From the NCBI RefSeq assembly GCF_002288385.1, contig NZ_CP016783.1:1-64000 (forward strand): a stretch of DNA of 64,000 bases, read 5' to 3'. Below, piece by piece: positions 1 through 64,000 of the stretch. The position numbers and the translations under genes were made by a program. The notes below the pieces were generated by a model. The model searched no databases. It saw only the letters and a list, made by a program, of their open reading frames with translations, and was not told where the DNA came from. This DNA is from Candidatus Planktophila lacus. Lineage in GTDB: Bacteria; Actinomycetota; Actinomycetes; Nanopelagicales; Nanopelagicaceae. Numbering within the stretch: the stretch's first letter is position 1; each line of letters begins with the position of its first letter.

Positions 1-201
1 AACGGTAGAGGTGTGGATAGAGTCGGGTCAAACTGGATCCTGGGTTGAGGGTTGTGGATAACCGCTTGCTTTTCTTAGGAAAGAGCCTTACTTTTCACCT
101 CTGTCCACAGGCATCCGTCAAAGTGGCTCTAAATGAAGGCTAAAGCCCTACTTTAGACCACAGCCTGTGGATAACATTGTGGATAGTCCAAGGGGGCAAT
201 T
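1..201. promoter_or_regulatory. dnaA upstream region with DnaA boxes
   Basis: This gene-free stretch before dnaA carries two perfect DnaA boxes in TGTGGATAA orientation (53-61 and 166-174) and two with one mismatch (TGTGGATAG at 12-20 and 178-186). The last lies just before the dnaA ribosome-binding site (AAGGGGG, 190-196), where bound DnaA could repress its own gene. The upstream border is outside the window. The region may be part of a bipartite origin, but the unwinding-element features are in the dnaA-dnaN gap, so a regulatory role is the safer reading. Confidence 0.7.
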
Positions 202-1614
202 ATGGCAGTAGTTGAGATCGAACTCGCCGACCTCTGGGACCGGGTTATCGAGCATGTCTCACTCGGAGAGCCACAACACCGCGCCTTTCTAACAATGACT
301 AAGCCTCTCGGGTTAATCCAGAGCGATGGTGGAATCACAAACCTACTTGTCGCAGCCCCAAATGTTTTTGCAAAAGATGTTCTCGAGTCCCGACTTCGCG
401 TTGTTGTAAATGAAGTCCTTACTCGCGAGCTCGGCGATAAAACAAATATTGCAGTGATGGTCGATGAATCACTTGAACTCGCAGATCACCCAGCGCCGGC
501 GGTTGTTATTGAAGCTGCGCCATCACGTCCTGGCACCGGCCGCGACAACACCGAAACTGGCACTCGTAAAAACGATGAGCCTTCGCAATTAAATCCTCGT
601 TATATTTTTGAAACTTTTGTTATTGGTGCATCAAACCGTTTTGCTCACGCCGCTGCTGTTGCAGTAGCAGAAGCTCCAGCGAAGGCTTACAACCCGTTGT
701 TTATCTACGGGGAATCCGGTCTTGGAAAAACCCACTTGTTGCACGCTATTGGCGCTTATGCGAAAGAGCTTTATGGCAGCGTGCGAGTTCGCTACGTTTC
801 ATCTGAAGAATTTACCAACGACTTTATTAACTCTATTCGCGACGATAAGGCATCAGCTTTCCAGCGCCGTTACCGCGACTTAGATGTTCTACTTGTCGAC
901 GATATTCAATTCTTGGAAAATAAAGAACGTACCCAAGAAGAGTTCTTCCATACTTTTAATACGCTTTATAACGCCAATAAACAAATAGTTATCTCATCTG
1001 ATCGCCCGCCAAAACAATTAACAACTTTGGAAGATCGTCTGCGTTCACGTTTTGAGTGGGGTTTGATTACAGATATCCAGCCACCTGAACTAGAAACCCG
1101 TATTGCTATTCTGCGCAAGAAAGCTGCGCAAGATAAATTAAATGCACCGGATGATGTTCTTGAATACATCGCAAGTAAAATTTCTACAAATATTCGCGAG
1201 CTAGAGGGCGCACTTATTCGCGTTACCGCTTTTGCAAGCCTCAACCGTCAGGGCGTTGATTTAGGTTTAGCGGAGATCGTTCTTAAAGATTTGATTCCAA
1301 GTGGCGCAGGTCCAGAAATCACGGCGCCGACAATCATGGCCCAGACCGCCGCTTACTTCAGTTTGACGATCGACGACCTTTGCGGAACTTCACGTTCTCG
1401 GGTTTTGGTAAATGCGCGCCAGATCGCGATGTATTTGTGCCGCGAGTTAACTGAGCTTTCACTACCTAAAATCGGCCAGACATTTGGCGGCCGCGATCAC
1501 ACAACTGTTATGCACGCCGACCGAAAGATCCGCCAACTGATGGCTGAACGCCGGTCTATCTATAACCAAGTAACCGAGCTAACCAACCGGATCAAATCTC
1601 AAAATAGGGGTTAG
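202..1614 (+). CDS. dnaA: chromosomal replication initiator DnaA
   Basis: DnaA is the ATP-dependent initiator that binds DnaA boxes, opens oriC and helps load the helicase. The 470-residue protein has the normal four-domain plan: an N-terminal domain I, a short variable linker around residues 95-130, an AAA+ core with Walker [10 protein letters not shown] (about 170-178) and Walker B LLVDDIQF (about 231-238), and the domain IV helix-turn-helix with the signature ending [11 protein letters not shown] near residue 440. The ATG at 202 is preceded by a strong SD, AAGGGGG. DnaA boxes on both sides of the gene and dnaN downstream confirm the identity. Nothing is missing or truncated. Confidence 0.98.
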
Positions 1615-2001
1615 GTGGTTTGTCCGATTTCTTACGCTTTGGGGTGCTTACCCCCAACTGTGGAGAAATTGTGGATAACTGTGGATTTCAACGGGAAATC
1701 TGTGGTTAAAGCCGAGTTAAAGAAGTTTCGTTTTTAGGAAAAGGGAGTTTGCGATGAGAGAAGCGCTCAATACACACAGAAAAGCTGGGTTTGTCCACAA
1801 CTTTCCAACAGGTAAAAACGCCTCTAAGCAGGACTTTTCGTCGTTATCCACAGATATCCACGGTGGTTACTACTACTACCTATATATACAAGAAACCCGC
1901 CCCCAAGCGAACCCCACAGCTTTTAGATCTTTAAAAACCCAACTAACTAAAAACCTACCTGCTGTGCAAGACTTTCAACTAAAGAAAAAGAGGGTTACGG
2001 C
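1615..2001 (+). other. oriC: oriC: DnaA boxes, GC cluster, DnaA-trio-like repeat, AT-rich unwinding region
   Basis: The 387-base gap between dnaA and dnaN has the architecture of a bacterial origin. DnaA boxes are seen at 1670-1678 (TGTGGATAA), 1680-1688 (TGTGGATTT), 1701-1709 (TGTGGTTAA), 1791-1799 (TTGTCCACA) and 1844-1852 (perfect TTATCCACA). A degenerate box at 1854-1862 leads into a GC cluster (CGGTGG, 1861-1866), then a triplet repeat TTACTACTACTAC (1867-1879) and the AT run CTATATATA. Box, GC cluster, then CTA-type triplets is the order described for the Bacillus basal unwinding element, where DnaA assembles on the trio strand. The same stretch is spanned by an 83-codon reading frame discussed in the findings. 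Confidence 0.88.
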
Positions 2002-3132
2002 GTGAAATTCACTGTAGATCAAGGCGCGCTCACAGATGGCGTCAACTGGGTATCCCGGAGCCTTTCAACCCGCCCAATTAAAACCGAGCTTCTTGGAATC
2101 GTTATCGACGCCACTGGCGATGAGGTAATTCTCTCCGGTTCCGATTTAGAAACATCAAGTAAATCTTTCTTTAAAGCAGATATCGCACAACCCGGAAAAG
2201 TATTGGTTCCCGGAAAGTTACTCGCGGAAATCTCTCGCTCCCTTCCAAATAAACCAATCACAATCACCTTAGATGGTTCTCGTGTTCTTGTTACTTCAGG
2301 TTCAGCAAAGTTCACGCTGCCAACCCTTTCAATCTCTGAATACCCAAACTTGCCTGAACTTCCAGAAACAACCGGAGTTGTTGCAAGTGATGTTTTCGCA
2401 ACCGCAGTTGCACAAGTTGCAATTGCAGCAGGGCGTGATGATTCACTACCAACACTCACCGGTGTTCATATCGAAATCAACGAAGAGACTGTCACGCTAG
2501 CTGCAACAGATCGCTACCGTTTAGCAGTCCGCGAATTTAACTGGCAACCAACTTCACCCGGAGTCTCAACAACATCACTGTTGCGCGGTCGCACAATTGC
2601 AGACGCCGCTAAATCTTTAACTGGTTCAAAGAACGTTTCACTATCTTTCGCACCGGCAACTAGCAACGATCGCCTAGCTGGTTTCTCAGGCGAAGGTAAG
2701 TCGATGACATCGCGCATGTTAGATGGAACATTTCCCCCATACCGCCACCTATTACCACAAGAGATAACAACCACTGCAATCGTTGAAGTTGCACCTTTCT
2801 TAGATTCAGTTCGCCGCGTTGCACTCGTTACCGATAAAACAGTTCCACTTCGCCTCGAGTTTGCAAACAACTCTGTCTCCCTCGAAGCTGGCGCCGGTGA
2901 AGAAGCGCAAGCAACCGAAGCAATTGAAATTCTATTAAATGGCGAAGCGATCTCAATCGCCTTCAACCCAGTCTTTTTAGCGGATGGCCTGCAAGCCGTC
3001 GGAACTTCATTTGTACAAATTTCATTCACTGGTTCAAATAAACCAGCGATCCTCATGGGCAAATCAGAGCGCGATGGCAAGGTAATCGAAAACTATCGCT
3101 ACCTCTTGATGCCGATGCGCTACGCCTCTTAA
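2002..3132 (+). CDS. dnaN: DNA polymerase III sliding clamp (beta subunit)
   Basis: DnaN forms the ring-shaped dimeric clamp that tethers polymerase III and repair enzymes to DNA. The 376-residue length and the three repeated clamp folds are normal; the C-terminus ends RYLLMPMR, the typical clamp ending that contributes to the hydrophobic partner-binding pocket. The start is a GTG at 2002 with a purine-rich SD (AAAGAGGG) about ten bases upstream. recF follows after 10 bases, the standard dnaA-dnaN-recF order. Confidence 0.98.
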   Translation: MKFTVDQGALTDGVNWVSRSLSTRPIKTELLGIVIDATGDEVILSGSDLETSSKSFFKADIAQPGKVLVPGKLLAEISRSLPNKPITITLDGSRVLVTSGSAKFTLPTLSISEYPNLPELPETTGVVASDVFATAVAQVAIAAGRDDSLPTLTGVHIEINEETVTLAATDRYRLAVREFNWQPTSPGVSTTSLLRGRTIADAAKSLTGSKNVSLSFAPATSNDRLAGFSGEGKSMTSRMLDGTFPPYRHLLPQEITTTAIVEVAPFLDSVRRVALVTDKTVPLRLEFANNSVSLEAGAGEEAQATEAIEILLNGEAISIAFNPVFLADGLQAVGTSFVQISFTGSNKPAILMGKSERDGKVIENYRYLLMPMRYAS

Positions 3133-3142
3133 GGCCACTTAA

Positions 3143-4246
3143 GTGCGCGTTAAAAAATTAGCGCTGACTAATTTCCGCTCATATAAATCTCTCGAGCTTG
3201 AGCTAGCTCCTGGGCCAACCACCTTTATCGGCAATAACGGCTCCGGCAAAACAAATATCGCTGAAAGTTTGATCTACCTTGCATACCTTTCTTCACACCG
3301 CGTTTCTCAAAACCTTCCACTTCTACACCTCGGCACCAATCAAGCAATCATTCGTGCTGAGATCGAGCGGGATGATCGCACCCTGCAGGTAGACCTAGAG
3401 ATAAATGCCAGTAAAGCTAACCGCGCGCGGTTAAATCAAAACCCAACTAAATCGCAACGCGAAATTCTGGGCGCCCTGCAGGTTATTTACTTCTCACCTG
3501 AAGATTTAGATCTAGTGCGTGGTGAACCAACCCACCGCCGTGATTTTCTAGACAAACTTTTAATTATGCGCAGCCCTCGTCTTGCGGGAGTTATCTCTGA
3601 TTACGACCGCGTTGTTAAACAACGCAACACCTTGCTAAAAACTCGCGCTCCCGAAAATGCGCTGGCGCCTTGGACAGAACAGTTAATCACTTTAGGTGCT
3701 CAATTAAGCGCTGAAAGAATTGCCTTGGTTGAAGAGTTAAGCCCATATGTAACCGCAAACTACGCCAATTTAAATGAAGTAAAACTTGCGTCAATTGCTT
3801 ATAAATCAGCAACTGATGGCTTAACCACAAATACCGATGAAAACATCCAAACCTTAACCGCGCGCCAACTAGAAGTAGCCCGCCAAGAAACCGAACGCGG
3901 GGCTTCACTAATTGGCCCGCACCGTGATGACCTGCACCTACAGCTCGGCGATTTTCCAGCAAAAGGTTATGCCAGCCACGGCGAATCCTGGTCGATGGCT
4001 ATTTCACTTCGCATTGGATCTTTTAACTTACTGAAATCTGAGGGCGCAGAACCAATTTTAATCCTCGACGATATCTTCGCCGAATTAGATACCGCTCGCC
4101 GTGCACAGTTAACTTCAGTTACAAAAATGGCTGAGCAAACAATTATTACCGCCGCAGTTGAAAGTGATCTGCCCCCAGAGTTATTATCAAGTAAGTACTA
4201 CGTATCTCCAGGTGCAGTAAGTAAAGAAAGGGCGACCGATGTCTAA
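3143..4246 (+). CDS. recF: DNA replication and repair protein RecF
   Basis: RecF is an SMC-like ATPase that helps load RecA at gapped DNA and stalled forks. The 367-residue protein shows Walker A GNNGSGKT (residues 30-37), the RecF-type central segment with YFSPEDLDLVRG, an ABC-like signature region (SHGESWSMAISLRIG) and Walker B LILDDIFAELD near the C-terminus. It starts with GTG at 3143 and overlaps the next gene by 8 bases (4239-4246), which suggests translational coupling with the DciA-family protein. Confidence 0.97.
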   Translation: MRVKKLALTNFRSYKSLELELAPGPTTFIGNNGSGKTNIAESLIYLAYLSSHRVSQNLPLLHLGTNQAIIRAEIERDDRTLQVDLEINASKANRARLNQNPTKSQREILGALQVIYFSPEDLDLVRGEPTHRRDFLDKLLIMRSPRLAGVISDYDRVVKQRNTLLKTRAPENALAPWTEQLITLGAQLSAERIALVEELSPYVTANYANLNEVKLASIAYKSATDGLTTNTDENIQTLTARQLEVARQETERGASLIGPHRDDLHLQLGDFPAKGYASHGESWSMAISLRIGSFNLLKSEGAEPILILDDIFAELDTARRAQLTSVTKMAEQTIITAAVESDLPPELLSSKYYVSPGAVSKERATDV

Positions 4247-4691
4247 ACGCGACCTTGCCCTGGATTTATTTCGTAGCTACAAAACCGGATTTATAAAGAA
4301 AACAAAAGTTGTTGAAGAGCGCACCTCAAAACCCGGCGACCCAACTCTTATCAATGAAGTAATTGAAGATTTAATAACGCAGCGCGATTGGCATTTAGGT
4401 ATCGCCGAAGGAACGCTCTTCTCAAATTGGAAATCAATTGTTGGCGACGAGATCGCATCTCACACAACACCGCTCTCACTTCTTGAAGGCGCACTACTTG
4501 TGCAATGTTCATCAACTGCATGGGCAACACAATTAACTGCTGTTGGTTTAGATCTTCTGCACTCGGTTCAAAAAAGCGCTCCTGATGCCGGCGTGGAATC
4601 TTTAAATTTCATCGGGCCACAAGCGCCTTCCTGGAAGCGCGGACTTCGGACCATCAAAAACGAACGCGGCCCGCGCGACACCTACGGCTAG
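4239..4691 (+). CDS. dciA: DciA-family (DUF721) replication protein
   Basis: This 150-residue protein matches the DUF721/DciA family by its position behind recF and by its core, which runs from WHLGIAEGTLFSNWKSIVG through TTPLSLLEGALLVQCSSTAWATQL. DciA proteins act with the replicative helicase DnaB in bacteria lacking DnaC or DnaI. The start overlaps the recF stop by 8 bases. The short basic C-terminal end (residues about 130-150) is typical. The helicase-operator role follows from the family; I see no catalytic motif. Confidence 0.88.
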   Translation: MSKRDLALDLFRSYKTGFIKKTKVVEERTSKPGDPTLINEVIEDLITQRDWHLGIAEGTLFSNWKSIVGDEIASHTTPLSLLEGALLVQCSSTAWATQLTAVGLDLLHSVQKSAPDAGVESLNFIGPQAPSWKRGLRTIKNERGPRDTYG

Positions 4692-6833
<2,142 letters not shown>

Positions 6834-9362
6834 ATGGCTGACGATAAAAAACCTAAAGATGTAACTCCAGTCGATCGCACTGGCATGGTTAACCCTGGTG
6901 ATGATTTCGATCGTATTGAAACCGTTGATCTACAAGTCGAAATGGCGCGTTCGTACCTCGACTATGCAATGTCAGTCATTGTTGGCCGTGCTTTGCCAGA
7001 TGTGCGAGATGGATTAAAGCCTGTTCACCGCCGCGTTTTATATGCGATGTACGACGCTGGTTATCGACCAGATAAGGGTTACTACAAATCTTCACGTATC
7101 GTCGGTGATGTCATGGGTAATTACCACCCACACGGTGACACCGCGATCTATGACACCGTTGTTCGCTTAGCCCAGCACTGGTCACTTCGTTATCCATTAG
7201 TAGATGGCAACGGAAACTTTGGTTCTCCCGGCAACGATCCAGCTGCAGCAATGCGTTATACCGAAGCCCGCCTGTCTCCTATCGCGATGGAGATGATGCG
7301 CGATATCGATGAAGACACCGTTAACTTCTCACCAAACTACGACGGCCGTTCACAAGAACCAGATGTTCTACCAAGTCGTTTTCCAAACCTGCTTGTAAAC
7401 GGTTCTGCCGGTATCGCAGTTGGTATGGCGACAAATATTCCGCCCCACAACTTACGTGAAATCACCGAAGGCGTTATCTACGCTCTTAAAAATCCCGATA
7501 TCAAACCTGAAGAGTTATTAACCGAACTTCTAAAAATTGTTAAAGGCCCAGATTTCCCAACCAAGGCTTTAATTGTTGGACGCACTGGCATCGAAGAGGC
7601 TTACCGCACAGGCCGTGGTTCAATCACGATGCGCGCAGTTGTGCAGGTTGAAGAAATCAATAAGCGCACCTGTCTTGTAGTTTCCGAACTTCCTTACCAA
7701 GTTAACCCAGATAACTTAGCCCTTAAGATCGCCGAACTTGTTAAAGATGGCAAGATCAAAGGCATCGCCGATGTGCGCGATGAAGGCAACGAGCGTCTTG
7801 GCCAACGTCTAGTAATTGTTCTTCAATCTTCTGCAATTCCTAAAGTTATTTTAAATAACCTTTATAAACAGACTCAATTACAAGATACCTTCGGCGCAAA
7901 TATGTTGGCACTTGTCGACGGCGTGCCACGCACCCTGCGTTTAGATGAATTCATCAAGTTCTACATCGAACACCAAGTAGAAGTAATCATCCGACGTACT
8001 AAATATCGTTTGGCCGAAAAAGAAAAACGCGCCCACATCTTGCAGGGCTACCTCAAAGCACTCGATGCTCTTGATGCGGTTATCGCTTTAATCCGTGCAT
8101 CTACCACCCCTGAAGAAGCGCGCACCGGTTTGATGAAATTACTTGATGTCGATGAAGTGCAAGCAAATGCAATTCTCGATATGCAACTTCGCCGCATCGC
8201 AGCGTTGGAACGCCAGAAGATCAACGACGAATACAACGGGCTTATGACCGATATTGTCGAGTTAAACGAGATCTTGGCCAGCGAAGCAAAGCAGCGCCAG
8301 ATAATCATTTCAGAGCTCACTGAACTCACTGCAAAATATGGCGATGAACGTCGCACCCAAATTGTTGCTAGCGAAGGTGATTTCTCGGCTGAAGATTTAA
8401 TTCCAGATCAAGATGCGGTCGTCACAATTACTCGTGGTGGCTATGCCAAACGTACCAACGCAGATCTTTATAAATCACAACGTCGCGGTGGCCGCGGCGT
8501 AAAAGGTGCAGCGCTAAAACAAGACGACGTTGTCGACCACTTCTTTGTTGCCAGCACACACGACTGGTTATTGTTCTTTACCAACCAAGGTCGCGTCTAC
8601 CGCGCCAAAGTGCACGAACTCCCAGATGCAGGTCGCGATGCGCGCGGACAACATGTTGCTAACTTGATGGCCTTTAAGCCAGATGAGTTAATTGCACAAG
8701 TCTTGTCATTTAAGGATTACACCGCATCCCCTTATCTAGTCCTTGCAACTAAAACTGGTTTGGTTAAAAAGACTCCACTTACCGAATACGACTCACCTCG
8801 TACCGGCGGACTCATTGCAATCTCACTAAAACCTGGTGATGAAGTTGTATCTGCAGCGCTTGTCAATAAAGGCGATGAATTGTTATTAGTTTCTAAGAAA
8901 GCGATGTCACTTCGCTTTGCCGCAGATGACGAATCCCTTCGCCCAATGGGTCGCTCAACAAGTGGTGTTATCGGAATGAAGTTCCGTGCCGATGATGAAC
9001 TTCTAACAATGGCGCGCATCGATTCACAAACAGCAACAGCATTTGTATTTACTGCAACCGACGGTGGTTACGGAAAGAAAACCCCACTCGATGAATATCG
9101 TTTACAAGGTCGCGGCGGTATCGGCATTAAAGCTGCCAAGATCGACGAAAATTCACGTGGCTCACTCGTTAGCGCACTAGTTCTTGCTGATACCGATGAA
9201 ATCTTGGCGATCACATCTGCAGGAACCGTTATGCGCACACCAGCTGCTGAAGTCCGCCAAACCGGCCGCGACTCAATGGGTGTTCGCTTGGTAAACCTCG
9301 ATGAAGGCGTTGCACTGGTCTCTGTTACACAGAACCAGGAAGATGAGATTTCGGGCAAATAA
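6834..9362 (+). CDS. gyrA: DNA gyrase subunit A
   Basis: GyrA carries the DNA breakage-rejoining site. The 842-residue protein contains the catalytic tyrosine in [10 protein letters not shown] and the C-terminal beta-pinwheel with a canonical GyrA box, QRRGGRG, in [11 protein letters not shown]. The box identifies it as true GyrA rather than ParC. In the quinolone-determining stretch [12 protein letters not shown], Thr sits where E. coli GyrA has Ser83. The ATG directly abuts the gyrB stop. The final residues are acidic and unstructured. Confidence 0.98.
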
Positions 9363-9457
9363 CGCTAGTCTTGCCCACCTGCGCTAAGGCGCGTTTTGGT
9401 CTCTTGAAGAAGTTCAAGTAACCTAGCGCTTCTGCATTAAAGAGAGATCTTTCTTGC
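9363..9457. terminator. gap after gyrA with weak hairpin and inverted repeat
   Basis: This gap must hold the end of the gyrBA transcript and the tRNA promoter. A short stem (GCGC at 9381-9384 with GCGC at 9389-9392) followed by GTTTT could be a weak terminator. An inverted repeat CTTGAA-GAAG-TTCAAG lies at 9403-9418. Neither signal is strong, and no clear -10/-35 pair is visible before the tRNA. Confidence 0.25.
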
Positions 9458-9532
9458 GGGCCCATAGCTCAGCCTGGTTAGAGCGCTTCCCTGATAAGGA
9501 AGAGGTCGGTGGTTCAAGTCCACCTGGGCCCA
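9458..9532 (+). tRNA. tRNA-Ile (GAT)
   Basis: A full cloverleaf can be drawn: acceptor GGGCCCA (9458-9464) pairs with TGGGCCC (9525-9531), the D arm contains GCTCAGCCTGGTTAGAGC, the anticodon stem CTTCC/GGAAG encloses the loop CTGATAA with anticodon GAT, and the T loop is GGTTCAAGTCC. The discriminator is A (9532). The 3' CCA is not encoded (CCC follows), so CCA must be added after transcription. Position after gyrA and beside tRNA-Ala is common in Actinobacteria. Confidence 0.97.
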
Positions 9533-9545
9533 CCCGTTCTAACAC

Positions 9546-9618
9546 GGGGACCTAGCTCAATTGGTAGAGCACCGCCTTTGCAAGGCGGGGGTTAGGGGTT
9601 CGATTCCCCTGGTCTCCA
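9546..9618 (+). tRNA. tRNA-Ala (TGC)
   Basis: The acceptor GGGGACC (9546-9552) pairs with GGTCTCC (9611-9617, one G-T pair). The D arm includes AGCTCAATTGGTAGAGC, and the anticodon stem CCGCC/GGCGG holds the loop TTTGCAA with anticodon TGC. The T arm is the standard GGTTCGATTCC. The discriminator is A, and CCA is not encoded (ACA follows). It is 13 bases downstream of tRNA-Ile and probably shares its transcript. A 12-base copy of its 3' end recurs at 9647-9658. Confidence 0.97.
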
Positions 9619-9646
9619 CAAATTTTTAATTTCGGAACCAGTAAAA

Positions 9647-9658
9647 CTGGTCTCCACA
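9647..9658 (+). repeat. direct copy of tRNA-Ala 3' end
   Basis: CTGGTCTCCACA occurs at 9609-9620 (the tRNA-Ala 3' end and two bases beyond) and again at 9647-9658. The second copy also forms the right arm of an imperfect hairpin (ACCAGT-AAA-ACTGGT, about 9638-9652), so it could be a tRNA processing or termination structure, or a remnant left by integration at the tRNA. No integrase is nearby. Confidence 0.5.
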
Positions 9659-9706
9659 CAGTTCTTATTTAATGTAATTCATCCACTTAAACGATTGGCT
9701 ACATAT

Positions 9707-10219
9707 ATGTCATCAACAGCAACTCTTCACACAACACTCGGCGACATCGTTATCGAGCTCTACCCAAACCATGCACCAAAGACAGTTGCAAACTTTGTTG
9801 AACTAGCAACTGGTGCAAAAGAGTGGACCGATCCACGCGATGGCAAGAAGACAACTGCAAAGTTATACGACGGAACAATTTTCCACCGCGTCATTTCAGG
9901 TTTCATGATTCAAGGTGGAGATCCACTAGGAAAAGGTTTCGGCGGACCTGGTTACCAATTCGCTGACGAATTCCACGGCGAACTTCAATTCGATGCGCCA
10001 TACATTCTTGCAATGGCTAACTCAGGCCCAGGAACAAATGGTTCACAGTTCTTTATCACTGTTGCACCAACAACTTGGTTGAACCGCAAGCACACCATCT
10101 TCGGAGCAGTTAAAGACGCTGCTTCTCAGGCTGTTGTAGACAAGATCGGTTCAACACCAACAGGTGCACAAGATGTTCCTGTTACACCAGTTGTAATCAA
10201 TAGCGTCACAATCGCTTAA
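9707..10219 (+). CDS. cyclophilin-type peptidyl-prolyl cis-trans isomerase
   Basis: The protein (170 residues from the ATG at 9707) is a cytoplasmic cyclophilin that speeds proline isomerisation during folding. Core motifs are present: FHRVISGFMIQGGDP (catalytic Arg in FHRV), GPGTNGSQFFIT and LNRKHTIFGAV. There is no signal peptide. A TTG at 9695 in frame would add four residues; I prefer the ATG because the sequence MSSTATLHTTLGD matches the usual start. No SD is evident. The rhomboid gene follows after nine bases. Location beyond the gyrase genes and tRNAs is typical of actinobacterial ppiA. Confidence 0.95.
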   Translation: MSSTATLHTTLGDIVIELYPNHAPKTVANFVELATGAKEWTDPRDGKKTTAKLYDGTIFHRVISGFMIQGGDPLGKGFGGPGYQFADEFHGELQFDAPYILAMANSGPGTNGSQFFITVAPTTWLNRKHTIFGAVKDAASQAVVDKIGSTPTGAQDVPVTPVVINSVTIA

Positions 10220-10228
10220 CTTTTAAAT

Positions 10229-10768
10229 ATGTACCAAATGAAGCGTTCTGCAACGCTCTCATTAATTACAGTAATTTCAGGTGCGTACTTATTAAATCTG
10301 GTCTATCCAGAGTTTTACGATTACACAGCGCTCTTCAGGCCATTTGTAGATTCAGGTGAATACTGGCGACTCTTTACTGTCGCTCTCGTTCACGGCGGAC
10401 TCACACATCTATTTTTTAATATGTTCTCACTTCTAGTTTTAGGAAATCCCATCGAAGCTGCTCTCGGCAAAGCGCGCTTTCTTGTAATTTTCCTTATCTC
10501 ACTCTTAACCGGTTCCCTCGCTTCGATCTATCTGACAACCGAGCTTTACGTTTCTGTCGGCGCATCAGGTGCAATCTTTGGTTTATTCGGCGCCTTCATC
10601 GCACTTCGCAAGCGGATCAACGACGGCGTACGCGATATCTATGTAATCGTCGGACTTAACTTCGTATTCGGCTTCATCCTGGGCGGCGTCGACTGGCGCG
10701 CCCACCTTGGAGGCCTTGTTGGGGGCTACCTAACCACCGCGGTATTGCTTCGAATTACACGCGTGTAA
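10229..10768 (+). CDS. rhomboid family intramembrane serine protease
   Basis: This 179-residue, six-span membrane protein is a rhomboid protease, cleaving transmembrane substrates within the bilayer. The catalytic pair is visible: Ser113 in GASGAIFGLFG (GxSG motif) and His159 in WRAHLGGLVGG. His60 and Asn64 in HGGLTHLFFNMFSL form the oxyanion-site motif. Alternative start at the second Met (10238) would trim three residues. It follows the cyclophilin by nine bases, probably as one transcript. The substrate cannot be inferred. Confidence 0.93.
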   Translation: MYQMKRSATLSLITVISGAYLLNLVYPEFYDYTALFRPFVDSGEYWRLFTVALVHGGLTHLFFNMFSLLVLGNPIEAALGKARFLVIFLISLLTGSLASIYLTTELYVSVGASGAIFGLFGAFIALRKRINDGVRDIYVIVGLNFVFGFILGGVDWRAHLGGLVGGYLTTAVLLRITRV

Positions 10769-10771
10769 TTC
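10752..10771. repeat. 20-bp perfect palindrome at end of rhomboid gene
   Basis: Positions 10752-10771 read the same on both strands (GAATTACACG followed by its reverse complement). It covers the last rhomboid codons and the stop. It may be a terminator stem without a T run or a protein-binding site. Seen directly; function unknown. Confidence 0.5.
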
Positions 10772-10792
10772 CTCCACACTGTGCACAAACCC

Positions 10793-10801
10793 TGTGGATA
10801 A
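10793..10801 (+). promoter_or_regulatory. isolated perfect DnaA box
   Basis: TGTGGATAA stands alone between the rhomboid gene and the convergent Fe-S oxidoreductase gene, about 9 kb from oriC. It may titrate DnaA near the origin or be a chance match. Confidence 0.4.
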
Positions 10802-10837
10802 GTTCGTTCGAGCAATTGCCCTCGTTTATACCCGTGA

Positions 10838-10900
10838 AAGGGATTTCGAAGTGCAAGGACTGTAAAAGGCTTTTCCCCAGTCCTTAGCGAGAAATCCCTT
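10838..10900. terminator. nested inverted repeat, probable terminator of the Fe-S oxidoreductase
   Basis: AAGGGATTTC (10838-10847) pairs with GAAATCCCTT (10891-10900), and inside it AAGGACT (10855-10861) pairs with AGTCCTT (10879-10885). The outer right arm contains part of the stop codon of the minus-strand gene, so the structure would form at the end of that transcript. It could stop transcripts arriving from both sides. Confidence 0.6.
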
Positions 10901-12944
10901 AAACGTTTTTAACGTTACGCAACAACACCTGAGCTACATCCAAAACCTCAACATCGCTTTGTCGCGCAACCATCCCATCGCCAACCATCACGCGACAGAA
11001 CGGACATGCAACTGCAACTTCATCAACACCGGTTGAGATTGCTTCATCAACGCGACTTAAGTTAATCCGCGTTCCGATCTTCTCTTCCATCCACATACGT
11101 CCACCGCCACCACCGCAGCAGAATGAACGCTCCTGGTTACGTGGCATCTCAGTGATGTCGCAACCGGAAGCTTCAAGCAGTTCGCGTGGTGGTGCATAGA
11201 TCTGATTGTGACGACCCAAGTAACAAGGATCGTGATAGGTAAGTTTCTGTTCGCTCTTATGTGGACTTGGCTTTAGACGCTTCTCTTTAATCAAAGTGTT
11301 AAGTAATTGAGTGTGGTGGATCATCTCAAGTTCAAAACCACTCTGGGCGTAGTCACGACCGATAGTTGTAAAGCAGTGAGGACAAGTAACAACAACTTTC
11401 TTCTTACCCTTTGGACGCCCTGCAAATACTTCATTAAATGTTTCGATGTTTTCGCGGGAAAGTATTTGGTACAAGAATTCATTTCCAGAGCGGCGTGCTG
11501 GGTCTCCTGTACACGTCTCGCGCTTGCCGAGAACTGCGAAGGTAACACCCGCCATATGGAGTAGCTCTGCAACAGCCTTAGTTGTTTTCTTCGCGCGTTC
11601 TTCATAAGCACCCGCGCAACCGACCCAGAATAAATATTCAACTTCATCTGGCAACACACCTTCAACTACACGGACAGGGAAATCACACTCTGCGATCCAG
11701 CCTTCGCGATCTTGTTTATTTGCACCCCATGGGTTGCCGGCCTTTTCAAGATTTCGGAATGTGCCACCGAGTTCTGATGGAAATTCTGATTCAACTAATA
11801 CTTGGAACCGGCGCATATTTACGATGTGATCAACGTGTTCGATATCAACCGGACATTCATTTACGCAGGCACCACACATAGTGCAAGACCAGAGAACATC
11901 AAGTGAAATAGGGCTGTCCTCACCAACTAGCGCTTCAGTTTCAACTACCTTAGCAAATGCGTGATCGCGCATCGCCATAATCAATAGCTTTGGCGAAAGC
12001 GGCTTATCTGTATGCCAAGCAGGACATTGCGATTGGCAACGTCCACACTCGGTACACGAAGTCATATCGAGCAGACCCTTCCAAGAAATATCTGCGCGAT
12101 TTCCTAAACCAAAGACATCATCTTCGGCAGGATCTTCAAAGTTAACCGGCTTACCGTGTGACAACATTTCAGGAAGTGCGCCAAGTGAATTGCTGCCATC
12201 GCTATTGCGCTTGTAGAAAATGTTGAAGAAGGCAAGGAAGCGGTGCCAGGCAATACCCATTGTCAGGTTGCTTGCAATAACAATGAACCACGCCATCGAA
12301 ATTACAATCTTTGCTGTCGCCACCCAAACGATTGCAGTTTCAATAGATGCAACACTCAAACCTTTAAAGGCGAGAACTGCTGGCCAAGAAATTGCATAAT
12401 GCCAGTTCCAGTTTCCTTCACCAGCAAGTGCGCCTTCGAGTCCACGCAGCGCAATTACACAGAAAACAATTGCAAGGATTGTTGCCTCAACGTAATATGC
12501 CTTACCCATACCCGAACGAGCAAAACGGTTAAGCATGCGAAAACGGGTAACTTGGCGAATTCCAATTAAGGTAACAATTCCAACGCCAGTTGCCATCGCG
12601 ATAAATTCAGCGAAGAGTTCGTAAACAACCCAATGCCCAATAAACGGCAATGCAAACTCCGGATTGATAACTTGCCCATACGCGGTAACCAAAGTTCCAA
12701 ACAACGCACCGAAACCGATCATGACAAACCAGTGTGCAATTCCAGTTGCAGTGAATTTGAGCATCTTGGTGTGGCCCAAAACTTCCTTCAACATATTCTT
12801 AAAGCGCGCGCCCTGATCATTGCTGCGCGTTGGATCAGCTTGGCCCTTGCGGTAAATCCCAATCAACTGGCGCACCCGAACCGTCAGCAAAACCAGAGCG
12901 ACAACGGTGATCGTGTACGAAAGTGTGGCTAGGGCGATACGCAT
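10899..12944 (-). CDS. membrane-bound Fe-S oxidoreductase (EtfD/HdrD-like)
   Basis: This 681-residue protein has an N-terminal multi-span membrane domain (about residues 1-250), then two 4Fe-4S ferredoxin motifs (CTECGRCQSQCP near 295 and CTMCGACVNECP near 350) and two cysteine-rich CCG-type domains (CAGAYEER..., HDPCYLGRHN, SFCCGGGGGRMW near 611). This plan matches actinobacterial Rv0338c/EtfD-like proteins, believed to pass electrons from electron-transfer flavoprotein to the quinone pool during fatty acid oxidation. That role is inferred from the family; no etfAB is in the window. The ATG has no SD but has TAACCT six bases upstream, indicating a leaderless message. Confidence 0.88.
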   Translation of the reverse strand: MRIALATLSYTITVVALVLLTVRVRQLIGIYRKGQADPTRSNDQGARFKNMLKEVLGHTKMLKFTATGIAHWFVMIGFGALFGTLVTAYGQVINPEFALPFIGHWVVYELFAEFIAMATGVGIVTLIGIRQVTRFRMLNRFARSGMGKAYYVEATILAIVFCVIALRGLEGALAGEGNWNWHYAISWPAVLAFKGLSVASIETAIVWVATAKIVISMAWFIVIASNLTMGIAWHRFLAFFNIFYKRNSDGSNSLGALPEMLSHGKPVNFEDPAEDDVFGLGNRADISWKGLLDMTSCTECGRCQSQCPAWHTDKPLSPKLLIMAMRDHAFAKVVETEALVGEDSPISLDVLWSCTMCGACVNECPVDIEHVDHIVNMRRFQVLVESEFPSELGGTFRNLEKAGNPWGANKQDREGWIAECDFPVRVVEGVLPDEVEYLFWVGCAGAYEERAKKTTKAVAELLHMAGVTFAVLGKRETCTGDPARRSGNEFLYQILSRENIETFNEVFAGRPKGKKKVVVTCPHCFTTIGRDYAQSGFELEMIHHTQLLNTLIKEKRLKPSPHKSEQKLTYHDPCYLGRHNQIYAPPRELLEASGCDITEMPRNQERSFCCGGGGGRMWMEEKIGTRINLSRVDEAISTGVDEVAVACPFCRVMVGDGMVARQSDVEVLDVAQVLLRNVKNV

Positions 12945-12950
12945 AACGCG

Positions 12951-12956
12951 AGGTTA
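12951..12956 (-). promoter_or_regulatory. -10 element of leaderless Fe-S oxidoreductase gene
   Basis: On the minus strand TAACCT is followed by six bases (CGCGTT) and the ATG at 12944. No SD is present. This fits the TANNNT-N6-ATG pattern seen elsewhere in the window. Confidence 0.6.
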
Positions 12957-13011
12957 CCGAGCGGGGCGGGAATAAGTAGGCAGGCCGAGGAGTTATACGG
13001 GGTGCCCCAAC

Positions 13012-13055
13012 CTTGAGTCGCACCTACTCAACCTTTTGAGTAAGATGGACTCAGG
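13012..13055 (+). promoter_or_regulatory. tandem HAIR operators (HspR-binding) at the dnaK promoter
   Basis: Two inverted repeats match the HAIR consensus CTTGAGT-N7-ACTCAAG: CTTGAGT-N7-ACTCAAC at 13012-13032 and TTTGAGT-N7-ACTCAGG at 13035-13055. Their centres are 23 bases apart, about two helical turns, so bound HspR dimers would lie on one face of the DNA. A possible -10, TAAGAT at 13041-13046, lies inside the second copy, so binding would block RNA polymerase. hspR is the fourth gene of the operon, closing an autoregulatory loop. Confidence 0.88.
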
Positions 13056-13121
13056 TTAGAGCAGCCTCAACCCCAGATCGGGCTTGAGATGAGCTAAGAA
13101 ACATAAAAAGGAGCAATACAC

Positions 13122-14954
13122 ATGGCTAGAGCAGTCGGAATCGACCTCGGAACTACAAATAGCTGCGTATCGGTACTCGAAGGTGGAGAGCCAACGGTTA
13201 TCGCAAACGCAGAAGGCGCTCGCACAACCCCATCGATCGTCGCCTTCGCAAAGAATGGCGAAGTCCTTGTTGGTGAAGTTGCTAAGCGTCAGTCAGTGAC
13301 AAACGTTGAACGCACAATCCGTTCCGTTAAGCGTCACATGGGTACTAACTGGACTATCGATATCGATGGCAAGAAGTACACCGCACAAGAAATTTCTGCA
13401 CGCGTTCTACAAAAACTAAAGCGCGATGCCGAGGCGTACCTCGGAGAAACAGTTACGGATGCAGTTATTACTGTTCCTGCTTACTTCTCTGATGCAGAAC
13501 GTCAAGCAACAAAAGAAGCCGGCGAAATTGCGGGCCTCAATGTTCTTCGCATTATCAACGAACCAACTGCAGCAGCGCTCGCATACGGTCTTGATAAAGC
13601 AGATCAAGAACAAACAATTCTCGTATTCGACTTAGGCGGCGGAACGTTCGACGTTTCACTTCTTGAAATCGGCGATGGCGTTGTTGAAGTTAAAGCAACT
13701 GCTGGTGATAACCACCTCGGTGGCGATGACTGGGATCAAGCTCTCGTTGATCACTTGGTACAAACATTCGGTTCTAAGAACGGAATTGATCTAACCAAGG
13801 ACAAGATGGCGATGCAGCGCGTTCGCGAAGCAGCTGAAAAAGCGAAGATCGAACTCTCATCTTCACAGCAAGCTTCAGTCAACTTGCCTTACATCACCGT
13901 TGATGCAGAGAAGAACCCACTCTTCCTTGACGAAACAATTACACGTGCACAATTCCAAACACTTACTGCACCACTTCTAGATCGTTGCAAGAAGCCATTC
14001 CAGCAAGTTCTTAAGGACTCCGGAATCGCAATCGGCAATATCAAGAGCGTTGTTCTTGTTGGTGGTTCAACCCGTATGCCAGCGGTCGTTGATTTAGTTC
14101 GCGATCTAACCGGCGGAAAAGAGCCAAATAAGGGCGTAAACCCTGATGAAGTTGTTGCAGTTGGTGCATCACTTCAAGCTGGTGTTCTTAAGGGTGAAGT
14201 TAAAGATGTTCTCCTTCTCGACGTAACACCACTGACACTTGGTATCGAAACCAAGGGTGGCGTTATGACCAAGATGATCGAGCGCAACACAACTATTCCT
14301 ACAAAGCGCAGCGAAATCTTTACAACTGCTGATGACAATCAGCCTGCTGTACAGATCCAGGTTTACCAGGGCGAGCGTGAAATGGCTGCTTACAACAAGA
14401 AGCTAGGCATGTTCGAACTAACCGGAATCGCTCCAGCTCCACGCGGAGTTCCACAAGTTGAAGTTACCTTCGACATTGACGCAAACGGAATCGTTCACGT
14501 TGGTGCAAAGGATCTTGCAACTGGCAAAGAACAGTCAGTCACAATCAGCGGTGGATCTGCTCTTTCAAAAGAAGAGATTGATCGCATGATGGCAGATGCT
14601 GAATCACACGCCGCAGAAGATAAGCAGCGTCGTGAAGAAGCAGAGATCCGCAACAACGGAGACTCACTTGTCTATCAGACTGAAAAGTTCATTGCAGATA
14701 ATGCAGAAAAACTTTCAGAAGGCGAAGCAGCCGAGAAGAAGACCGAAGTTGAGGCAGCACTTGCCGAACTAAAGACTTCACTCGGTGGCGCTAACTTCGA
14801 ATCAATTAAGTCAAACACCGAAAAGGTTGCAACGCTTAGCCAAGCACTTGGTTCAGCAATGTATGCCGCCGCAGGAGCCGCAGCCGGTGATGGTGCAGCA
14901 ACTGAAGATGGTGTTGAAGATGCAGAGGTAGTTGAAGACGAAGGCGCTAAGTAG
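13122..14954 (+). CDS. dnaK: chaperone DnaK (Hsp70)
   Basis: DnaK is the ATP-driven Hsp70 chaperone. The 610-residue protein shows all family signatures: [11 protein letters not shown] at the N-terminus, [15 protein letters not shown], and [17 protein letters not shown] in the nucleotide domain, the [11 protein letters not shown] linker into the substrate-binding domain, and a low-complexity acidic C-terminal tail. The ATG follows an SD of AAAAGGAG. Upstream lie two HAIR operators and an imperfect leader hairpin (about 13065-13087). grpE starts within the stop codon. Confidence 0.98.
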
Positions 14955-15460
14955 TGTCAGACTCGACAACAGAAGCGGATGACGCTTTGCTAACAACTGA
15001 AGAAGCAGTGGAGGCTGCCCCGGATCAGGAGACTGATCCGGTGGCAGTGCTCACCGCTGATTTACAACGACTTCAGGCCGAATACGTCAACTACCGCAAA
15101 CGTGTAGAACGCGATCGCGCACTTGCTCACGAGCTAGCGATTGGTGGAGTTTTAACCGAACTCCTTGCAACTCTCGATGACATTGCCCGCGCAACCGAAC
15201 ACGGTGAGCTAACTGGCGGATTTAAATCTGTTGCAGATCAAATTGCAGCAGTGACAACACGCCTTGGTTTGGAAAAGTACGGCACCGCAGGTGATGAATT
15301 TGATCCACAAATTCACGAAGCGCTTCTGCACGACACAAGTGCAGATGTGAAAGTGCCCACCGCCACAAAGATTTTGCAGCCAGGATATAAATTTAAAGAA
15401 CGTATCTTGCGCCCGGCTCGCGTTGCAGTTACAGATCCAGCCGAAACGCCTGCGGAGTAA
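14954..15460 (+). CDS. grpE: nucleotide exchange factor GrpE
   Basis: GrpE releases ADP from DnaK. The 168-residue protein has an acidic disordered start, a coiled-coil region beginning DLQRLQAEYVNYRKRVERDR (residues about 35-54), and the C-terminal beta domain around YGTAGDEFDPQIHEALLHD with the ending ILQPGYKFKERILRPARVAV, all diagnostic. The GTG start overlaps the dnaK TAG stop by one base. dnaJ follows after nine bases. Confidence 0.96.
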   Translation: MSDSTTEADDALLTTEEAVEAAPDQETDPVAVLTADLQRLQAEYVNYRKRVERDRALAHELAIGGVLTELLATLDDIARATEHGELTGGFKSVADQIAAVTTRLGLEKYGTAGDEFDPQIHEALLHDTSADVKVPTATKILQPGYKFKERILRPARVAVTDPAETPAE

Positions 15461-15469
15461 CAACTTTCC

Positions 15470-16393
15470 ATGGCCGCTAAAGACCTTTACGAAAAGGATT
15501 TCTACAAGATCCTCGGAGTTGGCAAATCTGCCAGCGGCGATGAGATCAAGAAGAAATACCGTTCTTTAGCGCGCGAATTGCACCCTGATAAAACTAAGGG
15601 CGATGCCGCAATGGAAGAAAAGTTCAAAGCAGTTTCTGAGGCTTACGACATCTTGTCCGATGGCAAGAAGCGCGCTGAATACGATCAAGCGCGCGATATG
15701 TTCGAACGCGGTGGTTTCCGCGCACCACAAGGTGGACAAAATTTCCAAGGTGGAGATTTCTCCGACATTTTCGGTGGCGGCAACCCTCAAGATATCTTCG
15801 CTAACTTATTTGGCGGCGGCGGACGTCGCGGCCCACGTAAAGGACAAGATCTACAGACCGAAGCAACTATTACCTTTAAAGAAGCAGCATTCGGTACAAC
15901 TTTAGAACTTCGCTTATCTGCAGATGGTGGGCCATCTCAAACTATTTCAGCGCGCGTTCCAGCTGGAGTAAACGATGGCGCAAAAATTCGCGTTAAAGGA
16001 AAAGGTTCCAGAGGCGAAGCAGGCCCCGGCGACTTATTTATCTTGCTACATGTAAAGCCCCACGCTGTTTTTTCACGTAAAGGCGAGAACATTGCGCTAA
16101 CCGTTCCAGTTACATTTACTGAAGCAGCACTTGGTGGAGACATTAAAGTTCCAACGCTTGCCGGCGATGAAGTTACCTTGCGCATTGCCCCCGGAACTTC
16201 TAATGGACGTGTCTTGCGCGTTAAGGGCCGTGGGATTACCAAGGGTGCAACCGTCGGAGATTTACTAGTAACTATTGAAGTGCAAGTTCCACAACGCGTT
16301 GAAGGTGAAGCACTTGATGCGCTCAAGAAATATGCCGAAGCAACTGCTGATCAAGAAGTTCGTAAAGAATTTAACACGAAGGCGCTGCAATGA
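15470..16393 (+). CDS. J-domain co-chaperone, zinc-finger-less (CbpA-type) DnaJ
   Basis: This protein (307 residues) stimulates DnaK ATPase. The J domain (residues about 9-75) contains the essential HPD in ELHPDKTKG, followed by a Gly/Phe-rich segment (about 85-125) and two C-terminal beta-barrel client-binding domains. The usual four CxxCxGxG zinc repeats are absent: the protein has no cysteine at all, and the G/F region runs directly into the beta domains. That makes it a type II (CbpA-like) J protein in the place where class I DnaJ1 usually sits. It ends in a 4-base overlap with hspR. Confidence 0.95.
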   Translation: MAAKDLYEKDFYKILGVGKSASGDEIKKKYRSLARELHPDKTKGDAAMEEKFKAVSEAYDILSDGKKRAEYDQARDMFERGGFRAPQGGQNFQGGDFSDIFGGGNPQDIFANLFGGGGRRGPRKGQDLQTEATITFKEAAFGTTLELRLSADGGPSQTISARVPAGVNDGAKIRVKGKGSRGEAGPGDLFILLHVKPHAVFSRKGENIALTVPVTFTEAALGGDIKVPTLAGDEVTLRIAPGTSNGRVLRVKGRGITKGATVGDLLVTIEVQVPQRVEGEALDALKKYAEATADQEVRKEFNTKALQ

Positions 16394-16785
16394 GCGACAA
16401 AGAAAATTTAGATAACCAACAACCTGATGACGAAGCAGGTCTATACGTCATCTCTGTTGCCGCCGAACTTTCAGGACTACATCCACAAACACTTCGCCAA
16501 TACGATCGTTTAGGTTTAGTTTCACCAAACCGCACCGTTGGTCGCAACCGCCGATATTCATTGCGCGATATTGCATCTCTGCGCATGGTGCAGCGCCTAA
16601 CAGGTGAAGGCATTAATCACGCCGGCATTAAACGAATCATCGAACTCGAATCTGCAATGGCCAATATGGCGATTGAGGTTGCACAACTTCGAATCGAAGT
16701 AGATGCACTTCTAAAGGAAAATCCACCTAAGGCACTTGCTACACGGAAGAAGAACGAAGTAATCGTTTACGAGGATGAGAACTAA
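16390..16785 (+). CDS. hspR: heat-shock repressor HspR (MerR family)
   Basis: HspR binds HAIR operators and represses dnaK operons, with DnaK as likely co-repressor. The 131-residue protein has a MerR helix-turn-helix (ISVAAELSGLHPQTLRQYDRLGLVSPNRT, residues about 19-47) followed by RRYSLRDIASLRMVQRL and a C-terminal coiled coil. It overlaps dnaJ by 4 bases, and its stop overlaps the stop of the convergent DUF1501 gene by 4 bases. Two HAIR sites upstream of dnaK support the assignment. Confidence 0.96.
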   Translation: MSDKENLDNQQPDDEAGLYVISVAAELSGLHPQTLRQYDRLGLVSPNRTVGRNRRYSLRDIASLRMVQRLTGEGINHAGIKRIIELESAMANMAIEVAQLRIEVDALLKENPPKALATRKKNEVIVYEDEN

Positions 16786-18050
16786 GCGCTCTTAAAAGCG
16801 TTAACTCTTCCCTTCCAACTACTTAAAGTCTTTTCTGCCGGAGATTGCAAGACCTTCTCTAAAACAGTTGCATAAACATCTCTAAAATCTGTAGTAACCG
16901 CTAAATCACCATCAATAAGTTTTGTCAGCGATGGTTGATCACCATAGAAACCACCTTGTACGCGATCTCCAATCAAGAACATTGGGCCAGCAGTTCCATG
17001 ATCTGTACCGTCTGAACCATTTGCCTGCACACGTCTTCCGAATTCGCTGTAGATCATCACAGTCACATCTTTATCTCGCCCGGATGGTTTTAACTGGCTC
17101 AGGAATCTTGTGATGCTCTCCGAAACCGTGCCGAGCAATAGCGCCTGCGCATTCGCTTCATTGGCATGGGTATCAAATCCACCTAAAGAGACCGACCAAA
17201 CTTTTGTCGGCGAACCTGCCGCAATTAACTTAGAGACAATATTTAATTGTTGACTTAGGTTTGAATCTCCGCCTGCGTTGCCTCCAGAAACCGTGGGTAA
17301 ATCATCGGCAAGTGGCGCAGGTTTAACTAGAACCGATGTTATATTTCCTGAGACGCTAAACAAATTGCGCATTGAAGTAGCTGCTGCGGCAAGTAGCGGA
17401 GAGTCTTTCTGCGACGGAGCGGACAATCTTGAAAATGCCTTTGCCATCGCACCTCCAGGAATGATTAATCCACCAAGTGGCAGCGCTGAACCGCTTTGCT
17501 TCTTTCCCGCAAGAAGTGGAGGAAGAACCGAGCCCAAACTTATTGAAGTCAGTGGATCAATTGGCTGTGTATCTAACCAACGCCCCAACCATCCCGTATT
17601 TAAATGGTTCTGAGGTGAACCGCTCTGCCAAATTGCCATAGAGGAGAAATGAGAACGATCCGGCTTTGGATAACCAACACCGCGGACGATGGCAACCTTC
17701 TTCTCATCCCACAACTTTTTTACCCCAACCATTGAGGCGTTAAGTGCAAGATCATCGGACAGCGGCAACAAAGACTCTGGTTTGTAATTTAAATCAGGAC
17801 GCGCAGAATAGTAAGCAGGATCCTTATATGGAATTACAGTATTTAAACCATCGTTGCCACCATAAAGAGTGACTACAACCAAAATTGGTGTACCTGGGGC
17901 GAGCGGTCGTGTGATCGCGGCGTTAGCAACATCGTCTAAAGATAGAACTGAAGAAGCAACCGCTGTTGCACCCGAGTACTTTAAAAATTGTCGGCGCGTA
18001 ACAGTGCGCATTCCCAGTTGTTCGCAGGACATTGTCGGTTTTTCGTTCAT
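16782..18050 (-). CDS. DUF1501 family protein, Tat-exported
   Basis: This 422-residue protein belongs to the DUF1501 family (related to the alkaline phosphatase/sulfatase fold). It starts with a Tat signal: TRRQFLKYSG with twin arginines, then a hydrophobic stretch ending near VANA (about residue 44). Visible family motifs are VVVTLYGGNDGLNTVIPY, YPKPDRSHFSSMAIWQSG and VMIYSEFGRRVQANGSDGTDHGTAGPMFL. The function of the family is not established. It is the downstream partner of the DUF1800 gene, overlapping it by 4 bases, an arrangement seen in many bacteria. Both act probably at the cell surface. Confidence 0.9.
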   Translation of the reverse strand: MNEKPTMSCEQLGMRTVTRRQFLKYSGATAVASSVLSLDDVANAAITRPLAPGTPILVVVTLYGGNDGLNTVIPYKDPAYYSARPDLNYKPESLLPLSDDLALNASMVGVKKLWDEKKVAIVRGVGYPKPDRSHFSSMAIWQSGSPQNHLNTGWLGRWLDTQPIDPLTSISLGSVLPPLLAGKKQSGSALPLGGLIIPGGAMAKAFSRLSAPSQKDSPLLAAAATSMRNLFSVSGNITSVLVKPAPLADDLPTVSGGNAGGDSNLSQQLNIVSKLIAAGSPTKVWSVSLGGFDTHANEANAQALLLGTVSESITRFLSQLKPSGRDKDVTVMIYSEFGRRVQANGSDGTDHGTAGPMFLIGDRVQGGFYGDQPSLTKLIDGDLAVTTDFRDVYATVLEKVLQSPAEKTLSSWKGRVNAFKSA

Positions 18051-19339
18051 ACACTCACCACATATTCCGGGCTACAGATTGCTAAAGTAATTAGACGTTG
18101 CGGATTATCACGAACTTCACGTAAAGCAAAAGTTGTCCGTGGACTCCATTCGACAACACCCAATAGATCTGCGAGGTAATTAACTCGTCTTTCCGGCGCC
18201 AATTCGATCAGCGCAGTTAATTTCGCCTGGCCTGATAGCCATGTTGCGAAAGCGATTCGGAACTGGGCGCTTGCAGAACTCAACCACGCCTCATCAACTG
18301 GCCAACCACCTACATTTGGTGGAGATAGCGGAATCTGCGCGAGCTTATCTAAATAGCCATTTAACTTTGAAAATGATGGGAGAAGAGATGGTGTTAATTC
18401 AAGTGCGCGACATACCGCAACAAACCACTCGACCGGAGACTTAACCATCGAGTTCTCAGAACTAGCAACATCACCCGAGGATATAAAAGCGGCAACCAGC
18501 TTTGATATATCTCGTTGTGAGAATGCACTTATGGCCGAATGGCTAACTGGTAGTGGATTAGCCGAAGATATAAACCGGTACCAAACTCTTTCAGCGATAA
18601 ACTTTGCGCAATTTTCCTGATCCACCAAATGGCTAATTACTTGATCTGGAGTGAAAACTCCGGTCTTACCTAAAACCGTTACTGCGCCAGCATCTCTGCG
18701 TCGCGGATTGAGAACGATCTTTCCTGTGCTTCGAACCATCTGATAACCAGTAAAGGCGCGAGCCAGCTCCTTAACATCTGTTTCGGTGTAACGATTTACC
18801 CCAAGAACAAATAGCTCCATCATTTCGCGAGATAGGTTTTCATTAGGCGCCTTAACAGTGTTTTCACCGCCATCAAGCCATATCTGAAGTGCTCCATCTG
18901 CAAACATCTCTTGCGAGAATTTACGAAAATCACCCAACGCGTTACGTCTAAAAGTCTCTAGTTGATTAAACATCGGCAAGGCGTAATTAACTTTGCCAAT
19001 TGATGTTGCCCAATGCCCGTGCCAAAACCAAATCAACTTCTCTTGTAGTTGATTATCACCTTGTACCATTTGATCGAGCCACCACAGAACTAAAATCTGA
19101 TTTTGATTTCTTAACGCTTTGGAAAACTCTAAAACATCTGGGCTATTAGCTTCGGGGCGCTTACCAAGATCAAGCATCACAGGAGCAGGAAGTACTGAAC
19201 CGGTGCGCGAAGTGTTTGATATCAACTCTGACTTTTTAGCGCCAACTCCAGCGTTCAGTGCAGCAGAGAATTCTCCAGGCTTAGGTCCAAATCCAAAGCG
19301 ATGGAAGAGGCGCGCAGTTTCTAACCGCTGCTGATTCAT
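18047..19339 (-). CDS. DUF1800 family protein
   Basis: A 430-residue protein of the DUF1800 family. Recognisable features are the start RLFHRFGFGPKPGEFSAAL, the WWLDQMVQG and KLIWFWHGHWATS motifs, and the segment NENLSREMMELFVLGVNRYTETDVKELARAFTGY. Its biochemical role is unknown. No signal peptide is visible, unlike its partner. The gene is first in a two-gene unit with DUF1501 (4-base overlap). The ATG lacks an SD but TACTCT lies six bases upstream, suggesting a leaderless transcript divergent from pyrE. Confidence 0.9.
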   Translation of the reverse strand: MNQQRLETARLFHRFGFGPKPGEFSAALNAGVGAKKSELISNTSRTGSVLPAPVMLDLGKRPEANSPDVLEFSKALRNQNQILVLWWLDQMVQGDNQLQEKLIWFWHGHWATSIGKVNYALPMFNQLETFRRNALGDFRKFSQEMFADGALQIWLDGGENTVKAPNENLSREMMELFVLGVNRYTETDVKELARAFTGYQMVRSTGKIVLNPRRRDAGAVTVLGKTGVFTPDQVISHLVDQENCAKFIAERVWYRFISSANPLPVSHSAISAFSQRDISKLVAAFISSGDVASSENSMVKSPVEWFVAVCRALELTPSLLPSFSKLNGYLDKLAQIPLSPPNVGGWPVDEAWLSSASAQFRIAFATWLSGQAKLTALIELAPERRVNYLADLLGVVEWSPRTTFALREVRDNPQRLITLAICSPEYVVSV

Positions 19340-19345
19340 GTTGTG

Positions 19346-19351
19346 AGAGTA
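19346..19351 (-). promoter_or_regulatory. -10 element of leaderless DUF1800 gene
   Basis: TACTCT on the minus strand is separated by six bases from the ATG at 19339; no SD is present. Confidence 0.55.
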
Positions 19352-19371
19352 GGTCTATTGGGTTAACAATG

Positions 19372-19377
19372 TAAGGT
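19372..19377 (+). promoter_or_regulatory. -10 element of leaderless pyrE
   Basis: TAAGGT followed by six bases (TGCCAC) and the ATG at 19384; no SD is present. No good -35 is visible. Confidence 0.55.
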
Positions 19378-19383
19378 TGCCAC

Positions 19384-19917
19384 ATGAACTCACACGAACT
19401 TCTCCGAGAAGAGATAAAAAACAAGGCCGTTGTTCACGGAAAAGTCATACTTTCATCCGGAAAAGAAGCTGATTACTACGTTGATCTGCGTCGTGTGACC
19501 CTCGATCATGTTGCTGCCCCACTCGTCGGCGAAGTAATGCTGGAGCTAACCAAAGATCTTGATTACGAGGCAGTTGGCGGTTTAACACTTGGCGCCGATC
19601 CAGTTGCAACGGCGATGATGCATGTGGCGGCGCGTAACGGCAAAAAAATTAACTCGTTCGTAGTCCGCAAAGCAGAAAAAGCTCACGGATTGCAGCGCCG
19701 CATCGAAGGTCCAGATGTTGTTGGAAAGCGCGTCTTGGCAGTTGAAGATACTTCCACAACAGGTGGCTCTGTTTTAACTGCAGTAGAAGCCCTTAAGGAA
19801 GCGGGCGCAATTGTGGTCGGTGTTGCCGTAATAGTAGAACGCGGCGCCAAACAAGCGATTATTGATGCTGGATACGAATACCGCGCAGCATTTCAACCCG
19901 CAGATTTAGGTCTTTAA
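19384..19917 (+). CDS. pyrE: orotate phosphoribosyltransferase
   Basis: PyrE joins orotate to PRPP to make OMP in pyrimidine synthesis. The 177-residue protein carries the PRPP-binding signature VLAVEDTSTTGGSVLTAV (about residues 119-136) and the OPRTase segments SSGKEADYYVDLRRVTLD and FVVRKAEKAHG. Length is normal for actinobacterial PyrE. It stands alone, divergent from DUF1800 and convergent with the DedA gene with only four bases between stops. Confidence 0.95.
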   Translation: MNSHELLREEIKNKAVVHGKVILSSGKEADYYVDLRRVTLDHVAAPLVGEVMLELTKDLDYEAVGGLTLGADPVATAMMHVAARNGKKINSFVVRKAEKAHGLQRRIEGPDVVGKRVLAVEDTSTTGGSVLTAVEALKEAGAIVVGVAVIVERGAKQAIIDAGYEYRAAFQPADLGL

Positions 19918-19921
19918 GGAA

Positions 19922-20578
19922 TTAACTTAAATGGCGTTTAGTGCGCCATTCGCGCAGAATTTCTAGCGCAACCGGCAAGACGCTTATTGCAATAATCAAA
20001 CCAACTATTGGAAGCAGATATTTATCAACGCTTCCCTCGATACGTTCGCCTAGAAAAAATCCCAAGCCAATTACCGATTGCGTCCAAATAACTGCGCCAA
20101 CTACGTTCCAGAGGAAGAATTTCTTTGCAGGCACTCCCACAATTCCGCACATCGGATTTATCAACGTTCTTACAAATGGAATAAAGCGCGCTAAAACCAA
20201 AGCCTTACCGGTGCCATATTTATTTAGCCATTTCTGCGTTGCTTGCACTTTCTTCTGATTAAAAATGCGACCATCGGGGCGATCAAAGAGCTTTACCCCG
20301 TATTTTGCGCCAATCCAGTAGCCGGTCTGTGATCCGATAATTGCAACAAGTGGAGCTGCAATTAATAACGAAATGATCTCAATTTGCACACCATCGAAGA
20401 CTTTTGCAGCCGCACCCGAAGCGCCGACACCTGCTAGAAATAAAAGTGAGTCTCCTGGGAAGAATAAACCGATCAATAAACCAGTTTCCATAAAAATTAT
20501 GGCGAGAATGCCTATTAGGCCAAGTGTTGAAATTATCGAATGCGCATCAAAGAGATTAACCGTTTGGGAAAAATGCAT
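19922..20578 (-). CDS. DedA family membrane protein
   Basis: This protein (218 residues from the ATG at 20578) is a DedA/SNARE-associated family membrane protein, thought to be a lipid flippase or transporter. Diagnostic features are the ETGLLIGLFFPGDSLLFLAG motif near the N-terminus, the glycine-rich GYWIGAKYG, and FARFIPFVRTLINPMCG-like motif (seen as LARFIPFVRTLINPMCGIVG). A longer frame extends into the divergent GH32 gene; the inner ATG is preferred because TATCCT lies exactly six bases before it and it fits the family. Substrate unknown. Confidence 0.9.
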   Translation of the reverse strand: MHFSQTVNLFDAHSIISTLGLIGILAIIFMETGLLIGLFFPGDSLLFLAGVGASGAAAKVFDGVQIEIISLLIAAPLVAIIGSQTGYWIGAKYGVKLFDRPDGRIFNQKKVQATQKWLNKYGTGKALVLARFIPFVRTLINPMCGIVGVPAKKFFLWNVVGAVIWTQSVIGLGFFLGERIEGSVDKYLLPIVGLIIAISVLPVALEILREWRTKRHLS

Positions 20579-20584
20579 ACCTAG

Positions 20585-20594
20585 AGGATAAGGT
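20585..20594. promoter_or_regulatory. overlapping divergent -10 elements for DedA and GH32 genes
   Basis: AGGATAAGGT contains TATCCT on the minus strand (20585-20590, six bases before the DedA ATG) and TAAGGT on the plus strand (20589-20594, seven bases before the GH32 ATG). The two hexamers share two bases, so polymerases cannot occupy both at once. Neither gene has an SD. Confidence 0.6.
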
Positions 20595-20601
20595 ACGCGC
20601 C

Positions 20602-21990
20602 ATGTCTTCGCACTTAAGCCCAGGGTTGCACTTCTCACCTGAGCGCAACTGGATGAACGACCCAAATGGGTTGATCTTCTACAAAGGTAAATACCACCTC
20701 TTCTTCCAACATAACCCTTTCGAAAATATTTGGGGCAATATGTCGTGGGGTCATGCAGTAAGCGAAGATTTGATTAAATGGAATGAGTTACCAGTTGCTA
20801 TTGCTTGCGATGATTCACACGCAATTTTTTCGGGTAGCGCGGTAGTTGATTACTTCAACACATCAGGCTTCGGCACTTTAGAAAACCCGGCCATGGTCGC
20901 TATCTACACCGCACATAAACATGACGATTCACATCAAGCGCAAGCCCTGGCGTATAGCCTCGACGAAGGTTTGACCTGGGTTAAATATGAAGGCAACCCC
21001 GTTCTTGATCTACAACTAAACCACTTCCGCGATCCAAAAGTGATGTGGGATAGAACAACAGAAGCTTGGTTAATGACCGTTGTTCTTCCCAAGGAAAGAA
21101 AAGTCTCTTTCTATTCATCAAAAGATCTAAAGAATTGGGCGTATTTAAGTGACTTTGGCCCAGTTGGCGCCACCGATGGCGATTGGGAATGCCCGGATCT
21201 ATTTCCTTTATTTGTAGACGGCGATGAAAGCAGAACCAAATGGGTTCTGCTAATTTCAATTAACCCAGGTGGTTTAACCGGTGGATCCGGAACACAATAT
21301 TTTATTGGTGACTGGAATGGAAAAGAATTCATTGCCGACGATGTAAAAACTAATTGGTTAGATTACGGCCGCGACAATTACGCCGGTGTCACATTTAACG
21401 ACGTACCAAACCAGCGCCGCGTCTTTATCGGCTGGATGAGCAACTGGGAATATGCACACAGCTTTCCAACATCACCATGGCGCGGTGCGATGACGCTTCC
21501 ACGCGAGCTAACACTAATAACCAAAGATGGAAAGATTTCACTCGCTGCAAAACCAGTTACAGAGCTAGAAAATTATCTTGGTGAGAAGTTAACGGCAGGA
21601 AACAAAGCGGAGCTCTTACAGATAATGGCAACTATTTCGACAAGCGAAGGTCTTTCAACAAAGTTTCGCGTAACCGCTGATGCCGGAAGCTATTTCGAGT
21701 TTGGGTACGACGCCAAAAGTAAATCTATTTTCGTTGATCGCAGTAACGCTTGGAATGAAATCCCCTCAACCCATATTCATAGCGCACGCCTAACCGGCGA
21801 TGAAAAAACTTTTGATATCTGCGCAATTGTTGGCAGCGCATCAGTTGAAATCTTCGCGGCAGGCGGAACTCTTGTAATAACGGATCTTTTATTTCTATCT
21901 GGGGTGAGCCGTAGCGTTTCCTTCGAGATCGCCGAAGGATGCCAGCCACCCCGTTCGATCGCCGTTCGGGCTATCGCGCCACGCCGTTAA
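20602..21990 (+). CDS. glycoside hydrolase family 32 (sucrose/fructan hydrolase)
   Basis: The 462-residue enzyme is a GH32 beta-fructofuranosidase. The catalytic nucleophile lies in WMNDPNG (residues 17-23), the transition-state Asp in FRDPKV (about 142) and the acid/base Glu in WECPDLF (about 196); a C-terminal beta-sandwich follows. No signal peptide is present, so it acts in the cytoplasm on imported sucrose or short fructans. The adjoining sugar ABC transporter and alpha-glucosidase support this. Because uptake is by ABC rather than PTS, free sucrose is a likelier substrate than sucrose-6-phosphate. Confidence 0.92.
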   Translation: MSSHLSPGLHFSPERNWMNDPNGLIFYKGKYHLFFQHNPFENIWGNMSWGHAVSEDLIKWNELPVAIACDDSHAIFSGSAVVDYFNTSGFGTLENPAMVAIYTAHKHDDSHQAQALAYSLDEGLTWVKYEGNPVLDLQLNHFRDPKVMWDRTTEAWLMTVVLPKERKVSFYSSKDLKNWAYLSDFGPVGATDGDWECPDLFPLFVDGDESRTKWVLLISINPGGLTGGSGTQYFIGDWNGKEFIADDVKTNWLDYGRDNYAGVTFNDVPNQRRVFIGWMSNWEYAHSFPTSPWRGAMTLPRELTLITKDGKISLAAKPVTELENYLGEKLTAGNKAELLQIMATISTSEGLSTKFRVTADAGSYFEFGYDAKSKSIFVDRSNAWNEIPSTHIHSARLTGDEKTFDICAIVGSASVEIFAAGGTLVITDLLFLSGVSRSVSFEIAEGCQPPRSIAVRAIAPRR

Positions 21991-22153
21991 AGCCCCGCAT
22001 AGCACTGCAAAAACCTGCAAAAAACCCTGAAAATGTCATTACATCGTTACGAGCAAAGCACCAATTGTCCGATTTTGGCTTGCGCGGCTCGTGTATTTTT
22101 CCCCTCGAATCAGCTGGTAACTCTCTGCCGGCTGCCCCTTTGAGAGGAAATAT
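21991..22153. promoter_or_regulatory. gap before sugar-binding protein gene
   Basis: The 163-base gap starts with A-rich sequence and contains a small palindrome ATGT-CATT-ACAT (22033-22044) that could be a regulator site. It ends with a good SD (GAGAGGA, about 22141-22147). I could not assign a convincing -35/-10 pair. The abundant message expected for a binding protein suggests a promoter here rather than readthrough from GH32. Confidence 0.35.
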
Positions 22154-23485
22154 ATGAAGAAGACAAAGCTCGGAGCGCTCCTTGCCGCTTCAGCAGTTGC
22201 TCTTTCACTTGTTTCAGTAGCGCCAACAGCGTCAGCTGCAACATGTTCAAAGAAGACAACTGTCACAATGCTCGGAACAATCAAGCCTGAAATTCAGGAT
22301 CAATTCCTTGCAGCAGTTGCTTCTTACAACAAGAGCCAAAACTGCTACACACTTAAGTCGATCCCTGGTGATCGCAACATCACATTCCTACAGAACGTAA
22401 CCCCAAAGTACGCTGCAAATGATGCACCAACAATCATGTACACACTTCAAGAGATTCCTGACATGGCTGACAAGGTCATGGACTGGAAGGGAACAAAGCT
22501 TGTAAAGCTAGTTTCACCAGGACTTCTTGAAGCTGCAAAGGTTGGCGGCAAGCAGGTTGGTGTTCCATCAACAGCTGAAGCTTTCGGTCTTCTTTACAAC
22601 AAGAAGGTAATCAAGGCTGCTGGTATTGATGTAACAAAGATCAAGACACGTGCAGATCTAGAAGCAGCATTTAAGAAGCTTCAGGCAGCTGGAAAGAAGC
22701 CACTTCACTTCTCAGCTATCTGGTGGTCACTTGGTGCACACTTCACAAACATCTTCCATGCAAACGCTGGCAAGACACACGAAGCACGTCTAGCAGTTCT
22801 AGATCAGCTTTCAGATGGAAAGAAGAACCTTTCAGCAGATCCAGCATTTAAGAACTGGCTTGCTACATACGATCTTCTAAAGAAGTACAACTCATCACCC
22901 GCTAACCTCACAGACACTGAATACGATGCTTCAATTGCAGCACTTGCAAGCGGAGATTTCGGATTCATGTTCCAAGGTAACTGGACTGAGCCAAACTTGA
23001 TGACTGCTGCAAAGGGCACCGATTTCGGAATCATGCCTCTTCCAACAGGCACAACTGCATCAACATACGGAAATGATTCAATTCCAGTTGGTGTACCTGG
23101 TTACTTCATGATCGATGCAAAGCAGTCAACAAAGGCTGAGCGCGATGGTGCAATTGACTTCCTTACATGGCTCTACACATCACCAACCGGACAGCGTTTC
23201 GTTGCTGATCCTGTAACTGATGGCGGAATGGGATTCATTCCTGTTTACAAGGGATTCAAGGTTCAGCCAGCTACAAGCATGGCTCGCGATATCGCGAAGT
23301 ATGTTGATGGCGGAAAGACACTTGAGTGGATCAACACCTACTACCCAGCTGGTCTCCAAGAGACAGTTGGAAAGGTATCTATGCAGCAGTACTTCACCGA
23401 CAAGATCAGCGCAGCTGACCTTGCTAAGGCGATCCAAGATGCATGGAAGGGCTCAACAAAGACTTGGCGTGGAGCAGCGAAGTAA
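22154..23485 (+). CDS. sugar ABC transporter substrate-binding protein
   Basis: This 443-residue protein is a family 1 (MalE-like) solute-binding protein for sugars. It begins with a Sec signal peptide ending in PTASAA (about residue 29), followed by the mature binding domains with typical segments (EAFGLLYNKKVIKAAGI, LASGDFGFMFQGNW, VPGYFMIDAKQS). A cysteine lies just after the signal region, but the preceding SAAT is a poor lipobox; with a second cysteine about 27 residues later it could instead form a disulfide. Two permease genes follow after a strong hairpin. Sucrose, maltose-type or trehalose-type sugars are likely ligands from the neighbours. Confidence 0.93.
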   Translation: MKKTKLGALLAASAVALSLVSVAPTASAATCSKKTTVTMLGTIKPEIQDQFLAAVASYNKSQNCYTLKSIPGDRNITFLQNVTPKYAANDAPTIMYTLQEIPDMADKVMDWKGTKLVKLVSPGLLEAAKVGGKQVGVPSTAEAFGLLYNKKVIKAAGIDVTKIKTRADLEAAFKKLQAAGKKPLHFSAIWWSLGAHFTNIFHANAGKTHEARLAVLDQLSDGKKNLSADPAFKNWLATYDLLKKYNSSPANLTDTEYDASIAALASGDFGFMFQGNWTEPNLMTAAKGTDFGIMPLPTGTTASTYGNDSIPVGVPGYFMIDAKQSTKAERDGAIDFLTWLYTSPTGQRFVADPVTDGGMGFIPVYKGFKVQPATSMARDIAKYVDGGKTLEWINTYYPAGLQETVGKVSMQQYFTDKISAADLAKAIQDAWKGSTKTWRGAAK

Positions 23486-23523
23486 TTTCGCACACCCATA
23501 TCTAAGTTAATAAAAAGTAAATA

Positions 23524-23563
23524 AAATCATCCTGAGGCGGGGCAACCCGCCTCAGGATGATTT
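23524..23563 (+). terminator. strong hairpin between binding-protein and permease genes
   Basis: A 15-bp GC-rich perfect stem (23527-23541 with 23546-23560) closed by a GCAA tetraloop is extended to 18 bp by A-T pairs and followed by TTTA. It lies 41 bases after the binding-protein stop and 31 bases before the first permease start. It can act as a leaky terminator or 3' stabiliser so that binding protein exceeds permease, as known in other sugar operons. Confidence 0.85.
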
Positions 23564-23594
23564 ACTTAAAGCGAGAAAGAATTAGGAGATCCAA

Positions 23595-24464
23595 GTGAAA
23601 TCAGCGAGATCCATGAAGCGATTCATGAAATTTGCTGGCGTTCCACTTGCCATCTTTTCTATTGTTCTCGTAGTCCCTTTTGTAAACGGTGTCTATTACA
23701 CCTTTACTGATTGGGATGGATTTGAAACAACAAAGTTAGTTGGATTTAGCAACTATAAAGAATCTTTTCAAGACCCAACATTTTGGTCGACTCTTCGATT
23801 TACCGCACTCTTTGTAATCGTCTCTTTAGTTTTAGTAAACGCCGTTGCATTTGGTCTCGCACTTATCGTGACCTCAAAACTACGCAGTGCAAACTTCCTG
23901 CGCACATTCTTCTTTGTACCAAACCTCGTCGGTGGCGTTGTCCTCGGCGTTATCTGGCAATTTATCTTTAACAGCGCAATTGTCGCCCTGGCAAATAAAT
24001 ACGATTGGGAGCTCTTTAAACAATCGTGGCTGCAAGATACAAATAAAGCATTTTGGGCGCTGATCATCGTTACAGTTTGGCAGTCATCTGGTTACATGAT
24101 GATCGTTTACATCACTGGACTTATCTCAATCGAAAACGATGTCCTTGAAGCATCGCAAATCGACGGCGCTTCACCTCTGCGCACTCTATTTACAATTAAA
24201 ATTCCTTTGATGGCTCAGGCATTCACTATCGCGCTCTTCTTGACGCTGCGCGGTGGCTTTATGGCCTACGACGTAAACGTCGCGCTCACCGGCGGCGGCC
24301 CATTCCGTACAACTGAATTGATTTCGCTTCACATCTTCCAAGACGCTTTCGCCAACGGAAACTTTGGCACTGGTCAATCAAAGGCGGTCGTAATGTTCTT
24401 GATCGTTGCCCTTGCAGCCTTAGTCCAAGTGACAGTCTCTAAGAGATACGAGGTTCAGCGATGA
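23595..24464 (+). CDS. sugar ABC transporter permease (MalF type)
   Basis: The 289-residue membrane protein has six predicted spans and the inner-membrane component loop GLISIENDVLEASQIDGASPLRTLFTIKIPLM, with the EAA motif that contacts the ATPase. It starts with a GTG after SD AGGAG. The stop overlaps the next permease by 4 bases. It imports the sugar delivered by the upstream binding protein. Confidence 0.94.
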   Translation: MKSARSMKRFMKFAGVPLAIFSIVLVVPFVNGVYYTFTDWDGFETTKLVGFSNYKESFQDPTFWSTLRFTALFVIVSLVLVNAVAFGLALIVTSKLRSANFLRTFFFVPNLVGGVVLGVIWQFIFNSAIVALANKYDWELFKQSWLQDTNKAFWALIIVTVWQSSGYMMIVYITGLISIENDVLEASQIDGASPLRTLFTIKIPLMAQAFTIALFLTLRGGFMAYDVNVALTGGGPFRTTELISLHIFQDAFANGNFGTGQSKAVVMFLIVALAALVQVTVSKRYEVQR

Positions 24465-25285
24465 GTACACGCGCTCGTTGGGGCAAGCGGGCCACATTCG
24501 CAGTTGGCTACACACTGGCTTTTGCCTATGTTTTCCCATTCTTCTTGGTCTTCGTAAACTCACTCAAGCTCAAATATGACATTTTGGCTAACCCGCTGGC
24601 GATCCCTCTTTCAATAACTTGGGAGAACTTCCAGCAGGCCTACACGAAGATGAACTTCTTCAGATCTCTAACGAATTCAATAATCATCACCGTCTTTAGC
24701 GTTTCACTACTAATTATCTTTTCATCGATGTTGGCTTATTACTTAGCGCGCACCAAAACAAAGCTAACTAAGTACATCTTCCTAGTACTTGTGGCATCAA
24801 TGATCGTGCCTTTCCAAGCGTTGATGATTCCATTTATGGCGCGCTTTGCTCAATTCGTATCTTGGAACAACCGTGGAGCACTGATCTTCTTCTACATCGG
24901 ATTTGGCGTTGCTCTATCTACATTCCTTTATCACGGCTTTATTTCAACGATCCCAACTGAGATCGATGAAGCAGCATCAATCGATGGCGCATCGGATATG
25001 GTCGCATTCTGGAAGATCATCTTCCCGATGATGCGTCCAATCACTGCAACCGTTGCAATTATCAATGCGCTCTGGATTTGGAACGACTTCTTGCTGCCGC
25101 GCTTGGTACTGACCAATGAAACGCAGACCTTGCCGCTTTCTACCTATCTCTTCTATGGCCAGTACTCTATTGAGTACGGACAAGCCATGGCCGGACTTGT
25201 TTTGGCTGTAATTCCAATTGTTATCTTCTACTTAGTTCTACAGAAGCAATTTATCTCTGGTATTTCGCAAGGCGCAGTTAAGTAA
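24461..25285 (+). CDS. sugar ABC transporter permease (MalG type)
   Basis: The second permease (274 residues) has six spans and the EAA-type loop STIPTEIDEAASIDGASDMVAFWKIIFPMM. It forms a heterodimer with the preceding permease. No ATP-binding gene follows; instead an alpha-glucosidase gene begins 26 bases downstream. A shared MsiK/UgpC-type ATPase elsewhere in the genome probably energises the transporter. Confidence 0.94.
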   Translation: MSTRARWGKRATFAVGYTLAFAYVFPFFLVFVNSLKLKYDILANPLAIPLSITWENFQQAYTKMNFFRSLTNSIIITVFSVSLLIIFSSMLAYYLARTKTKLTKYIFLVLVASMIVPFQALMIPFMARFAQFVSWNNRGALIFFYIGFGVALSTFLYHGFISTIPTEIDEAASIDGASDMVAFWKIIFPMMRPITATVAIINALWIWNDFLLPRLVLTNETQTLPLSTYLFYGQYSIEYGQAMAGLVLAVIPIVIFYLVLQKQFISGISQGAVK

Positions 25286-25311
25286 CCCTTAAATAAACAA
25301 GAAAGAGTCAA

Positions 25312-27006
25312 ATGTCTTTATCTAAAGATAAAAATTGGTGGCGTCAGGCTGTCATCTATCAGATCTACCCACGCTCTTTCAAAGATTCAAATGGCGATGG
25401 CCTTGGCGATATCAAAGGTATTACCTCAAAGATCGATTACCTATCTTCACTAAGTCTTGATGCAGTTTGGTTATCTCCATTCTTTCCGTCAGCGCTAGTT
25501 GATGGTGGATACGATGTTGATGATTATCGTGATGTTGATCCAAAACTCGGTTCACTTGCTGACTTTGATGAAATGCTTGCAAAATTACACGAGGCCGGAA
25601 TTCGTATCTTTGTGGATGTTGTTCCAAACCACTCATCTAATTTGCATGCTTGGTTTAAAGAAGCGATCGCCGCTGAACCTGGTTCTGCAGCGCGAAATCG
25701 CTACATTTTCCGCGATGGCAAGGGCGCAAATGGCGAACTTCCACCAACTGATTGGCCTTCACACTTTGCACCAAGTGCTTGGACCCACGAATCAAAAATG
25801 GGCGGCAAGCACAACCAGTGGTACTGCCACTTGTTCGCACCAGAGCAACCCGATTGGAACTGGGATAACCGCGAGATCGAAGAAGATTTCCTAAAGACAC
25901 TTAAGTTCTGGGCCGACCGTGGCGTAGATGGATTCCGTATCGATGTTGCGCACGCGATGAAGAAAGATCTATCGGAACCACTTAAGAGCCAACCACGTTT
26001 TGCGAGCCACAAAGAGCTTGATGCAGCAAAAGGTACAAACGTGTTATTCGATCGCAATGAAGTCCATGAGGTTTACAAAGAATGGCGCAAGCTATTTAAC
26101 CAATACGACCCACCACGTGTGGCAGTTGCAGAAGCAAATGTTTCGGCCGAAGCGCTCGTTAAATACGCGAGCACTGAAGAACTCGGCCAGAGCTTTAACT
26201 TCGAATTCTTGGATGCTGCATTTAACGCATACGAATTCAAAACCATTATCGATCGGGCACTTGGTTATGCCAAGAAAAATGGTTCATCAACCACTTGGTG
26301 TTTAAATAACCACGATCAGATGCGTCCAGCGACAAAGTTTGGTTTATTACCAACCGTCGATCGCATTCGTTGGCGCAACTCAAACGGAACATCAAGTCCA
26401 CTCGATGAAAAACTCGGAACCCAATCTGCAGTTGCCGCATCGATGTTGATCATGGCACTGCCTGGTTGCACATATATTTACCAAGGTGAAGAACTCGGAA
26501 TCCACGAAGTTATGGATATTCCTGAAGATCAGATTCAAGATCCGCAGTACCTGCGCAATCTAAAGGCAGATAAGGGTCGCGACGGATGCCGTGTGCCACT
26601 TCCTTGGACAAAAACTGGCTCATCATTTGGATTCGGTGATGGCGGTGCGCATCTGCCACAACCAAAGAACTTTGGCGACTACTCAATCGAAGTTGAAAGC
26701 GCTGATCCAAATTCACCACTTTCCATCTTCCGCAAAGCTTTGGCGCTTCGCAAGAACTTGATCACCGCAGAGGAGATCACCTGGCACGAAACCGGTGACA
26801 ACTCAGTTCTGCACTTCTCCCGCCCAAATGGTCTGCATTGCATCACCAACTTTGGCCGTAACCATTACAACTTCGACGGTATTGGCGAAGTCATCCACGC
26901 ATCTGGCCCGCTGGCCCAGGCTGGGGTTTACCTCGTCCATGGCGTTGAGACCACCGGCAACGATCTGCCTCCAGCCACCACCGTCTGGGTCCAAGCCAGC
27001 CTTTAA
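25312..27006 (+). CDS. GH13 alpha-glucosidase
   Basis: This 564-residue cytoplasmic enzyme belongs to the alpha-amylase family, alpha-glucosidase/oligo-1,6-glucosidase type. Conserved regions are VDVVPNHSS (region I), GFRIDVAHAM with the nucleophile Asp (about residue 211), VAVAEANV with the acid/base Glu (about 274), and NNHDQMR with the third Asp (about 334). No signal peptide is present. Following the sugar transporter, it probably hydrolyses imported alpha-glucosides such as maltose-type, isomaltose-type or sucrose-type sugars. The exact specificity cannot be read from sequence alone. The SD is weak (AAAGAG). Confidence 0.92.
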   Translation: MSLSKDKNWWRQAVIYQIYPRSFKDSNGDGLGDIKGITSKIDYLSSLSLDAVWLSPFFPSALVDGGYDVDDYRDVDPKLGSLADFDEMLAKLHEAGIRIFVDVVPNHSSNLHAWFKEAIAAEPGSAARNRYIFRDGKGANGELPPTDWPSHFAPSAWTHESKMGGKHNQWYCHLFAPEQPDWNWDNREIEEDFLKTLKFWADRGVDGFRIDVAHAMKKDLSEPLKSQPRFASHKELDAAKGTNVLFDRNEVHEVYKEWRKLFNQYDPPRVAVAEANVSAEALVKYASTEELGQSFNFEFLDAAFNAYEFKTIIDRALGYAKKNGSSTTWCLNNHDQMRPATKFGLLPTVDRIRWRNSNGTSSPLDEKLGTQSAVAASMLIMALPGCTYIYQGEELGIHEVMDIPEDQIQDPQYLRNLKADKGRDGCRVPLPWTKTGSSFGFGDGGAHLPQPKNFGDYSIEVESADPNSPLSIFRKALALRKNLITAEEITWHETGDNSVLHFSRPNGLHCITNFGRNHYNFDGIGEVIHASGPLAQAGVYLVHGVETTGNDLPPATTVWVQASL

Positions 27007-27071
27007 GCCAACGGGCCAACCCTCGCTTTTCGTCGTAATAGATATGTATATGTAGACTCACGCCCATCTTC

Positions 27072-27096
27072 GCGTCCTTACCCTCGAAAAGGACGC
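27072..27096 (+). promoter_or_regulatory. leader hairpin before the H+-pyrophosphatase gene
   Basis: GCGTCCTT (27072-27079) pairs with AAGGACGC (27089-27096) across a 9-base loop, 26 bases before the start codon. There is no T run, so it may be a 5' leader structure or the tail structure of the glucosidase message. Confidence 0.4.
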
Positions 27097-27122
27097 ACTG
27101 ACTCTCCAACGGAGGAGAACCA

Positions 27123-29408
27123 ATGCGAGCATCTGCCGCCCTGTCCAATGTGCAAGTAACCGGCGCAAACCTAAATATCACCTACGTGGTCCTAGCGATC
27201 TCCCTTCTCGCTCTCGCGATCGCCTGGGTTTTGCGCGCCCAAGTCTTAGCTGCCTCTGACGGCACCGAGAAGATGCGCGAAATCGCCGCTGCAGTTCAAG
27301 AAGGCGCCGCTGCATATCTCGCACGCCAGTTCCGCACACTTTCATATTTCGTAGGAATTGTTTTCTTCCTACTCTTCGCACTTCCTGCTGATACAACTTC
27401 AATCCGTATCGGCCGCTCAATCTTCTTCCTAATGGGCGCAGGTTTCTCTGCACTCGTTGGTTACAACGGTATGTGGCTCGCAGTTCGCGCAAATGTGCGC
27501 GTTGCTGAAGCTGCTCGTCAGAAGTCAGCCGAGAAGGCAGTGCAGATCGCATTCCGCACGGGCGGCGTTGTCGGTATGACAACAGTTGGTCTCGGACTCA
27601 TCGGTGCAGCTGGCGCAGTTGTTATCTTCCGCGAAAACGCACCAACAGTTCTTGAAGGTTTCGGTTTCGGCGCAGCGATGCTCGCAATGTTTATGCGCGT
27701 CGGCGGCGGAATCTTTACCAAGGCGGCAGATGTCGGAGCTGACCTTGTCGGTAAAGTTGAAAAGAATATTCCTGAAGATGACCCACGCAACGCAGCAACA
27801 ATTGCAGATAACGTCGGCGATAACGTCGGCGACTGCGCTGGTATGGCCGCTGACTTGTTCGAGTCCTATGCCGTAACACTTGTTGCCGCACTTATCTTGG
27901 GTAAGGCTGCTTTCGGTAACGAAGGTCTGATCTATCCGTTGATCGTTCCTGCAATCGGTATCGTCACAGCAGTTATCGGTATCTTCCTTACCAAACTTCG
28001 CTCAACAGATAAGTCAGCGATGAGCGCAATTAACCGTTCATTCTTCCTATCAGCAGTTATCTCTGCAGGTCTTACAGGTCTTGCAACATTTACCTACCTA
28101 CCTGCAAAGTTTGATCAACTAACAAACTTCTCTCCAAAGGTTTTGGAAGATGCCGGAAATATCAACCCACGCGTTCTTGCATTTGGCGCAGTATTAATCG
28201 GTATCGCACTTGCTGCAGCAATTCAGGTACTAACTGGCTTCTTTACTGAAGTTGGCAAGCGCCCTGTTAACGACGTTGCCGCTTCATCACAGACAGGCGC
28301 TGCAACAGTGCTTTTGGCTGGTATCTCAGTTGGTTTCGAATCAGCGGTTTATTCAGGTCTGCTAATCGCAGCATCAGTATTCGGCGCATTCTTACTCGGT
28401 GGCGGATCAATCGTCTTGTCACTCTTTGCAATCGCTATCGCCGGAACTGGTTTGCTAACAACAGTTGGTGTAATTGTTGCGATGGATACCTTTGGTCCGA
28501 TCTCAGATAACGCACAAGGCATCGCTGAAATGTCAGGCGATGTTAAGGGCGAAGGCGCACAGATCCTTACCTCACTCGATGCAGTTGGTAACACAACTAA
28601 GGCGATCACTAAGGGAATTGCAATTGCTACTGCAGTTTTGGCCGCAACCGCGTTGTTCGGTGCATTCACCGATGCAATCAAGGAAGCAGTTATCAAGGCT
28701 GTTGGCGAAGGCCAAGAAGTTGCACTTCAATACCAAGGCGTACTCGATGTTGCAGATCCACGTAACCTCGTGGGCCTAATCATCGGCGCCGCAGTTGTAT
28801 TCCTCTTCTCTGGTCTTGCAATCAACGCAGTTTCTCGCGCAGCAGGTGCAGTGGTTATGGAAGTTCGTAACCAGTTCAAGATGCACCCAGGAATCATGAA
28901 CGGAACTGAAAAGCCTGAATACGGTCGCGTTGTTGATATCTGTACTCGCGATTCACTACGCGAGCTTGCAACACCGGGACTTCTTGCGGTGATGGCACCA
29001 ATCGCAGTTGGCTTCGGCCTCGGCGTTGGCGCACTCGGTGCATACCTTGCAGGTGCAATCGGCACCGGAACGCTTATGGCTGTCTTCCTCTCAAACTCAG
29101 GCGGAGCTTGGGATAACGCAAAGAAGATGGTTGAAGATGGAAATTACGGCGGCAAGGGCTCAGATGCTCACGCTGCAACCATCGTTGGTGACACTGTCGG
29201 AGATCCATTTAAGGACACTGCCGGCCCTGCAATCAACCCACTTATCAAGGTTATGAACCTCGTTGGTCTCTTGATTACGCCTGCAATCGTTGGCTTCGCA
29301 CTTCCAACACAGCAGTCAACATCGTTGATCATCGCACTCGTTGCAGTTGTTTTGATTATCGGTGCGTTAATTCGCAGCCGCCGCCAAGCAACTTCAATCG
29401 AATACTAA
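27123..29408 (+). CDS. hppA: H+-translocating pyrophosphatase, K+-independent type
   Basis: This 761-residue, about 16-span membrane pump couples pyrophosphate hydrolysis to proton export. Substrate-site motifs are present: DVGADLVGKVE, DNVGDNVGDCAGMAADLFESY, and near the C-terminus GDTVGDPFKDTAGPAINPLIK. In the segment GNTTKAITKG a lysine stands where K+-dependent enzymes have alanine, which assigns it to the K+-independent class. A strong SD (GGAGGAGA) precedes the ATG. Such a pump lets an energy-limited cell recover energy from biosynthetic pyrophosphate. Confidence 0.96.
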   Translation: MRASAALSNVQVTGANLNITYVVLAISLLALAIAWVLRAQVLAASDGTEKMREIAAAVQEGAAAYLARQFRTLSYFVGIVFFLLFALPADTTSIRIGRSIFFLMGAGFSALVGYNGMWLAVRANVRVAEAARQKSAEKAVQIAFRTGGVVGMTTVGLGLIGAAGAVVIFRENAPTVLEGFGFGAAMLAMFMRVGGGIFTKAADVGADLVGKVEKNIPEDDPRNAATIADNVGDNVGDCAGMAADLFESYAVTLVAALILGKAAFGNEGLIYPLIVPAIGIVTAVIGIFLTKLRSTDKSAMSAINRSFFLSAVISAGLTGLATFTYLPAKFDQLTNFSPKVLEDAGNINPRVLAFGAVLIGIALAAAIQVLTGFFTEVGKRPVNDVAASSQTGAATVLLAGISVGFESAVYSGLLIAASVFGAFLLGGGSIVLSLFAIAIAGTGLLTTVGVIVAMDTFGPISDNAQGIAEMSGDVKGEGAQILTSLDAVGNTTKAITKGIAIATAVLAATALFGAFTDAIKEAVIKAVGEGQEVALQYQGVLDVADPRNLVGLIIGAAVVFLFSGLAINAVSRAAGAVVMEVRNQFKMHPGIMNGTEKPEYGRVVDICTRDSLRELATPGLLAVMAPIAVGFGLGVGALGAYLAGAIGTGTLMAVFLSNSGGAWDNAKKMVEDGNYGGKGSDAHAATIVGDTVGDPFKDTAGPAINPLIKVMNLVGLLITPAIVGFALPTQQSTSLIIALVAVVLIIGALIRSRRQATSIEY

Positions 29409-29449
29409 GAGAAGCACTTCCCCGCTCTTAGGTAACCGCGAATAAATAG

Positions 29450-32230
29450 ATGCCAAACGAAAAGCAAAAAGTAGACCTAAAGAAACTGGTGATCGTTGAA
29501 TCACCAGCGAAGGCGCGCAAGATTGGCGACTACCTCGGCGATGGTTACATCGTCGAGGCTAGCGTCGGCCATATCCGCGATCTTCCACAGCGTGCAGCAG
29601 ATATACCTAAAGAGGTAAAGAAGCTCGCTTGGTCTAAAGAAGGCGTTGATATCGAAAACGATTTCGCACCTTTATATGTCATCAACCCCGATAAAAAAGC
29701 CAAGGTCGCCGAACTCAAAGAGTTAATGAAAGGCGCCGACGAGTTATTACTGGCAACGGATGAAGACCGCGAAGGTGAAGCCATTGCTTGGCACTTGGTT
29801 GAAGTCCTTGAACCAAAGATTCCAATTAAGCGCATGGTCTTCAATGAAATCACCAAAGAAGCAATTCAAGCAGCTGTAGATAACACTCGCGATCTTGATT
29901 ACAACTTAATTGACGCCCAAGAAACTCGTCGCGTACTAGACCGCTTATACGGCTACCGACTTTCTCCAGTTTTGTGGAAGAAAGTTATGCCACGTATTTC
30001 GGCCGGCCGTGTGCAATCAGTTGCTACAAAGTTAATCGTTGAAAAAGAACGCGAACGTATGGCCTTTATCTCATCTTCTTGGTGGGATCTGAATGCAGCA
30101 TGCGAACTTGGTTTCACCGCTCGCCTATTGTCAGTAGAAGGCAAGAAAGTAGCCTCCACCAGTGACTTTGGAGCCGATGGCGCCGTTAAAGAAAAGTCCC
30201 TTGAAAACATCTTGCTCCTTGATGAAAAGTCAGCGCGCGCACTTGTCGATTCGCTTAAATCAACTGCGCTAACTGTTAAATCAATGGAGGAATCTCCACG
30301 TACCGAACGCCCTAAGCCACCATTTACAACTTCAACCATGCAGCAAGATGCTGGCTCACGACTTGGTTGGGGCGCACAGATCACGATGCGCGTTGCACAG
30401 CGTCTGTACGAAAACGGTTACATCACCTACATGCGTACCGACTCAATCAATCTTTCCGCACAAGCGATCAACGCGGCACGTGCCGCTGCTAAATCACTTT
30501 ACGGCGCCGACCATGTTGCCGATGCCCCACGCGTTTACCAAGGTAAATCAAAGAACGCCCAAGAAGCACACGAAGCGATTCGCCCAGCAGGAGACACCTT
30601 TAAAACTCCCGGCGAACTTGCACCAGAACTCTCTCGCGATGAATTCGCACTCTACGACCTCATCTGGAAGCGCACTGTCGCATCCCAAATGGCCGATGCC
30701 AAGAAGATGCAGATGCGCGTTGACTTCGATGCCAAAACTTCAGATAACAAAGACACAATCTTCCGCGCCAACGGCAGCGTAATTACATTTCCAGGATTCC
30801 TTGCCGCATACGACGATATCGTCGATGAAAACACCAAGGTCGATGAAGAGGCAACCGATAAGCGCCTTCCTGCAATGTCAGTTGGCCAATCAATCAAGGT
30901 CAGCGAATACAACTGCGAAGGCCACGACACCAAGCCACCTGCGCGCTACACCGAACCAACTCTCGTTAAAAAGTTAGAAGAACTAGGCATTGGACGCCCA
31001 TCAACATTTGCTTCCATCATTCAAACAATTCAAGATCGCGGTTACGTTTACAAACGCGGTCGCGCACTTGTTCCAACATTCTTAGCCTTCTCAGTTACTG
31101 GCCTTCTCGAAACCCACTTCACCAAGCTCGTGGATTACGACTTCACAGCGTCAATGGAAGAAGATCTAGACAAGATCGCAGCGGGTGAAGCCGGCCGCGT
31201 TGATTGGCTCCGCGATTTCTATTACGGCGTAGACGGACAACCAGGACTTGATGAACTTTCACTCGATCTCGGCGGCATCGATGCCCGTGCAACAAACACC
31301 ATGAATTTATCTGACACCATCGAAATCCGCGTTGGTCGCTATGGCGCATATCTACAAGAGAATATTCCAGATCAAGATCGCAAACTCGCAAATATTCCTG
31401 AAGAACTTGCCCCAGATGAGTTAACTCTGGAAAAAGCAATTGAACTTCTTGCTGCCCCATCTGGTGAGCGCGAACTCGGTACAGATCCAAACACTGGCCT
31501 TGAAGTTATTGCCAAGTCCGGACGCTTTGGTCCTTACATCACCGAAGTCTTCCCAGAAGAGCCTGTCGAACTAGATGACAAAGGCGAACCAAAGAAGAAG
31601 CGCAAGAAGAAAGATGCTCCAAAGCCAAAGACTGCTTCCTTACTTTCTACAATGACTCTCGACACCATCTCAATCGATGATGCGCTCAAACTTCTCTCAC
31701 TTCCCCGCATCCTTGGCACTAACTCTGCCGGCGAAGAAATCACAATTCAAAACGGTCGCTACGGCCCATACCTAAAGGCCGGAGCTGATTCGCGCACGCT
31801 TACAAGTGAAGACCAACTCTTCTCACTTTCACTTGATGAAGCACTTGAGATTTACTCAAAACCAAAAGAACGCCGTCGCGGTGTTGCCAAGCCACCACTT
31901 AAAGAACTTGGTAAAGATCCGGCAACAGAGAAAGAAGTTATCGTGAAAGATGGTCGCTTCGGTATGTATGTAACCGATGGTGAAACCAACGCAACGCTTC
32001 GCCGTGGTGACACACTTGAAGCGCTAACTATTGAGCGCGCTCTTGAACTTCTTGCTGGCCGCCGTGCTTGGGAAGCCGAAAACGGCCCATCGCCAAAGAA
32101 ATCACGCAAAAAAGCAGCGAAAGTTAAAGCAGGGGATAGCGCTCCATCGCTTACTAAGAATACGATTAAGAAAGCAGCTACAAAGAAGAAAGCCGCCAAG
32201 AAAGCCACCGGCAAAGCGAAAAAGGAGTAG
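29450..32230 (+). CDS. topA: DNA topoisomerase I
   Basis: TopA relaxes negative supercoils by single-strand passage. The 926-residue protein begins with a TOPRIM domain (LVIVESPAKARKIGDYLG; DEDREGEAIAWHL), has the catalytic tyrosine in YITYMRTDS (about residues 324-332), and ends in repeated actinobacterial C-terminal modules of the form GRFGPYIT / GRYGPYLK / GRFGMYVT, then a lysine-rich tail. It lacks cysteine zinc fingers, as in mycobacteria. A secreted-protein gene starts two bases after the stop. No SD is visible. Confidence 0.97.
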   Translation: MPNEKQKVDLKKLVIVESPAKARKIGDYLGDGYIVEASVGHIRDLPQRAADIPKEVKKLAWSKEGVDIENDFAPLYVINPDKKAKVAELKELMKGADELLLATDEDREGEAIAWHLVEVLEPKIPIKRMVFNEITKEAIQAAVDNTRDLDYNLIDAQETRRVLDRLYGYRLSPVLWKKVMPRISAGRVQSVATKLIVEKERERMAFISSSWWDLNAACELGFTARLLSVEGKKVASTSDFGADGAVKEKSLENILLLDEKSARALVDSLKSTALTVKSMEESPRTERPKPPFTTSTMQQDAGSRLGWGAQITMRVAQRLYENGYITYMRTDSINLSAQAINAARAAAKSLYGADHVADAPRVYQGKSKNAQEAHEAIRPAGDTFKTPGELAPELSRDEFALYDLIWKRTVASQMADAKKMQMRVDFDAKTSDNKDTIFRANGSVITFPGFLAAYDDIVDENTKVDEEATDKRLPAMSVGQSIKVSEYNCEGHDTKPPARYTEPTLVKKLEELGIGRPSTFASIIQTIQDRGYVYKRGRALVPTFLAFSVTGLLETHFTKLVDYDFTASMEEDLDKIAAGEAGRVDWLRDFYYGVDGQPGLDELSLDLGGIDARATNTMNLSDTIEIRVGRYGAYLQENIPDQDRKLANIPEELAPDELTLEKAIELLAAPSGERELGTDPNTGLEVIAKSGRFGPYITEVFPEEPVELDDKGEPKKKRKKKDAPKPKTASLLSTMTLDTISIDDALKLLSLPRILGTNSAGEEITIQNGRYGPYLKAGADSRTLTSEDQLFSLSLDEALEIYSKPKERRRGVAKPPLKELGKDPATEKEVIVKDGRFGMYVTDGETNATLRRGDTLEALTIERALELLAGRRAWEAENGPSPKKSRKKAAKVKAGDSAPSLTKNTIKKAATKKKAAKKATGKAKKE

Positions 32231-32232
32231 AA

Positions 32233-33540
32233 ATGAAGAGAACCGCAGCGATTCTTTTCTCGGTTCTATTTTCAATTCTGACGCCTATTGAATTTTCGCA
32301 CGCTAATACTCCACTGATTCCTTATGAACCGTGCGAAGTAATTAATCAAGCTCCTTGCATAGAGTCCCTCACTCTGATCGACTCAAATGGAAAGAGGACT
32401 AAAGCGATCCCAGGTGGGCCGATTACACCTTTAACTTATGAATTCGCGGGACAGAAATCCACGCCAACTATGACATACCAGTGGTATGCACCAGGTATTA
32501 CTCATGAAAACAAGATTGAGTTAATGACGCTCCATGTTTATCACTTTCCTTTAGGAGCAAAATATTGCTGGAGTGCGACCGATTGTTCAACCAATGTTGA
32601 TGAAACAATAATTTATTTATTTGCTTCAGGGTGGGGAGTGCCAGCACCGACAGTCGATTTTGTAGACAGAGAAAACGACCTCCTCTGCGGAACGGTAGAT
32701 AACCCCGAAAAGTGCATCCGCATGTGGGGTTTAAACGAGAACTACCGTTATGAAATTTCGATACGCCCACTACCCTCATTCGACTTCAGTCATGCGAATG
32801 GCGAAGCGAGGAACGGTCAAGTTAGGGTTGGCACTAACGGAAAAGGTAATCGCATTGTTACTTTTACTGGAGAACCAGTGAATTTCTCTTACAAAATCGA
32901 AACTCCACTCAAACCCAAAGATCCAAAGCAAGATAGAGCAGATGCTACTTATGCCTATATTGGCGTCTATGCCCATACAACGATTTCAGGTCAGTCTGAA
33001 TGGTTGAAACGCTGCGATTATGGACGCGAAATGAGTCTTTGGTATAGCGGTCAGCTGCAATCAATGCCCATGTGGTTGCCAGCCGAATCCGCCTTAACTC
33101 TTCAAGTTTCTAGTACTCATTACAAAGCAGACAACTCAAAAAATTTAGGTGTTTTTAACATAGATATGCCTATTGAGACGGCAAAGTGTTTATGGGGAGT
33201 TGACTTAAGTAGAGCAGTGTCGGCAACCGTAGCGGCTACTTATCCAGAACTTGGGATAACGGAACTCGTAACTACCAGTTCAAGAGTAGAAGGTAATTTC
33301 TTTAAGGTTAGCGCTTCAGGCTTTCACTATTCCGCACCAACAATCAAAATGAAACTAACCCAAAGCGTAAATGCTAAACCAGTGCCAGCAGAGAAGACTG
33401 AGGTAACCACACCCGCCCAAGTCGAAAAACCAGCTGCTTCAGTATCCAAGAAATCAACAATCACGTGCGTTAAAGGAAAGACAACCAAGAAAGTAACTGC
33501 GGTTAAACCGAAGTGCCCTGCGGGATTTAAGAAGAAGTAA
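32233..33540 (+). CDS. secreted protein of unknown function
   Basis: I do not recognise this 435-residue protein. It has a clear Sec signal peptide (MKRTAAILFSVLFSILTPIEF, cleavage after SHA near residue 25), several cysteine pairs in the mature part (for example CEVINQAPC and CWSATDC) that suggest disulfides outside the cell, and a Pro/Ala/Lys-rich spacer from about residue 380. The last ~27 residues form a small module with two cysteines (TCVKGKTTKKV..., then CPAGFKKK). The start lies two bases after the topA stop. The module may be a wall-binding tail; that is inference. Confidence 0.75.
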   Translation: MKRTAAILFSVLFSILTPIEFSHANTPLIPYEPCEVINQAPCIESLTLIDSNGKRTKAIPGGPITPLTYEFAGQKSTPTMTYQWYAPGITHENKIELMTLHVYHFPLGAKYCWSATDCSTNVDETIIYLFASGWGVPAPTVDFVDRENDLLCGTVDNPEKCIRMWGLNENYRYEISIRPLPSFDFSHANGEARNGQVRVGTNGKGNRIVTFTGEPVNFSYKIETPLKPKDPKQDRADATYAYIGVYAHTTISGQSEWLKRCDYGREMSLWYSGQLQSMPMWLPAESALTLQVSSTHYKADNSKNLGVFNIDMPIETAKCLWGVDLSRAVSATVAATYPELGITELVTTSSRVEGNFFKVSASGFHYSAPTIKMKLTQSVNAKPVPAEKTEVTTPAQVEKPAASVSKKSTITCVKGKTTKKVTAVKPKCPAGFKKK

Positions 33541-33545
33541 AGGGC

Positions 33546-33551
33546 TAAACT
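33546..33551 (+). promoter_or_regulatory. -10 element of leaderless galE
   Basis: TAAACT followed by six bases and the ATG at 33558. No SD. The element sits five bases after the stop of the preceding gene. Confidence 0.6.
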
Positions 33552-33557
33552 CCAACT

Positions 33558-34526
33558 ATGACCCGCGAGAAATGGCTTATCACTGGCGGTGCGGGGTACA
33601 TCGGAACACATATCGCTGATCTCTTTATCGCAGATGGTAAAGATGTAGTACTACTTGATTCGCTCTACCAAGGACTTTCTTCACGCGTTGATTACCTGCG
33701 CAAGAAGCACAACACCGAAATTCCACTTGAAGTTGTAGATATCCGTGATTACACAGCGATTGAAAACATTCTAGAAAACAATAACTTTGCCGGCATCGTT
33801 CACACTGCAGCGCTAAAAGCAGTCGGCGAATCTGTTGAGAAACCAGACGAGTACAAAGAAGTTAATTTCACCGCTACAGCCGGGCTGTTAAACCTTGCAC
33901 AGAAGCATGGCGTTAAGAAGTTCTTGTTCTCTTCAACCGCTGCTGTTTATGGCAGCCCAGACACTATGGATCCTTGCAAAGAAAACGGACCACTTGCACC
34001 GATCTCTCCATACGGTTCTACAAAGTTAGATGCTGAAAGTAAAGTTACAGAATTTATAAATACTCCAGGTAACTCTGGAACGTCTCTTCGCTTCTTCAAT
34101 GTTGTCGGAACCTCATCGCACGAGCTCCTAGATAACTCGGTTGAAAATTTGGTTCCAATCGTCTTGGGTAAGTTAAGCAATAACGAAGCACCGGTTATAT
34201 TCGGAACTGATTACCCAACCGAAGATGGCACGTGCGTGCGTGATTATGTAGATGTTCGGGATATCGCTGCAGCGCACTTGGTTGCAGCTAATGCCACCAA
34301 GCCAATCCCAGCAATCATCAACGTCGGCACAGGACGCGGAGCATCAGTGCGCGAAATCGTGAAGTTAGTGCTGGAGGCTATAAACAAGAGCGATGCTCAG
34401 GTAATTGAAGCGCCACGTCGCGCTGGAGATCCAGCATTTCTGTGTGCAAACGTTGATTTAGCAGCGACAGAACTTGGATTCAAATCAAAGTACAGCTTGG
34501 AAGAAAGTATTCGTAGCCTCTTCTAA
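33558..34526 (+). CDS. galE: UDP-glucose 4-epimerase (GalE)
   Basis: The 322-residue short-chain dehydrogenase interconverts UDP-glucose and UDP-galactose, feeding galactose metabolism or glycan synthesis. The N-terminal NAD motif is GGAGYIGTHIADL; the catalytic Ser lies in FSSTAAVYG and the YxxxK pair in YGSTKLDAE. The DGTCVRDYVDVRDIAAAH segment is typical of GalE. The stop codon abuts the stop of the convergent toxin gene with no base between. Other UDP-hexose epimerases remain possible. Confidence 0.9.
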   Translation: MTREKWLITGGAGYIGTHIADLFIADGKDVVLLDSLYQGLSSRVDYLRKKHNTEIPLEVVDIRDYTAIENILENNNFAGIVHTAALKAVGESVEKPDEYKEVNFTATAGLLNLAQKHGVKKFLFSSTAAVYGSPDTMDPCKENGPLAPISPYGSTKLDAESKVTEFINTPGNSGTSLRFFNVVGTSSHELLDNSVENLVPIVLGKLSNNEAPVIFGTDYPTEDGTCVRDYVDVRDIAAAHLVAANATKPIPAIINVGTGRGASVREIVKLVLEAINKSDAQVIEAPRRAGDPAFLCANVDLAATELGFKSKYSLEESIRSLF

Positions 34527-34922
34527 TTAAACCTTGGCACCAGGCGATAAAACGTTGATTCCCATTTTCTTCGCATTTTTTGCCATCTGTTTATCGTAAG
34601 TGATCAGCCCTTCGATTCTTTCGCCCAACAATAGCGTTGTAGCTACATGTATGGCATCGAGTGAACCCAAGGATATATTTTCGCCAAACGATCCAGCCAT
34701 TCTCAAAACCGTTCCTGAAAGATCGGCGAAATTAATTTTGCCAAGCTCTTCATCTGCTAATTCAATCGCGCTTGGCTGCATTTTAAAGACCGCTCTTCTT
34801 ACTTCAAGTCGTGAGAGCTCAGAAGAGATCACCCCACCCGAAATCTCTTTTACAAGCTCAGGTCGCTCTGGTTCTGCAAATATGAATTTTAGAATTGCCG
34901 AGCTATCTAGATACCAGCTCAA
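34527..34922 (-). CDS. PIN-domain ribonuclease toxin (VapC-like)
   Basis: A 131-residue PIN-domain protein, the toxin of a type II pair. Acidic site residues are visible in YLDSSAILKF (Asp6), SRLEVRRAV (Glu near 41), SLDAIHVATTLL (Asp near 88) and TYDKQMA (Asp near 110). PIN toxins cut specific RNAs when the antitoxin is lost. It overlaps the antitoxin by 4 bases and is downstream of it, the usual order. Confidence 0.9.
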   Translation of the reverse strand: MSWYLDSSAILKFIFAEPERPELVKEISGGVISSELSRLEVRRAVFKMQPSAIELADEELGKINFADLSGTVLRMAGSFGENISLGSLDAIHVATTLLLGERIEGLITYDKQMAKNAKKMGINVLSPGAKV

Positions 34923-35263
34923 TATCTTTCCTTAGCGCGCATCTCCATCAAAATCTCAGTAGAAGTCTTCTTACCAGTAATTTTTGCGGGGTTTTTTGTT
35001 GGACGCCAATCGGGATTTCGTGCCGGTTTAATCAAGCCGCTTTCAATATATTCATCGTAAAGCGATTTGGTAATTGGTAAGATACGGGCAACTGGCACAC
35101 CATGTTCGGTGATTTCGATAATTGCACCATCTTTAACTTGATCTAAAACTTTTGATGCATTTTGGCGAAGTTCGCGCACACCAACAGATTCGATAGCCAC
35201 AACTTTCTTTGCAGGTTTTTTTGTGCCCGAAGTCGGCTTTGGTTTGCGAGCAGCGGTTGTCAT
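34919..35263 (-). CDS. Phd/YefM-family antitoxin
   Basis: This 114-residue protein has the Phd/YefM fold: SVGVRELRQNASKVLDQVKDGAIIEITEHGVPVARILPI (residues about 27-65), preceded by a Lys-rich tail and followed by a toxin-binding tail. It should bind its own promoter and neutralise the PIN toxin. I use the ATG at 35263 rather than an in-frame start six codons upstream, because TACCTT lies exactly six bases before it. The basic N-terminal extension (KPKPTSGTKKPAKK) is unusual for the family. Confidence 0.87.
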   Translation of the reverse strand: MTTAARKPKPTSGTKKPAKKVVAIESVGVRELRQNASKVLDQVKDGAIIEITEHGVPVARILPITKSLYDEYIESGLIKPARNPDWRPTKNPAKITGKKTSTEILMEMRAKERY

Positions 35264-35269
35264 GCCGCA

Positions 35270-35275
35270 AAGGTA
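35270..35275 (-). promoter_or_regulatory. -10 element of leaderless antitoxin gene
   Basis: TACCTT on the minus strand, then six bases and the ATG at 35263. No SD. Confidence 0.55.
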
Positions 35276-35359
35276 GCACAAACGGTAAAAGTGCTACATC
35301 GAATTAATCACCCAGTTAAAGCCCTTTTCGCCCCTATTTAGCGCCTCGATTGCGCCCGA

Positions 35360-35365
35360 TAGACT
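35360..35365 (+). promoter_or_regulatory. -10 element of leaderless MFS-Tmk gene
   Basis: TAGACT followed by six bases (TCACAC) and the ATG at 35372; no SD. Confidence 0.6.
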
Positions 35366-35371
35366 TCACAC

Positions 35372-37417
35372 ATGCCCGCTAGCCTGCCCACCCCTGCCGC
35401 CCCGGCGCAGGATGCAACGCGCAGCGTTCTGGCGATTCCCGCATTCCGCAAGCTCTGGAACTCGATGGTCTTTTCATCTCTCGGTGATTGGTTAGGCCTG
35501 CTCGCAACCACCGCACTTGCCGCACAACTTTCTGGCGGATCTTATGCAACAGCAAACTTTGCAATCGCTGGTGTCTTTATTGCTCGCCTTTTGCCTGCAG
35601 TTTTCTTAGGCCCAATCGCCGGAGTTATCGCAGATCGCTTTGATCGCCGCAAGTTAATGGTCACCGCCGATATTTTCCGTGCCGGACTTTATATCTCGAT
35701 CCCAATTGTTAATACATATTTCTGGTTGTACGCCGCGATGATCTTGGTCGAGTGCTTAACGCTCTTCTGGTCACCGGCAAAGGAAGCAACGGTTCCGAAT
35801 TTAGTTGGCAAGGATAAGTTAGAGAGCGCAAACCAAGCATCTCTTCTTGCCGCATATGGAACGGCGCCAGTTGCTGCGATCTTGTTCTCACTCTTAACTC
35901 TCTTTGCATCCGCTATCGAATCGCTCTTCCCATTCTCAATTGGTACATCGGTTGATATTGCACTCTATGCAAATGCTGCAACCTTCGCATTCGCCGCATT
36001 TACGATCTGGGGTCTGAAAGAGATTCCAAAGGGCGCAGCTGCTGAAAAAGCTAAAGATGAAAATATCTGGAAATCACTTCATGATGGCTGGAAATCGGTA
36101 AGCGAAACCAAATTAATCCGCGGCCTTGTCGTTGGTATGATCGGTGCTTTCTCTGCAGCTGGTGCTGTTATTGGTCTTGCGCGCACTTTCGTGGGCGATC
36201 TTGGTGGCGGAGATGCGGCATACGGTGTTTTATTTGGCGCAGTGTTTACCGGTCTTGCAATCGGTATCGCCTTTGGCCCAAAGATATTCGCACAATTTTC
36301 ACGCCGCCGTTTATTCGGCGCATCCCTTACAACCGCTGGCATTTTCCTAGTTCTTCTTGCCTTAATCCCAAACCTTGTCCTGGCAGTCTTTACGGTGATC
36401 TTCCTCGGCGCATTTAGCGGCATCACCTGGGTTACCGGCTTCACGATGCTGGGCATGGAAGTTGCCGATGAAGTCCGCGGTCGCACATTCGCATTCGTGC
36501 AATCACTTATCCGCATCACCTTGGTTGCAGTTCTTGCCATCGCACCCGCAGTTGCCGCAGCTTTCGGCGTTCATACCTACAAAATTCAAAACGTAACCTT
36601 CGACTTCAACGGCGCACAAGTAACCATTCTTATCGCAGGTTTAATTGCAGCGCTCATCGGCGCAATTTCATATCACCAGATGAAAGATCGCCCAAGCGTT
36701 TCACTCTGGTCAGATATTGCAAATGCACTTAAGGGCGAACTCGGTGGCATCACCGGTGCACCAACAACCGGCGTCTTCATCGCATTCGAAGGCGGCGAAG
36801 GCACCGGCAAATCAACGCAATCCAAACTTCTTAAAGAGTGGCTAGAGACCCGCGGTGAAAGCGTTGTCTTATCGCGCGAACCCGGTGGCACAGATTTAGG
36901 CCAAGGCTTGCGCAAGATTTTGCTCGGACATGAAACCGGTGTCATCAGCCCACGCGCTGAAGCACTTCTCTATGCCGCAGACCGCGCACACCATGTCTTC
37001 TCAATCATTCGCCCAGCCCTTGCCGAAGGCAAAGTTGTAATTACCGACCGTTACTTTGATTCATCAATTGCCTATCAAGGCGCCGGTCGCGTACTTGCAC
37101 CAGGAGAAGTTGCACGCATTTCTCGTTGGGCAACTGAATCACTCTTTCCAACGTTAACAATTGTTATCGACTTGCCAGCTGAAATCGGCATCGGTCGTTT
37201 GCATAACCCAGATCGCTTAGAAGCAGAACCACTTGCCTTCCACGAGCGCGTGCGCCAAGAGTTCTTGCAACTTGCCCGCCTTGATCCAGAACGTTATTTA
37301 GTTGTTGATGGCAAACAAACAATTCAAGAAATCCATGCCGCGATCATCGCGCGCGTTGCTGAACTTCCTGCGTTAAATAAAACAGATAAGCCAGCTAAGA
37401 AAATCTTTAAACGTTAA
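35372..37417 (+). CDS. MFS transporter fused to thymidylate kinase
   Basis: One 681-residue frame joins a major-facilitator transporter (residues about 20-445, ten to twelve spans, with the loop motif GVIADRFDRRKLM) to a complete thymidylate kinase (about 467-665). The kinase has P-loop FEGGEGTGKST (about 474-482), the DR motif LSREPGGTDLGQ, the lid region and DRYFDSSIAYQGAGR. dTMP kinase makes dTDP and is essential, so this is likely the sole copy. Similar fusions are annotated in other Actinobacteria. holB follows directly on the next base, matching the common tmk-holB pair. Confidence 0.93.
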   Translation: MPASLPTPAAPAQDATRSVLAIPAFRKLWNSMVFSSLGDWLGLLATTALAAQLSGGSYATANFAIAGVFIARLLPAVFLGPIAGVIADRFDRRKLMVTADIFRAGLYISIPIVNTYFWLYAAMILVECLTLFWSPAKEATVPNLVGKDKLESANQASLLAAYGTAPVAAILFSLLTLFASAIESLFPFSIGTSVDIALYANAATFAFAAFTIWGLKEIPKGAAAEKAKDENIWKSLHDGWKSVSETKLIRGLVVGMIGAFSAAGAVIGLARTFVGDLGGGDAAYGVLFGAVFTGLAIGIAFGPKIFAQFSRRRLFGASLTTAGIFLVLLALIPNLVLAVFTVIFLGAFSGITWVTGFTMLGMEVADEVRGRTFAFVQSLIRITLVAVLAIAPAVAAAFGVHTYKIQNVTFDFNGAQVTILIAGLIAALIGAISYHQMKDRPSVSLWSDIANALKGELGGITGAPTTGVFIAFEGGEGTGKSTQSKLLKEWLETRGESVVLSREPGGTDLGQGLRKILLGHETGVISPRAEALLYAADRAHHVFSIIRPALAEGKVVITDRYFDSSIAYQGAGRVLAPGEVARISRWATESLFPTLTIVIDLPAEIGIGRLHNPDRLEAEPLAFHERVRQEFLQLARLDPERYLVVDGKQTIQEIHAAIIARVAELPALNKTDKPAKKIFKR

Positions 37418-38572
37418 ATGACCGCATCCGTCTTTGACTCTTTAGTCGGCCAATCCCACATCACCGAAATCTTGCAAGGCGCAGTCGTGGCTTCTCGTAC
37501 CAACGCCGAGTCACAAGAAATGACCCACGCTTGGATCTTCACCGGCCCACCCGGTTCTGGTCGCTCATCAGCAGCCAGCGCCTTCGCCGCAGCCCTGATC
37601 TGCCCAAACGGTGGCTGTGGCACCTGCCAGGAGTGCCGTAGCGCCCTGACCGGGGGGCATCCCGATGTCGAGATCATCCGCACCGAAGGCCTTTCCATCA
37701 AGATCGATGAGGTCCGCGAGCTCCTGACCCGCACATCATGGGCGCCCTCCATGGGCGGCTGGCGCGTAGTCGTTATGGAAGATGCCGACCGCATGACCGA
37801 ATCCGCCGCCAACGCACTTCTCAAAGCGATTGAAGAACCCGGCGCTCGCACCGTTTGGTTGCTTTGTGCCCCAACGCTTCACGACATCTTGCCCACCATT
37901 CGCTCACGCTGTCGCCACCTGCAACTGCGCACACCATCAACCCAAGATGTCACCGCAGTTCTTGAAAACCGCGATGGCATTTCTCCGGTCATGGCAGATT
38001 TCGCAGCCCGCGTTTCACAAGGCCATATCGGCCGCGCTCGCTACATCGCAACGAATGAACACGTGCGCAGCAACCGCGCCCAAATCATGAAGCTGCCACT
38101 ACAACTTTCCTCAATCGCCGCCGCCTTTCAAGCAGCACAAACACTGGTCGACCTGGCAACGCAAGAAGCGAATGCTTCAAGTGAAGAACGAGATGAGAAA
38201 GAAACTGCAGCCCTGGCTGAGGCATATGGCAAAGGCGCAACCGGTCGCGGCATGGCAACCGGTGGATCAAAGGCGATCAAAGAACTTGAGAAAGAACAGA
38301 AATCCCGCGCCACCCGCATGGTGCGCGATTCACTAGATGGCGCCCTACTTGATATCGCCACTTTCTATCGCGATGTCATGATGGTTCAGGCTGGCGCCAC
38401 AGATTCCATTATCAACATAGATATGACCGATCAAATAACCGCTTATGCGCATAAAACACCCGCTCATGCGACGGTAAAGAAGGTCAACGCCATAATGGAA
38501 GCCAGGACCAACTTGAGCCACAACGCAGCACCACTTTTAACCATCGAAGCCTTGATGTGTCGTTTGGCCTAA
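37418..38572 (+). CDS. holB: DNA polymerase III subunit delta'
   Basis: A 384-residue AAA+ clamp-loader subunit. It has a P-loop-like GPPGSGRSSAASAF in which the usual Lys-Thr is Arg-Ser, as in many delta' subunits that do not hydrolyse ATP. Next come a four-cysteine zinc module (CPNGGCGTCQECRSA, residues about 65-79) and the SRC motif in TIRSRCRHLQL. The ATG immediately follows the tmk stop; its own stop overlaps the start of the next gene by one base. Confidence 0.93.
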   Translation: MTASVFDSLVGQSHITEILQGAVVASRTNAESQEMTHAWIFTGPPGSGRSSAASAFAAALICPNGGCGTCQECRSALTGGHPDVEIIRTEGLSIKIDEVRELLTRTSWAPSMGGWRVVVMEDADRMTESAANALLKAIEEPGARTVWLLCAPTLHDILPTIRSRCRHLQLRTPSTQDVTAVLENRDGISPVMADFAARVSQGHIGRARYIATNEHVRSNRAQIMKLPLQLSSIAAAFQAAQTLVDLATQEANASSEERDEKETAALAEAYGKGATGRGMATGGSKAIKELEKEQKSRATRMVRDSLDGALLDIATFYRDVMMVQAGATDSIINIDMTDQITAYAHKTPAHATVKKVNAIMEARTNLSHNAAPLLTIEALMCRLA

Positions 38573-40095
38573 TGAAAAAACGCACCCCTTTTCTCACCGC
38601 TTTAACTCTCACCTTTGCACTGATTGCAACGGGATGCGCTTCCAATGTAGCGATTGAAAAACCACTCTCTGATTTAGCTGCCTATGAAAACCAGAAACTC
38701 GACTGGGCAACTTGCTACGAAGATTTCGAATGCACCGATCTTCGCGTGCCAATTGATTACGCCGACTTAACCGTTGGAACTTTTAAGTTAGCCGTACTTC
38801 GCTATAAAGCCCAAGATCAAAAGAACCGCATCGGCTCGCTAATCGTCAACCCTGGCGGTCCCGGCGGTTCTGGCGTTGACTATGCCTATAACGCCGAATA
38901 CGTCTTTGATCCCGATGTCCTCGATCGTTATGACATCGTGGGCTTTGATCCACGCGGTGTTGACCGCAGCGCACCAATTGAATGTTTAACCGATGAAGAA
39001 ACCGACGCCAGCTACGCATCTGATGCTAAGCCCGATACCGAGGCAGAACTCGAAAAGGCGCTCGCCGATTCAAAAGATTTCATCAAGAAATGCGAAGAGA
39101 AAAACGAGTTCCTAACCCATTACTCAACGGCAGAATCCGCCCGTGACATGGACATCCTGCGCGCAGCACTCGGCGATAAGAAAATTAACTTCTTCGGTAA
39201 ATCCTACGGAACATACCTCGGAACACTTTATGCTCAGTTCTTCCCTGACAAAGTCGGCCGCATGATTCTCGATGGCGCACTAGATCCAAATATCTCAATC
39301 CTCGAACAAAACATTTCCCAAGCAGTCGGCTTCGACATCGCTCTCGATGCATTCCTTGCCGACTGTGCAAAACAAGATGATTGTCCACTTCCTCCCAATA
39401 GACAAGAAGCAACCGCTGCAATCATCGCCCTCTTCACAACAGCAGCGACTAATCCACTTCCACGCAAAACAAAAGTTGAAAATGACGAACGCGTCGCCAC
39501 CGAATCACTTATCGTTCTCGGTACCGCATCAGCCCTTTACGATGATGTCGACGGTTGGCCAAAACTTCGCACCGCATTCCTCGAAGGCCAAAGCGGTTTC
39601 GGTGACACATTCCTCGATCTTGCCGATCAATACAGTGGCCGTTCATCTGATGGTACATACGCATCCAACGAACTCGATTCCGGCGCCATCATCGACTGTC
39701 TCGATTGGCCCGACACGCGCAGCATTGAAAAAACCAAAGCCGAAGCCCAACGCTTCGCCGACCGCGCCCCAGTCTTCGGACCATATCTTGCCTACACAAA
39801 CATCGCCTGCAAGTTTTTAACGCCAGCGCCAAAAGATAAGTTAACGAGAACTACAAATAAAATTACGTCGATTAAAACCTCACCGGTCCTTGTCATCGGC
39901 ACAACCCGCGACCCAGCAACCCCTTACGACTGGGCGGTTGGCCTCCATGAAATCTTCACCACATCCAAACTAATCTCCCTCGATGCCGACGGCCACACCG
40001 GCCAAGGTCGTGGCAGCGCCTGCGTGGACAACGCAGTAGATTCCTACTTGCTTCAAGGCAAAACCCCTAAGAAAAACTTAACCTGCACCCTTTAA
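38572..40095 (+). CDS. secreted lipoprotein alpha/beta hydrolase (TAP-type peptidase)
   Basis: A 507-residue lipoprotein: signal peptide with lipobox IATGC (Cys about residue 22). The hydrolase core has VNPGGPGGSGVDYAYN (oxyanion region), GKSYGTYLG with nucleophile Ser, Asp in TTRDPATPY and His in DGHTGQG; the C-terminal part is the TAP-like domain. Relatives are tripeptidyl aminopeptidases and proline iminopeptidases, so it probably trims peptides outside the membrane. A start five codons earlier is possible, but the ATG at 38572 overlaps the holB stop (TAATG) and gives a normal signal peptide. Confidence 0.92.
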   Translation: MKKRTPFLTALTLTFALIATGCASNVAIEKPLSDLAAYENQKLDWATCYEDFECTDLRVPIDYADLTVGTFKLAVLRYKAQDQKNRIGSLIVNPGGPGGSGVDYAYNAEYVFDPDVLDRYDIVGFDPRGVDRSAPIECLTDEETDASYASDAKPDTEAELEKALADSKDFIKKCEEKNEFLTHYSTAESARDMDILRAALGDKKINFFGKSYGTYLGTLYAQFFPDKVGRMILDGALDPNISILEQNISQAVGFDIALDAFLADCAKQDDCPLPPNRQEATAAIIALFTTAATNPLPRKTKVENDERVATESLIVLGTASALYDDVDGWPKLRTAFLEGQSGFGDTFLDLADQYSGRSSDGTYASNELDSGAIIDCLDWPDTRSIEKTKAEAQRFADRAPVFGPYLAYTNIACKFLTPAPKDKLTRTTNKITSIKTSPVLVIGTTRDPATPYDWAVGLHEIFTTSKLISLDADGHTGQGRGSACVDNAVDSYLLQGKTPKKNLTCTL

Positions 40096-40153
40096 CAAAT
40101 TAGAGATTCTTTCACTACAGTTAGCCAATCGTTTATCTAGAGCAAGGGCGAAA

Positions 40154-40918
40154 ATGTCGGACAAACTTTTTGGTTTCTATGAGCGGAAGACACTTTCTGA
40201 ACCGGCAAATGCCGTAGCTAGAATACTTAGGGATGGTTACTTAAATCGATTGTTTTCAGACGAATTAGAAGCAATTCGCAACGCAATCACGATAAATAAT
40301 CCAACAAGAATTATTGAGATTGGTGCAGCGGGAGGAATTACTAAAGCAGTATGGCCAGGAGTTGAAACGACAGATGTTCGAGTAAGTCCCGGAGTTGACT
40401 ATGAAATGTCCGCTGAAGCAATTTCCGCCCCGGATAACTCCGTAGATGTAATCTTCGGGATGGATGCGCTGCACCATGCAAGAAGTCCGCGTAAACATTT
40501 TGTGGAACTCAACCGCGTACTCAAGCCAGGTGGAAATGCTATTTACATTGAACCCAACTGGAATTTCTTCTCGAGACTCTGCTTTAAAGTACTACTTAAG
40601 TATCTGCATCCAGAGCCTTATGACACACGCCAGCGCGAGTGGGAAATTAATAATGACGATCCGATGATGGGCAATCAAGCTCAAGCATTTAATATTTTCG
40701 TGCGCGACATTAAAAAGTTTGAATCTGAATTCCCCTCTCTCAAAGTTGAAATCCTGCAACCCCTAAAAGGCCTTTCATTTTTGCTCTCTGGCGGAGTCCA
40801 TACCAGATTGCCTATACCTAGCGCTTTTCTACTCCCAATTTACAAATTTGAGGAAAGTACAAATGCATGGATATGGCGATTTGGTCTGGGCCGAGTAATT
40901 CGACTAACAAAAATATAA
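40154..40918 (+). CDS. class I SAM-dependent methyltransferase
   Basis: A 254-residue protein with a Methyltransf_11-type fold: IIEIGAAGGITK (motif I), SAPDNSVDVIFGMDALHHA (motif II region), and RVLKPGGNAIYIEPNWNFFSRL (motif III). The acceptor is unknown; as first gene of the glycan island it may methylate a sugar or lipid carrier intermediate. SD AAGGG precedes the ATG. The following glycosyltransferase starts two bases after its stop, so they are likely coupled. Confidence 0.85.
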   Translation: MSDKLFGFYERKTLSEPANAVARILRDGYLNRLFSDELEAIRNAITINNPTRIIEIGAAGGITKAVWPGVETTDVRVSPGVDYEMSAEAISAPDNSVDVIFGMDALHHARSPRKHFVELNRVLKPGGNAIYIEPNWNFFSRLCFKVLLKYLHPEPYDTRQREWEINNDDPMMGNQAQAFNIFVRDIKKFESEFPSLKVEILQPLKGLSFLLSGGVHTRLPIPSAFLLPIYKFEESTNAWIWRFGLGRVIRLTKI

Positions 40919-40920
40919 AA

Positions 40921-42066
40921 ATGTTGAAATACACGGTAGTTATGCCATGCTTAAACGAGGAACTCACACTCGAAAGATGCATTATCGAAGCTAAATCTGG
41001 GGCCGCACTCGCAGGCGCCGAAATCGAGATCATAATTGCAGACAATGGGTCTACCGATAACTCTAAAGCGATTGCGCGTAAATTAGGCTGTAAGGTTGTA
41101 GAGGTTCCGATTAAAGGTTATGGGGCGGCCTTGGACGCAGGAATTAAATCTGCGGCAAATTCATTAATAGTTATGGGTGATTCAGACCTAAGTTACGCTT
41201 TTGAAGACGCATCAAAATTTGCAAAAGCTCTTGAAGAAGGCGCAGACATCGTTATTGGAAATCGATTTGCGGGTGGGATTCACCCTGGAGCAATGCCTTG
41301 GCACCACAAATACATAGGGAATCCCATCCTTTCCCTGTTAGGAAGAGTTTTTTTCTCAATTCCAATAAAGGACTTCCACTGCGGGCTCAGGGCCGTTAGG
41401 AAGGAAAAGTATATTGAGGCAAACCCGGTTACTACTGGAATGGAATATGCAACAGAAATGATTGCTCGCCTAGCAAATATAGGTGCAACATTTGTGGAAA
41501 TTCCAACGCAATTGCGAAAAGACGGTAGAGATAGAAAGCCACATCTTCGAAGTTTCCCCGATGGCTGGCGGCATTTAAAGATGATGCTTTTGTTCTCGCC
41601 ACAGTATTTTCAACTTCTCCCAGGTATTTTGCTCTCTGTGATTGGGGTAACCGGTCTAGCAAGTTTTGCAGCCACTGGAAAAATAAAGCTATTTTTTGCG
41701 GAGGGCAGTTTGCAAACCGCACTTTTCTCAACCGTTTTTCTCATCGTAGGAACTCAGTTGATTAGTGCAAGCTTTGTCACTATGGCGTATGCAACATCAA
41801 AGAATGTAGTCAGATTTGAACCTTGGGATTCAATTCAGAGGGTAGTAACTTCTAAGAGTTTTTTAACTATTTCATTAATCGTATCTTTGCTTAGTTTTGC
41901 TTCTTTGTTAAGCATTGGAAGCCTATGGCTCAGTGCGAATTTTCCTGCAGTAGATCCATTAAGTGAATCAAGGAGAACATTACCGATAATTTCGTCTCTT
42001 ATCGTTGGGGTCCAAGGATTGATGTGTTCAGTCCAAACCCGTCAAATACTTTCTAAATTCTGGTGA
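40921..42066 (+). CDS. GT2 polyprenyl-phosphate glycosyltransferase with membrane tail
   Basis: The protein (381 residues from the ATG at 40921) has a GT2 domain: YTVVMPCLNEELTLERCI, IIIADNGSTDNS, and VMGDSDLSYAFED with the DxD. It resembles dolichyl/undecaprenyl-phosphate mannosyltransferases (DPM1, GtrB), with GYGAALDAGIKSA and DFHCGLRAVRKEKY. The C-terminal 150 residues carry about four membrane spans. It likely makes a lipid-linked sugar donor on the inner face of the membrane. A longer frame starting inside the previous gene is discarded. Its stop overlaps that of the convergent flavoprotein gene by 25 bases. Confidence 0.88.
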   Translation: MLKYTVVMPCLNEELTLERCIIEAKSGAALAGAEIEIIIADNGSTDNSKAIARKLGCKVVEVPIKGYGAALDAGIKSAANSLIVMGDSDLSYAFEDASKFAKALEEGADIVIGNRFAGGIHPGAMPWHHKYIGNPILSLLGRVFFSIPIKDFHCGLRAVRKEKYIEANPVTTGMEYATEMIARLANIGATFVEIPTQLRKDGRDRKPHLRSFPDGWRHLKMMLLFSPQYFQLLPGILLSVIGVTGLASFAATGKIKLFFAEGSLQTALFSTVFLIVGTQLISASFVTMAYATSKNVVRFEPWDSIQRVVTSKSFLTISLIVSLLSFASLLSIGSLWLSANFPAVDPLSESRRTLPIISSLIVGVQGLMCSVQTRQILSKFW

Positions 42067-43418
42067 ACAATCCTCTCGACTAATCTAGACGTCTGGGCCA
42101 TGGCGGCATGGGTAATAGGCCCCGGGACAATTTGAGGTAGCGCGAAAGAACCTGCAACAGCTATACGGCTATCAATTCTAAGAAACCCGAAATCATCCAA
42201 TAGATCTTCAGCGGCACCAAGGTGATAACTCTCGCCAACCTTCGCCATCATAAAGCTCGGCAATAATTGCTTCAGACCTAAATCCTTGAGCTTTAGTCTG
42301 ATTAGCCGCTTTAAAGAGTGACAGTCAGATTTAGCTTTAACAGTTTGGATATTCAACTGGCGTAAAGATTCATTAATGCTTAGGGTTAGAGATTCGGACA
42401 TCTTCGAATTAATGTAAAAAAGAGAAATACCCATATGGGGAGATAGCACAGTTACGAAAATTCGAGAAAAAAATCCAAAAAACTTAGGGAATTTGCCTTT
42501 GATTCGATCAAAGTAGAGTTCAGAGTGGGGATAAAGTTGCACGTGCGCCAAAACTTCTTGCTTAGAATTTTTCAAATCCAGCCTGTACTTACTAAAGGCA
42601 AACGCTCCTTTATGACCCGTATTTAACCTATACTTGAAAAAAGGTGCATACCCCATGCGAGTCTCGGATAGATGAATTTCTTGAATCTCTTCGAAGGAAT
42701 TTAAAAGTATCTCTGAAATTCCTAGAGGACCAGATGCCAATATTACAATATCATATGCCGATTTGATGTTATCGGCTGATTCTATTTCTAAACACTCTGA
42801 ACTAGAAATTGCCTTGACATCCATACCTGAAACTAATCGGAAACCTTCATATTTCTTGCATTCCTCAACAATAGATAAAGAACTCCATACCGACCCGTGA
42901 TTACAAAAATTCTTCCCCTCAGTGATGCAGCCGCATTTTCCATACGCGATTGCTAAATCTGTTTTCCGCGTTTCATCTAACGCGAACGAAGATGATTTTT
43001 CAATAAATGTTAGACAATCACATTCAAAATTAACGTCTTCTGAGGCAATTAAATTTTTAGTGGATGAGCCTAGAGATGAACGCATGAATTCTGTAGCGAT
43101 TTCGTAGTGTTCACCCCACGAAGGTTCGTCTCTTGCAAAACTACTTTCCCAGGTGGCGCCCCACACCTTAGAGAATCCGCCCAAAACTTTAGAACGAAAA
43201 AAAGTCCCGGGTTTGCCATCAACTTGAATCTTTAGGAGCTGATTCATATCGTATGTACTTGAATCTCCGTTATTGAGTTTCAATTGAGTGTGTAAATCAT
43301 CACTGTTAATCTGATCTTTATTGTCTATTTCGATCAAATCAACATTAAAGCCATTTTGTAAAAGAATAAGGGCCGCAAGAGCACCACTAGGGCCAGATCC
43401 AACCACTCCGAATTTCAT
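42042..43418 (-). CDS. GMC-type FAD-dependent oxidoreductase
   Basis: This protein (458 residues from the ATG at 43418) has an N-terminal FAD Rossmann motif VGSGPSGALAALIL and a C-terminal GMC-like domain (SYHLGAAEDLLDDFGFLRIDSRIAVAGSF, then PGPITHAAMAQTSRL). GMC enzymes oxidise alcohols or sugars. The His in YHLG matches the usual HxxG. A TTG start 12 codons upstream is possible, but TAGTCT lies seven bases before the chosen ATG. In this island it may oxidise a sugar or carrier; that is inference. Confidence 0.75.
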   Translation of the reverse strand: MKFGVVGSGPSGALAALILLQNGFNVDLIEIDNKDQINSDDLHTQLKLNNGDSSTYDMNQLLKIQVDGKPGTFFRSKVLGGFSKVWGATWESSFARDEPSWGEHYEIATEFMRSSLGSSTKNLIASEDVNFECDCLTFIEKSSSFALDETRKTDLAIAYGKCGCITEGKNFCNHGSVWSSLSIVEECKKYEGFRLVSGMDVKAISSSECLEIESADNIKSAYDIVILASGPLGISEILLNSFEEIQEIHLSETRMGYAPFFKYRLNTGHKGAFAFSKYRLDLKNSKQEVLAHVQLYPHSELYFDRIKGKFPKFFGFFSRIFVTVLSPHMGISLFYINSKMSESLTLSINESLRQLNIQTVKAKSDCHSLKRLIRLKLKDLGLKQLLPSFMMAKVGESYHLGAAEDLLDDFGFLRIDSRIAVAGSFALPQIVPGPITHAAMAQTSRLVERIVHQNLESI

Positions 43419-43425
43419 ATTGTTA

Positions 43426-43431
43426 AGACTA
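43426..43431 (-). promoter_or_regulatory. -10 element of leaderless flavoprotein gene
   Basis: TAGTCT on the minus strand, seven bases, then the ATG at 43418. No SD. It decides the start codon. Confidence 0.45.
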
Positions 43432-43468
43432 CTGCAGACAAGGTTTTCGTTCAAAAGTTTGTATAAAT

Positions 43469-44278
43469 CTATTCAACATTTCTTATGACTAAATCTCTCA
43501 CCATAAAGCCAGAATACTTCCTACCTTCGTCAATAACTAGTAATTTCCAATTCGGCAAGTTGTTAATGACATAATCATTCAGTTGATCCGTGACGTCATC
43601 GACAAGCAGATACTCCAGCCTTGGCAAGCTTTCGATTGCAGCTTTAATTTCAAATTTTTGCCATTGAATTGAGTGATCCGAGTCGTGTAGGAAAATACTC
43701 GCATCCGAATTTCTCTGTAAGAGATTAATGAAACCTTTTTTCTTTGACAAATTAGGCAGAATATTTAATTCCCACCTACGCTTTAGATTATCTTCAATTA
43801 ACTCCCCAACATTGGGTGTTATATCAACACTAACCAAGGCTCCATTTTTATTGATATCTAAACAGTAAAGAATTATGTTTGATGATGCTCCAGCAGCAAC
43901 ACCAGTCTCGATAATTTTGTTAGGACATGTTTTGAGGAGTAAATGAAAAAGAATTAGGCTTAATCCAGGACCTAGATCGTAGATTTGGTCAAAGAATCCG
44001 GTCCTAGAGAGTTCATCTTTCATCTCTCTGCGGAGTAAATACTCTTTATACATTTCAATATCTGATACGCCCGCTTTATCAAGATTGCATTCCTTCAAGA
44101 ATTGCAAATTTGGATCAGAAAATTTTACAGAAGGTAGAAAATTGTTATACGACTGAATTTTCAGGGACTGCCCACTATTGCGGCTTCGATACTTTCGGAG
44201 AAGAAGCATGAAAATCTCAATGGAACCGAAGTTTTTCCACACCCTAATGGCAGTTTTGGACTTTTCTAGAAACTTCAC
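43469..44278 (-). CDS. class I SAM-dependent methyltransferase (Methyltransf_24-like)
   Basis: A 269-residue protein. The core has KIIETGVAAGASSNIILYCLD (motif I), ALVSVDITPNVG (motif II), and FLHDSDHSIQWQKFEIKAAI followed by YLLVDDV, typical of the cephalosporin-hydroxylase/Methyltransf_24 group. The target is unknown. I choose GTG at 44278 over TTG at 44281 because TAATAT ends six bases before the GTG. It is divergent from the glyoxalase-like gene and followed by the flavoprotein gene. Confidence 0.8.
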   Translation of the reverse strand: MKFLEKSKTAIRVWKNFGSIEIFMLLLRKYRSRNSGQSLKIQSYNNFLPSVKFSDPNLQFLKECNLDKAGVSDIEMYKEYLLRREMKDELSRTGFFDQIYDLGPGLSLILFHLLLKTCPNKIIETGVAAGASSNIILYCLDINKNGALVSVDITPNVGELIEDNLKRRWELNILPNLSKKKGFINLLQRNSDASIFLHDSDHSIQWQKFEIKAAIESLPRLEYLLVDDVTDQLNDYVINNLPNWKLLVIDEGRKYSGFMVRDLVIRNVE

Positions 44279-44284
44279 CAAGTC

Positions 44285-44290
44285 ATATTA
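44285..44290 (-). promoter_or_regulatory. -10 element of leaderless methyltransferase gene
   Basis: TAATAT on the minus strand, six bases, then GTG at 44278. No SD is present. Confidence 0.5.
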
Positions 44291-44392
44291 GGCTAAATTA
44301 CCTATAATTCCGAGAAAGTCATCAGATTTTGGTCGCAAATAGAGGACTCGGATTGGTAATGAGCACTCCAATTTATAGTGCAAAATTGTCCT

Positions 44393-45037
44393 ATGCGCCT
44401 AGATCATTTCTCCTATGTAACCTCACACGAACAACTTGCCGACACCGTACAACGTATCGGTTCGCTAATGGGTACAACTTTTGTTGATGGTGGCATTCAT
44501 CCAAGATTTGGAACTCGTAATTTTACTGCGCCGCTTCTTGGAGGTATGTACATTGAAGTAGTTTGCCCACTTGATCATCCTGCAACCGAACAAACACCCT
44601 GGGGGCGCGCTGTGGCAAAAAAAGTGCAAGAAGGCGGTGGATGGTTAACTTGGGTATTCAGCACAGAAAATATCTCGATAGTTGAAGATAAATTCGGTCG
44701 CAAGGCGGTCGAAGGACATCGGACACGTCCTGATGGAACTGATTTAAAGTGGAAACAAATTGGAGTGAAGGAAATACAGGAGTCACGCGAATTCCCATTC
44801 TTTATTCAATGGTTAACGACGGATCATCCTTCTAAAGACGGTAGCGCAGTGGCATCGGTAGAAAGTGTTGTAATTAATGACGCCGATCAGTTAGCGGATT
44901 CGTGGTTTAAGGATGAGATAATTGATTCTCTAAAAGAGGTCGAAATCAATTGGGCAGAAATGTCGGCTGACGAAAACGAAAAAGGGATTGTAGGTCTAAT
45001 CGTTAAAACCCCCAAAGGGGTTGTCTTAATCGACTAA
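44393..45037 (+). CDS. glyoxalase-like (VOC) domain protein
   Basis: A 214-residue protein resembling the Glyoxalase-like domain family: MRLDHFSYVT, GGIHPRFGTRNFTAPLLGGMYIEVVCPLDHP, and RTRPDGTDLKWKQIGV. The metal ligands would include the His in LDHF and the Glu in YIEV. Function unknown; it could act on a small metabolite. I choose the ATG at 44393 since the family start is RLDH; a GTG five codons earlier is less likely. TATAGT at 44374-44379 is a plausible -10 giving a leader of only a few bases. Sequence composition resembles the core genome more than the island. Confidence 0.8.
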   Translation: MRLDHFSYVTSHEQLADTVQRIGSLMGTTFVDGGIHPRFGTRNFTAPLLGGMYIEVVCPLDHPATEQTPWGRAVAKKVQEGGGWLTWVFSTENISIVEDKFGRKAVEGHRTRPDGTDLKWKQIGVKEIQESREFPFFIQWLTTDHPSKDGSAVASVESVVINDADQLADSWFKDEIIDSLKEVEINWAEMSADENEKGIVGLIVKTPKGVVLID

Positions 45038-45095
45038 TCGCAGTTCAGCCGCTAAAGCCTCAACGTCGGCCTAACATAACATTCGTTGGAAGCGG

Positions 45096-45101
45096 TATCT
45101 T
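45096..45101 (+). promoter_or_regulatory. -10 element of leaderless membrane-protein gene
   Basis: TATCTT followed by six bases (TACTTT) and the ATG at 45108. No SD. Confidence 0.55.
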
Positions 45102-45107
45102 TACTTT

Positions 45108-46463
45108 ATGGAAAAAGATGCTAATCGCATAAAAAAGAATTATTTGATCCTGGGATCACTTCCAGGCCTTGTATATTTCTACGGTCTGTTTCCCGGTCGC
45201 ATTTATCGAGATTCTGCCTCACTAATTGAACTTATGAAAGATGGTCAAAGTTCAGATCAGTGGACTGCACTTTATTTTAGATACCTTCAGCTTTTAACAA
45301 TTAACGGCAGATTTCTCTTCGCTGTATCAGCGGTAAATTTAGCCATATTGACGTACGGGATTTATCGACTTATCCAGTCACTTAATCTCGAAGAAAAAAT
45401 CAAAAGAAGAATTTTTGTGATATTGGCCTGGAGTCCATTTATTGGTGTTTTTGGCATGACAGTTGGGCGCGACACGGTAGCAACTGCAGGAATATTAATA
45501 TTGACTAGTCAGATAATCCAATTAAGCGATAGTAGGCGAATTAGCGGTTGGACGCAAAAAATAGTCCTTTCATTTTCAATCATTCTTTCTTGTATGTCGA
45601 TCTTGGGATGTGCCTTTCTTTTAGCGCTTTCTTTGTTTCTCTTTTTAAAATCACACAAATTCCTGAGTTTGGTAATTTTTATACTTGTTGCGTTTAACTT
45701 CACTTTAATGAGTTCTGTATTACAGGTTTCGCATCATTCAGAAAAACTCTATTTAGCAAATGTTTTGGGCGATATGAAATGTATAGCCCAACATCCTGAT
45801 GCGGTTATTTCAGAAAAACAGTGGAATGAACTTTCTAAACTAGGCTCAATTAAATTGTGGAAAGAGCCCAAAAGTTGCTGGTTAGCCGATTACTCATATT
45901 TTGCCTTGGGATCAGCGTCAGTTAATAGCGGGAAAACGCTATCCCTTTGGAAAGAACTGTTTATTCAGAATCCTCAGATATCAATCGTATCTAGAATTCA
46001 AAGAAGTAGCGTTGCACTTCCACCCATTTTCTTTAGCCCTCCGCCAAATATGATTGAAATTAATTACTCTCTACCGGTGGGCTTGGGGACACAAGATGAC
46101 TTACAAAAATTTAGTGAGCTGTTTAAAACCTCCATTGACTCGAAATATTTTGAGAATACGGAACTCCCGATGCAATCGACGCTCGAAAGCCTGCTGCTTT
46201 TCGTCGCCCTAATCTTTAATCAAAATTCTCAAGTTTGGGGCTGGGCCGGATTATGGATCTCGGTTGCTCTTTTGTTTGGGCGTAGATTAACGAGGTTAAC
46301 AAGGTCGCAATTTTTCTTGGCACTATTACCTTTGATTTTTACTCATGTGGTCGTTGTGTTGGCCTCACCCGCGCCCAATCCTAGATACTTGATGGCATCC
46401 ACACTTTTGGGAGTGACTATTCTAATTGCCCGAATTTCAAACAAGGATCAGCTTCTAAAGTAG
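45108..46463 (+). CDS. multi-span membrane protein, possible GT-C glycosyltransferase
   Basis: I do not recognise a named family. The 451-residue protein has about nine to ten hydrophobic spans and a soluble loop (about residues 210-340). Acidic residues follow the first spans, in PGRIYRDSASL (about residue 38) and TVGRDTVATAG (about 124), an arrangement like that of GT-C enzymes that use polyprenyl-phosphate sugars. An O-antigen polymerase-like role is also possible. It is flanked by island genes and has a leaderless-type promoter. Confidence 0.55.
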   Translation: MEKDANRIKKNYLILGSLPGLVYFYGLFPGRIYRDSASLIELMKDGQSSDQWTALYFRYLQLLTINGRFLFAVSAVNLAILTYGIYRLIQSLNLEEKIKRRIFVILAWSPFIGVFGMTVGRDTVATAGILILTSQIIQLSDSRRISGWTQKIVLSFSIILSCMSILGCAFLLALSLFLFLKSHKFLSLVIFILVAFNFTLMSSVLQVSHHSEKLYLANVLGDMKCIAQHPDAVISEKQWNELSKLGSIKLWKEPKSCWLADYSYFALGSASVNSGKTLSLWKELFIQNPQISIVSRIQRSSVALPPIFFSPPPNMIEINYSLPVGLGTQDDLQKFSELFKTSIDSKYFENTELPMQSTLESLLLFVALIFNQNSQVWGWAGLWISVALLFGRRLTRLTRSQFFLALLPLIFTHVVVVLASPAPNPRYLMASTLLGVTILIARISNKDQLLK

Positions 46464-46499
46464 CCGTGGACGGTTCAATACAAATCATAAAAAGTTCAG

Positions 46500-47243
46500 T
46501 TATTCAATCTTCATTAGGAAAAAATTGAAATTATCTAAATGAATTAGCTCATAACCTTTCGATTTTAGCTTCGAAACTAAATTTCTAACTTGGGCTATTT
46601 TCCTAAATCGCTGTGCAAAGTTCAAAAAAGGGATGAGTATAAGGCAGTCCATCTCAACTCCTATAAAGTCGAACTCTAGATCCGAATAAATTGCATTCAA
46701 AATGGGGAGTTCGGCACCTTCGATGTCCATTTTAAGCATTGAAAACTTTGAATTGACAATTTCTGGATACTCTTTGCATAGTTCCGCAAATGACATTACT
46801 TCAAAAATGCGAGATTTCTCAATATTCGTGTTCTGCGCGTTCGTTATAGACCAAGAGTCATGTAAAGGATTGCGCGGCGCAAAAAATCGCACTTGGCCGG
46901 ATTCAATTCCTAAACCTCTGCAAATGAATGTTGCGTTCCGTGAAGAAATCTCATTTTCAGCGTAAGCCACACATTCAACTTGTTGATCAAGTCCTATAAC
47001 ACGGAAACCTCTTTTAATTAGCTCAGAATCGAAAGAAACGTCGTAACCTAATCCGACTGAAACCAAAACTTTGCTTTTGTCGCCCTCAAGTGCGGACAAG
47101 GGAATCCACCATCCTCCATATTCCGTTCCCAGTCTCTGCAGTTTAAAACCTTTACTTTTGAAGTTTCCGAGAATTGTTAGTTTCAGTGTGAGCAAGTTCA
47201 ACCAGTTAACTAGTTTTATCTTGCAAAGGTTCGTGAGAGTCAT
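46500..47243 (-). CDS. FkbM-family methyltransferase
   Basis: A 247-residue SAM-dependent methyltransferase. FkbM features include VSVGLGYDVSFDSELI (SAM motif), GFRVIGLDQQ, and the diagnostic MLKMDIEGAELPILNAI. FkbM enzymes O-methylate sugars or polyketides. It overlaps the upstream glycosyltransferase-like gene by 4 bases, so the two are one unit. The hydrophobic N-terminal 30 residues might be a membrane-association helix. Confidence 0.86.
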   Translation of the reverse strand: MTLTNLCKIKLVNWLNLLTLKLTILGNFKSKGFKLQRLGTEYGGWWIPLSALEGDKSKVLVSVGLGYDVSFDSELIKRGFRVIGLDQQVECVAYAENEISSRNATFICRGLGIESGQVRFFAPRNPLHDSWSITNAQNTNIEKSRIFEVMSFAELCKEYPEIVNSKFSMLKMDIEGAELPILNAIYSDLEFDFIGVEMDCLILIPFLNFAQRFRKIAQVRNLVSKLKSKGYELIHLDNFNFFLMKIE

Positions 47244-48328
47244 TTTCCTATCACATCTTGATCATTTACTAAGTGCCAATTTCTCAATGGCTTGTGCCAG
47301 AAAGAAGCAGGAAAGTAGACTTCTGTTTTTGATAGTAGGCCAGCAACGAAACTCAGACTTGAACGGCTCATTATTAAGTGCTCAGAGTTTGCAAGAATTG
47401 CTATTGCATCAAGCGGACTCCCACCAGATACAACCTCTATCTCCATTCCGAGACTACCGAAAAGTTCATGCATATCTATCCCAGAAACCTCTATCGTATT
47501 CTTATCCCCACTGAATCCTGGACTACCGACCCATAGTGATTTTTGTTCTTTAGGAGGCTCGTAAACTAAAGATTTACCAGGTGCATCTGTGACGATTACT
47601 ATTTTGTATTCAACACTGGAATGCAGGCTTTTGATATTCTCAACAACTTTTGAATAATATTCAAAGTCCAGTTCACGAGTTATCGATTCGCCTTTCTGGA
47701 TCTGTTTTCCCCCGACTCCCCACCTATAGTGGATCGCAATTGTTGGAGATTTCAATTCAAATTTATTTAAATAATTCCTAAGGTTCTCTTCAAGTGGGTG
47801 AACAAACGCGTATGTCTTTGATATAGAATCAGTAAGTGCATATGGTTCAGAAACACGTAACAAAAAATGTTTTTGTTTAAGAATTGAAAGCAAAGAGTAG
47901 TAAATTAATGTTCTTGCTCTAAAGTGTTCTACTGATATCTCCTCCCGGACCTTCGGAATTTCAGAGCTTTTCATTTTGAATGTTGAATCAAGAAGGCTAA
48001 TGAATTTCTGGTAATCTGCAGTCGATTGATATGGATCAAGCGCATGAACTGCAACATCTGAAATTGCTGTGTGGATATACCTTATCTTTGCCATTTTGCA
48101 GAGGCCACGGATCGCAAAAATTCTTTGTAATTGGGCACCAACGCCGTCAGGTTTTCGGTTCGGATCGTAAGTTAATGAGATATTTGAACTCATAACTCGT
48201 GACACCTTAAGCGTAAGCCAGACTTTTACACATCTTAATAAGCTGCTGAGCACCCTCATGGCATTAATCAAAGATCGCCCAGCCCGATTATTCTTGATAG
48301 AGGCCTTAAACTTAGGCGGGATATACAT
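47240..48328 (-). CDS. putative glycosyltransferase (fucosyltransferase-like)
   Basis: A 362-residue protein. DGVGAQLQRIFAIRGLCKMAKIRYIHT resembles the GxGNQLFQ start of GT11 enzymes, IAIHYRWGVGG resembles the HxRxGD donor-site motif, and SEHLIMSRSSLSFVAGLLS resembles the C-terminal SxxSWW-type motif. The matches are partial, so this is a divergent relative rather than a secure GT11. The N-terminal part is basic. TAGAAT at 48338-48343 (minus strand) lies nine bases before the ATG. Confidence 0.55.
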   Translation of the reverse strand: MYIPPKFKASIKNNRAGRSLINAMRVLSSLLRCVKVWLTLKVSRVMSSNISLTYDPNRKPDGVGAQLQRIFAIRGLCKMAKIRYIHTAISDVAVHALDPYQSTADYQKFISLLDSTFKMKSSEIPKVREEISVEHFRARTLIYYSLLSILKQKHFLLRVSEPYALTDSISKTYAFVHPLEENLRNYLNKFELKSPTIAIHYRWGVGGKQIQKGESITRELDFEYYSKVVENIKSLHSSVEYKIVIVTDAPGKSLVYEPPKEQKSLWVGSPGFSGDKNTIEVSGIDMHELFGSLGMEIEVVSGGSPLDAIAILANSEHLIMSRSSLSFVAGLLSKTEVYFPASFWHKPLRNWHLVNDQDVIGK

Positions 48329-48398
48329 GATCGCAGTATTCTATGTCGCAAACCTCCAATCTCCAAGCAATAGGCATGAAACGAAACGTGGTGTTTAG

Positions 48399-49157
48399 GT
48401 GTACATACAGAAATTCAAGAGAATTCTTCACGTGCATCCAAACGGGATTCTTCACGTCGGCGCTCACAAAGCTGAAGAATTACAAGAGTATGAAGCGAAT
48501 GAATTCTTTGGCAAAGGAAAAATATATTGGGTTGAAGGGCAAAGTGATTTATTCGATGAGCTTTCTTCTCGGTTAGACAGAGGAACAAATGTAGTTATTC
48601 AAGCCTATGCATGGAATTTGAATAATGAAGAGATTACATTCAATGTAACGAATAAGACCGCATCATCAAGTTTATTCAACTTAGACAAACACACAGTGAA
48701 ATACCCAGAAATTTACGTTAAAGAAAAAATAAAGATTTATACCTCAAGGCTAGACACAGCACTTCCTAAAGATGCAAAGTTTGATTACGTTGCACTAGAT
48801 ATACAAGGATCGGAATTGAAAGCGCTGGAAGGGCTAGGCATCTTTTTGGATCAAGTGAAATGGATATACACAGAAGTTAGCCGGGAGCATTTGTACGAAA
48901 ATGCTCCTCTGCTGAAGGATATAGATGACTTTTTACTCCAGAAAGGCTTCAAGAGACGTTTCACCGCATGGGATAGAAAAGCAAATTGGGGAGATGCCCT
49001 TTACATTCACAAATCTATCTTAAGAAATGATCTAATCGTATTTGTTCGATCGTTATTTTGGCAGTTTTCACGTTTTGTAAGATCATTCATACCGCAATTT
49101 ATGTTCCCCCTACTTGTAAAGGTAAAACATCGATTTATTGGATCAATTCTGAAATGA
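48399..49157 (+). CDS. FkbM-family methyltransferase
   Basis: A 252-residue FkbM-type enzyme: ILHVGAHKAEELQEYEANEF (SAM motif I), KIYWVEGQ, and the family core FDYVALDIQGSELKALEGLG. It is a paralogue in type, not close in sequence, to the minus-strand FkbM gene. The start is uncertain: the GTG at 48399 directly follows an in-frame stop, while a GTG at 48432 has a purine-rich stretch (AAGAGAA) upstream and fits the family start better. Its stop overlaps the next gene by 4 bases (ATGA). Confidence 0.84.
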   Translation: MYIQKFKRILHVHPNGILHVGAHKAEELQEYEANEFFGKGKIYWVEGQSDLFDELSSRLDRGTNVVIQAYAWNLNNEEITFNVTNKTASSSLFNLDKHTVKYPEIYVKEKIKIYTSRLDTALPKDAKFDYVALDIQGSELKALEGLGIFLDQVKWIYTEVSREHLYENAPLLKDIDDFLLQKGFKRRFTAWDRKANWGDALYIHKSILRNDLIVFVRSLFWQFSRFVRSFIPQFMFPLLVKVKHRFIGSILK

Positions 49158-50194
49158 ATATAGTTTTCGTACATCTAAATAGCAAGATTCCAGAATTCCT
49201 GAAGTCTAATTTAGAATGTTGTTTGAAACATTTCCCAAATAGCAGAATTCACCTGATACACAATCTTATCGAAGATAACATCCAAATTCATGGCGTTGAA
49301 ATGTATAGATATGTCCCACGGAAGGATTGGAGAAATTTAGAGAATAATCTGAACCATCCGAAAGATTTTAGAAGTAATTTTTGGCTCACATCGTTGGCGC
49401 GCTTCATCGCAATCGCTGATTTTATGCAGGAAATGCCGGGGCCCGTTATTCACATCGAGTCGGACAATATACTTGCTTCGGATTTTCCAATGGAAAAATT
49501 CCATAAACTCGAGTCAGAATATGCATTTCCCATCGTTTCAAAAAAACGGGGAATTGCAAGTTTGGTTTACTTCAAAACAGCACAATCATCTAGAGATTTA
49601 GCAGACTTTTCCTTAGAGCAGGCCAAGATAAATCCCTCTACCAGCGACATGTTGGTGCTGCGTAACTTTTATGATTTAAATAAAGATAGAGTTCAAGTTC
49701 TACCCACCGGACTATCGATGCAGACATCTTTTAATAATCCGATTGACAACGATGTCTTAAAAAGCATGAACCGGGGAATGGAGATACTTGGAGGCGTCTT
49801 TGACGGTTCGGATTTAGGAGTTTTTTTTCTTGGAACTGATCCTAGAAACAGAAGAGGGTTATCAATAGTAGGAAGCCCAGTCCCAGAAAATTATGCGGAC
49901 ACACAAAATTGGAAATTAAACCCGAATGTCAATAGAAAATTTGTTGATTTATGTGTAGAAGATTCCACAGCCAAAGTTTTCTCTCTTCATGCCACTTGTA
50001 AGAGAATCAAACTCTTTCGATCTGAATCCCAGTTTTTACGATTAGAAAAACTTTTGAAAAAGTCCAGCAGTGGACTACAAACCGTTTACTATATAGATGT
50101 TTTCTTATTGGCCCTTTTGAATTCATCTGTTAAAAGATGTAAGTTAACTATTAGTCGTATTTTCAAAGCCATGAATGGAGATAAGAATGTGTAG
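49154..50194 (+). CDS. unknown protein, possible GT-A glycosyltransferase
   Basis: I do not recognise a family securely. The 346-residue protein begins MNIVFVHLNSKIPEFLKSNLE and has VIHIESDNILASDFP, where ESDN could serve as a DxD-like nucleotide-sugar site, followed by AFPIVSKKRGIASLVYFKT. These suggest a GT-A-like fold. The ATG at 49154 overlaps the preceding stop (ATGA); a longer frame starting inside the FkbM gene is rejected. It overlaps the next methyltransferase by 8 bases. Confidence 0.6.
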   Translation: MNIVFVHLNSKIPEFLKSNLECCLKHFPNSRIHLIHNLIEDNIQIHGVEMYRYVPRKDWRNLENNLNHPKDFRSNFWLTSLARFIAIADFMQEMPGPVIHIESDNILASDFPMEKFHKLESEYAFPIVSKKRGIASLVYFKTAQSSRDLADFSLEQAKINPSTSDMLVLRNFYDLNKDRVQVLPTGLSMQTSFNNPIDNDVLKSMNRGMEILGGVFDGSDLGVFFLGTDPRNRRGLSIVGSPVPENYADTQNWKLNPNVNRKFVDLCVEDSTAKVFSLHATCKRIKLFRSESQFLRLEKLLKKSSSGLQTVYYIDVFLLALLNSSVKRCKLTISRIFKAMNGDKNV

Positions 50195-50933
50195 TGAATG
50201 TGTAACACCGTCGAACTGGCGACCAAGTTGGTTTGAATGGCAGTTCACACAACCATTGAATCTCAATGATAGAGATTCGGTTCACTTGGACTGGGGATCA
50301 GGAGGTCGCCCAACAAATCCATTTGCATCTAAAAAGCTTTTCGTTGCTGATGTGAACGAGTCCCACAATAAAGATGATGAGTTTACCTACAAGAAGATTT
50401 CAAATTTGACCAGCATCGATTTTGCGAATTCTTCAATTGATTCAGTATCAGCTTATGACCTCTTAGAGCACATTCCTAGGACTTGGCCAGACGGTGATAA
50501 CGGAGCCCGCTATCCATTCATCGAAATCATGAACGAAATTTATCGAATATTAAAGCCAGGCGGAATATTCCTAAGCGTTACACCGGCTTATCCTTCGCCT
50601 CAATCCTTTCAAGATCCAACACATGTCAATTTCATTACCGAAGAAACCATTTCATATTTTGATGAAAACTCTTGGGCAAAACATCTGGGGTATGGCCTCA
50701 CCGCAAATTTTGAGAAAATCCATCAATCGTGGCTACGGGGATCTGGCCCACTCATCGGTAGATTTCCTAACCACACCAACTTAAATGAAAAAATTTCTAA
50801 TTCTTCGTTGGAACTAAGGTTGAAACATATAAAAAGATTCTTGCGTATGTCCCAGCGCAAAAATGCATATTCTCTACTTTGGGTATTGAGAAAGCCTTGC
50901 TTAGGAAATCAAAGTGAAGGGAAAAAGGTTTAA
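50187..50933 (+). CDS. class I SAM methyltransferase, first of a tandem pair
   Basis: A 248-residue protein with SVHLDWGSGGRPTNPF (motif I), SIDSVSAYDLLEHIPRT, IYRILKPGGIFLSVTPAYP, and SFQDPTHVNFITEET. It shares these blocks with the next gene. I choose the ATG at 50187 because GGAG lies six bases before it. The N-terminus has CSEC, possibly metal-binding. It overlaps the previous gene by 8 bases and the next by one. Confidence 0.82.
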   Translation: MCSECVTPSNWRPSWFEWQFTQPLNLNDRDSVHLDWGSGGRPTNPFASKKLFVADVNESHNKDDEFTYKKISNLTSIDFANSSIDSVSAYDLLEHIPRTWPDGDNGARYPFIEIMNEIYRILKPGGIFLSVTPAYPSPQSFQDPTHVNFITEETISYFDENSWAKHLGYGLTANFEKIHQSWLRGSGPLIGRFPNHTNLNEKISNSSLELRLKHIKRFLRMSQRKNAYSLLWVLRKPCLGNQSEGKKV

Positions 50934-51535
50934 TGAATCAGGAATCATTTGAGTCCATACACCTTGATTTTGGGTGTGGAGCATCTCCCCGAAATCCGTT
51001 CAATGCATCAATTGTAAACACCGTTGACGTCAGAGAATATTCAATACCGCTTGAAACAAGAATAATTGAACCTGGTGGACCTTTACCATTCACGGACGAC
51101 TATTTTGATAGCGTTTCAGCTTACGATGTGCTGGAGCACCTGAGTAGAAGTGAAAATGGAAAGAATTTGTTCATTTTCTATATGAACGAACTTCATAGAG
51201 TTCTAAAGCCCAGCGGTAATGCTTTATTTGTATTTCCAGCATTTCCATACAAAGATGCTTTTTCAGACCCAACTCATGTTAATTTTATAACCGATGAAAC
51301 AGTTAATTTTTTCATTAATAAGTCGAAAGATTCTAGTTATGAAGGAATTGAAACAAACTACTCTTTAATAAAAAATAAAAAATTGAGACAGTGGAACAAG
51401 TACATATACAGCGTTGAATTGTTTCCAAGCCAGGAATCCAAGTCAATCAGAAGAATTTTAAGCCTTCAAAAAAGATCACTATTTCGCTTCCTAAGGCCTC
51501 AACATAGGATCTGGATACTGAGAAAAGCAGATTAA
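50933..51535 (+). CDS. class I SAM methyltransferase, second of a tandem pair
   Basis: A 200-residue shorter paralogue of the preceding gene: IHLDFGCGASPRNPF, FDSVSAYDVLEHLSR, LHRVLKPSGNALFVFPAFP and AFSDPTHVNFITDET match block for block. Lacks the N-terminal CSEC stretch and about 25 residues at the C-terminus. The ATG overlaps the previous stop (TAATG). The stop overlaps the convergent gene's stop by 4 bases. Confidence 0.82.
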   Translation: MNQESFESIHLDFGCGASPRNPFNASIVNTVDVREYSIPLETRIIEPGGPLPFTDDYFDSVSAYDVLEHLSRSENGKNLFIFYMNELHRVLKPSGNALFVFPAFPYKDAFSDPTHVNFITDETVNFFINKSKDSSYEGIETNYSLIKNKKLRQWNKYIYSVELFPSQESKSIRRILSLQKRSLFRFLRPQHRIWILRKAD

Positions 51536-52341
51536 GCATTCAATAACTTAAATAAAATTCGCATTAATAAGTAATCTTGACGCACGTTATTCTTTAGAAA
51601 AGGGCCGCATTTATAATGAAGCGTACCTTTATTAACCTGATGAACAACTTCTTCTGAAGAAGTGACCTGCGTCAGTGTTACGGAAGGTAAGAAAGTAGGA
51701 TCTATGTTTAATTGTTTGGTCAATTTCATAAGAGCGATATCGTCTAACGCGGAGTGATCCCAAGAATGTTTGTTCATTAGAATTCTTTTGATAGTAGCTG
51801 AACTTAGAATTACAAAACTGCCAGAAATGCCTCGATTAACATCGCTCGGTAATCGTTTTCCAGCATATAGATCCACACTAGGCTCTAATCCCGCCAAGAA
51901 TTCACGTATTTCAGGACAAACTGGATACGAACTTAAATTGGTAAGCACTAGCCAGTCAAACTGCTTTTGAGATGCATAATCCATAGAGGCGAGCATTTTA
52001 AAGCCTAGAAATGTTAACCCCTCCGGAATATCAACTAATAAGTTACCACCGTTCTTCTGCCAACTCGGCAAACTCCCACCAAAAGGTTTAAGAAGATATC
52101 TTAGAATCAACGTAAAATACTTGCCGAATTTACCCCAGCGCAACCTTTCAAAAATAAGCGATGCTTTATAAAGTGACTTAAACTTTCCGGAACCATTTGC
52201 GTAGATAGCTAACGATTTGTCTTCGGGAGAAAGAGTAAGCCTCCAAGTAACGTCTGCGCCCGCTTTCTGTAGACTAAAGAATGGTTCGATGTAAGATGAA
52301 GTGAAGCAATAAAGTATTCTCAAACTAACTTGCCCCATCAA
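51532..52341 (-). CDS. putative GT-A glycosyltransferase, distantly fringe/GT31-like
   Basis: A 269-residue protein of uncertain family. The order LVDIPEGLTFLGFKML, then FDWLVLTNLSSYP, then YAGKRL, GISGSFVILSSATIKRIL and SALDDIALMKL parallels the order of GT31/fringe-like proteins (PxxxxNLTxK, DxDxY, G-GxGYxLS, EDV). The DxD position reads TNLSS, so the usual metal-binding acids are missing. It may be a metal-independent or inactive relative. It overlaps the GT61 gene by 17 bases. Confidence 0.45.
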   Translation of the reverse strand: MMGQVSLRILYCFTSSYIEPFFSLQKAGADVTWRLTLSPEDKSLAIYANGSGKFKSLYKASLIFERLRWGKFGKYFTLILRYLLKPFGGSLPSWQKNGGNLLVDIPEGLTFLGFKMLASMDYASQKQFDWLVLTNLSSYPVCPEIREFLAGLEPSVDLYAGKRLPSDVNRGISGSFVILSSATIKRILMNKHSWDHSALDDIALMKLTKQLNIDPTFLPSVTLTQVTSSEEVVHQVNKGTLHYKCGPFLKNNVRQDYLLMRILFKLLNA

Positions 52342-53857
52342 CTAATAAAGGTCGAACTATCTTCATTAAATCCTCTACTTCAATTTCAAACTGCCCGTTC
52401 CCCAGGCCATATTTACTAAGATTTCTTTTGTGTCCCACGATCAAAAAATGCTTAATATTGAGTGATCGACAAAGTAAATAATACTCTCGCGCATTTCTTT
52501 CTGCGGGTCCTCTTATTTCAATAACTATTGATCCGGGGTGACAAAACAAGATGTTGGCCAAACCGGCCCCATATTCGCCAATAACGATGTTCGCATCGCG
52601 AAACTGAGCAACGGCTTTTTGAAGATTCGAGTTTCCAGTGAAAATTGGTTGAAAATTGAATTCCTGCTTTAATGAGAGCGAGAGCTTGTCCACATTCGTT
52701 AATTGTCGAAAGAGCCCCCTTTCTCGCGTAATTTGAATTCTGGTTATTCCCCAACTTGTAGGGACTAATTCCTGACACTTCACTCTGGCCCATTCCATCG
52801 CAGTAGAATTGAATAAAACTTCATCAGCATCCTGATCTCCCGACATGCTCTTTCGAAGTGGGTTATTAAACTGGATGATATGAAGTCGCCCCACTGATAT
52901 ATCCTCATAATTATCGATAAAAATAAGTTTGCGAGAGGAAAGTGCCTCAAACATTTCACGTATCTGAATGCTTAGGTCGTTGCGGAGGATAAGCGGAATT
53001 TCTTCAGACAGATTCATTAATGAAAGTTTATAAAGTTTAGGAATTTCTTCGATTGCAAAATGCATCAAATTATTTGTACCGCCTAAAAAAATCGCCTCGT
53101 CAATCTTGGGCTTAGATCTAATACACTTTGGAAACACGGCTCTATCGTAAGAATCACGCCAGTAAGGCGCTGGAAGAGACTGAGAATTTAAGATTTCAGG
53201 AATCTTCAAAGTATCTACAGGGTAAAAAAACTTTTCATCAACAACAGCTTGGCCATGCACTATGCGCGCGTCTTGAATACACTTATGCGCTAGTTCACCC
53301 GGCTTCAACGTTCGCATTACTTCAGAAACTAGTCGAGCTTCAGTGAATTCACAGTTGACTTGACCAAATTTGGGAAAAATTTCTGAACAATGCTTGCTAT
53401 AACCAATAATTACCTGCATGTCTGGCCAGTTCTTTGCTAAAGCGTAATCAAGATTAAGGTCCAAAAACTTTGTTTTTATTCCATACTGTGCCAAGTTTCT
53501 AGTGACGAAGACATCCAACTCAACGGAATTTATCCAGCACGAAATAGTTTTAATTTCATTTCTGAGAAAAAAAGACTCTGGAATATTCAAGGTAAATCGT
53601 TTCTTATTCGTCAGTCGAATGAAATGTAAATTCCGCGAAATATATAGCAGGCTTTTTCTCAACATAGAGAGCGAATGAAAACTCTCCCCACCCGTTAAAA
53701 TCTTGAGCCATTTTGAAATATTTATATCTTGGAAAGTGCATTGGATCGGATCATTGCCAGCCATAAAAATTACAGAATTTATGTCTTCAATCAGAGAAGT
53801 ATCAATTATCCCAAAAACTTTTACTGATTGGTGGCTCTTATTTTTGAAGTTAATCAC
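52325..53857 (-). CDS. GT61-family (DUF563) glycosyltransferase
   Basis: A 510-residue protein. The C-terminal half is GT61/DUF563: NNLMHFAIEEIPKLYKL, TRIQITRERGLFRQLTN, and the diagnostic ANIVIGEYGAGLANILFCHPGSIVIEI (about residues 430-457). The first 200 residues do not match what I know and may hold an extra domain. It starts at a GTG two bases after the rmlA stop and so is co-transcribed with rmlA. The transferred sugar is unknown. Confidence 0.82.
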   Translation of the reverse strand: MINFKNKSHQSVKVFGIIDTSLIEDINSVIFMAGNDPIQCTFQDINISKWLKILTGGESFHSLSMLRKSLLYISRNLHFIRLTNKKRFTLNIPESFFLRNEIKTISCWINSVELDVFVTRNLAQYGIKTKFLDLNLDYALAKNWPDMQVIIGYSKHCSEIFPKFGQVNCEFTEARLVSEVMRTLKPGELAHKCIQDARIVHGQAVVDEKFFYPVDTLKIPEILNSQSLPAPYWRDSYDRAVFPKCIRSKPKIDEAIFLGGTNNLMHFAIEEIPKLYKLSLMNLSEEIPLILRNDLSIQIREMFEALSSRKLIFIDNYEDISVGRLHIIQFNNPLRKSMSGDQDADEVLFNSTAMEWARVKCQELVPTSWGITRIQITRERGLFRQLTNVDKLSLSLKQEFNFQPIFTGNSNLQKAVAQFRDANIVIGEYGAGLANILFCHPGSIVIEIRGPAERNAREYYLLCRSLNIKHFLIVGHKRNLSKYGLGNGQFEIEVEDLMKIVRPLLVDGAS

Positions 53858-53859
53858 TT

Positions 53860-54720
53860 TTAATCTTCGATTAAAGCAAGTAGCGCTTTGGAATAAGGAC
53901 TTCCGACATAATTTTTTGCTAGCGCAGAAAGCTGATGTTCAGAAATCCACGTGTTTCTGAAGGCTACCTCTTCAGGCGAGCCAACGAGCATTCCCTGGCG
54001 CGATTGGATCACCCTAACTAACTCGGCAGCGGCAAACATATCCTCTACCGTGCCAGTATCTAACCATGCTGTGCCTCGGTCGATAATTGAGTGGCTCAAT
54101 GAATTTTGGCGCAAATAAATATTGAGTAAATCTACTATTTCCAATTCTCCGCGGCTCGAAGGTTTAATTTCTTTGACAAAGTCACATACTTGAGAATCAA
54201 AGTGATAAATACCCGGGATAGCCAAACCTTTGTGGACTTCTTTCGGTTTCTCTTCTAGGGAGAGGATCTTGTCTCCATCAGTTTTCAAACTTCCAAACTT
54301 TGATACGTCATTAACTAAATAACCATAAATATGCGCACCTTTCGGATTCAAATTCTCACTAATTTTGTAGCCGATTCGACTACCGTAAAAAATGTTGTCC
54401 CCAAGCATGAGCAAACTAGGTTTATCGACAATCTTCTTTTCGGCCAAGGTAAAAACCTCGGGAATTCCATTCGCTTTTTCCTGAGAAATAAAATTTAGTT
54501 CTATACCCCATTGAGATCCATCACCAAGCAAATTCATAAATGAATCTGCTTGATTGGGAACGGTGATAATACTAAATTCACGAATTCCTGCGGCCATCAT
54601 CAGCGACAAGGGATAGTAGATCATGGGTTTGTCATAGATCGGCAGCAATTGCTTAGACGTTACAGTGGTCATTGGTCGAAGCCGCGTCCCATAGCCGCCA
54701 GCAAGAATTAGGCCATACAT
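53860..54720 (-). CDS. rmlA: glucose-1-phosphate thymidylyltransferase
   Basis: RmlA makes dTDP-glucose from glucose-1-phosphate and dTTP. The 286-residue protein shows LILAGGYGTRLRPMT with the catalytic Arg, SKQLLPIYDKPMIYYPLS, LMLGDNIFYG, and GTAWLDTGTVEDM near the end, all diagnostic. A longer frame overlaps the divergent rmlC gene; the ATG at 54720 is right for the family and has TACTAT six bases upstream. No SD. Downstream genes GT61 and the fringe-like gene form its operon. Confidence 0.95.
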   Translation of the reverse strand: MYGLILAGGYGTRLRPMTTVTSKQLLPIYDKPMIYYPLSLMMAAGIREFSIITVPNQADSFMNLLGDGSQWGIELNFISQEKANGIPEVFTLAEKKIVDKPSLLMLGDNIFYGSRIGYKISENLNPKGAHIYGYLVNDVSKFGSLKTDGDKILSLEEKPKEVHKGLAIPGIYHFDSQVCDFVKEIKPSSRGELEIVDLLNIYLRQNSLSHSIIDRGTAWLDTGTVEDMFAAAELVRVIQSRQGMLVGSPEEVAFRNTWISEHQLSALAKNYVGSPYSKALLALIED

Positions 54721-54725
54721 GGTGG

Positions 54726-54732
54726 CATAGTA
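54726..54732. promoter_or_regulatory. symmetric bidirectional -10 for rmlA and rmlC
   Basis: CATAGTA contains CATAGT on the plus strand (seven bases before the rmlC ATG at 54739) and TACTAT on the minus strand (six bases before the rmlA ATG at 54720). The two hexamers overlap by five bases. Only 18 bases separate the two start codons, too few for SD-led translation of both. Confidence 0.6.
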
Positions 54733-54738
54733 ACGTCT

Positions 54739-55278
54739 ATGGAACTTATTGACGAGATGCCTTTTGAGCGTGGGCCTAAACTTTTTCAAAGGCAAGTTTT
54801 TTCGGATGATCGAGGATCATTTGAGATGCTTTTTCAAGAAACAATTTTTAGAGCGCATTTTCATGATTTCCCCCATATTAGACAAATTAATGGAATCAGA
54901 GCAAAACGCGGTGCGTTGCGGGGATTTCATTCATCAGAAATTAACGTTAACCATTGGAAAGTTGTTACTTGCGTAAAGGGAAAAGTCCTCGATGCAATGA
55001 TTGATTTACGAACAGAATCGGCTAGCTTTGGAAAAGTGCGATTTGCAGAGATTGATGAAAAAAGTGGACTGAGTCTTGTAATTCCTCCCGGGTTTGGTCA
55101 CGCTGTCCAAAGTTTGACTGAAGACTCATTAACAATTTATGGAACAAACATCGAGTATGAAAACAATAAAGAGTTCGAAATAAACCCAATTGCTGGCGAC
55201 TGGAGCCTAAATTGGATACAACCAACTATTCTCAGTGAGCGCGATAGAATGGCACCCGAATTAAGCGAACTTTACTAA
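54739..55278 (+). CDS. rmlC: dTDP-4-dehydrorhamnose 3,5-epimerase family protein
   Basis: A 179-residue cupin of the RmlC family. The catalytic His lies in GALRGFHSSE (canonical RGLHxQ), followed by KVVTCVKGKVLDAMIDLR and VIPPGFGHAVQSL (canonical PxGxAHGF). The altered second motif leaves open a 3-epimerase or 5-epimerase with a different product. The ATG starts seven bases after a -10-like CATAGT. rmlB follows after 16 bases. Confidence 0.85.
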   Translation: MELIDEMPFERGPKLFQRQVFSDDRGSFEMLFQETIFRAHFHDFPHIRQINGIRAKRGALRGFHSSEINVNHWKVVTCVKGKVLDAMIDLRTESASFGKVRFAEIDEKSGLSLVIPPGFGHAVQSLTEDSLTIYGTNIEYENNKEFEINPIAGDWSLNWIQPTILSERDRMAPELSELY

Positions 55279-55294
55279 AGATTAAGGTCAGGGA

Positions 55295-56215
55295 ATGAAG
55301 TTAATTGTTTTCGGTGGAGCAGGTTTCATTGGATCGGAATTTGCGCGGCAAGCGGTTCATTCCGATATCTTTAATAAAGTGTCCGTTGTAGACGCCTTAA
55401 CTTACGCCGGTAATCAAGAAAATTTACGCGATATCTCGAATAGCACAAAATTTGATTTTATTCACGCGGATATCCTTGACTCTAAAAAGTATGAAGGATT
55501 GATTGACTCTGAAACTTTTGTTGTAAATTTCGCGGCAGAGTCTCACGTTGACCGTTCAATTGAGGACCCGCTTATCTTTGCCAAAACAAATTTTATGGGA
55601 GTTTGCAACCTCCTAAACACATGTAAAGAAAAAGATTCCGCTAGATTCATTCAGGTTTCCACGGATGAAGTTTATGGACCGATGCCTGAAGGTACTGCTA
55701 ATGAAACATTCACACTCAACCCAAGTTCCCCTTACGCGGCCTCAAAGGCGGCTGGAGATTTGGTAACTCTTTCATTTTGGGCTACGTATAAATTCCCAGT
55801 CATGATTACTAGAGGTGTTAATACATTTGGACCACACCAATATCCAGAAAAATTGATCCCACTTGCTCTTTCTAAATTGAAAAATGGTGAGGAAGTACCA
55901 ATTTATGGTGACGGGAGCCAAACACGTGAATGGATTCACGTATCAGACCATGCGGCAGGAATTATGGCAGTTTTGCTAAAGGGTCGGATTGGAGAAATTT
56001 ACAACATTGGAACCGATCATCGGTTAACAAATCTACAAGTGATACAGATTTTAAAAAACCAATTAAATATCGATGAAAATTTAATTAAGTTTGTGGAAGA
56101 TAGAAAAGGACATGACATTCGTTATGCGTTGAATAGTCAGAAAATTCAATCGGAGCTAAATTGGTTTCCAAAGAAAATATTGGGCCAAGACTTCAGTGAC
56201 TTTAGTAATTGGTAA
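55295..56215 (+). CDS. rmlB: dTDP-glucose 4,6-dehydratase
   Basis: RmlB converts dTDP-glucose to dTDP-4-keto-6-deoxyglucose. The 306-residue protein has the NAD motif GGAGFIGSEFARQ, NFAAESHVDRSIEDP, the catalytic STDEVYG, YAASKAAGD (YxxxK) and TFGPHQYPEKLIPLA. It is 20-30 residues shorter than common RmlB, mostly at the C-terminus. Start ATG has a weak AGG-type SD (CAGGG). No rmlD is nearby, so the final sugar may not be rhamnose. Confidence 0.93.
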   Translation: MKLIVFGGAGFIGSEFARQAVHSDIFNKVSVVDALTYAGNQENLRDISNSTKFDFIHADILDSKKYEGLIDSETFVVNFAAESHVDRSIEDPLIFAKTNFMGVCNLLNTCKEKDSARFIQVSTDEVYGPMPEGTANETFTLNPSSPYAASKAAGDLVTLSFWATYKFPVMITRGVNTFGPHQYPEKLIPLALSKLKNGEEVPIYGDGSQTREWIHVSDHAAGIMAVLLKGRIGEIYNIGTDHRLTNLQVIQILKNQLNIDENLIKFVEDRKGHDIRYALNSQKIQSELNWFPKKILGQDFSDFSNW

Positions 56216-56249
56216 ATTCCGTGGAGACTGCACCTAAAGTGATTGATTC

Positions 56250-57440
56250 ATGAGGATTTTACATCTGGCAACTTCACTCAATGGGGGAGCTGGGAGTGCG
56301 GCCTATCGATCGCATGAAGCACTTATAGATTCAGGATTCCATTCTAAAATATTGACATTGACTCACAACAACGAAATCCATAAAAACGGCGTGATTGCGA
56401 CCAATCGAAAAAGTCTTGACCGTCTGGCCTCCGGAATTAACACCAAATTGCAGAGCCTAATTCTTCAAAGCTCTAGCAATTTACTCACACCAATTTCCAT
56501 ATCCCAATTAAATCTAACTGAACCAGCAATTCTCGAAGCAAACATAATTCACGCTCACGCTAGTTACAATTTCTTCAATTTGAGCGATCTCATTGCGCTA
56601 TCTCGCATGAACAAAAAGATCTTTGTCACTCTCCATGATCAACGTTTTTTTACCGGAGGATGTCACTATTCATATGAATGTAGGGGCTTTCAGAATAGTT
56701 GCAAACGTTGTCCACAAGCTCGAATTGTGGGCCGTAGAGTGATCGATAGGCATTTAAGTGATAACGCTCATCACAAATCTCAAATTTCACAATTTAAGTT
56801 CATTAGCCCGTCTACTTGGCTGAGTAGGCTGGCAAAAGAAAGTCAGCTGTTAAGTGAGGCGGCCATGAGGGTAATCTTCAATCCCGTTCCAAACGATTTC
56901 TATACAGCTATTGGACGTAACAATGAAAAAAAACTTTTAACTCTTGGTTTTTGTTCAGCGGATTTAAACAATCCTTATAAAGGACTCAATTTATTAAGTG
57001 AGGCTCTTCATATTATTTCCATGACAAATCCTGATAGGAAGTTTCAACTAAATTTGATTGGCATAGGTAAATTAATTTCATTCTCAGAAAACGTATCGGT
57101 AGCGCAAATCCGGGTATCGAGTCAGGCTGAAATCGCCCAAGAACTTTCAAGGCTCGATTACTTAGTGGTACCAAGCACAGCGGATAATGCGCCGAGCGTG
57201 ATTTCAGAGGCACTTATGTGTGGAACCCCAGTCCTTGGAAGTTCAACTGGAGGAATTCCTGAAATGCTAAATAATGGAAATGGAATGATATTTACGTCAG
57301 AAAATGCCGAAGATCTGGCGCAAAAAATTCTAACTTTTAACATACCTGCGACAAATGAGGCGATAGCGAAATCTGCAAAAGCAAAGTACGGTTATTCAAT
57401 AGTGGCAAAAAATCTAATGGATTACTACGGTTCTAATTGA
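56250..57440 (+). CDS. GT4-family glycosyltransferase
   Basis: A 396-residue GT-B enzyme. The acceptor domain begins MRILHLATSLNGGAGSAAYR; a cysteine cluster GGCHYSYECRGFQNSCKRCP (residues about 135-155) is found in a subset of bacterial GT4 enzymes; the donor site has SEALMCGTPVLGSSTGGIPEML. It probably adds one sugar of the surface glycan. It follows rmlB after 34 bases, and its stop overlaps that of the convergent gene by 16 bases. Confidence 0.9.
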   Translation: MRILHLATSLNGGAGSAAYRSHEALIDSGFHSKILTLTHNNEIHKNGVIATNRKSLDRLASGINTKLQSLILQSSSNLLTPISISQLNLTEPAILEANIIHAHASYNFFNLSDLIALSRMNKKIFVTLHDQRFFTGGCHYSYECRGFQNSCKRCPQARIVGRRVIDRHLSDNAHHKSQISQFKFISPSTWLSRLAKESQLLSEAAMRVIFNPVPNDFYTAIGRNNEKKLLTLGFCSADLNNPYKGLNLLSEALHIISMTNPDRKFQLNLIGIGKLISFSENVSVAQIRVSSQAEIAQELSRLDYLVVPSTADNAPSVISEALMCGTPVLGSSTGGIPEMLNNGNGMIFTSENAEDLAQKILTFNIPATNEAIAKSAKAKYGYSIVAKNLMDYYGSN

Positions 57441-58390
57441 TTGAAATCGTTGTTAGCCAAGTTAACTCGATCTGATAGTTTCTTAAATGGTTTTGCTCGA
57501 AATAGATCCAATAATCTTGTCACTCGTGTTGAAAAAATATTCATCCAGTTTATTCCGTAGACATTGTCTCTAATCCAGGCGTCGACATGAATAGACTCGA
57601 TAAGCACAGACTTATCATCTACAAATGACTCAGCATTTTGGAATAAAAACGGGGAAGAGTTAAAAGTATGAGTCGCAAATTGGTCGTTGCCTATGTTGGA
57701 GATATATGAAACAGGTGGAAGTATGGAAAACAATGAGTTCTGCCTCATGAATCTGGCGATGACAATGTCCCAAACATCTATATAGCCATCTCTAGCCCTT
57801 CGAAATCCTGCATCCCAAAAAATCTTCTCGGCTCGACTTATTGTCTTGACCGAGGGCCAAGATGAATCTTCGAGCTCGAAGCTCTTTATTAGTTCTCTCC
57901 ACTTATCCTTTGAAGTAGCCCAACCCCAAATCATCGGATAAACCGATAAATTGCTCTGCTTTTTAGTGAGACTTTGAGGGGCTAGCTGGGTTCCAGAGAT
58001 CATGATATTTTTCGGCGAATCATTAATGTTCATAAAGTTTTTATCAACATATTGGAAGAAGCCATCAGAGGGTATACAGTCATCTTCTAGCACGATAGCG
58101 AAATTCTCATGCGAAAAAACCCAATTACAACTTGAGATTACAGATGCGGCACATCCACGATTCAAGTGTCTGAAAAAAACCGCAATCTCCCCATCAAAAT
58201 TCTCTTTAAAAGAATCAACGTATTCTTTTATTGATTTATTGATCGCGACTCCAGCTACATCATTTTCCTTTGGAGCATCAATCGAAATATAGATCTTTCT
58301 AATGCTATTTCTTTTAATGATATCCAAAATTTTTATTAGATTATCAAGTCGCTGGTATCCAATCACAAGGACTGCGATTTCTCCACTCAT
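57425..58390 (-). CDS. GT-A glycosyltransferase (GT2/GNT-I-like)
   Basis: A 321-residue protein with IAVLVIGYQRLDNLIKIL, FAIVLEDDCIPSDGFFQYVD (EDD site), IMISGTQL, PMIWGWATSKDKW and SNIGNDQFATHT. These match a group of bacterial glycosyltransferases related to GNT-I. Acceptor and donor are unknown. It is a single minus-strand gene between plus-strand units. Confidence 0.82.
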   Translation of the reverse strand: MSGEIAVLVIGYQRLDNLIKILDIIKRNSIRKIYISIDAPKENDVAGVAINKSIKEYVDSFKENFDGEIAVFFRHLNRGCAASVISSCNWVFSHENFAIVLEDDCIPSDGFFQYVDKNFMNINDSPKNIMISGTQLAPQSLTKKQSNLSVYPMIWGWATSKDKWRELIKSFELEDSSWPSVKTISRAEKIFWDAGFRRARDGYIDVWDIVIARFMRQNSLFSILPPVSYISNIGNDQFATHTFNSSPFLFQNAESFVDDKSVLIESIHVDAWIRDNVYGINWMNIFSTRVTRLLDLFRAKPFKKLSDRVNLANNDFNQLEP

Positions 58391-58475
58391 ATAACCCCAA
58401 TCCCTGCGACTTCTTAAGAAAGCAACGACACCTAAAGTAAATTTAGCATTCTCTGAAATAATCTATCGGAGTCTA

Positions 58476-58481
58476 TATCAT
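58476..58481 (+). promoter_or_regulatory. -10 element of leaderless GT2 gene
   Basis: TATCAT followed by six bases (AGTTTA) and the ATG at 58488. No SD. Confidence 0.5.
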
Positions 58482-58487
58482 AGTTTA

Positions 58488-59378
58488 ATGGGCTCCAACG
58501 GTCTGCTTTTAAGTGCGATAATTCCCGTTTCAAGGATGAGCGGTAAATTTGGAAACTTATCTATGTGGCTTAAAGAAGCAAGTAAGTTTCCGATAAAGAT
58601 AATTTTTGTGCACGACGTTCAAGATGATCTAACTGGAGTTGAATTAAGAAATTTAGTTTTGGGAATTGACTTGGAAAATGTTCTAATTCTAGAAGGGCGA
58701 TTTGGAAATCCCGGCGAAGCGAGAAATTTCGGCATTAGTTCTATAGAAGGTACATGGTTCACTTTTTGGGATTCTGACGATTTACCAAATCTCGAAAATA
58801 TCTTTCTCTGCTTGGAACGATTCCCAGCAGCAGAAATTCTGATTGGGTCATTCGAAACAGAAAATGATGCAGGTGAGGTTAATACCTTCAAAATAGAAGA
58901 GAATTTGGTCGACCACCTGCTTCGAAACCCAGGAATTTGGCGAATTGTGTTCAAGGCCGAGCTCCAGGAGAAGATTGTGTTTCCCAATCTAAGGATGGCA
59001 GAAGATCAGATTGCGATTTCGAATATTGGCATATTCAATTACGAATTGAAGTTCTGTGACACGATTTTTTATCGTTACTTTACTAATTTCCCTGGTCAAC
59101 TTACTTCAAACAAGGAAGCGCTTAACGATCTCTTCAAAGCTGTTAAAGTTTCAGAATTGAGCTTGAAGAATCATTCCAGAATTAACTCATCATTCGCCTA
59201 TGGTTTATATGCAAAACAGTTATTAACAGGACTAAAAATAGGTTCTACTAAGCTTAAACTACAAATGATTATACATATCGCCTTTTCAATTTTTCCTTTT
59301 AAAATCTCTTATCTTCGCGAAGTCACGAAGGCATTTATTTGGAATTTCAGAGTTTGGATGGTTTATGAAAAGAAGTAA
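58488..59378 (+). CDS. GT2-family glycosyltransferase
   Basis: A 296-residue GT2 enzyme: LLSAIIPVSRMSGKFGNLSMWL, FGNPGEARNFGISSIEGTWFTFWDSDDLP with the DxD. The C-terminal third has no membrane spans. It overlaps the GT11 gene by 14 bases and so precedes fucosyl-type transfer in the same transcript. Confidence 0.86.
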   Translation: MGSNGLLLSAIIPVSRMSGKFGNLSMWLKEASKFPIKIIFVHDVQDDLTGVELRNLVLGIDLENVLILEGRFGNPGEARNFGISSIEGTWFTFWDSDDLPNLENIFLCLERFPAAEILIGSFETENDAGEVNTFKIEENLVDHLLRNPGIWRIVFKAELQEKIVFPNLRMAEDQIAISNIGIFNYELKFCDTIFYRYFTNFPGQLTSNKEALNDLFKAVKVSELSLKNHSRINSSFAYGLYAKQLLTGLKIGSTKLKLQMIIHIAFSIFPFKISYLREVTKAFIWNFRVWMVYEKK

Positions 59379-60318
59379 TTCGAGTGTAGGAGTTTCGCTC
59401 ACTGGTGGCTTGGGAAACCAACTATTTCAGGTGGCAGCAGCGCTAGCAATGTCTGAAGGCGAAAGAGTTACCCTTATTTCGTCATACGGAAAACCAAGAT
59501 TTTCAAAAAACAACGAAGCGGAGATATATTCCCTTATAAGGGCAGAAGATTGGTTTGAAAGAGACGATGAGGTTAGTAGTTGGTTGCCAGCGAAGTGTGT
59601 TGGTTATATTTTGCGAATGGGAGTTCAACCAAAGATTTGGGAAAAGGGATTAGTAGTTTTTTTCATTAACAAGATAGCCAATCTAATCTTGTCGATCTCT
59701 CGGAACAGCAAAATTCGGATTCTTGCGGGCAAAGGGGTTGGATACTTCACACTTCCTGAAAAAAAGTATTTCACATTGCTCAGTGGATATTTTCAGTCTT
59801 ACCGTTGGGCCTCACTTGATGATGTGTATAAAAAATTGTTCCATCTTCACCCAAAGCATCCAGGCTCAGATCTTAAGTATTATGAATCACTCACTTCAGA
59901 TTGCAAACCTTTAGTTATCCATATTCGACTTGGTGATTATCTGTCAGAAAGAGACTTTGGAATTCCGTCTGTTGAATATTATAAATCGGCTGTTTCGAGA
60001 ATTTCTACGGAGGTAGAATTTGATGAGATCTGGGTTTTCTCTGACACATTAACTAAGGCCAAAGAGATTCTTCGCTTTGACGGAAGATTTAAGGTCAGAT
60101 GGATTGGTGAGCTAGACGGTTCGGCAGCCAGTACCTTTCAAGCGATGCGTCATGGCGCCGGATACATAATCGGTAATTCGACATTTAGTTGGTGGGCAGC
60201 ATTCTTGCGCTTAGATACCAAGGCTCCAGTGATTGCACCGAAACCTTGGTTTCGTGGAATGGAAGAGCCGTTCGAATTGATTCCTAAGAATTGGACTAGA
60301 ATTGACTCAAATTACTAG
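59365..60318 (+). CDS. GT11-family (alpha-1,2-fucosyltransferase-like) glycosyltransferase
   Basis: A 317-residue GT11 enzyme with all motifs: TGGLGNQLFQVAAALAMSEG, VIHIRLGDYLSERDFGIPSVEYYKSA, and IIGNSTFSWWAAFL. GT11 members transfer fucose in alpha-1,2 linkage; some transfer other 6-deoxyhexoses. No GDP-fucose pathway genes are in the window, so the donor must come from elsewhere or differ. Confidence 0.92.
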   Translation: MKRSNSSVGVSLTGGLGNQLFQVAAALAMSEGERVTLISSYGKPRFSKNNEAEIYSLIRAEDWFERDDEVSSWLPAKCVGYILRMGVQPKIWEKGLVVFFINKIANLILSISRNSKIRILAGKGVGYFTLPEKKYFTLLSGYFQSYRWASLDDVYKKLFHLHPKHPGSDLKYYESLTSDCKPLVIHIRLGDYLSERDFGIPSVEYYKSAVSRISTEVEFDEIWVFSDTLTKAKEILRFDGRFKVRWIGELDGSAASTFQAMRHGAGYIIGNSTFSWWAAFLRLDTKAPVIAPKPWFRGMEEPFELIPKNWTRIDSNY

Positions 60319-60339
60319 ATTCTTGTCGAAAAAAACTGG

Positions 60340-60345
60340 GATAAT
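60340..60345 (+). promoter_or_regulatory. extended -10 of ABC exporter gene
   Basis: GATAAT, preceded by TGG as an extended -10 (TGGGATAAT, 60337-60345), is five bases before the GTG at 60351. No SD is present. Confidence 0.45.
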
Positions 60346-60350
60346 ACTTT

Positions 60351-62195
60351 GTGAACAAAAGATTAGACATGAATAGCGGATGGAAAAACTCCACACTAGC
60401 TAGGTCCCTCACTGTAATCAGTAGGCGAGATAAACGAAAGATTATCTTGGTAACCGGAGTTCAAATTTTTATGGGTGGACTAGACCTTCTTGGAGTCGCT
60501 TTAATCGGCGTGCTTGGTGCCCTTGCGGTCAATGGCGTTTCCTCCAATAAACCTGGCGACCGAATTTCTACCTTTCTAGAATTGCTAAGAATTGAAGATT
60601 TATCTTTCCAAAATCAAGCAGCCTTTCTAGGAATCTTTGCAAGCGTGATTCTAGTTAGCCGCACTTTACTTTCGATCTTTTTCACAAGAAGAACACTTTA
60701 TTTTCTAAGCCGGAGGGCAGCCACGATTTCATCAGAATTGATATCGCAGCTTTTTGGTCAATCTATTACTTTCGTACAGAAAAGAAGCAGCCAAGAAACA
60801 CTTTATTCAGTTACTACTGGGGTAAGCGCAATCACATTAGGTGTAATTGCAACATCAGTTTCACTTATAGCGGATTTTTCTCTTTTATTGGTAATGGCAG
60901 TAGGTCTTTTTGTTGTTGACCCACTAATGTCAATCAGTACTTTCCTGGTTTTCTTAATTATTGGTTTAATTCTATATCGTTACATGCACACAAGAGCTGT
61001 TCAACTTGGTAAAGATCAAGCATCTAAATCGATTGAAAGCAACGAAAAAATTATTGAGGTATTGGACTCGTATCGCGAATCCGTCGTACGACATAGACGA
61101 GACTACTATGCGGAAGAAATAGGAAAAATTAGACTTTCTCTTTCAAACAATCTCGCTCAATCTGCCTTTATGCCTTACGTGAGCAAATATATAATTGAGA
61201 CCACCGTTGTGCTTGGTTCACTTGCAATAGCCGCAGCGCAGTTTATTCTTCAAGATGCGGCACGCGCAGTTGCAACACTATCTGTCTTTATGGCAGCGGG
61301 CACTAGAATTGCGCCAGCAGTTTTAAGGGTTCAACAAGGAGCAATTTCAATTCAAGCTTCGTTAGGTGCGGCGAAACCTACGCTTGATCTAATTGATGAA
61401 ATATACAAAAATGATTTCGTACCTGACAAGATTACTAACTTCCAGAACGCGCATTATGGATTTGAAGGAAACGTAACATTAGACAACGTAACGTACAAAT
61501 ATCCAAATGCTGAGATAAATGCGTTGGAGTCTATAGATTTAAGAATTAATCATGGGGAATCTATAGCCATTGTTGGGCCATCGGGATCAGGAAAAACCAC
61601 CCTCGTCGACATACTTCTGGGAATATTGAGCCCAACCTCCGGTCTGATTCAACTTTCTAATTTGTCACCCGAAGAAGCCACAAAAAAATGGCCAGGAGCG
61701 ATTTCATATGTGCCGCAAGATATAACAATATCTAATGGAACGGTCCGTGAAAATGTAACGATGGGTTACACAAAAGGTGAAATTCCAGAAAAGTTGATTT
61801 GGGAAGCTTTAGAAAAGGCTCAAATTTCTGATTTTGTTAATTCGCTTCCCATGTCCATAGATTCACCTCTTGGGGAGAAAGGAACAAAGATTAGTGGAGG
61901 CCAGCGCCAACGAATTGGTATTGCCAGAGCATTGATCACATCACCTAAGTTACTCGTTCTAGATGAAGCAACTAGTGCGCTTGATGGAAAAATAGAAGCC
62001 ACTTTGACCGAAGCTATACATAAACTTAAAAGCGAAGTCACCGTTATAACTATTGCTCATAGACTGTCAACGGTTGTTAACTCTGACAAAGTTTGTTATA
62101 TAAATTCAGGAAAGTTAATAGCCTTTGGTACGTTCTCAGAAGTACGTAAACAAGTTCCCGATTTTGATACTCAGGCAAGATTGATTGAGAGTTAA
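60351..62195 (+). CDS. ABC transporter, lipid-linked glycan flippase type (PglK/MsbA-like)
   Basis: A 614-residue half-transporter. Six spans (about residues 20-330), then the ATPase domain with Walker A VGPSGSGKTTL (about 404-414), signature ISGGQRQRIGIARAL and Walker B LLVLDEATSALDG, then the H-loop IAHRL. Such exporters flip lipid-linked oligosaccharides. The island has no visible Wzx, so this is the likely exporter. Start GTG at 60351 or ATG six codons later. Confidence 0.9.
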   Translation: MNKRLDMNSGWKNSTLARSLTVISRRDKRKIILVTGVQIFMGGLDLLGVALIGVLGALAVNGVSSNKPGDRISTFLELLRIEDLSFQNQAAFLGIFASVILVSRTLLSIFFTRRTLYFLSRRAATISSELISQLFGQSITFVQKRSSQETLYSVTTGVSAITLGVIATSVSLIADFSLLLVMAVGLFVVDPLMSISTFLVFLIIGLILYRYMHTRAVQLGKDQASKSIESNEKIIEVLDSYRESVVRHRRDYYAEEIGKIRLSLSNNLAQSAFMPYVSKYIIETTVVLGSLAIAAAQFILQDAARAVATLSVFMAAGTRIAPAVLRVQQGAISIQASLGAAKPTLDLIDEIYKNDFVPDKITNFQNAHYGFEGNVTLDNVTYKYPNAEINALESIDLRINHGESIAIVGPSGSGKTTLVDILLGILSPTSGLIQLSNLSPEEATKKWPGAISYVPQDITISNGTVRENVTMGYTKGEIPEKLIWEALEKAQISDFVNSLPMSIDSPLGEKGTKISGGQRQRIGIARALITSPKLLVLDEATSALDGKIEATLTEAIHKLKSEVTVITIAHRLSTVVNSDKVCYINSGKLIAFGTFSEVRKQVPDFDTQARLIES

Positions 62196-62198
62196 AGC

Positions 62199-63086
62199 AT
62201 GCCATTATTAATGTATTTAAAATCTTACAGTGAGTTCATGTTGGATCTCCCACACAGGCTTAAAGCGATAGTGTCAAGACGCATTAGTAGAAGATCAAAA
62301 TTTTCGCAATCCAACGATCAAAGCGATAGTGAAATTACTCGATATTCAAGAACAATATGGAAGTTTATTGAGAATGAAAAAACTTTTAATAAATTCAGGC
62401 GCAACTTTTACTATAGGCAAATTTTAGAGCACGTGGATTTTAAACTAGGGAAAGATTACTTGAGCAAAATTCAGAGTATCGAACCTTCGTTTCTCCCAAA
62501 TAACTACAATTCAATAAAGAACGATAAAATTGGAAAACCTAGACGTTATCAATTTAGAAGCTGTGGTTCAATCAGTCCCACAACTCTACGGTATATCTCT
62601 GTGATGCTTGAATTGAAAAAACTTTTTGATTTAAAAGGGCCAATTAAAGTGGCTGAAATCGGCATTGGCTACGGTGGACAGTTTGTACTAATAAATGAAT
62701 TTATGAATGTAGAGAGCTACTCCGCTTTTGATTTACCGCAAGTACTAGAACTTTCAGAGAAATTCATTTCTTCGGTTTCGAAGACTGACAATTTTGTAAA
62801 GAAGGATATTTACAATGTTGAATCAGAGCCTTTTGACTTGTTAATCAGCAATTATGCGTTCTCTGAGCTTCCCATTCACATCCAACGTGAATACGTAGAA
62901 AAGATTATTTCACGTGCAAAAATGGGGTACATGATTATGAACAGCGGAAAAACGGATTTAACAGGACGCTCGGCTGGAAAAATAAGTTTGTCTGAACTTC
63001 AGGACAGCATCACTGGTCTTGAAGTTCTTCAAGAGATTCCTCTAACTGGTGCAGATAATTATCTTTTGGTTTGGGGTCGCTCATAG
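62199..63086 (+). CDS. putative sugar O-methyltransferase
   Basis: A 295-residue protein matching the putative sugar O-methyltransferase family: SISPTTLRYISVMLELKKLF, VAEIGIGYGGQFVLINEF (SAM motif), YSAFDLPQVLELSEKF and LLISNYAFSELPIHIQREYVEK. It follows the exporter by three bases. It is the last island gene, and its stop faces the helicase stop three bases away. Confidence 0.85.
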   Translation: MPLLMYLKSYSEFMLDLPHRLKAIVSRRISRRSKFSQSNDQSDSEITRYSRTIWKFIENEKTFNKFRRNFYYRQILEHVDFKLGKDYLSKIQSIEPSFLPNNYNSIKNDKIGKPRRYQFRSCGSISPTTLRYISVMLELKKLFDLKGPIKVAEIGIGYGGQFVLINEFMNVESYSAFDLPQVLELSEKFISSVSKTDNFVKKDIYNVESEPFDLLISNYAFSELPIHIQREYVEKIISRAKMGYMIMNSGKTDLTGRSAGKISLSELQDSITGLEVLQEIPLTGADNYLLVWGRS

Positions 63087-63089
63087 TTT

Positions 63090-64000
63090 TTATCTCGGTC
63101 TGCGACGTCTTTCGGATGAATTTGGGCGGGGTTTTCTAGAACCTCGATTTGGCCCCTTACTTTCAACTACCGGTGTCACATATGGAATACCTGAAGGTTC
63201 TTGAGCTCCCGTGATTCGCATTAAATCCTGATCCAATGGTTTAACGCCAACGAACTTAGGTGTTACCCCAGCACGTGAAGTTAGGCTTCCAACAGATTTC
63301 TGCTGCTTTGTTGTAGCAAGAGTTACAACAGCGCCAGCTTCACCAGCGCGAGCTGTACGTCCTGAACGGTGTAAGTAATCTTTATGATCCGTTGGTGCAT
63401 CAACATGAACCACGAGAGATATGCCATCTACGTGGATTCCGCGCGCTGCAACATCTGTTGCAACAAGTGCTGCATTGGGCAATTGCTTGAAGAGTGCGAG
63501 AGTGCGAGTACGAACAGCTTGTGACTTGCCGCCATGAAGCGCACCAACTGGCACCCCCGCATGGGCAAGTTTGTCGGCTAAGCGATCTGCCCCTCGTTGG
63601 GTTTTTACAAAGAGAATCGTTTTTCCGTTACGTGCGGCTATTTGGTTCGTGATGTCATCTTTATCTCCAGGATGCATAACAAGTACGTAGTGCTCCATCG
63701 TTGATACAGATGCACGGTCATTTTGAAGAGAGTGAGTCTTCGGATTATTCAAGTACTGGCGAACTAAAGCGTCAACACCACGATCGAGGGTTGCCGAGAA
63801 GAGAAGACGCTGTCCATTTGGCTTTGCTTGGTCGAGAATTTCTTTAACAACTGGCAAGAAGCCCATGTCAGCCATTTGATCAGCTTCATCAAGAACCGTT
63901 ATTTCTAGATCATCCAATTGCACTTCTCCCTTATTAAGTAAATCAATAAGGCGGCCAGGTGTTGCAACAAGAATCGCAGTTGCTTTGCGCATCGCAGTTA
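63090..64000 (-). CDS. DEAD-box RNA helicase, N-terminus outside window
   Basis: This incomplete gene runs off the window end. The visible part begins just before motif Ib (ATPGRLIDLL) and includes DEADQ (VLDEADQMADMGF), SAT (FSATLD), motif IV-V (TILFVKTQRGADRLA, ATDVAARGIHVDG) and HRSGRTARAGEAG. Motifs Q, I (Walker A) and Ia lie outside. The C-terminal tail is Arg-rich (SSERRRRPR). It is probably an RhlE-type helicase. Its composition is back to that of the core genome. Confidence 0.93.
   Translation of the reverse strand, partial: TAMRKATAILVATPGRLIDLLNKGEVQLDDLEITVLDEADQMADMGFLPVVKEILDQAKPNGQRLLFSATLDRGVDALVRQYLNNPKTHSLQNDRASVSTMEHYVLVMHPGDKDDITNQIAARNGKTILFVKTQRGADRLADKLAHAGVPVGALHGGKSQAVRTRTLALFKQLPNAALVATDVAARGIHVDGISLVVHVDAPTDHKDYLHRSGRTARAGEAGAVVTLATTKQQKSVGSLTSRAGVTPKFVGVKPLDQDLMRITGAQEPSGIPYVTPVVESKGPNRGSRKPRPNSSERRRRPR

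Follow-up and report, generated by a model that had tools for sequence, protein, structure and literature searches.

A short gap between divergent rmlA and rmlC genes as a candidate two-way promoter of leaderless messages

In the window, as we call the whole 64,000-nucleotide stretch of Candidatus Planktophila lacus DNA analysed here, the start codons of the head-to-head genes rmlA and rmlC lie 18 nt apart. A first-pass annotation had proposed that a single 7-base core drives both as leaderless genes. The coordinates bear out the 18-base separation, and the letters are exactly as described there: CATAGTA (54726-54732) holds TACTAT for rmlA and CATAGT for rmlC, with 5 bases in common. We consider it fairly probable that the gap is one bidirectional promoter, from which leaderless rmlA and rmlC mRNAs are predicted to be made. 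The sequence shows the geometry and a clade-wide leaderless -10 signal at 6-7 nt, and points to selection on the length and core of the gap; transcription in both directions, and the choice of hexamer serving rmlC, are what we infer.

Genes and letters of the locus

The features of the locus, in window coordinates, are:

53860..54720, minus strand: rmlA, glucose-1-phosphate thymidylyltransferase family, 286 aa (TIGR01207 323 bits, cut-off 361; PF00483)
54720-54718, minus strand: rmlA ATG
54721..54738, no strand assigned: intergenic gap, candidate bidirectional leaderless promoter core, GGTGGCATAGTAACGTCT, 18 nt in 3/3 homologous pairs
54727..54732, minus strand: rmlA -10 hexamer TACTAT, 6 nt before the ATG, the spacing preferred by the clade
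54726..54731, plus strand: rmlC -10-like hexamer CATAGT, 7 nt before the ATG, weak, with C first
54728-54733, plus strand: alternative rmlC register TAGTAA, register uncertain
54739-54741, plus strand: rmlC ATG
54739..55278, plus strand: rmlC, dTDP-4-dehydrorhamnose 3,5-epimerase family, 179 aa (TIGR01221 92 bits, cut-off 156; PF00908 above cut-off)
55283..55288, plus strand: TAAGGT, possible separate leaderless promoter of rmlB, 6 nt before its ATG, from motif statistics
55295..56215, plus strand: rmlB, dTDP-glucose 4,6-dehydratase family, 306 aa (TIGR01181 359.9 bits, cut-off 365.1)

Both start codons facing the gap are well placed, since RmlA opens with the motif M-x-G-x-x-LAGG and the RmlC starts are exactly collinear in three homologs, with an F..GP motif 8 aa in. 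The window has a single instance of an rmlA start followed by an 18-nt gap with ANNNTA and an ATG, and 0/100 shuffles have one. A scan with the sigma-70 consensus returned no promoter at the gap, as expected of promoters that rely on the -10 element alone.

RmlA, RmlC and RmlB all score under their NCBIfam equivalog cut-offs. The pathway runs in the order RmlA, RmlB, RmlC, RmlD, which rules out the earlier description of rmlA and rmlC as consecutive steps: RmlA takes step 1 and RmlC step 3, with RmlB between them. No RmlD above the family cut-off was found in the genome of the window (G000), and L-rhamnose is thus not assured as the end product of the set. Directly downstream of rmlC, with 16 nt between, rmlB may be a leaderless gene with transcription of its own from the predicted TAAGGT promoter. 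The surroundings form an island of variable surface-polysaccharide genes at about 40000-64000 of the window, where GC falls to 0.38-0.41 from 40 kb onward; genomes G028 and G079 carry a DedA-like protein 100% identical to that of G000 and different rml genes.

A predicted core read in both directions

Bidirectional promoters, a class defined by two divergent start sites 7-25 bp apart (the window start codons begin at 54720 and 54739), most commonly separate their start sites by 18 bp, and also by 10 and 23, the 18-bp spacing arising because it sets the -11A of either strand opposite the -7T of the other (PMC10268837, PMC12825309). In E. coli, about a quarter of them sit between divergent genes and yield an mRNA in each direction (PMC12825309, PMC10268837). 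The symmetric -10 promoters described by Warman, Grainger and colleagues resemble the window gap in their overlapping -10 bases and reciprocal -7T/-11A; they are defined by mapped start sites, however, whereas the window promoter is predicted from sequence alone. Furthermore, none is described as leaderless in the portions of those sources available to us, whereas in the window the whole gap would be core and both products would start at start codons.

The leaderless side has its own precedent. Leaderless genes of Actinobacteria lack a Shine-Dalgarno (SD) sequence and have TANNNT about 12 nt ahead of the start codon (PMC3160421, PMC3898074), which is how the window resembles them, and closely juxtaposed divergent promoters are called common in Mycobacterium tuberculosis (PMC3160421, PMC3898074), where prpD is leaderless, as is the regulator divergent from it (PMC3898074). 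In the passages available to us, the two -10 elements are not described as one shared heptamer, and the window differs also in its weak rmlC hexamer. We found no report of the leaderless and bidirectional features combined in this lineage in the literature searched. The gap is best regarded as a further, well-supported example of known bidirectional -10 promoters and of the known actinobacterial leaderless habit, not as a new mechanism.

In the mechanism we propose, RNA polymerase would recognise a single AT core of 7-8 bp whichever way it faces. Transcription would begin no more than one base from each start codon, so that the minus-strand product is a leaderless rmlA mRNA and the plus-strand product a leaderless rmlC mRNA. 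The start predicted for rmlA is 54720 and that for rmlC 54738, or 54739 if the discriminator is one base longer; the reciprocal -11A/-7T pairing is exact for 54720/54738 and one base off if rmlC starts at the A of its ATG. All three homologs have the same A and T at gap positions 7 and 11. The -10 element of rmlC has two candidates, CATAGT with a spacing of 7 nt and, in the relatives, TAsTAT with one of 5 nt. The first-pass annotation further expected two operons to compete for one polymerase, which is not to be expected at basal activity: at five E. coli bidirectional promoters, competition appeared only once one direction was strongly activated (PMC12825309).

The rmlA direction follows the habit of its clade. 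Before the ATGs of divergently oriented genes in stretches of five family genomes, TANNNT peaks sharply at spacers of 6-7 nt; in G000 it stands at spacer 6 in 18/63 cases and at spacer 7 in 8/63, with 0-3 at any other spacer, and SD-like sites are few (9/63). Spacer 5 has no general TANNNT excess in the clade. At 17 of 30 family rmlA loci, a TANNNT stops 5-7 nt short of the ATG (counted by eye), which together with the spacing peak indicates that leaderless rmlA recurs in the family and is not peculiar to the window; at those loci where a divergent partner is seen, it is mostly rmlB, not rmlC, and the gaps are larger, roughly 25-160 nt. In the window, rmlA has the features of an actinobacterial leaderless gene, with TANNNT ending 6-7 nt before its start and no SD sequence. 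For rmlC, which also lacks an SD sequence, the hexamer CATAGT departs from TANNNT, and the gene falls outside that description; we propose it as leaderless on account of spacing and conservation, not of the motif.

Conservation of the gap and the rmlC direction

The rmlA/rmlC pair is rare. Protein searches with RmlC in 135 genus genomes, and with both proteins in 296 family or order genomes, found it only in G000 and G016. A DNA pattern scan over one genome for each of 84,980 species, with the gap fixed at 18, matched an actinobacterial metagenome-assembled genome (L204), which has rmlA/rmlC, and Marmoricola sp. Leaf446 (L197), which has rmlA/rmlB; the other ten matches were set aside, as ORF length and comparison with RmlA, RmlB and RmlC gave no convincing divergent partner. 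A degenerate-peptide scan with RmlC across genome contigs gave no match, nor did a scan of viral contigs. L204 shares with the window the order rmlC, rmlB and a GT4-type gene. The Marmoricola locus resembles the window in its head-to-head rmlA and 18-nt gap, here with a perfect TANNNTA core (CAT-GGCCCTAAGGTACGGCGC-ATG), and differs in that the partner is rmlB, not rmlC, and both hexamers fit TANNNT.

Comparison of the gap among related strains, which the first-pass annotation had suggested as a check, gives 18 nt in 3/3 pairs, the only three known: GGTGGCATAGTAACGTCT in the window, GATGGCATAGTATCGGTC in L204 and GGTTGAATACTATTCCTT in G016. The length in L204 is not independent, as the pattern fixed it at 18; that in G016 is, the pair having been found by protein alone. 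Amino-acid identity to the window RmlA and RmlC is 57% and 40% for G016, and 63% and 52% for L204. Identity at fourfold-degenerate sites in the genes on either side is 18-32%, a saturated level, and despite this the three gaps align pairwise at 13/18, 10/18 and 10/18 identity with no indel, so that both length and core look selected. Eight gap positions are invariant (1, 3, 5, 7, 8, 9, 11 and 12), all of them in the core or towards rmlA; three of these, 7, 11 and 12, had been fixed in the pattern that found L204, yet the window and G016 also have them in common. Of the six bases adjoining rmlC, the number is kept and the sequence is not. We conclude, from these three alignments, that the gap is probably under selection in length and core, and some of the core conservation could come from the rmlA promoter alone.

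In an alternative arrangement, the core would serve rmlA only. The rmlC promoter would then lie further upstream, within rmlA and antisense to that gene, and genome compaction would explain the short gap. It would account for the eight invariant positions, all within gap positions 1-12 and mainly on the rmlA side, and for an rmlC hexamer that is off-consensus and whose -11A/-7T symmetry comes free with the rmlA hexamer. Against this, all three pairs keep a gap of exactly 18 nt while their silent sites are saturated, rmlC has no SD-like sequence at working distance, and reading by eye found no plus-strand TANNNT within 40 nt upstream of it. We consider an rmlA-only core unlikely.

The rmlC hexamer CATAGT matches TATAAT at 4/6 positions, and its A2 and T6 are forced, because they pair with T6 and A2 on the rmlA strand; the sole independent base, the first, is an off-consensus C, and we therefore rejected the hexamer as independent evidence. 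T stands first in 128/197 of the A2/T6 hexamers, the remainder being mostly background by estimate; in the CATAGT register, none of the three homologs has T there, and G016 has A. Two bases downstream, in a register 5 nt before the rmlC ATG, TAsTAT is present as TAGTAT in L204 and TACTAT in G016, and the window reads TAGTAA. The claim that both genes are leaderless from one core is thus supported for TACTAT before rmlA and for a symmetric core well placed for both genes, and is weaker where CATAGT is named as the -10 element of rmlC, since T is lacking at the first position and two of three homologs instead have TAsTAT two bases downstream.

These letters could also be read to mean that the relatives are bidirectional through TAsTAT at gap positions 8-13, within an ATAsTAT palindrome, and that in the window a change of the last T to A has left the rmlC direction weakened or dead. 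The three hexamers are in keeping with such a loss; spacer 5, however, is not enriched in the clade, the window keeps CATAGT at spacer 7 with -11A and -7T, and small departures from TATAAT permit divergent initiation (PMC10268837). A lost rmlC direction thus seems quite improbable to us. With a bidirectional core as the preferred reading, rmlC transcription from the gap is likely, given the conserved spacing and the lack of an SD sequence or alternative -10 element nearby; the rmlA direction is well supported and probably the stronger of the two in the window strain.

Shared-core divergent pairs across the family

Gap spectra were drawn from samples of six genomes that together cover about 2.4 Mb (L030-L049, L069-L148, L209-L228). 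As the gene caller misplaces some starts, and moves that of rmlA by 120 nt, all in-frame start pairs were used with a null of shuffled gaps. At a gap of 23 nt, a leaderless -10 element stands on both sides in 9/16 pairs, where shuffled gaps lead one to expect 0.12 (Poisson P about 1e-14). With orthologs removed, seven independent gene pairs are left. The shared core is ANNNTANNNT, with spacers of 6 and 7. Other gaps, 44 and 50 nt in particular, are also above the null, with -10 elements that do not overlap and several orthologs among the pairs. Two examples are:

20578/20602 of the window, head to head: VTT-domain (DedA-like) gene and GH32 glycosidase gene, 23-nt gap ACCTAGAGGATAAGGTACGCGCC with core ANNNTANNNT
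L263 of G000, just before C1:1306687, head to head: two genes that we take from sequence recognition to be nth and crp, 17-nt gap with a perfect TANNNTA, GCGAGTAAACTACCCAC

The first gap stays at 23-24 nt in the other GH32-bearing relatives read. The second, of the 18-bp class like rmlA/rmlB of Marmoricola, is 17-19 nt in the genus, and roughly 40-120 nt with separate -10 elements in other genera.

That such gaps recur in the same family bears on a further explanation of the rmlA/rmlC core, a short AT-rich heptamer fallen by chance into a small gap, with no shared promoter function. TANNNT is indeed weak, expected at 1 in 64 of positions, but the gap is kept at saturation, a conservation that already largely refutes coincidence, and leaderless positioning is clade-wide. 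Chance is, in our judgement, very improbable.

We lean slightly towards the view that shared-core, leaderless divergent promoters are systematic in this streamlined family, with gaps set by -10 symmetry at 17-19 nt (TANNNTA) and 22-24 nt (ANNNTANNNT). Fixed start-codon gaps as a systematic device of the family, which we regard as partly established, are of more interest than the single locus. Where both messages are leaderless, the distance between start codons equals that between transcription starts, and promoter symmetry becomes visible in the bare genome. If the view is correct, two-way promoters could be recognised in the genome sequence itself, with no need of transcript maps, and bidirectional promoters could be catalogued and traced through evolution in uncultured lineages without RNA data. 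Shared-core pairs with spacers 6 and 7, and so a 23-nt gap, number 9, and those with spacers 6 and 6, at 22 nt, number 2, although spacer 6 is the commoner.
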